DNA from: a virus
Length of the DNA stretch: 35,082 nt
IMG/VR virus record: IMGVR_UViG_3300048034_000296
Location: 1 to 35,082 of that record
Reading direction: 5' to 3' (one strand)
Shown piece by piece: positions 1-35,082 of the stretch (its first letter is position 1; every line of letters starts with the position of its first letter). A program made the position numbers and the translations under genes. Below the pieces are notes generated by a model. The model ran no database searches. It was not told the DNA's origin and saw nothing but the letters and a program-made list of their open reading frames with translations.

Positions 1-3000
1 CCTTCTTTGTTTTCGAATTCCTTTATTTCACCAGCCTCTAAATTTGTTCTAATAAAGTTGGTGTACCAACCTTCTCTTTTAATTTGTGAAGCAGTAGGTA
101 ATATTTGATTAGCATTAACCTCAGCAATAGAGTACCACTTATTTCCGTATTGATATTCTATCTCTCTTGAAGCTGTACCTGAATAGTTTAAAGCCGTAAA
201 TCCTTTTACCGCTTGTGGCGCTTCATTTACAAGAAGATTAAAAGTGCTAAAGTATTGAGTGCCATAAAAATTGTTATACACCGGATTTGCATTGTGCTGC
301 CACAGTAATCCATTTTTAAATGTATAATAAATATTATTTAAAGATATACCCTCCTCAGGTAAAAAACTTTTTCTACTAGTCCACCCATTAACAGTTTCTT
401 TAAACGATAAAGTTGTTGCACTCACTTTCTCTGTTGCAGATGCTGGATTATCGCATTCCGCTGTTAAGTTATAGGCTTGATCTGTGCTTAGTTTTTCTTC
501 CCATTCATCAGTTAATTTATTTAAAGATAAATTGTATAAGCCTTTATCTTCATCATAACTACCTTTTATTACAGTAGATGATCTTAAGTTATCACTAAAG
601 AAATCCCCCATACCATAAGTTGATATCTCAGTTATACCGTCTCTAGATAATCTTATTACAGCGCCTCTATTCTTATCTGAAAAATATAATCTAAAACCAA
701 AATCAGCAAACGATTCAGGGTTGGTAGATATACCAAAGTTTCCAGCATAAGGTACGGTTTGTCCTAATACAGCTCTGTTGCCTGTTAAGTTTGTGTTTCC
801 GTCTGCGTTAAAAAGAGCATCCTTATTTGCCAGCACTCTAAAACACTTGTCCTCACATAGAGTAATTAAATCAGTATCGCGAGCGTGTAACTTTTGTATA
901 GATCCATGTATAGGGTTTAGATCCTTCGTTATTGGCTCTGCTTGTATAAATTGATTTAATCTGTTAATACCCGATGTAGAATTAAATATTTGGGAAAATA
1001 TAAATCCACTAGCTCTTCTTTCTGCAGCATAGGGCTCATCGAGCACAGTAGAGGCTTTAACACCTTTGTCAATAGTGACAGCGTTATAATCATCTCTAAT
1101 CCTATTTGACTCAACGCCTTGCCCGTAAGAATAGCAGTTAAACCATTCCACAGATTGATCAGCTGTATTAAAATTAGATATAGGTAAAGAGTCGCTAGCT
1201 TCGTAGTAAATATCTAAATCAACTTTTTCTTTTGGTTCTGTTTCAAATATAGCTGGATTAGTAGAGCTTAATAGCTTATTGCTGTTTGATATTATAGGTT
1301 GTACCACCTGCAAGGTAGGCAAGTTAGCTTCTAGCTTTGTCCATTGATTAGCAGAAGGCATCCAGTCCTCTGTAATGGGTTTATTTAATCTTATAAATAT
1401 TGCATATCGTTGGTTTTCAGACGCGCCTTGTGGAGAGCAACTCCACTGCTGTACTCTACCTCCTCTATGTGACCATTGTCCTAATGCAAAATTTATTTTA
1501 TATATTTGAGAATACCTTCCTGAATCTGGCCCATTACCTTGACACTGAAAACGAATCTCAGCCCCGGTAGATACAAGCCCATTTGGAGATACGCCAGAAC
1601 CTGTATCCTGTACAAAGTTTTGACTAAGGACATGCCCAAAGATTCTATCCACGAAGCTGTTCACACCTCTCCTCATACTTACAATTCCAAAATCAGTACT
1701 GCCTTTAGTAGGTGGTTGGTAATTAGGAAAATACTCTTGTATAAGTGGGTCTGGTGTTTGTGTAATATAGTATCCTATTCCTTTGTCCCATCCACTTAAT
1801 TTTAGTCTTGATCTATGGTCTCCGCTAAATGTACATTCATCAAAATCGCTACCACCATCCGCGTAAGCATAACCAATAGGTGTTTCAGGGTGGTTCCTCT
1901 CAGCCCACCCATAATCAGGATAAAACACATCTATTATACCATAAGATGTTTCCATAGCTGCAAAAGGAGCTATAATATTGGTATCAAAAGACAGGTCTCT
2001 ACTTATTTTCACAAAAAATCTACCTTCAAATTCTGGTTTATTTAGAATTTCGTCCTGTATTATTGTTATATTAAAAGAGGTACCAACGCCTATACTTTCC
2101 ATGAATGTAGCATCAGGCCCTAAAGGTGCGTCTAGTATCACATCGTAGTCAAAGTCATCATTGCTTGGATTTGATGGCGTAGCGCTCACAACTCCATACT
2201 GCAAAGATGTTCCACCTCCGAATGTAAACCTAACTCTGTTACCCGCTAGGTTTGGAGCAAATTGTGGGTTTTTTGTTGAGGAAGGCCCTTTAAATTTAAT
2301 AGACAAAAATCCAATATCAACAGAGGCTAATAGCTCTACTGCAGTTGTTGAAATCACTTCATCAAAAGTAGATATAAATTCTGGAGCTTCTGACTCAATA
2401 TCTAATATCTTATATCTATTTAATTCCTTTACAGAAACATTAGTGTCATGTTGCTTCTTCAAGATTAGATACGTTTCTATATCAACCTTATTTCTTTCCG
2501 AGGAAGGAAAAGAAAGCCAAACATTCCCGTCTTCAGCGTTGTAAAATTTGTCTAAAGCTAAATTGTAATATTCGTTTGAATTTTCTTTTATAAAAAATTT
2601 ATAATGTGTTGCAAAATCAGGCGGTGTACCAGAAGGTGTGACAGATAGCTTATTAGCTTTGTCAGAGTTTTCAATATCTACTTTTGTACTAGATGACTTA
2701 CTTGAAAATACGGGCGTCTCTCTACCATACTTATCAGCAAAAACTATACCCGCTTGGTAAGTTCTTATAGATTTTACAGATTGGTTAGGCACTCCTATTT
2801 TTGTAAGATCCGCTACGGATTCATGATTATTAGGTGTATTGGTAAGATCTAAAGAAATTGTTTCTACATTATAATTTTGCAAATAGTTTCCGTAAACAAT
2901 TCTATTGCCTATAACCTCTTGTGCTTTTGCCGCTCTAGGCACGTTATCCCACGGTCGTAGTAATTGATTAGATTGCACTATTGCTCCAATTAATTCTGTT

Positions 3001-4406
3001 TCTACGTCAAAAGTGCTTGGAAGTGTGGAAAAATCTGATCTTTTTAAAGTTTCTACTGTATATACAGCTGTGCTATTTGATTCTTTATAAAGAATATCTA
3101 CCTCCTGTACTTCTTCTGATCCCCAAGAAATATTGCCTACAGTTAATTGTCTTATGTTGTTGGTCATACCTATATTGTAACCATCAGAAGATACATATTC
3201 AAATTTACCTCCTTCAAAAGCCACTTCAGAGAAAGGCGAAAATGTAGAATATTCATTATCTATGTACTTCCATCTATATGCAAATCTAGGGAAAACATAT
3301 TCGAACATAGGAGCTTCCTCAACTATTAGGCCTTCCCATGTTAGTACAATTATATCTAAATCACTATCCAAAAACGTTTCTATGTTCTCAGAAATAGCTT
3401 GTATTTTACCTGTAACAACATTACCTACTACTGAATCTATTTTAATGGTTATCTCATAATGATAATTTACATAAAATTCCGTTGTATAATCTGTTTCTAA
3501 ACGCATGATAGAGCCTGCGCCCCATGTACCAGCAGGGGGAGCTGTGCTAATGTTAAAAGATACGGTACCATTCCAGTTAGGGATAGATGTATCGTCGTAA
3601 AAATCAGGATCTGATTCGGTGTTAGCTAACCATTCACCATAAGTGTCTAAAGAAACCCTTGTATCAGGCAGGTTGGTTGCATCGTTTACGTAAGTAAAGT
3701 TAACCATAGAGGCTAAAGTCATTGATGTTGTAACAGGAGCGATGCCTGTTCCTGGAACATTTGGCCCAAATTTACTAGGGCTAGTCACTATAGAAGGGGA
3801 AGCTAAAGGGGATTTTTTTATAACAGTTATATCAGCTTCTGTAAAATCAGGAGTTCCAGTTAGATTAACCTCATACTGTGGTTGGTTGTCTGGAGTGTTT
3901 GGAATGTATGTAGGTATTTTTGTATGAGTATCAAAATCAGTAGAACCAGTTTTAAATTTTTCAATATTTATTTTTTTAGGTTCTGTTTGGTTATCTGTCC
4001 AAAACAACATACCCCCTAAAATATTTATACCTGTTATTAAGTAGGATCTACTAAATTTAAGTATTCCTTGCTTGTCTACTAATATTGGCGAAACTGTATT
4101 TGAAGTTTGATCGTACTCAGCTATAATACTAATAGCTCCTTTTGCATTACCTGAAGATGTTATAAACCAATATATTTTTTCATTTAAGTCATCTCTGAAT
4201 GTACCTATGCACTCGGGGTTTGTTAAACCATCTATGTAGTTATCTGTCCAAACAGCCGACAATCCAGCTTTACTTCTAAGCTCTATTGTACCTTTTACGT
4301 TTTGCAAAGAACCCATGTTTCCATTCTGAGAATCCGCTAAATCTAAATTTAAAGCATCTCGATATTCACCATTTGGAACAAGTCTTTCGTCAAGATCCTT
4401 GTTCAT
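1..4406 (-). CDS. very large phage structural protein, C-terminus beyond the window
   Basis: A minus-strand reading frame is open from the ATG at 4406 to the left edge, giving at least 1468 residues; I spot-checked several stretches of the frame and found no stop. The N-terminus reads DERLVPNGEYRDALN, followed by MGSLQNVKG. I know this opening from large virion proteins of uncultured marine phages, usually annotated only as structural or tail-stabilisation protein. The protein is rich in beta-type segments and aromatic residues, has no signal peptide or obvious catalytic motif, and late in the visible part shows KLHARDTDLITLCEDKCF and a GMGDFFSDNL segment typical of the family. It follows two tail/connector-type genes by 36 nt and is the last visible gene of the late operon. 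A tail spike, tail tip or baseplate role is inferred from size and position. The C-terminus, and any enzymatic domain there, cannot be seen. Confidence 0.8.
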   Translation of the reverse strand, partial: MNKDLDERLVPNGEYRDALNLDLADSQNGNMGSLQNVKGTIELRSKAGLSAVWTDNYIDGLTNPECIGTFRDDLNEKIYWFITSSGNAKGAISIIAEYDQTSNTVSPILVDKQGILKFSRSYLITGINILGGMLFWTDNQTEPKKINIEKFKTGSTDFDTHTKIPTYIPNTPDNQPQYEVNLTGTPDFTEADITVIKKSPLASPSIVTSPSKFGPNVPGTGIAPVTTSMTLASMVNFTYVNDATNLPDTRVSLDTYGEWLANTESDPDFYDDTSIPNWNGTVSFNISTAPPAGTWGAGSIMRLETDYTTEFYVNYHYEITIKIDSVVGNVVTGKIQAISENIETFLDSDLDIIVLTWEGLIVEEAPMFEYVFPRFAYRWKYIDNEYSTFSPFSEVAFEGGKFEYVSSDGYNIGMTNNIRQLTVGNISWGSEEVQEVDILYKESNSTAVYTVETLKRSDFSTLPSTFDVETELIGAIVQSNQLLRPWDNVPRAAKAQEVIGNRIVYGNYLQNYNVETISLDLTNTPNNHESVADLTKIGVPNQSVKSIRTYQAGIVFADKYGRETPVFSSKSSSTKVDIENSDKANKLSVTPSGTPPDFATHYKFFIKENSNEYYNLALDKFYNAEDGNVWLSFPSSERNKVDIETYLILKKQHDTNVSVKELNRYKILDIESEAPEFISTFDEVISTTAVELLASVDIGFLSIKFKGPSSTKNPQFAPNLAGNRVRFTFGGGTSLQYGVVSATPSNPSNDDFDYDVILDAPLGPDATFMESIGVGTSFNITIIQDEILNKPEFEGRFFVKISRDLSFDTNIIAPFAAMETSYGIIDVFYPDYGWAERNHPETPIGYAYADGGSDFDECTFSGDHRSRLKLSGWDKGIGYYITQTPDPLIQEYFPNYQPPTKGSTDFGIVSMRRGVNSFVDRIFGHVLSQNFVQDTGSGVSPNGLVSTGAEIRFQCQGNGPDSGRYSQIYKINFALGQWSHRGGRVQQWSCSPQGASENQRYAIFIRLNKPITEDWMPSANQWTKLEANLPTLQVVQPIISNSNKLLSSTNPAIFETEPKEKVDLDIYYEASDSLPISNFNTADQSVEWFNCYSYGQGVESNRIRDDYNAVTIDKGVKASTVLDEPYAAERRASGFIFSQIFNSTSGINRLNQFIQAEPITKDLNPIHGSIQKLHARDTDLITLCEDKCFRVLANKDALFNADGNTNLTGNRAVLGQTVPYAGNFGISTNPESFADFGFRLYFSDKNRGAVIRLSRDGITEISTYGMGDFFSDNLRSSTVIKGSYDEDKGLYNLSLNKLTDEWEEKLSTDQAYNLTAECDNPASATEKVSATTLSFKETVNGWTSRKSFLPEEGISLNNIYYTFKNGLLWQHNANPVYNNFYGTQYFSTFNLLVNEAPQAVKGFTALNYSGTASREIEYQYGNKWYSIAEVNANQILPTASQIKREGWYTNFIRTNLEAGEIKEFENKE

Positions 4407-4442
4407 TTTTCCTTTTTGGAAAACGTGTACAAACTGCATATA

Positions 4443-5357
4443 TTAGTGTTTTATGATTTTGGACTTATTACGCATTACTTGTGTAATTTCCTCTATTTTA
4501 ATATTTGATAACCTTAGCTTTGAATTTCTTCTAGCAGCCGCTAGTTCTCTTTTAAACCTACTTACCAGATACTCAGGAGTGTTTGCTCTTGTAGCTAAAA
4601 CTGCGTGAGCTATGTATTTGTATATAGCTTCCTCGGCAAACTTATGTACAGTCATTTCATCATCAGAGCAACCGATCCCATCGGATATGTACTTTAATGT
4701 TACAATTCTGTTTGCAAAGTCAGATCCAAAATATATTATTCCAGATATTTGATCTATATAGAATACGCCATTAGCTTGAGCATTCTCAGGGTTTAAACCG
4801 TATCTTCTACCAAAGCTATTAGCGGCTAAGACGGTAGGGTTATTTACATTGTTTAGGTTTTGGCCCTGCGCAGTACTACTGGATTGAAATTTTTTTCTAG
4901 TTTCAGATTCTTCAGCTGTGATTATTTGTTGTGATTGTTCGTCAAATAAATATTCATAATCGCTATCTTGCGCTATAGGTAATGGGTTAGATGTTTTATA
5001 AGCTGGGTATATTATTCTTTCAATACCTTGGCTGTCAACCCACGTAAGCTTTACGTAGTTAACATAATCTTTTGGTAATATAAAATTTAAGTTTGGTCCA
5101 ATTTCTATCTCTTGCGATTTCATGGAAGGCAAGATATCAAAACTAAATTCTTGTATACCTCTTTGTGCATGAAAAGCAACATCTGTTCTTTTAAGCTTAC
5201 TAATAATTTTACCCTCACCTACGTATGATATAATGAAATTATTTATTATATCCTTTATGCTTACGAATTGGTAATTGCCATAATTCTCATCCCAACTATT
5301 CCAAACTCCATCTGGGCCTAAGTAGTATTGTTCGTCTGTTTGATTTATTAAACTCAT
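4443..5357 (-). CDS. phage tail/connector structural protein
   Basis: This 304-residue protein starts with the QYYLGPDGVWNSWDENYGNY segment and continues with a charged helical part (KIISKLKRTDVAFHAQRGIQ) and a beta part containing LPKDYVNYVKLTWVDSQGIE. I recognise this pattern as a conserved virion protein that sits between the capsid and tail genes in marine phages; its exact role (head-tail connector, ring or tail-tube protein) is not established by the sequence. The C-terminal third is basic and helical (RFKRELAAARRNSKLRL), which could contact DNA or a partner. It starts 3 nt after the preceding gene's stop and is followed 36 nt on by the giant structural gene, so the three probably assemble one structure. 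No signal peptide or membrane segment is present. Confidence 0.7.
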   Translation of the reverse strand: MSLINQTDEQYYLGPDGVWNSWDENYGNYQFVSIKDIINNFIISYVGEGKIISKLKRTDVAFHAQRGIQEFSFDILPSMKSQEIEIGPNLNFILPKDYVNYVKLTWVDSQGIERIIYPAYKTSNPLPIAQDSDYEYLFDEQSQQIITAEESETRKKFQSSSTAQGQNLNNVNNPTVLAANSFGRRYGLNPENAQANGVFYIDQISGIIYFGSDFANRIVTLKYISDGIGCSDDEMTVHKFAEEAIYKYIAHAVLATRANTPEYLVSRFKRELAAARRNSKLRLSNIKIEEITQVMRNKSKIIKH

Positions 5358-5360
5358 GCG

Positions 5361-6098
5361 TTATGATTTTTGTTGTTGAATTGTTTCTTGCTCTTCTTTA
5401 TCAAATACTTGATACAAGCTTAGATCTTTTATAAGTATACCGCAAAGTTCTAATATTTTAATAACTAATTCAGATTCTTCAGATGGGTGCAATTCAAAAT
5501 TAACAGTACTAGTGGCGTCATATAAAGCCTCGTTAAATACTATTTGATATCCCCATTGCACTGTTGCTGGTTTTCTTATGTATTGGTAGTCTACTAATGC
5601 GGGCAGAACAACTTCTGATGCTCCGTAAACTTTTATACCACTTGCATTAGAAATAAATACAGGACGAGTGTTTGTTGGTTTTGTAAGAGGTGAAGAATTT
5701 ATATATAAAAACTCGTTAGAGTTAATTCTTTCCGCTTCTATTTGTTCTGTTGAAGATACTCCAAAAGGGTTTGTAGTAGTGTTCTTGTAAACAACAGATC
5801 CTAGCCTATATAGATTGGCTGGTTGAATGAAGTGAGTGTTTGCAGAGTTCCTCGTAGGAGGCGCGACTGTTTCAAAAATGTTTATTTTTTCATTTAGAAG
5901 AGTTAGCATGTCTGAGTATTCAGTATCATTACCTGGTATTCTTCCAAATTGATTAATGTCGTAAAAATATTGCTCAAACAAATCGCTCTGTGCTTGATTT
6001 GCGAACAAGTCAAATTCTTGAGGCGTGACATACCCTCGTTGTTCTTTATTAAGTATTCCTAATACTCTTTGATAAACAGTATCTACGCTTACAGCCAT
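5361..6098 (-). CDS. phage structural protein, probable head-tail connector
   Basis: The product has 245 residues. Its N-terminal third is helical (DTVYQRVLGILNKEQRGYVTPQEFDLFANQAQSDLFEQYFYDI), the middle is beta-rich (NLYRLGSVVYKNT, VVLPALVDYQYIRKPA) and the end is a helix (SELVIKILELCGILIKDLSLYQV) with a Gln-rich tail. The combination of an early helix with a beta core suits adaptor or connector proteins that dock under the portal, and proteins of this make-up occur next to the neighbouring tail gene in marine phages. This assignment is from position and general resemblance; no specific domain can be named. A hairpin (6120-6144) lies just before its start, so it may begin a new transcript or be protected by RNA processing. 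Confidence 0.6.
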   Translation of the reverse strand: MAVSVDTVYQRVLGILNKEQRGYVTPQEFDLFANQAQSDLFEQYFYDINQFGRIPGNDTEYSDMLTLLNEKINIFETVAPPTRNSANTHFIQPANLYRLGSVVYKNTTTNPFGVSSTEQIEAERINSNEFLYINSSPLTKPTNTRPVFISNASGIKVYGASEVVLPALVDYQYIRKPATVQWGYQIVFNEALYDATSTVNFELHPSEESELVIKILELCGILIKDLSLYQVFDKEEQETIQQQKS

Positions 6099-6119
6099 AA
6101 TTTATGTTATTTATAATAA

Positions 6120-6144
6120 TTAGGCCACCCTTAAGATGGCCTAA
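6120..6144 (-). terminator. hairpin between two structural genes
   Basis: TTAGGCCA (6120-6127) and TGGCCTAA (6137-6144) form a perfect 8-bp stem with a 9-nt loop, in the 59-nt gap after the stop of the 270-aa gene. On the minus strand it is followed by an A/T-rich run rather than a clean U-tract, so it may be a weak terminator or an mRNA-stabilising or processing hairpin. Confidence 0.5.
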
Positions 6145-6157
6145 CCACTATAGGTGA

Positions 6158-6970
6158 CTATTTAAGTCTTTTTAAAATTGTTTTATAAACTTCCATTCCG
6201 TCATCTGTCTTAAAGTAAGCAGCTAACGCTGAATATGGATGTTCATCAAAAGGAACCGTCATAAGTTTTCTGTTTCCTTCGCCGTATGTAAATGTTCTTT
6301 GGTCACCGGATAACTTTAATATCCCTGCTTCCACAGCTTTTGCTCCTGTATTTCTTAGTTCCACGGTTTCATCTTGTGATAACTCAAGAAACAAGACAGG
6401 ATTATTTTTAGCGAAGATCATTAAATCTCTTTTTAATTCGCTGGATGAAAGATTTGTAACACTTTCTCCCATTTCAGATCTTAATATTGCCTCTGCTTGA
6501 TCAATCTCTATTGTTTTTGCAAAGGTTAAAGCCTCTAATTCAAGTTCAATCCATTGTAAATGGTTAACAGAATCTTCCACTTTATCTAATTCCTTATATA
6601 CCTTATCCTTGTTTGGATGATATATTGATAATAATTTTTGTAATGCAACATTTTCTTTTGGGACAGTTAATGTTCCGTTTCTAAAAACTATTCTACCTAA
6701 TGTAGCCTCCCCTTTCTGCTCATCCAATAATGGACTACGCATGTTTGTAGCATATCTTATCTCTCTTGAGTATTTTAACTCTGGATCAAACCATAATAAA
6801 GGTTTCGCTCTACTATGCTTACTTTGCATAACATATATTAGAGGTGATTTACCTGTAGATATATAATAATTTCTATCTTTGTATTCAAATGTTGGTACTT
6901 TTTTTGCCTGTACAACGGCTTTCTGCTGAGGTGCAACCTCAATATTTTCTGCTGTAGCTTTTTTAGCCAT
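6158..6970 (-). CDS. structural-module protein of unknown role
   Basis: This 270-residue protein has an Ala/Lys/Gln-rich start (residues 1-25), then a beta-type part (VPTFEYKDRNYYISTG) and a long helical middle (DKVYKELDKVEDSVNHLQWI; ELEALTFAKTIEIDQAEAIL). It lies between the major capsid gene and the connector-type genes, each gap containing a hairpin, so it is likely made in its own stoichiometry relative to the capsid protein. In other phages this slot holds connector, decoration or head-completion proteins; nothing in the sequence decides between them. The segment KSPLIYVMQSKHSRAKPLLW and the C-terminal LKRLK give it a basic character. I do not recognise a named domain. Coding status is secure from length and operon position. 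Confidence 0.6.
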   Translation of the reverse strand: MAKKATAENIEVAPQQKAVVQAKKVPTFEYKDRNYYISTGKSPLIYVMQSKHSRAKPLLWFDPELKYSREIRYATNMRSPLLDEQKGEATLGRIVFRNGTLTVPKENVALQKLLSIYHPNKDKVYKELDKVEDSVNHLQWIELELEALTFAKTIEIDQAEAILRSEMGESVTNLSSSELKRDLMIFAKNNPVLFLELSQDETVELRNTGAKAVEAGILKLSGDQRTFTYGEGNRKLMTVPFDEHPYSALAAYFKTDDGMEVYKTILKRLK

Positions 6971-7006
6971 GATATAATATGATTAAATAGTTTATAAAAG
7001 TAATAA

Positions 7007-7033
7007 TTACCCCCGTCAATATAACGAGGGTAA
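7007..7033 (-). terminator. hairpin downstream of the major capsid gene
   Basis: TTACCC (7007-7012) pairs with GGGTAA (7028-7033), and inside it CGT pairs with ACG across a 7-nt loop, with one C/A mismatch. On the minus strand it lies just after the capsid stop codon and is followed by a moderately T-rich stretch (TTATTACTTTTAT). A partial rho-independent terminator would raise capsid mRNA relative to downstream genes, a common arrangement in phages. Confidence 0.55.
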
Positions 7034-7049
7034 CAATTACATTGGTGTA

Positions 7050-8486
7050 TTATGATTTTTTCAATAATACGAAGTTGTTAGCGGCTTGTACACATAAACA
7101 TCTTTCTGATAAGAAGTGAACGTTCATTGCATCTTCGTCGCTAGTATAGTTTCCACCTACAGATCCAGTGATCCAAGACTTCATTTTTCTATCATCTGCT
7201 TCAGAAGCTCTGTAACGGATGTGTAAGAAAGGTCTTGAAATATTCTGTCCTAAAGCTTGGTCGTATACAGTAGAAGTTCCAGCTGGTACAATAACACCTT
7301 CAATATCTCCAACTAATCCACGAGTAGTAGCGTCGTTTAAGTATTTCCAGTCAGTCTTGTAAAAGTCGTAAGATCCTCTACGGAATCCGCTAAATCCTAA
7401 GTTTAAAGCCATGTCTTCAGAGTTATCAAACACACCGTAAGATGTACCGTTTGCTCCGTAAGCATTTTGTGCTGCTAACATGTTATCAATACTTAGTGCA
7501 GTAGCTCTATCTAAGAACATCATATTCTCTTCAATAGCTCCTTGCTTATCAAGCTCTTGTAATATAGTATCGAACTCAACTAATCCCGCGCCATTCGCTG
7601 CATCAAAATCAGCTCCTGCGTAAACTAGTCCTCTTGATTCTAGCGCTGCAAATAGCCCGTCAGAACCTGTAAGTTGACTACCACCGCCAAGACCTGCTGC
7701 TGGAGCAATAAAGCTTGGTGATCCGTTAGCTGCAAATACTTTTTCAGCTTCAATCATAGACATTTCTAGTTGATCTTCAAAACGAATTCTAGCTTCGTGC
7801 TCAGATTTTAAGTACCATAAATATCCAGATGTTCCTACTTCAGTAGTTACTTCTACCCATCCAATTTGAGCGGTATCAGAACCGTTCACATTGTACTTAT
7901 CTCTAAGTATGATTGGCTTGTTATTGAACTGCTCGAAAGCTGCATCAATAGAAGTTCCTGCATTAGAAGTTCCTTTTGCGTACTCAGAACCATATACAAA
8001 TATTTTTGCATTTGATGAGTGAGCTGTAATAGTTGGTGCTGCGTATCCTACAACTGTTAAAGTAGCTACTCCGTTTCCAGCAGTTGCTACAGCTTTAACA
8101 TATGCTTTTTCAACTACAGTACCTGCTGCATTAGAAACTACGATAGTAGCACCAGGGCCAATAACGTTTTGTGAAGCTCCACTAACCGCTGGTATTACAA
8201 CTGTTGTTGCAGTTGTTACACACGGGTCGTATGCTACGTGTAATCTACCTTGTTCAGACCAAACTACTTGGTCAGAAGCCATAGGCATTTCCGCTCCTAC
8301 CATTCTTAAGAAACCAGAGATAGTACGGTTACCGTATCTTTCTACTTCTTTCTCATATACTTCTGGTAAGAATTGTTGTGTAAAATCCATGTCTGATAAA
8401 GACAAGTAGTTGTCGTTAAACAACGTTTGTGTTGGTCGAGGAGTTAAGTGAGCTAATGCTCCAGCACTCCCTGTAAATGATCCCAT
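7050..8486 (-). CDS. major capsid protein
   Basis: At 478 residues this has the size and position of an HK97-fold major capsid protein. The N-terminal segment (MDFTQQFLPEVYEKEVERYG, then RTISGFLRMVGAEMPM) resembles the N-arm and early helices of capsid proteins from marine phages. A beta-rich, Ala/Val/Thr-rich stretch at about residues 90-165 (TATTVVIPAVSGASQ, VEKAYVKAVATAGNGVATL) looks like an inserted domain exposed on the capsid. Later segments such as LRDKYNVNGSDTAQIGW and FLHIRYRASEADDRKMKSW fit the P- and A-domain part. It follows the portal and a Glu-rich, scaffold-like gene, the usual order, and is followed by a hairpin suggesting elevated expression. The fold is inferred; no structural comparison was run. 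It is also the likeliest client of the phage chaperonin. Confidence 0.85.
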   Translation of the reverse strand: MGSFTGSAGALAHLTPRPTQTLFNDNYLSLSDMDFTQQFLPEVYEKEVERYGNRTISGFLRMVGAEMPMASDQVVWSEQGRLHVAYDPCVTTATTVVIPAVSGASQNVIGPGATIVVSNAAGTVVEKAYVKAVATAGNGVATLTVVGYAAPTITAHSSNAKIFVYGSEYAKGTSNAGTSIDAAFEQFNNKPIILRDKYNVNGSDTAQIGWVEVTTEVGTSGYLWYLKSEHEARIRFEDQLEMSMIEAEKVFAANGSPSFIAPAAGLGGGSQLTGSDGLFAALESRGLVYAGADFDAANGAGLVEFDTILQELDKQGAIEENMMFLDRATALSIDNMLAAQNAYGANGTSYGVFDNSEDMALNLGFSGFRRGSYDFYKTDWKYLNDATTRGLVGDIEGVIVPAGTSTVYDQALGQNISRPFLHIRYRASEADDRKMKSWITGSVGGNYTSDEDAMNVHFLSERCLCVQAANNFVLLKKS

Positions 8487-8508
8487 AATTTTTAATTTTA
8501 AGTTTTAA

Positions 8509-9693
8509 TTATCTTTTTTTTATTCCAAACTTAGAGGAACTTGACTTAAGAGATCGCACTGTTACTCCACCAGGCATATTGACTTTCTCATGAGTCCCTC
8601 TCGGATCCATATCAATATTCTTGGCTTTAGCAACACTGTTTTTCATTGCATCTGCTTTACCTTGTTCGTAAAAGTGATTTGCAATTTGATCGGGATTCAT
8701 AGCTGTAAATAAAGACTTGTGATATCCCGCAGCATCTGACATTTCATTTTTATCATTCAAGAACTTCTTGACAAAATTATTAATATCACTTTGGGTGTCT
8801 TTAATTTGATCAGCATTTTTTACATTATAACGAAACTTTTTATCACCTAAATTGAAATCAAAACCTTTGAAATCGTTGGAGAAAAGTTTTTCCGTTGTTG
8901 TATTAAATGCCGACGCTTGAGTTTCCGCTATTTTAGTCGCCTCTTGGTTTTCTTGTTTATAACGATTAAAAAATTCAATCGCTTTTTTCTGCTCAGGCGC
9001 TAGATTGCTACCACCTTTTATTTCTGCATAATATTCAGACTTTAAACCGTCTAAATATTTTTTAGCCTTTGAAAGTTCTTCTTTCCTGGCAATTTTTTTC
9101 TTTCTTATATCTCTCTCTTCATCTACATCTTCATCATAAGAAAAATTATCTTCCATTAGGAAGTTAACTTCGTCTCTATCTAAATGAGGTTTAGAGGTTT
9201 CATAATATTCACGTAGTAATTGCTGTTCATCTAATGAATCATAGTCTTGATTCAATCTAACATAATCCTGTAGAGTTCCCCCTGTTTCATTTACAAAGTC
9301 TACTACTTTTTGAATATTTTCAGGTAATTCAATACCCACCGCTTCTTCAACAACAGCTTGGTCTATTTGTTCCTCAAGCTCCTGAACTTGCTCTTTAACC
9401 TCTTCTTGGGTTATTTCCTGGATTACTGGTTCTTCAGCCTGAACGGCTTTGACCTCATCTTGTTTGGTGTCCCGTACTTCTTCAACCACGTCTTCGCTAC
9501 TTGGCGGGTCTGCGGGTTTTTCGACAGGAACATCGCCTGCATCTGTTTTTTGTTCTGGAATGGCATCTTCTTTTGGTTTATTTAATTCTGATAAATCAAC
9601 CTTAATAACCCCATCTTCCATAGACACGGGTTTTGATTCTTGCACCGTAGTCTCCTCGACCGCGGGTGCTTCTTGTTTTTGTTCTTCTGACAT
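8509..9693 (-). CDS. Glu-rich protein, putative capsid scaffold
   Basis: The 394-residue product is strongly acidic in its first 130 residues (many Glu/Val/Pro/Gln, e.g. VVEEVRDTKQDEVKAVQAEE), then becomes charged and helical, with KKKIARKEELSKAKKYLDGL and a basic end (SLKSSSSKFGIKKR). An acidic disordered N-terminus, helical middle and basic C-terminus are typical of phage scaffolding proteins, whose C-terminus binds the capsid shell. It lies exactly between portal and major capsid genes, where scaffolds normally sit. There is no catalytic Ser-His signature that would mark a fused prohead protease. The role is inferred from composition and position. Confidence 0.6.
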   Translation of the reverse strand: MSEEQKQEAPAVEETTVQESKPVSMEDGVIKVDLSELNKPKEDAIPEQKTDAGDVPVEKPADPPSSEDVVEEVRDTKQDEVKAVQAEEPVIQEITQEEVKEQVQELEEQIDQAVVEEAVGIELPENIQKVVDFVNETGGTLQDYVRLNQDYDSLDEQQLLREYYETSKPHLDRDEVNFLMEDNFSYDEDVDEERDIRKKKIARKEELSKAKKYLDGLKSEYYAEIKGGSNLAPEQKKAIEFFNRYKQENQEATKIAETQASAFNTTTEKLFSNDFKGFDFNLGDKKFRYNVKNADQIKDTQSDINNFVKKFLNDKNEMSDAAGYHKSLFTAMNPDQIANHFYEQGKADAMKNSVAKAKNIDMDPRGTHEKVNMPGGVTVRSLKSSSSKFGIKKR

Positions 9694-9725
9694 GATAAAA
9701 TATTATATAATTATTACTATTATTA

Positions 9726-12152
9726 TTACCTAGGCTCGAAGGAACCTAAGTCGAAATCCCCGCTAAGTATATCGTTTCCGCTAGATTCAAAGTTTTTAGG
9801 GGGTAAATCGTTTTTTCTTTGATTTATTAATTCACTTTGTTGTGTAGCTTGTATCTTAGTCCTATCGTCTTTGCGATCTTCTTTTTCTGCTATTTCAGAT
9901 TTTTTACCTTGTACTTCTACACCTTTGAGACGCATGTTCATTTCAAACTCTAACTGCATTAACTCTTTCTTTAAAGTTGCCTCTTGCATTAGCTTTTGAG
10001 TATCTATTTGCGCTTTTGCTTGTTCTAGTTGTATTTTTTGTTGTATTAAAGCTTGACCTTTTTGAACTTCCGCTTGAGCAGCAACCTGTTGGGCTTGCGC
10101 ATTTGCTTCGGCTTGCTTTTTTATTAACTCTTCTTTTGTAGTTTTATCTCTATCTCTTTTAGCTTTTTGCCTTAACTTTAACAATTGATTAGCTAACTTT
10201 AGATTTTTAATCTCTCTTAAGTCTATAGCGTCTGATAAATCTATTAATCCACCGACAACTGCCGCTTGTATATTATTTTCTAATACAGCTTTTTCTTCTT
10301 CATCTGGTTGCAATTCAATAAATATACCAAAATCATATAAATATAAATCACCCATTTCTTCTAATACAGCTACATTCTGATTTCCTAGCTTATGAATAAA
10401 TGCTTCTTTAGTTGGAGAGTATTCAAGTATATCAGATATTCTCAACGATAATCCTTCACACAAATCAGCAGTTAAAAATAAACTACCATCTAATATATGT
10501 CTAGTCGCTACATTTGAATTTGCTGCAGCCATTTTTTGTACACCCACTAATGCTCTGCTATCAGGAGTACTTCCGTCTCTAGCTTCATTTAAGCCGGTGA
10601 CATCTCTTATCATTTGCATATAGTAGTTGTAGTTTGCTATTAAGCTTTGCATTTTACCACCACCAGCACCAGTTGTTATTTCCTGTATTGGAACTTTACC
10701 TGGATTCATATCTCCGTCTTGAGTGAAAGATCTACCTATTACAGAACCAGTTTGAAAAAACATATTTAATGCTTCTTGTGGATTGTAATTTGTACCATTA
10801 CCTAAATCAACTTCAGCTAACCCGTCGGCGTCTAAATAAACACCATCTGGCACCATTCTAGACATTACTTGTTGTAGCTTTAAGTGCGTAAGCTGAATCA
10901 TATCCGCAAACCCTGTTATACGTGATACGATGCTTTCTATGCGACCTTTATACATCCTAGGTGCTACTATACTATAATTCATTTTAACCTTCGTATAATC
11001 GCTTTTTGGGCGAATCATATTTGTAGCTAATTCCCATTTAAGTAATCTACCTCCAAGAACTTTAACTCCTTCATAAAGTACCTCTAATGATTGTGATAGC
11101 TTTTGTATCCCGTATTCCTCATACATTTCTGGCGGAGGATTAAATGTATCATCTTTAGGTATTAGTTTTGCCGCTCCTGTTGCTGTTTCCTTAACTTTGT
11201 ATACTTCGTTATTAAATGTCTTATAATTAAAATATAGAATCTGAACAGTATTAGAGTCGTCTTCATTGTAATTAGTTAATGTACGATCGTAAAAACCGTT
11301 GTTTCTGTAACTTTGTCCAGCTATTTCTTTTAAGTCATCATTAGTTAATTCAGGAAATTGCTTTTTTAATTCATTTATATGAACGCTTTTTATTTCCCCT
11401 ACATAGTATATGTCATCAAAATAAGGTGACTCTGTGTGTGACCAAACAAGATTTACCGGGTCTACATATTCTACTTTAGCTCCTTCTGATTTACTAAATG
11501 TGTTTTTTACAGCACCAATACCTATGGTTGTTAAATCATAATTGCATCTTCTTTTTATTAAATCATATTTATTACCGTCTAATAAAACGTTTAACGCTTG
11601 CTCTTCAGCTAACTCCACCTGCTGTTTGTAGGATAACTGCATATGCAGATCCAGTTCTTCCTTATTTAAAGGCAGCATTTCTGGCGGATTTTCAAACAAG
11701 TTGACACCAAATTCTTTTGATACAAACTCGTTAAGCTGCTTTGTCTGCATATCTCTAATAAGAGATTCCATATATTTGGTTCTTTTCTCAACCCCATATG
11801 GATCTTGAGAGTATGCTTTTATATCAAATAGCCTGTCAGATATACCGTTTACAACTATATCTACAAACTTAGGTATTATAGGAACTGGCTTCCAATCTAA
11901 ATTAAGGTATGACAAATCACCGTTTATAGATAGTTCGTCTTTATATTTCTGTATGCCTTGCTCTCCTCTTGCGTATAGTCTTAAGTTATGAAATGTATTT
12001 TGATTACTTTTAAATCTACCTATTCCATTGTCGCTACTAAACCATTCGTTCTCTATAGCTCTACCAATCTTTAGTCCATAATCTTCGGACATTTTTTCGG
12101 AATCGCTAGCTATTTGGCTCGGAAAATAACTTGTTATAACTGACTCAGCCAT
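9726..12152 (-). CDS. portal protein
   Basis: At 808 residues this is a large portal protein, the dodecameric ring through which DNA is packaged. The N-terminal part has WFSSDNGIGRFKSNQNTFHN and LDWKPVPIIPKFVDIVVNGI, a pattern I know from portal proteins of marine and crAss-like phages. The middle contains stem- and wing-type segments (RMVPDGVYLDADGLAEVDLG; TGLNEARDGSTPDSRALVG). From about residue 664 to 782 there is a long Gln/Ala/Lys-rich coiled coil (AQAQQVAAQAEVQKGQALIQ), matching the helical barrel that projects into the capsid. It starts 4 nt after the terminase stop, the typical terminase-portal-capsid order. The barrel is long, as in podovirus-type portals. Assignment is strong from context and pattern, without a search. 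Confidence 0.85.
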   Translation of the reverse strand: MAESVITSYFPSQIASDSEKMSEDYGLKIGRAIENEWFSSDNGIGRFKSNQNTFHNLRLYARGEQGIQKYKDELSINGDLSYLNLDWKPVPIIPKFVDIVVNGISDRLFDIKAYSQDPYGVEKRTKYMESLIRDMQTKQLNEFVSKEFGVNLFENPPEMLPLNKEELDLHMQLSYKQQVELAEEQALNVLLDGNKYDLIKRRCNYDLTTIGIGAVKNTFSKSEGAKVEYVDPVNLVWSHTESPYFDDIYYVGEIKSVHINELKKQFPELTNDDLKEIAGQSYRNNGFYDRTLTNYNEDDSNTVQILYFNYKTFNNEVYKVKETATGAAKLIPKDDTFNPPPEMYEEYGIQKLSQSLEVLYEGVKVLGGRLLKWELATNMIRPKSDYTKVKMNYSIVAPRMYKGRIESIVSRITGFADMIQLTHLKLQQVMSRMVPDGVYLDADGLAEVDLGNGTNYNPQEALNMFFQTGSVIGRSFTQDGDMNPGKVPIQEITTGAGGGKMQSLIANYNYYMQMIRDVTGLNEARDGSTPDSRALVGVQKMAAANSNVATRHILDGSLFLTADLCEGLSLRISDILEYSPTKEAFIHKLGNQNVAVLEEMGDLYLYDFGIFIELQPDEEEKAVLENNIQAAVVGGLIDLSDAIDLREIKNLKLANQLLKLRQKAKRDRDKTTKEELIKKQAEANAQAQQVAAQAEVQKGQALIQQKIQLEQAKAQIDTQKLMQEATLKKELMQLEFEMNMRLKGVEVQGKKSEIAEKEDRKDDRTKIQATQQSELINQRKNDLPPKNFESSGNDILSGDFDLGSFEPR

Positions 12153-12156
12153 ATTT

Positions 12157-14370
12157 TTATTTTTCTATTAATTTTGATAAACCACCGCCGTTGGTGTATT
12201 TAGCTATTTTTAAATTTATTTTGGTTTTCTCTGCAATCTGTTTTGGATAATACAAATGTCTGTTGCAAGCCATTATAGCTAAACCTGAGCTTATCGCTGC
12301 ATCAAACTTTGTTCTTTTATTTATATCGAACCTAGACCATTCATTTAATGTTGTATTAAAATACATAGTCCCATAAGTGTTATCTTCTAGTAGGCCCACG
12401 TGCTTATCTATGTATGATTCAATAGCTGCCGCGTGCGCTTGTTTTATATCTTCACTAGAGTTAGGCATACCGCCTATTTCTCTTTCAGCTACAGATAACT
12501 TATTCCAAATTTTATCAGGTCTATTCATTGAATAACCCCTGTATCCTCTTCTTTTAAAATAATAAAGCAATCTAGGCTTATTATTTTCAGCTAATATTGG
12601 CATGCCATAAAATACACAAGCCATTAATACATCTTCAAAAAACATTTCAGCGGTCTGTGGCCTAGCTATGTATTCTAAAAAAAACGTATTAGCAGGTGCA
12701 TCTTCCATGCTAAACTTAGTTAATCCATGTAACGCACCTTTGGAGCCTTGTCCATCTGTTGTTCCGGATATATCATAACTATCACAACCAAATGCACCCA
12801 TGTGCTCATTACCAGGACTTTTTAACCCTTTCTTTGTTGTTTGTCTATTTTGAATATCTAAACCAGGTACCCAAGATATCTTGAATCTACCCGATGGGTT
12901 TGGCGTAAATATAACTCTAGAGTCTTTAATACCTTTGTCCCACTGAAAGTTACCTTTAGTTAGTACATTAGTATTACCTAAGTCTTCGTTATAATCTATT
13001 TGTTCGTATATTTTAACTAAATTAAATATACTGTTTTTCGTTTCATCTCTAAAAGCATGTTCCTCTGTTCTTGGAAATTGCCTATAAAATTCATTTAAAG
13101 CATCTTGATCCCCTTTTAAACCATCTACTTCATTATTCCAATGCTCTATTACTCCAACGTCAATAGCGTCTCCATAAGGGCCAACGCAGCTTTTTTGTGG
13201 GGTTTCGAAGACAGGCATGCCATAAGAATCAATGAATCCTTCGTAATTCCATTCCATAGGTATGAACAAAGAATAGAGTCCTGACTTTGTTTGTCCATTA
13301 CGGTTTCGCTTTGATACATCTGAATCATTGTATAATTTTTTAAAGTTCTCTCCTCCTTTGTCTAACGCATTAGAGGTGGACCCCATCATACACTTGCCTA
13401 TTACTCTTGCACCTAATCTTAATGTTGTTTTCGTAACCCTCCAGTTGTTGAGGATGTTGTCGGGCCTTTCCCACTTCCCCGATTCATCGTGGACGAGGAG
13501 TTTAAGTTTCTCCCCATCGTAGGAGTTGTCACCGGTATTCTTCCAGTCGATCGTCGTATCAAGACCCTCGAGCGACTCCTGATCACCTTTACTTTGGATT
13601 GACTTTCTAGTGAGTCTACTGGCTGGGATACGGTATGCGAGTTCGGTCTTTGGCCTGTCCATACCGTCCTGGATCGGCTTGAAAAAGAAGGGATAGTTGA
13701 CGGAAATTGGTACCACCTTATCTGTGAACATCTTTTTAGCATCGGAACCAGATTTGGACAATATGCCGTACCGTGCATCCGAGGATATTGTAGCCAAGTT
13801 GACTGTCTCAGCTGAGGACATAAATGAGAATCCGCTTCGACGGTTTTTAAGATAACACATTCCATAAGACCTGGAATCTGCTTTGCATGCTTCCCAAAAG
13901 ATGAAGAATAATCTATTTGCTTCCCGAAAGTCTGGCTTCCCAACGTCAATTTTGGAGTGCTGCAGGTACATAAAGTGAGTACCAGTAATGTAAGTAGCCA
14001 AATTCTTATTATTGAACCAGTGGCCTTCTTCTCTAAGTCTAAATTGTTCATCTATATATGGTTCCCATTTTTCTTTAAAATCTTCAGGGTAGTCCCTCCA
14101 ATCAAAAACGCTCTGTATTTTCTTAAGTTCCTTGGGGAATTCTTCTGGAGTCCATTTATCTTGCGTTTTGTCAACCTTATTAGGGGCTTTGGGTAGCGCT
14201 ATCTTAAGGTTTTGTATATTATATATATCTCCAATTTTTCCGGTTTTACTTATAACAACGATATCATGCTCCTTGTTATATCCGTATTTCCATTTTTTGG
14301 ATTTATTTAATCTTGTAATCGTATTCTGCTTTACAGGCGTTATGATCTTATATAATGATTGTTCGTACAT
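12157..14370 (-). CDS. terL: terminase large subunit (DNA-packaging ATPase/nuclease)
   Basis: This 737-residue protein has the two halves of a large terminase. The ATPase part carries KNRRSGFS at residues 175-182, fitting the deviant Walker A form KxRxxGxS of these enzymes, and KLLVHDESGKW with the Walker B acid and catalytic Glu at about 295-296. The C-terminal nuclease part carries FGCDSYDISG with Asp530 as a probable metal ligand, and later acidic positions. It would translocate DNA through the portal (next gene, 4 nt away) and cut it. The coding stretch for about residues 130-310 (roughly 13440-13980) is markedly GC-richer than its flanks (for example 35 of 60 bases G or C at 13621-13680), yet the frame is intact. 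This suggests a recombined segment covering the ATPase core. Confidence 0.88.
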   Translation of the reverse strand: MYEQSLYKIITPVKQNTITRLNKSKKWKYGYNKEHDIVVISKTGKIGDIYNIQNLKIALPKAPNKVDKTQDKWTPEEFPKELKKIQSVFDWRDYPEDFKEKWEPYIDEQFRLREEGHWFNNKNLATYITGTHFMYLQHSKIDVGKPDFREANRLFFIFWEACKADSRSYGMCYLKNRRSGFSFMSSAETVNLATISSDARYGILSKSGSDAKKMFTDKVVPISVNYPFFFKPIQDGMDRPKTELAYRIPASRLTRKSIQSKGDQESLEGLDTTIDWKNTGDNSYDGEKLKLLVHDESGKWERPDNILNNWRVTKTTLRLGARVIGKCMMGSTSNALDKGGENFKKLYNDSDVSKRNRNGQTKSGLYSLFIPMEWNYEGFIDSYGMPVFETPQKSCVGPYGDAIDVGVIEHWNNEVDGLKGDQDALNEFYRQFPRTEEHAFRDETKNSIFNLVKIYEQIDYNEDLGNTNVLTKGNFQWDKGIKDSRVIFTPNPSGRFKISWVPGLDIQNRQTTKKGLKSPGNEHMGAFGCDSYDISGTTDGQGSKGALHGLTKFSMEDAPANTFFLEYIARPQTAEMFFEDVLMACVFYGMPILAENNKPRLLYYFKRRGYRGYSMNRPDKIWNKLSVAEREIGGMPNSSEDIKQAHAAAIESYIDKHVGLLEDNTYGTMYFNTTLNEWSRFDINKRTKFDAAISSGLAIMACNRHLYYPKQIAEKTKINLKIAKYTNGGGLSKLIEK

Positions 14371-14645
14371 TATTTAGATCTTTTTTCTGCAAACCCACTA
14401 AAGGCTTTCTTTTGAACTTCTTCTTTCGGTTTATTTTCCAATAAGTTTTCTTCGTCCTGTATTCTATTTAATATTTCAAAAGCGTCAAAGATAGCTAGCT
14501 TTTTTGTGGCTGCTGCGTTTTTTAATCTGTCAGCTGATATATCATCATCTGAATCTACAATAGCTTCTTTTGCTACTTTAATTAATTCCTCAACTGCCTT
14601 GTGCCCAGCTTGGATTATATTCTTCTTCGTCTCCTTGATATTCAT
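14370..14645 (-). CDS. small helical protein, possible terminase small subunit
   Basis: The product is 91 residues, charged and almost wholly helical: AGHKAVEELIKVAKEAIVD, then ADRLKNAAATKKLAIFDAF and EILNRIQDEENLLENKP, ending in the basic AFSGFAEKRSK. Its stop shares one base with the start of the terminase large subunit gene (TAATG), so the two are translationally coupled. A small helical protein directly before terL is often the small terminase, which binds the packaging site; the length is short for that family and no clear helix-turn-helix is seen, so this is only a possibility. Its start overlaps the previous gene by 56 nt; no internal ATG exists, so either the overlap is real or a non-ATG start is used. 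Confidence 0.6.
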   Translation of the reverse strand: MNIKETKKNIIQAGHKAVEELIKVAKEAIVDSDDDISADRLKNAAATKKLAIFDAFEILNRIQDEENLLENKPKEEVQKKAFSGFAEKRSK

Positions 14646-15189
14646 ATTTAATTGTAATTGAATTAGTGGGAACTCGGTATACCCTCTGCCCGCTTATTAT
14701 AAACTCATATTCAGCACCTGGCTTAAATCCAACAAGATCCCCAGGCTGTACTGTATTTAAGTTTGGGTCAGCAGCATATAATACGCCAACTCCTTCTTTT
14801 TCAAAATTAAAAGAAAACATTTTTTTTTCTTTAATAGGCTTTACAAAGTTGTAACCTTCGCATGCTCTCCATCCGCAGCAAGTTTTAACAGCGTAAACCT
14901 GGTCCTCGCTCGCAAAAAATATATCTTCTTTATAATATGATCTACTGTTCTTTTCAACGCCTCTAATGTCTCTAAAACGCCTAAACACATTGTGGTGTAC
15001 AATGATCTCATCACCAACTACAATATCTGTTTTTATTTCAGATGGTATTGCTAAAACTTTCGCTACTCTATTGGAGTAACTGTGGTTTTGCATTTCTGTA
15101 TTTAATATAAGATCTCCTTCTTCTAGTCGCTTGTTGTTATTATATCTTCCATCAACTGGCTCTATAATAAAATCATATACAGCTTTCAT
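14590..15189 (-). CDS. conserved beta-rich phage protein, possibly GroES-like barrels
   Basis: The 199-residue protein is beta-rich, with repeated patterns of 'value-lies-in-barrel' type: RVAKVLAIPSEIKTDIVVGD EI then VHHNVFR, and further on GVGVLYAADPNLNTVQPGDL followed by VGFKPGAEYEFIISG and YRVPTNSITIKYEYQGDEEE. The phrases 'VGDEIIVHHNVFR' and 'PGDLVGFKPGAEYEFIISG' resemble the GroES pattern (vGD.V.f....G.e...dg..y..), so it may contain two co-chaperonin-like barrels without a clear mobile loop. That is a weak resemblance and not a firm assignment. A CCGWRAC motif in the middle could bind a metal. It overlaps both neighbours and sits just upstream of the packaging genes. Confidence 0.6.
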   Translation of the reverse strand: MKAVYDFIIEPVDGRYNNNKRLEEGDLILNTEMQNHSYSNRVAKVLAIPSEIKTDIVVGDEIIVHHNVFRRFRDIRGVEKNSRSYYKEDIFFASEDQVYAVKTCCGWRACEGYNFVKPIKEKKMFSFNFEKEGVGVLYAADPNLNTVQPGDLVGFKPGAEYEFIISGQRVYRVPTNSITIKYEYQGDEEEYNPSWAQGS

Positions 15190-15407
15190 TAATATTGCAA
15201 ATCATATTCAACAGCAATAGCCATATTTTTGTTAAAGTCTTTCCACGGTAACAACTCAGACCCTTTCTTTATATATATAGAATACTTATTATCTTCCTCT
15301 ATTATATTAGCTATAGTATGACCACCATACACTTCTTGCCCAATGGCATAGTGCATGGCGTCATTCTTATAGTCTCTCCCAATACTAATCTTTCGTATCA
15401 GGTTCAT
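15189..15407 (-). CDS. small hypothetical protein
   Basis: This 72-residue protein reads as a small beta-rich domain: YAIGQEVYGGHTIANIIEED, then KYSIYIKKGSELLPWKDFNK. I do not recognise it. Its stop shares one base with the next gene's start and its own start overlaps the preceding coiled-coil gene by 23 nt, which supports it being a real, co-translated gene. No signal peptide, membrane segment or cysteine is visible. A KOW- or SH3-like fold would suit the pattern, but that is a guess. Confidence 0.55.
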   Translation of the reverse strand: MNLIRKISIGRDYKNDAMHYAIGQEVYGGHTIANIIEEDNKYSIYIKKGSELLPWKDFNKNMAIAVEYDLQY

Positions 15408-15627
15408 TCTCTTTTATTTCCCCTGTTTTAATATCAACAGATACTTGGCCATACTCATCTTCTAATTGTTTTTGAACAACGCTAAGATCTTGCTTCGCTT
15501 TATCCACTGAATGTAACAACTCGTGTTTCTGCGCTTCTAACCCACCTATTTGTATTTGTAGGTTATTTAATCTGTTTACGTGATCTTGCAATGATTGAAG
15601 TTCTCCTTCTTTTAACTTTTTACTCAT
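15385..15627 (-). CDS. small coiled-coil protein
   Basis: The 80-residue product has a heptad-like helical core from about residue 5 to 55 (LQSLQDHVNRLNNLQIQIGG; LEAQKHELLHSVDKAKQDLS), then an acidic tail ending NEPDTKD. Such short coiled coils are frequent near lysis genes in marine phages; they can be spanin-like, antiholin-like or structural, but this one has no membrane segment or lipobox, so a lysis role is not supported by the sequence alone. It lies just downstream of the holin candidate. Confidence 0.6.
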   Translation of the reverse strand: MSKKLKEGELQSLQDHVNRLNNLQIQIGGLEAQKHELLHSVDKAKQDLSVVQKQLEDEYGQVSVDIKTGEIKENEPDTKD

Positions 15628-15666
15628 GATTTAATTTTATTTAATTATTAATACTTAGTTTATTTA

Positions 15667-16068
15667 TTACGTATTTTTGGTAGATATTGATTTACCCTTC
15701 TCCCAGCTACGCCCAACAAAATATGCGCCGTACGCGGTAACTAGTAGTGTTTGAAATATAGGAATATATTCTTCAGCTATTTTAAACTCCCCAATGTTCC
15801 CATCAAAGAACGCGCAAACAGTAAATATTACGGTTAAGTATATAAGAACCATTGGTCGAATATTTTTTGAAAGGAAACTATCTGACTGCATATCTGATTC
15901 CCAACGAGCAGTAACCTGCTTTTGAGCATTAGTATCAGCGTCTTCTAATATTTTCTGTATTTCTTTTTTTATTAAAAGCTTTTCCTCTTTAGTTGTAGTT
16001 AGCTTGTCTATAACGTCACCAACTTCTCGTATAACATTACCGGTTAACCATTCCCAAATCTTTTTCAT
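15667..16068 (-). CDS. holin-like membrane protein (3TM holin family type)
   Basis: At 133 residues this resembles the holin family described from gene transfer agents and marine phages. The N-terminus is amphipathic (WEWLTGNVIREVGDVIDKL), followed by a charged helix (EEKLLIKKEIQKILEDAD) and the family-typical sequence ARWESDMQSDSFLSKNIRP at about residues 54-72. Two hydrophobic segments follow, about 72-89 (MVLIYLTVIFTVCAFF) and 100-118 (YIPIFQTLLVTAYGAYFVG), then GRSWEKGKS. Holins form inner-membrane lesions that time lysis. No endolysin is visible in this window, so the partner must lie elsewhere. The surrounding genes encode lysine-rich and coiled-coil proteins of unknown role. Confidence 0.75.
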   Translation of the reverse strand: MKKIWEWLTGNVIREVGDVIDKLTTTKEEKLLIKKEIQKILEDADTNAQKQVTARWESDMQSDSFLSKNIRPMVLIYLTVIFTVCAFFDGNIGEFKIAEEYIPIFQTLLVTAYGAYFVGRSWEKGKSISTKNT

Positions 16069-16071
16069 CTT

Positions 16072-16584
16072 TTATTTCTTTCTTTTTTTTGCGTCATCCT
16101 CACCAATCTTATCAATAGCGGCAGTAACACCTGTTTCATCAAGCACTGTCCCTGAAGCTCGCTCAATCGTCCCAAGCTTATTAGGTTTATCAAGTTGAAA
16201 AAACTTACTGCCTTTATTGTTAATTAGCTTACTTTTCTTATAAGACTCAACTGTTTTGTCTACAGCTTTTGCTCCTTTCATAGCTTTTGTCCCTTTAAGC
16301 CCAAGCTTAGCGGCTCCAGCTGCCCAGCCCCCAAATGGAACAGCAGCAGCAGTGGACAGAGCGGCATTTGTTCCATCTCCTTCGCCTGCATACCACCCAG
16401 CATTAATAAGATCAGCGGCACTTCCTATTCCCCAGACATCCACAAAACCCAAAACGTCAAGAGCAAGATGACCTGCTTTATTAGCAAAGCTTTTTTCTTT
16501 AGTCTGCTTAAAAGGGGCAGGTCTCTTCGAGGAGTCCTTAGTCTTCGCTGTTATTGGTCTTGCTTTATAGCCTTTAGTTGCCAT
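16072..16584 (-). CDS. PIT-motif protein with hydrophobic Gly/Ala domain resembling a pretoxin linker
   Basis: The 170-residue protein begins GYKARPITAKTK, the N-terminal motif shared with three nearby genes. A Lys/Pro-rich linker (about 15-35) leads to a hydrophobic segment at about 38-93: LALDVLGFVDVWGIGSAADL, NAGWYAGEGDGTNAALSTAA, then AVPFGGWAAGAAKLG. This closely resembles the small helical domain found before the toxic part of bacterial polymorphic toxins, where it is thought to aid membrane passage. In a virion protein it could instead help DNA or protein ejection. The rest is Lys-rich (GTKAMKGAKAVDKTVESYKK) and ends DDAKKRKK. No toxin domain is present. It is placed 3 nt before the holin-like gene. 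Confidence 0.65.
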   Translation of the reverse strand: MATKGYKARPITAKTKDSSKRPAPFKQTKEKSFANKAGHLALDVLGFVDVWGIGSAADLINAGWYAGEGDGTNAALSTAAAVPFGGWAAGAAKLGLKGTKAMKGAKAVDKTVESYKKSKLINNKGSKFFQLDKPNKLGTIERASGTVLDETGVTAAIDKIGEDDAKKRKK

Positions 16585-16587
16585 GCG

Positions 16588-17721
16588 TTATAGTGCTTTA
16601 GTTGGTTCAATCGCTTTAGATGACTGACGGCTATTTCCTGTCGCTTTGCTCTGAGCTTTTTTCGCTTGCGCTTTTTTTCTATCTCTTGTTCTTTTTCCAG
16701 TAACTGTTCTTAATAAGTTACCCGCAATACTTCCTCCAGTACCTGTAGCCTCATCATACTTTACTTTGCGCCCTTTTCTAGCTGTTCTCTTAGCTTCTCT
16801 TTTTACAGTCTTATCGTATCTCTTTCTAAGTTTTTGAGCTTTTCTTTGTTTATCTTCAGTTGAAAGACTCTTGTCCGCTAACACTGCATTACCTTTAGCT
16901 CTTAATTTTTGAGATTTGGTTGGTTTTGCTGCAGGTGTTTTTTTACCGCTTGGTACTTGAGCTTGTAATTCTTTAGGATCTAGCTTTGTTTTAATCTCAA
17001 CTTTCTTTTGAGAAATTGGCTGTGTTTTTATAGTACTTACTTTTTCTACCTTTGGCCTAGAGTCGTAGCTATCTTTAACATCCCACTTACCTGTCTTCTT
17101 GTAGACTGCATTCTGGCGTTTAGCTTCTTTTATATAAGATGCTTTATCCATGTTCTTATACCTCTCACCTCTGTCTTCAAAAGCTTGGTCATAAGATTTT
17201 TTCTTTTTAGGTTTTACAGTTGGCTTTACATCTTTGTCTTGAGCTTTAACCTCCGGTACAACTTCATTACCCCCTAGTTTACTTATACCATATCCAATTC
17301 CTCCTAAAGCTCCTAGTTTCATAACTTTTTTAGCTATGTTCATAAATCCACCTCCAGTGTTTTTAGGATTAGCTACAGTTTTACCAACCACCTCTATTGT
17401 TCTTGGAGCGCTTTTTTGAATTGCTTTTTTAGTTGTTGCAACACCTGTATTGCTTACCGCAGGCAACATTCTTTGAGCGCCTTTTTTAACGAGCTGCTGC
17501 CCTACTTTCTTAAGTAAAGTTCCCACTTGCTTAGTTGGAGCAGGAGCAGGTGCCATCATTTTGTTTGCTGACCCGGGAGTTGGGTAGCCTTCATTATAAT
17601 TTTTAGCCACTGATGGAGCTTTTGCTGTCATCTTTACTGGTGCGCCCATATTCAATATCGGCTGCGTGATACCACCTTTAGTGGTTCTTTTAATCTTTGC
17701 TGTGATTGGTTGATTTTTCAT
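16588..17721 (-). CDS. lysine-rich PIT-motif protein, putative virion-internal protein
   Basis: The 377-residue product is extremely basic. It opens MKNQPITAKIKRTTKG and then has ITQPILNMGAPVKMTAK, both patterns shared in part with neighbouring genes. About residues 125-151 contain a hydrophobic, Gly-rich stretch (MKLGALGGIGYGISKLGG) that could insert in a membrane. The remainder is low-complexity Lys/Ala/Pro/Arg sequence (VKPTVKPKKKKSYDQAFED; KRYDKTVKREAKRTARKGRK). Such proteins neutralise packaged DNA or are ejected with it in other phages, but no specific family is recognised. It sits 3 nt upstream of the pretoxin-like gene, and the two probably act together. Confidence 0.6.
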   Translation of the reverse strand: MKNQPITAKIKRTTKGGITQPILNMGAPVKMTAKAPSVAKNYNEGYPTPGSANKMMAPAPAPTKQVGTLLKKVGQQLVKKGAQRMLPAVSNTGVATTKKAIQKSAPRTIEVVGKTVANPKNTGGGFMNIAKKVMKLGALGGIGYGISKLGGNEVVPEVKAQDKDVKPTVKPKKKKSYDQAFEDRGERYKNMDKASYIKEAKRQNAVYKKTGKWDVKDSYDSRPKVEKVSTIKTQPISQKKVEIKTKLDPKELQAQVPSGKKTPAAKPTKSQKLRAKGNAVLADKSLSTEDKQRKAQKLRKRYDKTVKREAKRTARKGRKVKYDEATGTGGSIAGNLLRTVTGKRTRDRKKAQAKKAQSKATGNSRQSSKAIEPTKAL

Positions 17722-17724
17722 TTC

Positions 17725-17883
17725 TTATTTATTGTTATATGGGAACATTATGTTTAACTTATCTTTTCTATGTTTACAACCACAAGGAATATTTAATCCT
17801 TTAGACACTTTGTCCACCATAGTTTTAATGCCAGTTGCTTTTGTAATTTTTTCTATTGAATCTCCTAGTCCTTTTGATTTCAT
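17725..17883 (-). CDS. 52-residue conserved-type phage protein with CGC motif
   Basis: This short gene starts at ATG 17883 and stops at 17725, exactly filling the space between two larger genes (3-4 nt on either side). The protein reads MKSKGLGDSIEKITKATGIK, then TMVDKVSKGL, then a Cys motif IPCGCKHRKDKLNIMFPYN. I know proteins with this plan (GLGD.IEKITKATGI ... C.C..RK..LN..FPY) as a small family in phages, without a known role. Two cysteines and a histidine could bind metal. The tight fit to neighbours and family-like sequence support it despite its length. Confidence 0.7.
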   Translation of the reverse strand: MKSKGLGDSIEKITKATGIKTMVDKVSKGLNIPCGCKHRKDKLNIMFPYNNK

Positions 17884-17887
17884 AATA

Positions 17888-18181
17888 TTAGCATTTCCAT
17901 CTACGTCTTGCGGCGCAGATACGTTTTTTAGGTGTTTTACTACAATTTATTCTGTGCATCTTCATTTGTCCTTTTGATCTAGCACAATACGACGTACGCC
18001 TTGAGCCACCACCAGGTTGGGGCGCTTTAAGATTTCCACCTGTTTTCTTGTTATAAGCCTTACGTCCAGCCGCTGTCATTCCTGCTCCTTCTTTAGCAGT
18101 TAAAAAATGACGACCCTTACCTTTAGTAGTCTTTCTTAGCTTTTTTACAGCTGAACTTTCTTCTGGTTGTATATAAGCCAT
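17888..18181 (-). CDS. small basic Cys-containing phage protein
   Basis: The 97-residue protein is strongly basic: KKLRKTTKGKGRHFLTAKEG, then AGMTAAGRKAYNKKTGGNLK, then GGGSRRTSYCARSKGQMKM and a C-terminal ARRRWKC. The order 'AG(L/M)TAAGRKKYN.KTG.NLK... FCARM.G... ALRRWKC' is a conserved small phage domain of unknown function that I recognise from marine phages. The three C-terminal-half cysteines and the basic content suggest nucleic-acid contact or metal binding, but no experiment is known to me. It is flanked by the PIT-motif genes. Confidence 0.68.
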   Translation of the reverse strand: MAYIQPEESSAVKKLRKTTKGKGRHFLTAKEGAGMTAAGRKAYNKKTGGNLKAPQPGGGSRRTSYCARSKGQMKMHRINCSKTPKKRICAARRRWKC

Positions 18182-18184
18182 AAT

Positions 18185-19405
18185 TTATCTTTTACCGTAT
18201 CCTCTCATCTTAAACCCGCTTCTAGATTTGTTTGAGCTTTTCATTTCTTTTGCTACTATAGCCTTTTGTAGATGCTGAGGTAGCGTTTTTTGACCTGCAG
18301 TTAATTTTGCAATAGACGGATGCTTAGATGTCATTTTATAAGCCGATCTGTATTTAGCCATGGTAGCTTGAGGATCTGTTGTTGGTTTACCAGAATTAGG
18401 ATCTACATACTGTCCTGCTTCTATCGCACCTGCTGCTTGTCCCGCTACTGGTGCGCTTTCAGTTGCAGCATTAGTAGCTGCATCAATCGCTCCGGCTGCT
18501 TGGCCAGTTGATTGGCTATTGCCTGTTACAATACCTTGATTATTAGCCGCTTCATTCTTTTTGTTTTCGAGTGCGGTTTTTTCGGCTGCTTCTCTTCTTG
18601 CTTTCTCTATAAGAAATTTTTCCTGTCCTTTTTGACCTCCTTCTAATTCATCTTGCCCAGTATTTCTTTGACCTGATCTTACTAGCTCTCCTGCACCTCT
18701 ACCTGAATTGATTGCAATTTGTGAATTTTTTACATTAGATCTAAACCCTATAAGTCGGTTGTTTTGTTTTTCAAATTTTCTTTGTTGTTTGGGACTAGCT
18801 CCTTCTGGCAAGCTATAAGTACCATCTGCAGCCCTTATAGCGCCTAGTTTATCTAGTCTTTTACTAGCTAAGTTAACTTTTCTAGTATTACTTTGAAGTC
18901 CTCTATTTATCCTGCTTATTTCCCAAGGCTGTAATACTCTAGACTGAGTACCTGTTTTTAAATCACCCTGTACGCCTGGTGTAGTTTCAGTTTTAGTACA
19001 TTTACCATTTGCATCTGGAGTAGATCCGTCTTTACATGTTTTTTTCTCAGGTTTTTTACACTCACACTTATCACCTACAACTGTTGGCGTACCTTCAGTA
19101 CACTTAAATTTAAAGCAAGGCCCGTTTTTCTTTCTTCCGCCTACAACATCTTTCTTGTACTCAGCGCACTTTGCATTTCCGTTTTTTGCTATGTATTCTT
19201 TAGAGCAAGCTTGTTCGCTTTTTTTATATACTTTTTTCTTTCCATCTCCTCCTCCGGTTACATCAGCATCGGTTGTTGTTGTTATTGTTTCGCCATCGGC
19301 ATATACTTTAGCGTTGGTGACTTTATTATTTCTCGATTCTCCGGTGCCGTCAGTTTGTTTTGCAGGCGCTCTTTTTACTCTGCCTGTTATTGGGTAGTTT
19401 GACAT
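18185..19405 (-). CDS. PIT-motif protein with eight-cysteine domain
   Basis: This 406-residue protein begins MSNYPITGRVKRAPAKQ, the third member of the N-terminal motif group. Residues 67-136 carry eight cysteines (67, 80, 97, 102, 114, 116, 124, 136) with Lys/Gly between them (KKNGPCFKFKCTEG; GDKCECKKPEKKTCKDG), looking like a small disulfide or metal-binding domain. The rest is Ala/Gly/Gln/Asn-rich and probably extended (GQAAGAIDAATNAATES appears near a second GQAAGAIEAG), ending in a basic tail (NKSRSGFKMRGYGKR). No signal peptide is seen, so disulfides would have to form after lysis. No family is recognised. Confidence 0.6.
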   Translation of the reverse strand: MSNYPITGRVKRAPAKQTDGTGESRNNKVTNAKVYADGETITTTTDADVTGGGDGKKKVYKKSEQACSKEYIAKNGNAKCAEYKKDVVGGRKKNGPCFKFKCTEGTPTVVGDKCECKKPEKKTCKDGSTPDANGKCTKTETTPGVQGDLKTGTQSRVLQPWEISRINRGLQSNTRKVNLASKRLDKLGAIRAADGTYSLPEGASPKQQRKFEKQNNRLIGFRSNVKNSQIAINSGRGAGELVRSGQRNTGQDELEGGQKGQEKFLIEKARREAAEKTALENKKNEAANNQGIVTGNSQSTGQAAGAIDAATNAATESAPVAGQAAGAIEAGQYVDPNSGKPTTDPQATMAKYRSAYKMTSKHPSIAKLTAGQKTLPQHLQKAIVAKEMKSSNKSRSGFKMRGYGKR

Positions 19406-19430
19406 TAGTTATATGTTTAGTGTGTTTAGT

Positions 19431-19673
19431 TTATACTTCAGGGGTCTTTGTTGAGTCAGTTGGGGGTTTGAATTTTTCTTCGTCTTCCTTCTGAGTTTTT
19501 CCATGATCAACAGGTTTTGATGAACGGTCAGATTCAAATTTTTCTTCTAAATCGTCACTGTGATCTTTAAATTGTTTAGACTTCCCCATGTTTATCGCGC
19601 CTTGTATTAAGTTTGCATCTGATTTATAAGGAGAACATGCTTTTGATGTTATTGGTCTTGCTTTGTATGTCAT
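19431..19673 (-). CDS. short PIT-motif protein
   Basis: The 80-residue product opens MTYKARPITSKACSPYK, very close to the start of the 170-aa neighbour (GYKARPITAKTK), and continues NLIQGAINMGKSKQF, which resembles the ILNMGAPVKM of the 377-aa neighbour. The second half is acidic/charged and probably disordered (DDLEEKFESDRSSKPVDHGK, TQKEDEEKFKPP). It looks almost like the shared N-terminal tag with a short tail. Its function is unknown; it lies just downstream of the metallopeptidase-like gene, a candidate processing enzyme. Confidence 0.6.
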   Translation of the reverse strand: MTYKARPITSKACSPYKSDANLIQGAINMGKSKQFKDHSDDLEEKFESDRSSKPVDHGKTQKEDEEKFKPPTDSTKTPEV

Positions 19674-19685
19674 TGTTAAAAGTTT

Positions 19686-20063
19686 TTATGCGTTGTAGGC
19701 TTCATCTTCCCATTCGAAGCTACCGCCTTCCATATCTGATTTACCTGTTTTTGTATCTATCAAACGTCCACCCTCTCTTTTATATACTCTCGCAGGTGTT
19801 CTTGTGTCTTTTTTCCACGTGACAGTATTATTATCGTATGATAATCTATTTTGCCCCATTTGTTTTAAATGCTCTTTCTCGTGCTCTACCACTTCTTGTT
19901 TTTGTTCGCCTTTTACTGATTTATCTATAAATATAGTTCCATCATTATTAGCTTCCCCCATGATATCTCCACCTAAATCTTTTACAAAAACAGGTGTTCC
20001 ATAAGTAGATGTTTCTTTGTCTATTCCAACAAGATCTGAAAAGTCTTTTAATCTAAAGCTCAT
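19686..20063 (-). CDS. HEKEH metallopeptidase-like protein
   Basis: The 125-residue protein contains VVEHEKEHLKQMGQ, with H61-E62-K63-E64-H65 matching the HExxH zinc-peptidase signature in a helix. Preceding it are beta segments (TPVFVKDLGGDIMGEANNDG, TIFIDKSVKG) and following it a short charged part. Its size suits a minimal zincin domain. Substrates could be capsid or PIT-motif proteins nearby, or cell wall; nothing in the sequence decides. A third metal ligand is not certain. Its start shares one base with the stop of the winged-helix-like gene (TAATG), so it is coupled to the chaperonin cluster. HExxH can occur by chance, but the helix context and small family-like domain favour an enzyme. 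Confidence 0.6.
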   Translation of the reverse strand: MSFRLKDFSDLVGIDKETSTYGTPVFVKDLGGDIMGEANNDGTIFIDKSVKGEQKQEVVEHEKEHLKQMGQNRLSYDNNTVTWKKDTRTPARVYKREGGRLIDTKTGKSDMEGGSFEWEDEAYNA

Positions 20064-20503
20064 TATCTTTCTTTATCTCTTATCATATCATCTATGGCTT
20101 TATTAAACACCTTATCTGTATATGATTTGTTTTTATAAAACACACTTCTTTGTGATGTGGGTAAATCTTCTTGCCCTAGTAACACTTTGTATATTCTATT
20201 GATTAATCTTCTACTTTTTGAAGAGACTTTGTAAACAGCGTATTTAGAGTTTGTTCTATTTCTTTCTTTGAACACATCTATCCACTCATCTTTTCTTAAT
20301 CTTTCCCATCTTTCTTTATCCCAGGAATATGTATACGCTCCATTAATAAAATCGTTTCTTGTAAAAAATTGCTTGCAATCTAAATATATTAACAATTCTA
20401 AATCCGCGTCTTTTAAATCATAAGTTTTACAAGCCCATCTCCTGACAAGCCTGTAATACTTAAGTAAATTTATTTCCCGCAAATCATCCGCGTCTAACCT
20501 CAT
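20063..20503 (-). CDS. winged-helix/MarR-like DNA-binding protein candidate
   Basis: The 146-residue protein is helical and basic with a layout like MarR-type winged helices: helix ADLELLIYLDCKQFFTRNDF (33-52), then TYSWDKERWERLRKDEWIDV (58-77), a charged wing (FKERNRTNSKYAVYKVSSKS) and helices RRLINRIYKVLLGQEDLP and YTDKVFNKAIDDMIRDK. Proteins of this plan, with 'FTR.DF' and 'W.RL.K.GWI.V', are frequent in marine and flavobacterial phage late modules. It may be a late-gene regulator or a virion protein; the role is inferred from fold pattern only. It overlaps the GroES stop by 4 nt (ATGA), so it is translated with the chaperonins. Confidence 0.6.
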   Translation of the reverse strand: MRLDADDLREINLLKYYRLVRRWACKTYDLKDADLELLIYLDCKQFFTRNDFINGAYTYSWDKERWERLRKDEWIDVFKERNRTNSKYAVYKVSSKSRRLINRIYKVLLGQEDLPTSQRSVFYKNKSYTDKVFNKAIDDMIRDKER

Positions 20504-20757
20504 TCTACAATAACAACGTCTTTCAGTGTTATAACATAATAGAGTTTATCTTTCCATTCAATACCATGACCGGCATGTTTGTCATACCTAACAATATCTT
20601 TTTCTTTAATACCTTCTATTTTATCACCTACACTAACAACAACCCCTTTTAAGTACCTAACGTCGCTGTCTTGTTTTTCAGTTAATTCAAGACCCCCTAC
20701 TTTTTTCGGGGCTTCTTTTATTTTGTCTATAATTATGTAATAATTAATTGCTTTCAT
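20500..20757 (-). CDS. groES: phage co-chaperonin GroES
   Basis: At 85 residues this is a slightly short GroES. The start AINYYIIIDKIKEAPKKVGG corresponds to the first barrel strand and the mobile loop, with GGLELT in place of the GG-hydrophobic-x-hydrophobic-T sequence that contacts GroEL. The later VRYLKGVVVSVGDKIEGIKE, DIVRYDKHAGHGIEWKDKLY and DVVIVE match the GroES strands G.V..VG, GD.V.Y....G and the C-terminal strand. It would cap the phage GroEL encoded directly before it (stop and start share one base). The gene order groEL-groES is the reverse of the usual cellular order. Confidence 0.85.
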   Translation of the reverse strand: MKAINYYIIIDKIKEAPKKVGGLELTEKQDSDVRYLKGVVVSVGDKIEGIKEKDIVRYDKHAGHGIEWKDKLYYVITLKDVVIVE

Positions 20758-22310
20758 TATGCTAATCTTTTATTACTAATTACACAGTCGGCCGATATAA
20801 TAGTAGTAACAACGCTCACTGCATTTTTAAGTGCAGACTTTGTAACTAAAACAGGATCTATAATACCTGCTTTTATCATATTGACTTCTTTGCTACTCCT
20901 TACATCTATACCTCTGTTTTTACCAGAAGGCTTTTTAATTTCAATAATACCAGCATTGTCTAGTATTGTATAATAAGGAGACTTAATAGATTCAAATAAA
21001 ACTTCTTCTCCTTTGTTTTTAGGTTTAATAGTATTTGCAGCATTTAATAAAGCAACACCTCCACCGGCAACAATACCTTCTTTATAAGCGGCTTTTGTCG
21101 CATGCAGCGCATCTTCCACTCGGTCTTTCTTTTCTTTAAGTTCAACCTCTGAATCAGCTCCCACATATATTAAACCTACCTTACCGGTAAGCATTGATAA
21201 TCGTTGTTCAAGCTTCTTCTTAAAAAACGGATTTGTTTCTTTTTCTATCTTGCTATTAACCTCTTTTATTCTTTCAGTGACATCTATGTCCTCTGTTGTT
21301 TGAATAACTGTTGATTTTTCATCTGTAACAGATTTTACAGCATTTCCTAAAACAGCGGGATCTATAAGATCTAAATCATCTCCTAACTCTTCGTTTATTA
21401 TAGTAGCACCTGTTAGTAAAGCTAAATCATCTAAAGTCTGTTGTCTTGTTGGACCAAACCCAGGAGGATTTACAATGTTTACTTTTATATTACCTTTAAC
21501 TTTATTTGAAAGCAAAGTTGCAAAAGGTTGTTGTTCTACTTCTGCTACAATAAGTAAACTTCTTTTTGTTTTTATAACGTGTTCTAAGACGCTTTGTATT
21601 TTTCTTATATTAGGAATAGGCGAAGATACAATTAGTACCATAGGATCGCTTAAAACAGCTGTGTGCTTATCTTTATCCGTAATTAAGTGTGGCGATTTTA
21701 AACCGCTATCAAATTGAACTCCCTCAACAAAATCCACATATGTTTCATTTGAATCGGATTGCTCCATTAATACGACGCCATTTTTTCCAACTTTTTCGTA
21801 AGCTTCTCCAATTTTGGTTCCAAGCTCTTTATCATTGTTGCAGCTAATAATAGCAACATTTTGCAGCATTTCGCCTTTAACAGGAATACTGGTCTTATCA
21901 AGATATACTTTAACTTTGTTAGCGCCGCTAAGAATGCCTTCTTTAAGTTCTCTAATCTTTTCTTCATCTAAATTTTTGTTTGCTATTTTTAATAATGAGT
22001 TAGCAAGCACGGTTGATGTTGTTGTTCCGTCGCCTGCTTCCTTTACTGTATTTCTAGCCGCCTGCTTTATAAGCGTAGCGCCAATATTTTCAACCGGGTG
22101 TAATAAGACTACGCTCTCCGCAACGGTTACTCCATCTTTTGTTATTACCGGGTTGCCAAGGCTATCTTCATAAATTACGCATTTTCCAGACGCACCTAAT
22201 GTGCTCTTTACTGCGTTTGATAATTTTTCGACGCCCTGCATTATTTGATCTTTAGCACTATCCCCAAAGGTTAGCGTTTTTACAATATCACTAGGATTAT
22301 TAAATTCCAT
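20757..22310 (-). CDS. groEL: phage chaperonin GroEL (Cpn60)
   Basis: The 517-residue protein is a full group I chaperonin lacking only the Gly-Gly-Met tail. Visible landmarks: the equatorial entry VKSTLGASGKCVIYED, with TKDGVTVAESV at 58-68; the ATP site GDGTTTSTVLANS at 93-105; VEDALHATKAAYKEGIVAGG at 398-417, with Asp400 as the ATP-hydrolysis aspartate, followed by GGVALL; and a C-terminal ALKNAVSVVTTIISADCVI. The apical part (about 190-375) is diverged, including LLIVAEVEQQPFATLLSNK. It folds other proteins, probably phage capsid or fiber proteins, with the GroES encoded next to it. The base composition matches the neighbours, so this is not a very recent pick-up from the host. Confidence 0.93.
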   Translation of the reverse strand: MEFNNPSDIVKTLTFGDSAKDQIMQGVEKLSNAVKSTLGASGKCVIYEDSLGNPVITKDGVTVAESVVLLHPVENIGATLIKQAARNTVKEAGDGTTTSTVLANSLLKIANKNLDEEKIRELKEGILSGANKVKVYLDKTSIPVKGEMLQNVAIISCNNDKELGTKIGEAYEKVGKNGVVLMEQSDSNETYVDFVEGVQFDSGLKSPHLITDKDKHTAVLSDPMVLIVSSPIPNIRKIQSVLEHVIKTKRSLLIVAEVEQQPFATLLSNKVKGNIKVNIVNPPGFGPTRQQTLDDLALLTGATIINEELGDDLDLIDPAVLGNAVKSVTDEKSTVIQTTEDIDVTERIKEVNSKIEKETNPFFKKKLEQRLSMLTGKVGLIYVGADSEVELKEKKDRVEDALHATKAAYKEGIVAGGGVALLNAANTIKPKNKGEEVLFESIKSPYYTILDNAGIIEIKKPSGKNRGIDVRSSKEVNMIKAGIIDPVLVTKSALKNAVSVVTTIISADCVISNKRLA

Positions 22311-22332
22311 TAAATTAAATTTTATTATATTA

Positions 22333-22656
22333 TTATTTGAATGTTTTCACTACCTTAGGTCCATTGATAAATTCAACCTTTTTCTCGTAATGCTCAATAG
22401 TTTTATCTATAGAGGTTTCAGCGGCTTCCATGGTTTCTCGCCTGGTTACATCTTTCCATTTTTTTTCATTTCGGATGTCTTGGTATTCTGTTTGATAATA
22501 GCCGTTTTGTAGTTGAACAATCCTCCAATTTGCTTTATCAGCAATATGGTTCCATAATTCAATTTGGTTTTCATCTGGTTGTGATTGACTAGACCACGTA
22601 TTAGTCTGGTAAAATAGTGTCATTGGTTTTGGTTTTAATTTGACATTGGTTAACAT
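22333..22656 (-). CDS. small hypothetical protein upstream of groEL
   Basis: The 107-residue product has a possible second start at its Met12 (position 22623, MTLFYQTNTWSSQ), which follows an A-rich leader and may be the real one; the upstream ATG overlaps a small hairpin (22655-22668). The protein shows QPDENQIELWNHIADKANWR, IVQLQNGYYQTEYQDI and a charged C-terminal helix (ETSIDKTIEHYEKKVEF). I do not recognise a family. It lies 22 nt upstream of the groEL start and could be part of that group or of the fiber genes before it. Coding status rests on operon fit. Confidence 0.55.
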   Translation of the reverse strand: MLTNVKLKPKPMTLFYQTNTWSSQSQPDENQIELWNHIADKANWRIVQLQNGYYQTEYQDIRNEKKWKDVTRRETMEAAETSIDKTIEHYEKKVEFINGPKVVKTFK

Positions 22657-22708
22657 ACCTTACGGTATACTCTTATTATTACTTGGTTTACTTAATTTTT
22701 AACTGTGT

Positions 22709-23047
22709 CTACTCGTTCCACGTAAAATATAAATCATTCTCTACAGGTACTGCTTTTTTACTTATACCATCTGCTATTCTGTTTTGGAACTCTGTGATAT
22801 CTAACGCCGCATCTAACCATCCAATAACAACGCGTTCAAACTCTTCAGAATCTGAGTAGGGTATAAAATCTTCACCTTCATTATATTCAAAGCTTTGTGT
22901 TCCACCGATATTATCAGAGTAGACAACACCATCGATCTCTTCATCTCCTGAATACGTATAATGTGCTCTTGTTACTAGGTTTTCTTTACCTTGTGATTCA
23001 ACAAGTGCATTAATTTTGTGAATTTCAAATTTATAATTAATTGCCAT
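22709..23047 (-). CDS. small phage protein of a fiber-associated family
   Basis: The 112-residue protein reads AINYKFEIHKINALVESQGK, then VTRAHYTYSGDEEIDGVVYS, GGTQSFEYNEGEDFIPYSDS, and EFERVVIGWLDAALDITEFQ with NRIADGISKKAVPV. This plan (beta-strand start, 'FIPYSDLTEE.VVGWL...', amphipathic end) is a small phage family commonly found near tail and fiber genes, of unknown function. It is 7 nt downstream of the collagen-like fiber gene. A chaperone or fiber-base role is plausible by position only. Confidence 0.65.
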   Translation of the reverse strand: MAINYKFEIHKINALVESQGKENLVTRAHYTYSGDEEIDGVVYSDNIGGTQSFEYNEGEDFIPYSDSEEFERVVIGWLDAALDITEFQNRIADGISKKAVPVENDLYFTWNE

Positions 23048-23054
23048 TTTTTAT

Positions 23055-25313
23055 TTATTTTATTGATTTTAATAAACCATTTGAGTAACCAAAAGTTACA
23101 GTTTTAGTACCTTTACCGTCTGGAACGATAACCTGTTGTTCTCCAGAAAATCCGCTTATATAATTACCTTGATTTTCTTCTGTTAAGAAAACCCATGGTC
23201 CTTTTTGAGTACCTCCTTCTAGTCTAGAATAACTAGGTGCTCCCCAAAAGGGTAGCGTTATCATTTGATTGTAATAGTTAGATCCATTACCGTGGTTACT
23301 TATTATATTACTAGCCCATCCTGTATGACCAGCAAAATTTGTAGAACCTTGTCTCCATGTAAGATTCCCGTTACCATACCCTTGGCTTGTTAAATTGCCT
23401 GCAGAATATGACGTTGATCCAGCGGGTCCTGTTGGTCCTTGTGAACCAGTCGGTCCTTGCGACCCAGTTGATCCAGTATTACCCTTAGCCCCCTGAGGCC
23501 CAGTTGCACCTGCTAATCCTGGTGCTCCTTGAGGTCCAGTTGATCCAGTATTACCCTTGTCTCCTTTAGCTCCATTAGTACCGTTAGTACCAGCAGCCCC
23601 CGTTGAGCCTTTTGCTCCGGCAGGTCCCTGTGGACCAGTACCTCCTGCGGCACCAGTATATCCTCTTGGACCCTGCACCCCAGCACTACCAGCTGCCCCA
23701 GTGTCTCCTTTATCTCCTTTTGCTCCGGCTGCTCCGGCTGCTCCAGCCGCTCCTGTATTCCCTTTTGGGCCAATTCCGCCAGTTGCTCCGGCTGCTCCTG
23801 TAGCGCCAGGGTCACCTTTAGCGCCTGCTGCTCCGGTATAACCTCTCAATCCTCTTATGCCTTGAATACCTTGATCACCAGCGTCACCTTTAGGGCCTGT
23901 ACCCCCAGTAGCACCAGTAAGCCCTTGCACTCCTCTTGGCCCTGTAATTGAATTACCTTGTGGTCCTTGTGCTCCGGTGTAACCTCTTGGTCCTTGTGCT
24001 CCATCAGCTCCATCAGCACCATCATCTCCTTTAGGTCCAACACCGCCTGTACTACCTGTATAACCTCTTGGTCCCTGAGAACCAACTGCTCCTACTGCAC
24101 CTGTTGAACCTTTAGGCCCTGTTGGTCCTGCTGGCCCCGTGCTGCCCGTGTTACCTTTATCCCCTTTAGCACCATCATCACCGTCGGTTCCGTTAGAACC
24201 AGCTGCGCCTGTATATCCTCTTGGTCCTTGTGGGCCTATAGCTCCTTGAGACCCTGTACTGCCTTTTGGTCCAGTTGGTCCTGTAGAGCCTGTATTTCCT
24301 TTTGCTCCTTGCGGTCCTACCGCACCAGTAGCTCCATTAATACCGTCGTCTCCATCACTTCCCGCTGGACCCTGTAAGCCTGTTGCTCCTGTATTGCCCT
24401 TTGGCCCTTGTGGTCCTATACCACCTGTTGCTCCTGTATTACCCTTTGGTCCTACGCCACCTGTTGGCCCTTGTATTCCTTGTATTCCTTGACTACCAGT
24501 ATTACCTTTAGCTCCTTGCGGCCCTTGAGATCCTGTATTACCTTTTACACCTTGTGTACCTTTAATAGATCCACCTGTAACCCATCCATCTGCTGATGTC
24601 CATACCCATATAGAGTCGTCTGATTGTACTATATAAGCGTCACCATTTGAATTACCACTTGATGGTAAGTTAGATGATGTAGATACTTGACCTTGCATTG
24701 ATATACCCCATCCTGCACTACCTTGGGAACCTTGTATTCCCTGTGGACCTTGTGAGCCTGTGTTTCCTTTTGGCCCTGTTGGACCGGTTGGTCCTTGTGA
24801 ACCTGTATTTCCTTTAGCACCAGCTACACCTTGAGGTCCTTGAGAACCCGTAGCTCCTTTGTCGCCATCTGTACCGTTTGTTCCATTTGAACCAGCATAA
24901 CCTCTTGGACCTTGAGCTCCAACAGAACCTGTACTACCTTTAGCGCCAGTTGCGCCTTGTGGTCCAGTAGCTCCTTGAGCACCAACATTACCCTGAGGGC
25001 CTCTTGATCCAGTATCACCTTTAGCTCCTTGAGAAGCGGCTTGAGAAGAATCCCTACCAAAAGCCTCGCTTATAAACGCATGTATTTCCTCTACATCTGC
25101 TCTTACATCTTCAACATGCTTTATTAAAAACTTATTTGCTTGAAACAATCCTTCATCATTGTAAACTTCACTCATGTCCGCTAAACTCGCAAGTTCATCT
25201 GACTTTTGTTTTGATACAGTTATTTCTCCATCGCTACCCCTTACTGCTTCTTGATCAGCGGTACCTTGTTTAAATAGTTTTTTACCTCGTATTTTATTGT
25301 TTATATTTGCCAT
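23055..25313 (-). CDS. collagen-like phage tail fiber
   Basis: The 752-residue protein has an N-terminal helical part (1-95, including [20 protein letters not shown]), then Gly-X-Y repeats from about residue 96 to 632, with many GPQGPxG, GxKGNTG and GPRGYTG units. These trimerise as a collagen triple helix forming a long fiber shaft. A break at about 202-250 contains [20 protein letters not shown] and then [19 protein letters not shown], a small globular or beta segment seen in other phage collagen fibers. The final 120 residues ([20 protein letters not shown] onward, ending [11 protein letters not shown]) are non-repetitive and probably form the receptor-binding tip. The DNA repeats make recombination and length change likely. 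No proline hydroxylase is seen. Confidence 0.88.
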
Positions 25314-25316
25314 TAT

Positions 25317-27179
25317 TTAAAACGTATCAAATTCCATTATTATACTTACGCTAACACCATACCAGTATTTGCCGGTCCCGCTCTTTTGGTATCTAAAGTT
25401 TAATCTATCACCAGCGGTAAATGTGAAATTGGGTGACCAGGTTATATTACTACCATCTGAACTTCCATTACTAGGCGTTAATTCCCCTGAAAATCCAGAC
25501 ATTAAACCATTCTTTTGAATTGATAATTCTGTGGTAAAAGACGTACTCATTGTTGAACCAGCAGTGTGCATCATTATTATTCTCTTAACAGTACCACCTC
25601 TTGGACAAGCAAACGTGTTATAGTAATTAGCACTAGTTGTCTCAGATATGTAGTTAAGTGGCATGTACCAAATACCAGTACTACTACTTCTATCATCGAA
25701 GTTAGAAGTTATTACTGTTTGGAAAGTTTTCCAATGCGCGTCTACATTTTGTAAATCCGCGTAATTTATTTTACTATTTTCATCTTCACTAGACTCTACT
25801 ATAAACCAATCAGCCTGAGGGTCATCACCATCTATTACTGGTAATTCATTAAAATCTAATGTTATATTTTTAGTTGTTGCACCAATACTAGTGCTTGAAG
25901 AAATGTCTAAACCTGTACCAACAGTTATGTTTGCAACACTATCAACCCATTTTAATTGCGAGCTAGAGCCAGTACCTGCTATAACCTTACCTGCTGAAGG
26001 ACCCAGTCCGTTTAGATTTATGCCAGAATATTGACCTAAATAAAGAGTATTATTACCCAAACTAACACCACCAGATTGTGTTACTAGTTTTTCGCTATTG
26101 TTGTAAAATAATTGTACTCCACCACCAGCGCTAGCAATAATACTATTTTTATATCCTCCTGGTCCGTTTTCTCTAAAAACCAATTGCTGACTACCTGATC
26201 CCCCATATGTAAAATACTGTGGACTACCTGATGTAGTTATTTCAGCAGTATAAGTTTTCATTTGAGTACTGGAAACCTCAAACTTTGTACTACCAGCACA
26301 ATTAATTCTAAATTGGTCATTAGCATTAAAGCCAAAATAAGTATTAGTATCTCCGGTATGATAAATATAATCACTTAAGTACCCAGAAGAAAATGTTATA
26401 TCACCTGTTACACTGATGGCTGAGGTTGATACAGCAGAAGAAACCATTGATCCTGTTATATTAACACCTGTGCTTGTAGTTTCAAATTTTTTAGAGTTGT
26501 TGTAATATAAATTTACTGCTCCATTTGGTATTGCTAAAACCATATCTTCATTAGCATTTGCTAACAGCGCAATAGAAGTACCATTACTTTTTATTCTTAA
26601 ATCTCCTGTGCCTGTATCTTCAATATAGCTATGGATACCATCGTGATATATTTGAAGGTCTTTCCCTGTGCCTAGAGCTATATAGCTTTTATCAGGAAAA
26701 ACAGTATAAACAGCAACTGAAGCCCCTGACGAATAAACTGCAGAAGCACCATCTAAAATGAAATAATCTCGTACGTCACAAGAAAGAGTTCCTTCTGGAT
26801 TCCCGTTGTCTGCTTGAAATCTTACAGCTTGGTTTCTTGCGTGGTTAGTAATAAGCATTTCTGTTTGAATACCACCTGTACAGTCATTTGATATTTGAAA
26901 ATAACCAGTTCCCGTATGCTGTATGAATGAATTAGAAGAGTTACTATGAATGCTCAACCCTCCTGTTTGCGTGCCATCAGTCCATGCAAGTCTCTCGCCA
27001 TTCTCCATGTTTATGTCACCAGTCATGGTGCCACCACTAAGTGGTAAGTAAACTCCAGATCCACCGTCATGAGCATCTACGTAAGCTTTATTAGCCGCGT
27101 CTTTTGAATTTGTTGGATCACCGACTTGGAGGATTTTTCGCCCCTCCGCGTCGATGCCATTTAGAAATCTTATTGCCAT
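25317..27179 (-). CDS. phage tail fiber with shared anchor
   Basis: The 620-residue protein begins MAIRFLNGIDAEGRKILQVG, with DAANKAYVDAHDGG, a phage fiber anchor pattern also close to the start of the next fiber gene ([13 protein letters not shown]). The middle is Ser/Thr/Gly-rich with beta-strand repeats such as LQIYHDGIHSYIEDTGTGDL, YYNNSKKFETTSTGVNITGS and YYNNSEKLVTQSGGVSLGN, typical of beta-helical or beta-solenoid shafts. The C-terminal segment (FTAGDRLNFRYQKSGTGKYW, then YGVSVSIIMEFDTF) probably forms a tip domain. No enzymatic motif is seen. It sits between the collagen-like fiber and another long fiber, with 3 and 22 nt gaps. Confidence 0.8.
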   Translation of the reverse strand: MAIRFLNGIDAEGRKILQVGDPTNSKDAANKAYVDAHDGGSGVYLPLSGGTMTGDINMENGERLAWTDGTQTGGLSIHSNSSNSFIQHTGTGYFQISNDCTGGIQTEMLITNHARNQAVRFQADNGNPEGTLSCDVRDYFILDGASAVYSSGASVAVYTVFPDKSYIALGTGKDLQIYHDGIHSYIEDTGTGDLRIKSNGTSIALLANANEDMVLAIPNGAVNLYYNNSKKFETTSTGVNITGSMVSSAVSTSAISVTGDITFSSGYLSDYIYHTGDTNTYFGFNANDQFRINCAGSTKFEVSSTQMKTYTAEITTSGSPQYFTYGGSGSQQLVFRENGPGGYKNSIIASAGGGVQLFYNNSEKLVTQSGGVSLGNNTLYLGQYSGINLNGLGPSAGKVIAGTGSSSQLKWVDSVANITVGTGLDISSSTSIGATTKNITLDFNELPVIDGDDPQADWFIVESSEDENSKINYADLQNVDAHWKTFQTVITSNFDDRSSSTGIWYMPLNYISETTSANYYNTFACPRGGTVKRIIMMHTAGSTMSTSFTTELSIQKNGLMSGFSGELTPSNGSSDGSNITWSPNFTFTAGDRLNFRYQKSGTGKYWYGVSVSIIMEFDTF

Positions 27180-27201
27180 TTAGGTTTATTTAATTAAACT
27201 A

Positions 27202-29208
27202 CTATCCTATTTTCTGAACCAATACTCTTACTGAATTTGAAGGAGTTGTTGCAAATGTAATATTTAAATAGTTACCGTTTCTTACAACGTCTGCATAAAC
27301 AGTATCTTTTGATGTTGCATCATAAAGTTGAACTATTACATCTTCACCTAATCCGTGGTTAAAAGCAGTACCTGAGACAGAGTCCGTAATTGTTGCTGCA
27401 TACGTATTAGAGCTATTGGTGTTTGAACTAGTTATAGTTAGTGTGTCACCACTTACGGCAGTAGATATTCCACCCGCGCCGACTATTGTTAACGTATCAT
27501 TATTATTGTCAGCAACCGCTGTTCCTGATGAACTGGCTACATTTTTAAATATATTCTGAGAAGAACCTCTGTCTGTGTTTGTAATAGTAATAGTACCACC
27601 ACTAGTTACAGAAGTTAGTTCTGATTCTATACCAGTACCCTGTGCGATAGTGAATGTCTCACCATTTGAAACGTCAGTGCTTTCTGTCCCATTACCTTCT
27701 TTAATAGTCCAAGAAGACATTGTTCCTTGAGGGTTAGTAAATGATGTGGATAATGTTCCGCCATCTTGTTGTGTCAGTGTTAATGTTATAGTGCCTGAGC
27801 CTGAATCACTAAACCCAGTTATCATGTTATCGTAACCACTATTCCATTCATTTGAGTTTCCTCCAGAAGCGGTCATTACACCACCTGCTGTTATGTTGTT
27901 GCCAACAGTAAGGTTGTTAGCTGATGCATCGTATGTTAAGCCAGCGTCTCCAGCAACATTTGCAGTGCCTGTCCAGTAAGTTAATTGGCCAGCAACTCCA
28001 GATCCTGAAAGTGTAGATGTATTATCTACTTTTTGCCATCCGTCTGCTCCCGCGCCTGTACTTACATATATAGCCCAGTCACCAACTTTCCAATCAGTAA
28101 TCCCGCTTAGGTTTGTTGAACCAGCAACAGATACAATCCAAAATTGGCCACTGCTAGGAGATGCTCCAGATAAATCCGGTGAATCTGTACTAGCATTCCA
28201 GTTACCTTCAAAAGATAAACCAGAAGGTATATTTGCAATTTGCCCGGTTACAAAATCATAGATTTGGTCCCCAGTAGCTAATGCTGCTCCGCCGTTTGCT
28301 ACAGCCGCTGTTACAGGTGTTAATGTTTTGTTTATTGTACCTGAATGAGATAACGTACTAGTATTACCAGAAACAACTGTGTTTACTTGTCCTGTTGCTC
28401 CAGTCGCCACAGCAGTTACTCTACCGTATGCGTCAAGAGTTATAGTGTCTATTTTAACACTATCATTGGTTGAACCATAAGTAGCCGCACCCGCGCCACC
28501 TTCAGCTAAGTCAAACGTGATTGTTTCGTTACCTGATTGATTCAGGGTGAAAGCGCCACCTCCATCTAAAATGTCGCCTGCTGTTAATGTAATAGTAGCA
28601 TTACTTACTGTTGGTAACGACGCCGCTGTTATATAGTTAGCAGTATTAGAAAATATAGCATTACCTATTTCGTTTGCAGCCTTTCTTTTCTCAACTCCAG
28701 CATCTAGAACGATAAATTCATCAGTGCCGAGCATTGTCTCCGTCATGTCAGGTAGCTCACTTAAATCTAATGTAACAGTAAAAGCTGAGTTGCCTGATTG
28801 GTTAGCTGTAAAAGTAGCCGCACCGTCAAGACCTGCACTTGTTCCCATTGTAAGCGTTCCGTTGTTTACTGTCGGTATAGCCGATGATAAAGCGTATCTG
28901 CCATCTAAGTCAACAGTTACGTTTGATTGATTTGATACAGTAGCTGTTAAAATACCACTAGATGTATTAAAAGCTAATCCAGTTAGGAAGTCGTTTGCAG
29001 TGGCGTTACCATCAGGTAATCCTATCCAAGCGGTTCCATTGTAGAAATAAAGCTTTTTATCTCCTGTGGTTGAATCATAATATATTTGCCCTTCTAAGGG
29101 TGAACCAGGAGCTGTTCCTAGGTTTTGAATAACCGCGTTCTGCAGTTCTTTCTTGTTAAGATTAATATCGCCTTTTACGTCTAATCCCGTTAAAAAATTT
29201 AATGCCAT
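27202..29208 (-). CDS. phage tail fiber with C-terminal receptor-type domain
   Basis: The 668-residue protein begins [20 protein letters not shown], matching the anchor of the neighbouring fiber, then has [20 protein letters not shown] and [15 protein letters not shown], a common phage fiber shaft unit. The middle has repeated beta segments with '[20 protein letters not shown]' and '[20 protein letters not shown]' type repeats. The C-terminal domain ([20 protein letters not shown], then [18 protein letters not shown] and VRVLVQKIG) is a recurring tip domain in phage fibers. It probably binds the host surface together with the other fibers. No protease or lyase residues are recognised. Confidence 0.8.
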
Positions 29209-29218
29209 GTTTGTTAGT

Positions 29219-29932
29219 TTAGTTTAGGTATGCCACCCCTGGAAAGGAAGCGTTGAAAGTTATTGTTAGTTTATTTTGATTTATGTAAGCTACTTGTCCA
29301 ACAACCCAACTTCCTGCTGTGTCCGCTACAGACACCGAGGGGTTCTTTCCAAGATTATGTACTATTGTCCATACCTGCTGAGCAGTTGATTGTGTGAAAG
29401 TGAAATTTAAATCACCTGAACTAGCTGGATTTACAAACTCACTAAATACATAGTGTTCGTCTTGCCCTAAGACGCCATTATACATGTAATTTACTAGTGA
29501 GACTTGAAAAAATGAATTGTCTGCTGGGTAATCTACAATAGTACCTACTTTATAAGTACCAAAGTTATTTACATCATCAGATTGGGCTAATATAACATCC
29601 TTACCCGCGAATAGTGGTAAAAAATTTCTTATATCTTTATTACCTGCGCCAGCTTTACTTAATAGTATTGTTGTGATTGCACCAAAGCTTGATTGGTTAC
29701 CTCCTCCTCCTATAAAGCTGATTGTTCCGCTTTTTCTTCCATCGGCTATGTTGTCCTGGAATTTAAAAGTAGCTTGATCTGCGACACCTAGGCTGTTAGT
29801 ATTGTTTATTAAATCGGATATCTCACCTAGGGTATAATTTTTTGTAGCATTATTTTTACCTGTGTCAGTACCAATTACTTTATCTGCTAACTCTGGCTTA
29901 GCGTCTATTCCGTAGGAGCTTATTCTAGCCAT
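29219..29932 (-). CDS. short phage fiber protein, MARIS-type anchor
   Basis: The 237-residue protein opens [20 protein letters not shown], then [19 protein letters not shown]. This matches the start of the next-upstream gene (MARISTYPIDNN...LLGTDKDD), so the two share an anchor domain. A beta-rich middle is followed by a C-terminal domain ([20 protein letters not shown], then [20 protein letters not shown] and FPGVAYLN) of the kind seen at the tips of many phage fibers. The stop and start codons with the neighbour share one base. A receptor-binding fiber role is inferred. Confidence 0.75.
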
Positions 29933-30408
29933 TAGTTATATATTTTGAATTCTACGTAGGCCTCTATTTCTACAGGCAGTGACCCATCGCTAACTTTTAT
30001 AGGTATTAGTCGTGTAAGTGCTGTTCCGCTACCCGCCAACTGCTTAGGTTGTAATAAGAATACATCACCTACTTGCCCACTTCCGCTATTCATAGCTGTT
30101 GCTTGAAGACTTACTTTGTTATTACTAATATTAGAACTAGCTGTCATATCTATATGACCCGAAGACCCTGAGAATGCAAATGTAAGTGTAGTATCGTTCA
30201 TAAACTCAGCTGCGGTTATTGCACCTGAGCTATTCCTAGTTAATTTAAAAGAGAAAGTAGAATAGGGTCTAATCTTGCTCTTTATATAAGCAGCGACTTC
30301 ATCAATCTTAAAATTTACCGTTGAATCGCTGTCATCTTTATCTGTACCTAATAACATATCGTTATTTGATATATTGTTATCTATAGGGTATGTTGATATT
30401 CTTGCCAT
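29932..30408 (-). CDS. short fiber protein with the same anchor
   Basis: The 158-residue product opens MARISTYPIDNNISNNDMLL and GTDKDDSDSTVNFKIDEVAA, aligning with the start of the 237-aa gene. It lacks that gene's tip domain and ends in a beta-rich part (FLLQPKQLAGSGTALTRLIP; GSLPVEIEAYVEFKIYN). It may be a spacer or short fiber assembled on the same base. Its stop overlaps the neighbour's start by one base (TAATG), and its own start is 1 nt from the previous gene's stop, so the pair is co-translated. Confidence 0.7.
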   Translation of the reverse strand: MARISTYPIDNNISNNDMLLGTDKDDSDSTVNFKIDEVAAYIKSKIRPYSTFSFKLTRNSSGAITAAEFMNDTTLTFAFSGSSGHIDMTASSNISNNKVSLQATAMNSGSGQVGDVFLLQPKQLAGSGTALTRLIPIKVSDGSLPVEIEAYVEFKIYN

Positions 30409-30409
30409 G

Positions 30410-30685
30410 TTAGTCTGTGTTGTAGTTATTACCGCTCTCGCTTCTAGTTCCTATACCTTCATTTCCTCTGTTTGATTTAACAGAAACAAATGCTTGTCTT
30501 TTATGATCATAATCCTGTCCATCAATATTCTGCCCCTTCTTCTTAGCAGCACTTCTCTCTCGTTGAGCATGTGCTTTCTTAGCCTTTCTATCAGGTTCCA
30601 TTGCTTTCGCTTTGTCTCTGGCAGCTTTATCTCTTCTAGCCTGGGGGCTGAGGATTTGTCTAAGTGGAGATGGTATATAGCTCAT
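30410..30685 (-). CDS. small charged protein, first gene of the leftward operon
   Basis: The 91-residue product is dominated by Lys/Arg/Ala (QARRDKAARDKAKAMEPDRK; AKKAHAQRERSAAKKKGQN) and ends in a Gly/Asn/Ser-rich tail. It looks helical and nucleic-acid-binding or disordered. No family is recognised. It is the first minus-strand gene after the divergent region; a candidate promoter motif (30734-30766) lies 48 nt upstream of its start. Being promoter-proximal, it is likely well expressed. Confidence 0.6.
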   Translation of the reverse strand: MSYIPSPLRQILSPQARRDKAARDKAKAMEPDRKAKKAHAQRERSAAKKKGQNIDGQDYDHKRQAFVSVKSNRGNEGIGTRSESGNNYNTD

Positions 30686-31006
30686 ACATTGTATGATTAC
30701 GTGTTTTTTTATTTGTTAAATGTGACAGTAGCTTATTACTATTTATATATAACTACCTATCGTCACGTAAGTGAAAAAAAAAATATTAAAAAATTTTTTG
30801 TTACGTACTTGGAACTAACGGGTTACGCTATGCTATACAAATTTTTTTTGAAAAACGGAAACTCAACTTTTTTTTGGGGGTCCCCGTGCTTTTTCCTGGG
30901 CTTGGCCCTGGTTCCAGATCCGATCCTGGTCCTGGTCCCTGACTATGGTCGCGACTATCTGCGGGATTCTGTGCAGGATTCGGGCTTTTTTCCTGGGTGC
31001 TACAGG
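30686..31006. other. divergent intergenic region with GC-rich part
   Basis: About 320 bases without a supported gene. The left third is A/T-rich and holds the late-promoter candidate and a run of A/T (30771-30800). One copy of TGCTATACA lies at 30831-30839. From about 30860 the base composition shifts to GC-rich with many CCTGG pentamers, running up to the first rightward promoter. Reading frames cross this part on both strands (one of 74 codons starting at 30829), but they run through the promoter element and have no recognisable product. Confidence 0.6.
30734..30766 (-). promoter_or_regulatory. 33-bp motif upstream of the leftward late operon (copy 1)
   Basis: On the minus strand this reads GTGACGATAGGT, then AGTTATATATAAATAGTAATA. 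It matches the copy at 32116-32148 at 27 of 33 positions. Its position 48 nt before the first late gene suggests a late promoter or operator. Whether it acts leftward is inferred only from position. Confidence 0.5.
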
Positions 31007-31046
31007 TTTGCAGACGTAACACGCTGTCCACTCGATAATATATATG
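31007..31046 (+). promoter_or_regulatory. 40-bp promoter-type element, copy 1
   Basis: TTTGCAGAC, then CACG, then GATAATATATATG, in the same fixed spacing as five other copies. It lies 19 nt before the start at 31066, with an A/T-rich leader ending in AATAATACT. It would drive the two small genes that follow. Confidence 0.75.
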
Positions 31047-31065
31047 AACTATAAATAATAATACT

Positions 31066-31218
31066 ATGTATAAAACTAATCAACAATGCTGGGACGAAGT
31101 AACCCGGTCAATCAAAGAGTCTGAGCGCAGGACTGTAATCTGCCAGCAAATGTTTGGGCAGGATAACCTGATAGGTCTAACAAACGAGCAGCGTGATCTG
31201 TTCTGGGAATCGATCTGA
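31066..31218 (+). CDS. small early protein (50 aa)
   Basis: The gene starts 19 nt after promoter copy 1 and encodes a 50-residue protein: MYKTNQQCWDEVTRSIKESE, then RRTVICQQMFGQDNLIGL and NEQRDLFWESI. It looks helical and mildly charged; no family is recognised. Codons are GC-rich (ACC, CGG, CGC, CTG) compared with genes further right, as in the following gene. Its stop overlaps the next start (TGATG), a typical coupled early pair. Support comes from promoter, leader and overlap, not from homology. Confidence 0.6.
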   Translation: MYKTNQQCWDEVTRSIKESERRTVICQQMFGQDNLIGLTNEQRDLFWESI

Positions 31219-31376
31219 TGCTGGTCCGTATCAACACGAAGAACTGGCGCGGCAATTATAACAGTCGCGTGGTTCGGTTCAACAATGATCAGCACCTCAG
31301 CAATTATCTGCGCGTGTGCTATCGCGATGAGTCCAGGTCCAAAGTGATCGGGCACGAGATCCTGGAGCGGGATTAA
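31218..31376 (+). CDS. small basic early protein (52 aa)
   Basis: Starting inside the previous stop (TGATG), this encodes MLVRINTKNWRGNYNSRVVR, then FNNDQHLSNYLRVCYRDESR and SKVIGHEILERD. It is basic with alternating strand-like residues and no recognised family. Codon usage is GC-rich like its partner, unlike the A/T-rich genes to the right, so the pair may have come from another source. Basic small early proteins often bind host RNA polymerase or nucleic acid, but this is speculation. Confidence 0.58.
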   Translation: MLVRINTKNWRGNYNSRVVRFNNDQHLSNYLRVCYRDESRSKVIGHEILERD

Positions 31377-31467
31377 GATCCTGGCTCTGGCATCTGGCCT
31401 GCTTTTGAAATAGGAGCGGTAGAGTAGACTCCGCGGTACGCGGTGTATAGCATACTGCGTATAGCAC

Positions 31468-31507
31468 TTTGCAAACGTAGTACGTAGAGTTATCGATAAT
31501 ATATATG
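31468..31507 (+). promoter_or_regulatory. 40-bp promoter-type element, copy 2
   Basis: TTTGCAAAC, TACG and GATAATATATATG in the standard spacing. No gene starts before the next copy, so copies 2 and 3 form tandem promoters for the gene at 31627. Confidence 0.7.
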
Positions 31508-31546
31508 AATACAAAATAATACTAAACTTAAATAGAAATAAACAAA

Positions 31547-31586
31547 TTTGCAAACAAAGTACGACTAGTATTCGATAATATAAATG
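31547..31586 (+). promoter_or_regulatory. 40-bp promoter-type element, copy 3
   Basis: TTTGCAAAC, TACG, and GATAATATAAATG (one change). It ends 40 nt before the start at 31627, with an A/T-rich leader. Confidence 0.75.
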
Positions 31587-31626
31587 TAACTAAGTAAATA
31601 ATAATAATAACTAAATATAATAAATT

Positions 31627-31938
31627 ATGTCAAATCAAGAATTAATTACCAATGCAATCAGTAAAATGTCAAACGAGGAGAAGGCTCAGATCTTTCCACC
31701 ACTTACAAGAAAGAATTTTGTAGTAAGAAAGTCATGGCTAGGTAGAAATCAAATCATTACCTTTGTCAACAACAAAAAACAAAAGATTACCTATAATCAT
31801 GATGAGGTACTTAAAGTAATGTTACCTAAACTAAGCATCATGCCTTGTTGGATCAAACGCGGATACTGGTCTCAATCGACGGATATGCCATCGAGTGTTA
31901 GAGAAACAGTAATTGAAAGAGTAGACCTTGAAAAATAG
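31627..31938 (+). CDS. early protein of unknown function (103 aa)
   Basis: Led by tandem promoters, this encodes MSNQELITNAISKMSNEEKA, then KNFVVRKSWLGRNQIITFVN, ITYNHDEVLKVMLPKLSIM, and WIKRGYWSQSTDMPSSVRET. It is basic with mixed helix and strand and two tryptophan-containing basic patches that could bind nucleic acid. I do not recognise a family. The A/T-rich codons contrast with the preceding two genes. The downstream flank holds ACCC-CAAC-GGGT, a weak hairpin. Confidence 0.62.
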   Translation: MSNQELITNAISKMSNEEKAQIFPPLTRKNFVVRKSWLGRNQIITFVNNKKQKITYNHDEVLKVMLPKLSIMPCWIKRGYWSQSTDMPSSVRETVIERVDLEK

Positions 31939-31969
31939 GTTTACTCACCCCAACGGGTAATACATAAAA

Positions 31970-32050
31970 TGCTATACATTGGCCTGGGTATTTTGCTATA
32001 CACCGGAAGAGTAGACTCCGTCATACAACAGTGTTTCGTAGTGCTATACA
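31970..32050 (+). repeat. cluster of three TGCTATACA repeats
   Basis: Exact copies at 31970-31978, 31994-32002 and 32042-32050, with more at 30831, 33171, 34012, 34797 and an inverted one at 31444. The copies at 31994 (TGCTATACACCG) and 31441-31452 (its reverse complement) match over 12 bases. They look like binding sites for a repeat-recognising protein. Confidence 0.6.
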
Positions 32051-32115
32051 CGGTGAATCACGATCAAACAGTCGTTTCGGTAGCAAATGGCACCTCGAAA
32101 AGTGCGACAATAGGG

Positions 32116-32148
32116 TACTACTATATATACTTAACAACCTAACGTCAC
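32116..32148 (-). promoter_or_regulatory. 33-bp motif, copy 2
   Basis: On the minus strand it reads GTGACGTTAGGT, then TGTTAAGTATATATAGTAGTA. It matches copy 1 at 27 of 33 positions. No leftward gene follows directly; the frame to the left is a rightward gene. It may therefore be an operator, a replication site, or a promoter for antisense RNA rather than a late-gene promoter. Confidence 0.45.
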
Positions 32149-32230
32149 ATTATTTACTTTACTTGAGTACTTAGAGGGAGAGAGTAATACCTGTACTACT
32201 ATTTTTACTACTAAACAAAGTACCTACTTT

Positions 32231-32270
32231 TTTGCAAACAAAATACGACGGTATATTGATAATATATATG
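32231..32270 (+). promoter_or_regulatory. 40-bp promoter-type element, copy 4
   Basis: TTTGCAAAC, TACG and GATAATATATATG in the fixed spacing, 18 nt before the chosen start at 32289. The ATG that ends the element is unlikely to be the real start, because copy 5 has the same ATG and its gene starts later. Confidence 0.75.
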
Positions 32271-32288
32271 AATTTAAAAATACCAATT

Positions 32289-32495
32289 ATGAAACCAAAA
32301 AATGTACTATTTATCGAAGAATTTATAGAAATATTAGGTGGAGACAATTTCTTCCTATGTGACTTAATCGATCAAGAAGAGCTATTCACCATACAAGATC
32401 AGTTAGCAAAGTTAATATGTAATCACGCTAACGATGGAACCGCAGTAGCGAGACATTTAGTACCTCTATTACCTAACACTTTTAAAGTAGAATAG
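32289..32495 (+). CDS. small acidic early protein (68 aa)
   Basis: The frame is open from 32232, but the ATG at 32289 follows the promoter element and its leader, so I chose it. The protein reads MKPKNVLFIEEFIEILGGDN, then FFLCDLIDQEELFTIQDQLA, KLICNHANDGTAVARHLVP and LLPNTFKVE: acidic, helical, with two cysteines and two histidines. No family is recognised. The next gene starts one base after its stop. Small acidic early proteins of phages may mimic DNA, but nothing here shows it. Confidence 0.58.
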   Translation: MKPKNVLFIEEFIEILGGDNFFLCDLIDQEELFTIQDQLAKLICNHANDGTAVARHLVPLLPNTFKVE

Positions 32496-32496
32496 T

Positions 32497-32601
32497 ATGT
32501 GGAGTAATTGTTGCGGTGCGGAACCGAGTTACTTAAGTGACGAGTTATGTGGTGCTTGCCTAGAATGGGCAGAGTTCGACGAAGAAGAAGATGAATATTA
32601 A
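32497..32601 (+). CDS. tiny zinc-ribbon-like protein (34 aa)
   Basis: This gene begins 1 nt after the previous stop. The product is MWSNCCGAEPSYLSDELCGA followed by CLEWAEFDEEEDEY. The CCGAE...LCGAC pattern with an acidic tail matches a small four-cysteine phage family that I recognise as a mini zinc finger (CCGA.P....D.C..C..W.EF). Metal binding is likely; function is unknown. Despite its length, the conserved cysteine pattern makes it a real gene. Confidence 0.7.
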   Translation: MWSNCCGAEPSYLSDELCGACLEWAEFDEEEDEY

Positions 32602-32617
32602 TTAAATACTATATAAA

Positions 32618-32698
32618 ATGAGCGAATACGGATTTAACAGTGAACAAGAGTATGAAGAGTATGCACAGTTAATGTGGCTAATAAATAATAACAAGTAA
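32618..32698 (+). CDS. tiny acidic early protein (26 aa)
   Basis: ATG at 32618 follows an A-rich leader (TATATAAA) and yields MSEYGFNSEQEYEEYAQLMW and LINNNK. Nothing is recognised. It stands between two better-supported small genes with a 2-nt gap to the next, so it may be real, but the length is near the limit of what can be trusted. Confidence 0.4.
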   Translation: MSEYGFNSEQEYEEYAQLMWLINNNK

Positions 32699-32700
32699 TT

Positions 32701-32877
32701 ATGGACATTAAATGGAATAGTGATACTATAGAGTATTTTAAAGACCGAAACAAGCCCGGATGTTATGGGCAATACTACAGAGAAGTAGAAGAATTTGTAA
32801 AACAAAATTGCACTCTAGAAGATGGTGAAACATACTTTGATCTTAGAGATGACTTAATAACTAAAACAAAAAGATAA
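32701..32877 (+). CDS. small early protein (58 aa)
   Basis: It encodes MDIKWNSDTIEYFKDRNKPG, then CYGQYYREVEEFVKQNCTLE and DGETYFDLRDDLITKTKR. The helical, charged sequence with two cysteines is not recognised. Its stop overlaps the next start (TAATG), as is usual in this region, supporting it as part of a coupled small-gene string under promoter copy 4. Confidence 0.58.
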   Translation: MDIKWNSDTIEYFKDRNKPGCYGQYYREVEEFVKQNCTLEDGETYFDLRDDLITKTKR

Positions 32878-33059
32878 TGAGGTATATGGTAGAATTACGT
32901 AGCTATTCCGAAGACGGAGATGACTACAGCGAAGATCACTACGCTTTCGAAACGAGAGAAGAGTGTATAAGGTTTGCAAAGCAAAACAGAGGTCAAGTAC
33001 ATTCAGTACACGATTACCAAGACCGTGATTACGATCCGGTAAATATAACCAGGTATTAA
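32877..33059 (+). CDS. small acidic early protein (60 aa)
   Basis: The product is MRYMVELRSYSEDGDDYSED, then HYAFETREECIRFAKQNRGQ and VHSVHDYQDRDYDPVNITRY, very acidic in its first third. The pattern of an edge strand, acidic loop and a helix (FETREECIRFAKQN) resembles small alpha/beta phage proteins of unknown role. It ends right before promoter copy 5, which closes this cluster. Confidence 0.6.
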   Translation: MRYMVELRSYSEDGDDYSEDHYAFETREECIRFAKQNRGQVHSVHDYQDRDYDPVNITRY

Positions 33060-33099
33060 TTTACAAACGTAATACGTCACCTGTTTGATAATATATATG
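33060..33099 (+). promoter_or_regulatory. 40-bp promoter-type element, copy 5
   Basis: TTTACAAAC (one change), TACG and GATAATATATATG in the fixed spacing, starting at the last base before the stretch after the 60-aa gene. A leader identical in part to copy 1 (AATAATAATACT) precedes the next ATG at 33119. Confidence 0.75.
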
Positions 33100-33118
33100 A
33101 ATTTAAAATAATAATACT

Positions 33119-33298
33119 ATGCAAAATACTATAAAGTATCTAAAAGAAAAGAAAATAAGTCTGAACGGTGTGCTATACACGCCTTATACTGTCGGCAACT
33201 TACCTAAAACGTTTGCCTTCATATACAACGAAGACAAAGATCAAGACGGTATTACTAACTGGTTTAACTACAAAGGTTTCACTTATGTCGCAGTATAA
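33119..33298 (+). CDS. small early protein (59 aa)
   Basis: This gene is too short for many gene callers but has the full promoter and leader. It encodes MQNTIKYLKEKKISLNGVLY, then TPYTVGNLPKTFAFIYNEDK and DQDGITNWFNYKGFTYVAV. The pattern of strands with DKDQDG suggests a small beta domain with a calcium-type loop; this is speculative. It overlaps the next gene by 14 nt. The internal VLYT is encoded by a TGCTATACA repeat. Confidence 0.58.
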   Translation: MQNTIKYLKEKKISLNGVLYTPYTVGNLPKTFAFIYNEDKDQDGITNWFNYKGFTYVAV

Positions 33299-33515
33299 AG
33301 ATTACCCCGCAGATAAGATCGCAGAGAAACTAAAGCGAGTTGAGGCGTTCGAGAAGAAGTATAAACCTAATACAACGTCAAAAGCGTGGCGTAAGTGGTG
33401 TACCGATCCGGCATACCGTAAACGAGAGTGGCAATTACGTCAAAATGTCGCTAAAAGTATAGGAGCAAACCCTAATATAAATTATTTTACTAAAAATACT
33501 ACAATATGGAATTAA
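33285..33515 (+). CDS. small basic early protein (76 aa)
   Basis: I chose the ATG at 33285 over the far upstream start in the same frame (33168), because the upstream part lies inside the preceding gene. The protein reads MSQYKDYPADKIAEKLKRVE, then AFEKKYKPNTTSKAWRKWCT, DPAYRKREWQLRQNVAKSIG and ANPNINYFTKNTTIWN. It is basic and helical with several Trp/Tyr, fitting a nucleic-acid binder, but no family is known to me. It overlaps both neighbours (14 and 10 nt). Confidence 0.58.
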   Translation: MSQYKDYPADKIAEKLKRVEAFEKKYKPNTTSKAWRKWCTDPAYRKREWQLRQNVAKSIGANPNINYFTKNTTIWN

Positions 33516-33781
33516 TAAAAGTAACTAAAGATGGAGCTCTACATTTTAAATTGAGTGATGGAAGAATTGGCGCTACATACCCTAGTGGTTACGTAAGAGT
33601 ATCTACCAAACAAGATAACTATTACCATAAAAAACCGCTAATGTACCAAATAAATAGGCAAAGAAAGCACTGGTATAAGCCAAAGAGTAAATATGGTTAT
33701 AACTATGTGAGAGATTTAATAACCAATCATGCCGATCGAGTAAGAAGATTAATGGATTTTAACGAAGAAAACTGTAAATAA
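33506..33781 (+). CDS. early protein of unknown function (91 aa)
   Basis: The product starts MELIKVTKDGALHFKLSDGR and continues IGATYPSGYVRVSTKQDNYY, HKKPLMYQINRQRKHWYKPK and YGYNYVRDLITNHADRVR. The first half looks like beta-hairpins, the second a basic helix. It is highly basic and Tyr-rich and probably binds nucleic acid, though no family is recognised. Overlapping the previous gene by 10 nt and ending 1 nt before the next, it is part of a tight operon under promoter copy 5. Confidence 0.6.
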   Translation: MELIKVTKDGALHFKLSDGRIGATYPSGYVRVSTKQDNYYHKKPLMYQINRQRKHWYKPKSKYGYNYVRDLITNHADRVRRLMDFNEENCK

Positions 33782-33782
33782 T

Positions 33783-33890
33783 ATGAAAAAAGTAAGAAAA
33801 TTTAGTCACTTAGTGATAGCTAAGATAACAAAGTATCACAAAGCATTTTATGAATTTTTAGGCCCTATGCCTAATGAAACCAAATGGTAA
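33783..33890 (+). CDS. tiny basic early protein (35 aa)
   Basis: ATG at 33783 follows the previous stop by 1 nt. The product is MKKVRKFSHLVIAKITKYHK and AFYEFLGPMPNETKW, a single basic amphipathic helix plus short tail; it could associate with membranes or nucleic acid. Its stop overlaps the next start (TAATG), which supports it as a real gene in the operon. Confidence 0.5.
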   Translation: MKKVRKFSHLVIAKITKYHKAFYEFLGPMPNETKW

Positions 33891-34099
33891 TGAGCAAAAT
33901 GAAACAACTAGACGAGATCGCTCAAGGAGTAGCGGACGTCACTATGGAATTAATGTACGAAAGTATTGACTGGCAACTAGAGGACTTCGATCAAGACGGC
34001 GATGAATACAATGCTATACACTCTGAAGTAATGTTCCGTGCAATCGAGAAAATGTGGTTCGAAATAAAAAAGGGCTACTACGAAGATCTAGACGAGTAG
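33890..34099 (+). CDS. small acidic early protein (69 aa)
   Basis: The frame has an ATG two codons earlier (33884), but the ATG at 33890 overlaps the previous stop in the pattern used here, so I prefer it. The product reads MSKMKQLDEIAQGVADVTME, then LMYESIDWQLEDFDQDGDEY, NAIHSEVMFRAIEKMWFEI and KKGYYEDLDE. It is acidic and mostly helical and resembles small phage early proteins of unknown role. A TGCTATACA repeat lies within it (34012). Confidence 0.58.
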   Translation: MSKMKQLDEIAQGVADVTMELMYESIDWQLEDFDQDGDEYNAIHSEVMFRAIEKMWFEIKKGYYEDLDE

Positions 34100-34110
34100 C
34101 TTAATTAGGG

Positions 34111-34146
34111 TTTAGGTAGGCTAATGCTCGAGGAGCGGTACCTAAA
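34111..34146 (+). terminator. two-tier hairpin after the small-gene operon
   Basis: TTTAGGTA (34111-34118) pairs with TACCTAAA (34139-34146) over 8 bp, and inside the loop GCTC (34126-34129) pairs with GAGC (34133-34136). It is 12 nt past the stop of the last gene of this operon and 25 nt before the tRNA-like locus. There is no U-tract, so it may be a processing or stability hairpin rather than a classic terminator. Confidence 0.5.
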
Positions 34147-34170
34147 TTACATAAGTGAATAGCTAGAGGA

Positions 34171-34279
34171 AACTAGGTATGGAGCGCTAGTGGTACAAGC
34201 ACCTTTGAATACTCTTCAAAGCCAGAGACCCGAAGCAACACTACTGACGAGTATGAGGGTTCGATTCCCTCGCTAGTTA
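34171..34279 (+). tRNA. tRNA-like gene, oversized and with a mismatch
   Basis: A perfect T-arm is present: GAGGG (34255-34259), loop TTCGATT, CCCTC (34267-34271). The acceptor strands AACTAGG (34171-34177) and GCTAGTT (34272-34278) pair at six of seven positions, the innermost being G opposite G, and A34279 is the discriminator base with no encoded CCA. A D-arm-like hairpin GCT/AGC encloses AGTGGTACA. A stem CTTTGA/TCAAAG encloses ATACTCT, a possible anticodon loop with an unusual C after the anticodon position. The total is 109 nt, too long for a standard tRNA; about 20 nt after the anticodon-like arm and 6 nt before the D-arm are extra. It may be degenerate, inserted, or a tRNA-derived site. 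I cannot name the amino acid. Confidence 0.38.
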
Positions 34280-34303
34280 CTAAACAAATTAAATTAAATA
34301 AGT

Positions 34304-34519
34304 ATGATAGTAGAAGAGTATATTGGGAAAGAAATTGATTCACTGAGTAGAAGTTTAGTGAAAACCCCTGAAACAAGAGAAGATTTAGATAGTTTTGCAA
34401 AAGCAAACCACGGATCTATGGATTATATATTAACCCAAATGGCTGTACAATATGGTTACCAGCTAGCCTTAGATAACATTGCAGATATTTGCAAACAAAA
34501 TACGAACACCGAACGATAA
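34304..34519 (+). CDS. small early protein (71 aa)
   Basis: Starting 24 nt after the tRNA-like locus, this encodes MIVEEYIGKEIDSLSRSLVK, then TPETREDLDSFAKANHGSMD, YILTQMAVQYGYQLALDNIA and DICKQNTNTER. It is helical and slightly acidic, with no family recognised. Its last codons contain promoter copy 6, so its 3' end and the next gene's promoter overlap; the pattern of codons is otherwise ordinary for this region. Confidence 0.6.
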   Translation: MIVEEYIGKEIDSLSRSLVKTPETREDLDSFAKANHGSMDYILTQMAVQYGYQLALDNIADICKQNTNTER

Positions 34520-34527
34520 TATAATAA
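34488..34527 (+). promoter_or_regulatory. 40-bp promoter-type element, copy 6, inside a coding end
   Basis: TTTGCAAAC, TACG and GATAATATA in the fixed spacing; the last four bases differ (ATAA instead of TATG). It begins within the previous gene, whose stop is inside the element. It lies 17 nt before the start at 34545. Confidence 0.7.
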
Positions 34528-34544
34528 ATTAAAATCAAATAATT

Positions 34545-34796
34545 ATGAGTAGACTAACAATTTATGAGAGGCTAAAGCCCGAGATCAAAGAAGCATTGCA
34601 TTCAGCTGAAAACGACAAATACAAAGCAAGTATTGACTCTATAGTCGATGCACTTTCAAGCACACAGTTTTATAGTGAATTAAAAATTAGTGACGTTAGC
34701 TCACTATATACATTCACACATCTAGAATTCTATAAAGTTTCTGCGTGGGATTTCAAATACGGTGAAAACCTTATGATATCTACTAAAGATGAGTAG
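34545..34796 (+). CDS. small early protein (83 aa)
   Basis: The product begins MSRLTIYERLKPEIKEALHS, then AENDKYKASIDSIVDALSST, QFYSELKISDVSSLYTFTHL and EFYKVSAWDFKYGENLMIS. It mixes helix and strand, is near neutral, and is not recognised. The start follows promoter copy 6 and an A-rich leader. Its stop overlaps the next gene's start by 8 nt. Confidence 0.6.
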   Translation: MSRLTIYERLKPEIKEALHSAENDKYKASIDSIVDALSSTQFYSELKISDVSSLYTFTHLEFYKVSAWDFKYGENLMISTKDE

Positions 34797-35004
34797 TGCT
34801 ATACACACTCGTGCTAGCGACAAAGCTTTCGCTAAAATAACCATGCTCGGGCTTGAGATAGATTCTAATAAACTAGATCTTAAGTCCGGCACATATGGCG
34901 GAATTACTTATGACGAAGCAGTACAAATACTAGAGTGTAACAAAACAGAATTAAAAGTATGGCAATACATTGCCGAATTAATAGAAAAATCAACTAAAAT
35001 TTAA
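34789..35004 (+). CDS. small early protein (71 aa)
   Basis: It encodes MSSAIHTRASDKAFAKITML, then GLEIDSNKLDLKSGTYGGIT, YDEAVQILECNKTELKVWQY and IAELIEKSTKI. The helical layout with a GGITYDEA turn is not matched to any family I know. The TGCTATACA repeat at 34797 encodes its residues 3-5. It overlaps the previous gene by 8 nt and the next starts 4 nt after its stop. Confidence 0.58.
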   Translation: MSSAIHTRASDKAFAKITMLGLEIDSNKLDLKSGTYGGITYDEAVQILECNKTELKVWQYIAELIEKSTKI

Positions 35005-35008
35005 TAAA

Positions 35009-35082
35009 ATGACAAAAGACGAATTAGAATTAAAAGTAAAAGAGTTAACAGCAGCGTTAACACAGTTTGAAACTGATAGAGC
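35009..35082 (+). CDS. partial gene at the right edge
   Basis: An ATG at 35009 opens a frame that continues to the window end: MTKDELELKVKELTAALTQF and ETDR. It looks like the start of a coiled-coil or helical protein. The rest is outside the window, so no function is offered. Confidence 0.5.
   Translation, partial: MTKDELELKVKELTAALTQFETDR

Follow-up and report, generated by a model that had tools for sequence, protein, structure and literature searches.

Four overlapping open reading frames (ORFs) on the minus strand of this viral DNA, two of which encode a chaperonin and its co-chaperonin, raise the question of which genes make up the phage chaperonin system. The first-pass annotation had answered that the four genes are coupled and form one folding-and-processing unit for the virion. 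The window, i.e. the whole stretch of DNA analysed, is identical to a linear IMG/VR record of 35,082 bases, and its minus strand carries genes from approximately 30.7 kb to the left end, among them those for tail-fibre, portal, terminase and virion proteins. The four ORFs are the following:

20757..22310, minus strand: groEL (Cpn60), 517 aa; Pfam PF00118 (3.7e-50) and phrog_5725 (4.9e-135)
20500..20757, minus strand: small groES (Cpn10), 85 aa; Pfam PF00166 (1.9e-8, above the gathering score), with PHROGs in agreement
20063..20503, minus strand: wH, a predicted winged-helix (MarR-like) protein, 146 aa; phrog_17028 (2.3e-10) and AlphaFold model
19686..20063, minus strand: HExxH protein, 125 aa; zincin-like motif HExxHxxQ ... 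WExEA, no family match

The positions and the 1–4 base overlaps were confirmed, with groEL and groES sharing 1 base, groES and wH 4 bases, and wH and the HExxH gene 1 base. The special coupling that had been read into these overlaps is no more than chance would give: overlaps are found at 8 of the 29 junctions on the minus strand of the window, at least one run of three overlaps arose in 32% of junction shuffles, and a second, longer run, of four, is present at the terminase (TerL/g91/ES2/g72/g80b). Since overlaps are ordinary in this genome, they were discarded as proof of a unit. The flanking genes are located 22 bp upstream and 12 bp downstream, leaving the block without clear edges, so that counting four genes depends on where the boundaries are set. 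A promoter and terminator scan of the region gave counts like those of shuffled sequences, and scanning the window for Rfam families and tRNAs returned nothing.

The phage lineage was assessed using the terminase:

12157..14370, minus strand: terminase large subunit (TerL), lineage marker; phrog_6681 (1.2e-166)

TerL matches were limited to phages of Bacteroidota and one unassigned podovirus. Judged by sequence, the source of the window is a podovirus of Bacteroidota, kin to Elemovirus, Pervagoviridae and Pachyviridae. The lineage includes Elemovirus, the Pervagoviridae phi38:1 and Calle, Maribacter phage Panino, the podovirus ctfjg026, and the Pachyviridae phi13:2, phi18:3, phi19:3, phi46:3 and Gundel. 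No near-identity match to 24 kb of the window was found in the phage collection. The virus infects marine bacteria. Two sets of relatives were compared: 80 IMG/VR loci with the nearest relatives of the window GroEL, onto which the window genes were mapped, and a set of more distant loci, picked by a motif of the ES2 protein described below and hence not chosen for groEL. A cellular contaminant was dismissed as the origin of groEL, because 80 related viral contigs carry the gene between structural genes of phages.

The GroEL of the window contains a Cpn60 domain (PF00118 over residues 30–514; 171.5 bits compared to a cut-off of 34.3) and is 39% identical to E. coli GroEL. All 14 of the checked ATP/Mg residues, including D52, D87–T91, D398 and D495, are kept, and these positions are kept in 72–73 of 73 GroEL sequences, gapped rows aside. 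The best PDB sequence match was the reconstructed Fibrobacteres-Chlorobi-Bacteroidetes ancestor, which fits a Bacteroidota origin. Several positions of the apical domain through which E. coli GroEL contacts substrate and GroES are altered in the phage protein (Y203H, L234Q, V264S/A), which weighs against the folding role favored below. The partner gene directly downstream encodes a small GroES with a Cpn10 domain (34.7 bits, cut-off 21.1) and the mobile loop GGLELT, in which a hydrophobic tripeptide follows the glycine; G22, E24 and T26 are invariant in 58 of 58 sequences, and L, I or M occupies the hydrophobic positions. The two genes lie a few bases apart at most in 79 of 80 close relatives and are adjacent in 26 of 27 more distant loci, and together with the Pfam and PHROGs matches this upholds the annotation of a phage GroEL with its own GroES. 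The two proteins almost certainly constitute a working GroEL-GroES pair. That the gene order is reversed also holds with respect to E. coli, where groS precedes groL, and the groEL-groES order is strongly conserved.

The third gene was less easily tied to this pair. The AlphaFold model of wH (pLDDT 83) is a winged helix that matched MarR in Foldseek (1.3e-3) and aligned with 2a61 (VIA Z 10.0, rmsd 3.8, 112 aligned residues), with many further MarR proteins at Z 7–9. The earlier guess of a winged helix for this gene is thereby backed, and wH is predicted, on the basis of the model, to have a MarR-like winged-helix fold. None of the 47 family members matched a Pfam regulator family, and a PDB sequence profile search with wH gave nothing at E 10. 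In the close relatives the gene is a steady neighbor of groES, with a 4-base (ATGA) overlap in 77 of 79; among the more distant loci the two adjoin in 23 of 29. In the isolated phages the layout is different. The wH homolog faces groES, convergent and close by, in Elemovirus, ctfjg026, Panino and four Cellulophaga Pachyviridae, whereas in phi38:1 some 33 kb separate it, at 41.5 kb, from groEL. Furthermore, phi13:2, phi18:3, phi19:3 and phi46:3 encode groES and wH, but a profile search of their whole records found no groEL. A gene that may be convergent, remote or present without groEL follows the phage lineage and not the chaperonin, and wH, despite its position beside groES, is probably not part of it. 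The groEL-groES pair is thus conserved, with wH as a stable but not obligatory neighbor.

The fourth gene is only loosely linked to the chaperonin genes. It overlaps wH in 28 of 75 close loci, the remainder being 6–996 bp apart, and is located within 40 bp of wH in 3 of 25 more distant loci; the HExxH gene is part of a stretch, bounded by wH and the holin gene, that varies among relatives. No match to its product was found in the isolated phages. The protein carries HEKEH at residues 61–65, and among 60 relatives' sequences the motif is HExxH in 53 and EExxH in 7, with E62 and H65 present in all 60. A WExEA motif near the C terminus is likewise conserved (W118 and E119 in 60 of 60, E121 in 57 of 60). 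The description of the gene as metallopeptidase-like therefore stands as far as the mostly retained motif is concerned, but not as a family assignment, as no significant match to a peptidase family was obtained in Pfam or PHROGs. From its sequence motif, the protein may be a small zinc protease.

These observations bear on two readings of the block. In the annotation's proposal, the four coupled genes would serve folding and processing as a single unit, wH being the regulator and the HExxH protein the enzyme that processes folded virion proteins. The overlaps in the window, the ATGA junction shared by most close relatives and the mostly conserved HExxH motif are in line with this; the shuffled fourth gene and its absence from the isolate matches, the convergent, remote or groEL-independent wH, and the commonness of overlaps in this genome all argue against it. 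We consider such a unit very improbable, and the membership of the HExxH protein in the chaperonin machine equally so. Conservation of the four-gene order, which the annotation had named as a check, applies to groEL-groES-wH, stable in the 80 relatives, but not to the fourth gene, which adjoins in only about one third; the annotation's refuting condition, neighbors shuffled in relatives, thus turned out against the fourth gene. The alternative is that wH is a MarR-like regulator of late genes or of the operon, brought close to groES by the genome layout. The winged-helix model points in this direction, as do a weak match of one homolog to the transcriptional regulator family phrog_12817 (6.6e-4), the position in phi13:2 and phi38:1, where virion genes follow it, and the occurrence in phages without groEL. 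Its operon position is, on the other hand, very stable in the window's own group, and the missing Pfam regulator match also speaks against it. On balance we regard this regulator role as likely, and it is equally likely that wH binds DNA to regulate phage genes and is no component of the chaperonin.

A gene outside the stretch described by the first-pass annotation, which missed it, encodes a second co-chaperonin:

14590..15189, minus strand: ES2, second co-chaperonin, 199 aa; phrog_13932, co-chaperonin GroES (5.9e-14)

The ES2 gene is located directly upstream of the g91-terminase genes, two genes upstream of TerL. At twice the normal GroES length, the protein comprises two tandem GroES-like domains (approximately residues 1–104 and 105–185). 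An AlphaFold model built from 45 sequences was of medium confidence (mean pLDDT 77, pTM 0.73), and its best Foldseek matches were chains R (1.2e-4) and Q (8.1e-4) of 7ekq, the Cpn20 co-chaperonin subunit and Chaperonin 23, which both have two domains. Residues 1–183 of the model aligned with the chloroplast Cpn20 chain 7ekq_R (VIA Z 10.0, rmsd 3.4, 152 aligned residues), while single GroES chains aligned separately to residues 1–103 (Z 8.0) and 106–185 (Z 8.3); gp31 of phage T4 was among the structural matches of the first half. Independently of the model, both halves matched the small-GroES profile (P 5.5e-7 for the N half and 5.2e-8 for the C half), which matched neither of two unrelated control families, and in the homologs from phi13:2 and phi38:1 the C half passed the Pfam Cpn10 cut-off. 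A profile search against PDB chains including plastid Cpn20 gave no match at E 10, so that ES2 would work like a Cpn20 rather than be one, and the structural matches of ES2, like those of wH, rest on predicted models. No convincing Pfam family was found for the 45 ES2 members; a weak Cupin match (0.005) was rejected as it was seen in one member only. ES2 is very probably a tandem GroES.

The model is of low confidence at approximately residues 21–40 and 121–130, where the GroES mobile loops would be expected. The loop of domain 1 (LILNT) hardly varies within the window's group. The loop of domain 2 is short and without a clear hydrophobic triad in the window's lineage, which suggests that this domain may not touch GroEL; it is longer in phi13:2. 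The HHNVFRR stretch, a roof segment, shows stronger conservation than the mobile loops.

Of the 80 loci from close relatives, 67 have ES2 next to the terminase and most of the rest are truncated; in the loci that extend that far, its place near g91 and TerL is fixed. Among 18 ES2-bearing contigs longer than 30 kb, 12 also encode groEL, and in 5 of the remaining 6 ES2 is located within 6.5 kb of the upstream-side end. A scan of 84,980 bacterial and archaeal species genomes, relying on two conserved peptide patterns by which distant relatives could be missed, gave a single match, on a contig of a metagenome-assembled genome; ES2 thus seems to belong almost exclusively to phages. The small GroES and ES2 are both encoded by 8 of 8 isolated relatives; Gundel has neither, and no credible match to any of the four families was found in it. 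The four groEL-less Pachyviridae keep both co-chaperonins, so ES2 is independent of the phage GroEL. This constant co-occurrence, which rests on few independent gains or losses, fits two lids working on whichever GroEL is available. Databases annotate ES2 as GroES or cpn10, and the core proteins listed for Pervagoviridae include 'chaperonin cpn10' (PMC8776804). No description of the tandem structure was found in the papers covered by the literature search.

We therefore favor the explanation, with a probability of roughly 0.66, that the phage's own GroEL, the small GroES and ES2 form a set folding phage proteins. It is established that a GroEL ring encloses bound substrate under a GroES cap upon ATP binding. 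The phage encodes its own group I chaperonin set, with GroEL and the single-domain GroES encoded in the same operon and ES2 in the packaging region. Unfolded phage proteins would bind the ring, which would be that of the phage GroEL or, where phage groEL is missing, that of the host, and upon ATP binding they would be enclosed under the co-chaperonin cap. The clients are probably abundant virion proteins, as with T4 gp31 and the capsid protein. We infer that the proteins of the set bind one another; that ES2 caps a chaperonin is probable, with less confidence than its tandem structure. The cap would be formed by the small GroES, possibly also by ES2, in analogy to chloroplast Cpn10 and Cpn20, which form hetero-oligomers with seven GroES domains (PMC5780408). 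By this analogy a mixed ES/ES2 cap is conceivable, albeit as a tentative proposal. Slightly more tentative still is the full version, a heteromeric one-/two-domain cap, independent of chloroplast Cpn10/Cpn20, that acts on a phage ring (perhaps a single one) or a host ring and folds virion proteins.

The location of ES2 beside the terminase and not the chaperonin genes counts against a co-chaperonin role, and ES2 might instead be a GroES-like ring that no longer does chaperonin work and now serves as a packaging or portal accessory. Its fixed position near g91 and TerL, its retention in phages without groEL and the strongly conserved roof segment would be in agreement with such a role. A plastid precedent for GroES-type caps bound to a partner other than GroEL is PDB 7ekq, where Cpn11/20/23 are chains of a ClpP complex. 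Gundel, however, packages its DNA with a related terminase without ES2, all isolates examined that encode ES2 also encode the small GroES, and the domain 1 loop is nearly invariant, as expected of a chaperonin contact. We judge the accessory role unlikely and retain ES2 as a probable co-chaperonin. A further possibility, which concerns the ring itself, is that the phage chaperonin acts as a single ring. The window GroEL and most of its relatives lack the right-hand inter-ring loop (E. coli E461–V464); in addition, other residues stand in place of R452 and of A108/A109, and there is no C-terminal GGM tail. As E461–V464, R452 and A108/A109 are ring-ring contact residues of E. coli GroEL, the missing loop and changed residues suggest a weak or altered ring-ring contact. 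Single-ring working has been proposed for other phage chaperonins, and those of phages EL and OBP form single-ring intermediates (PMC5934643, PMC7185714). The contact residues were, however, assigned from an alignment at 39% identity, and the contacts could be re-made differently; as read from the sequence, a single ring falls just short of an even chance.

Phage GroEL-GroES pairs are already known, and we found a tandem co-chaperonin beside a normal one described only for plastids and the apicoplast; the tandem co-chaperonin is the part of this system that is worth following. Like the window, Elemovirus, Panino, ctfjg026 and phi38:1 encode adjoining or nearly adjoining groEL and groES; they share its terminase lineage and carry the same large GroES-like gene ahead of the terminase. 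The window GroEL is less than 40% identical to theirs and their wH genes are convergent or remote. The order in phi38:1 is groES, one further ORF and then groEL, whereas groEL comes first in the window. Chloroplast Cpn20/Cpn23 share with ES2 the two GroES domains arranged head to tail in one chain and the coexistence with a single-domain Cpn10, but ES2 is encoded by a phage gene, shows no detectable relation to them in sequence, and has a short second mobile loop. T4 gp31 is likewise a phage co-chaperonin, and the groEL-less Pachyviridae would need host GroEL as gp31 does; gp31 has one domain, whereas the phages studied here have two co-chaperonins and usually their own GroEL. These Pachyviridae with both lids are a natural comparison to gp31. 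Compact culturable phages such as Elemovirus, phi38:1 and phi13:2 would allow a seven-fold GroEL to be tested with one- and two-domain caps, and with it the question of why a phage needs two lids. The chaperonins of phages EL, OBP and AR9 resemble that of the window in being phage GroEL-like ATPases that are possibly single-ring. EL gp146 is 22% identical to GroEL and is not known to have a GroES partner (PMC7185714), in contrast to the window GroEL with its 39% identity to the E. coli protein and its own GroES.

Four proteins in the variable region of the window, the stretch between the winged-helix gene that follows groES and the holin gene, were found to share a short N-terminal tag, (x)PIT[AGS][KR]:

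16072-16584, minus strand, PIT-tagged protein
16588-17721, minus strand, PIT-tagged protein
18185-19405, minus strand, PIT-tagged protein
19431-19673, minus strand, PIT-tagged protein

The N termini of ORFs on both strands of 80 related loci, representing the nearest GroEL relatives in IMG/VR, were searched with the pattern M-x(0-12)-PIT-x-[KR], which was present in 111 ORFs on the gene strand and in none on the opposite strand of these loci. When compared without the tag, the 111 ORFs fell into 14 similarity groups. A possible role of the tag is that of a common signal by which virion or ejected proteins are targeted or processed.

A further gene encodes a small protein matching DUF6321:

17888-18181, minus strand, DUF6321-matching protein (97 aa)

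This protein also matches several longer phage proteins at their C-terminal ends. As the identity is mostly 77-96% in the relatives carrying the gene, yet it occurs in under half of the 80 loci, it looks like an optional but conserved cassette.

The single-domain and tandem co-chaperonins are both retained in the Cellulophaga phages phi13:2, phi18:3, phi19:3 and phi46:3 (Pachyviridae), in which groEL was not detectable, and these phages thus presumably rely on host GroEL. The gene of the tandem co-chaperonin ES2 (14590-15189, minus strand) overlaps the next gene, g91, by 56 bases:

14370-14645, minus strand, g91

This is a conserved gene overlap of unusual length: among 67 relatives, 66 retain an overlap of 47-68 bases. 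The third gene upstream of groEL encodes a protein composed mostly of Gly-x-y repeats:

23055-25313, minus strand, collagen-like protein of tail-fibre type (752 aa)
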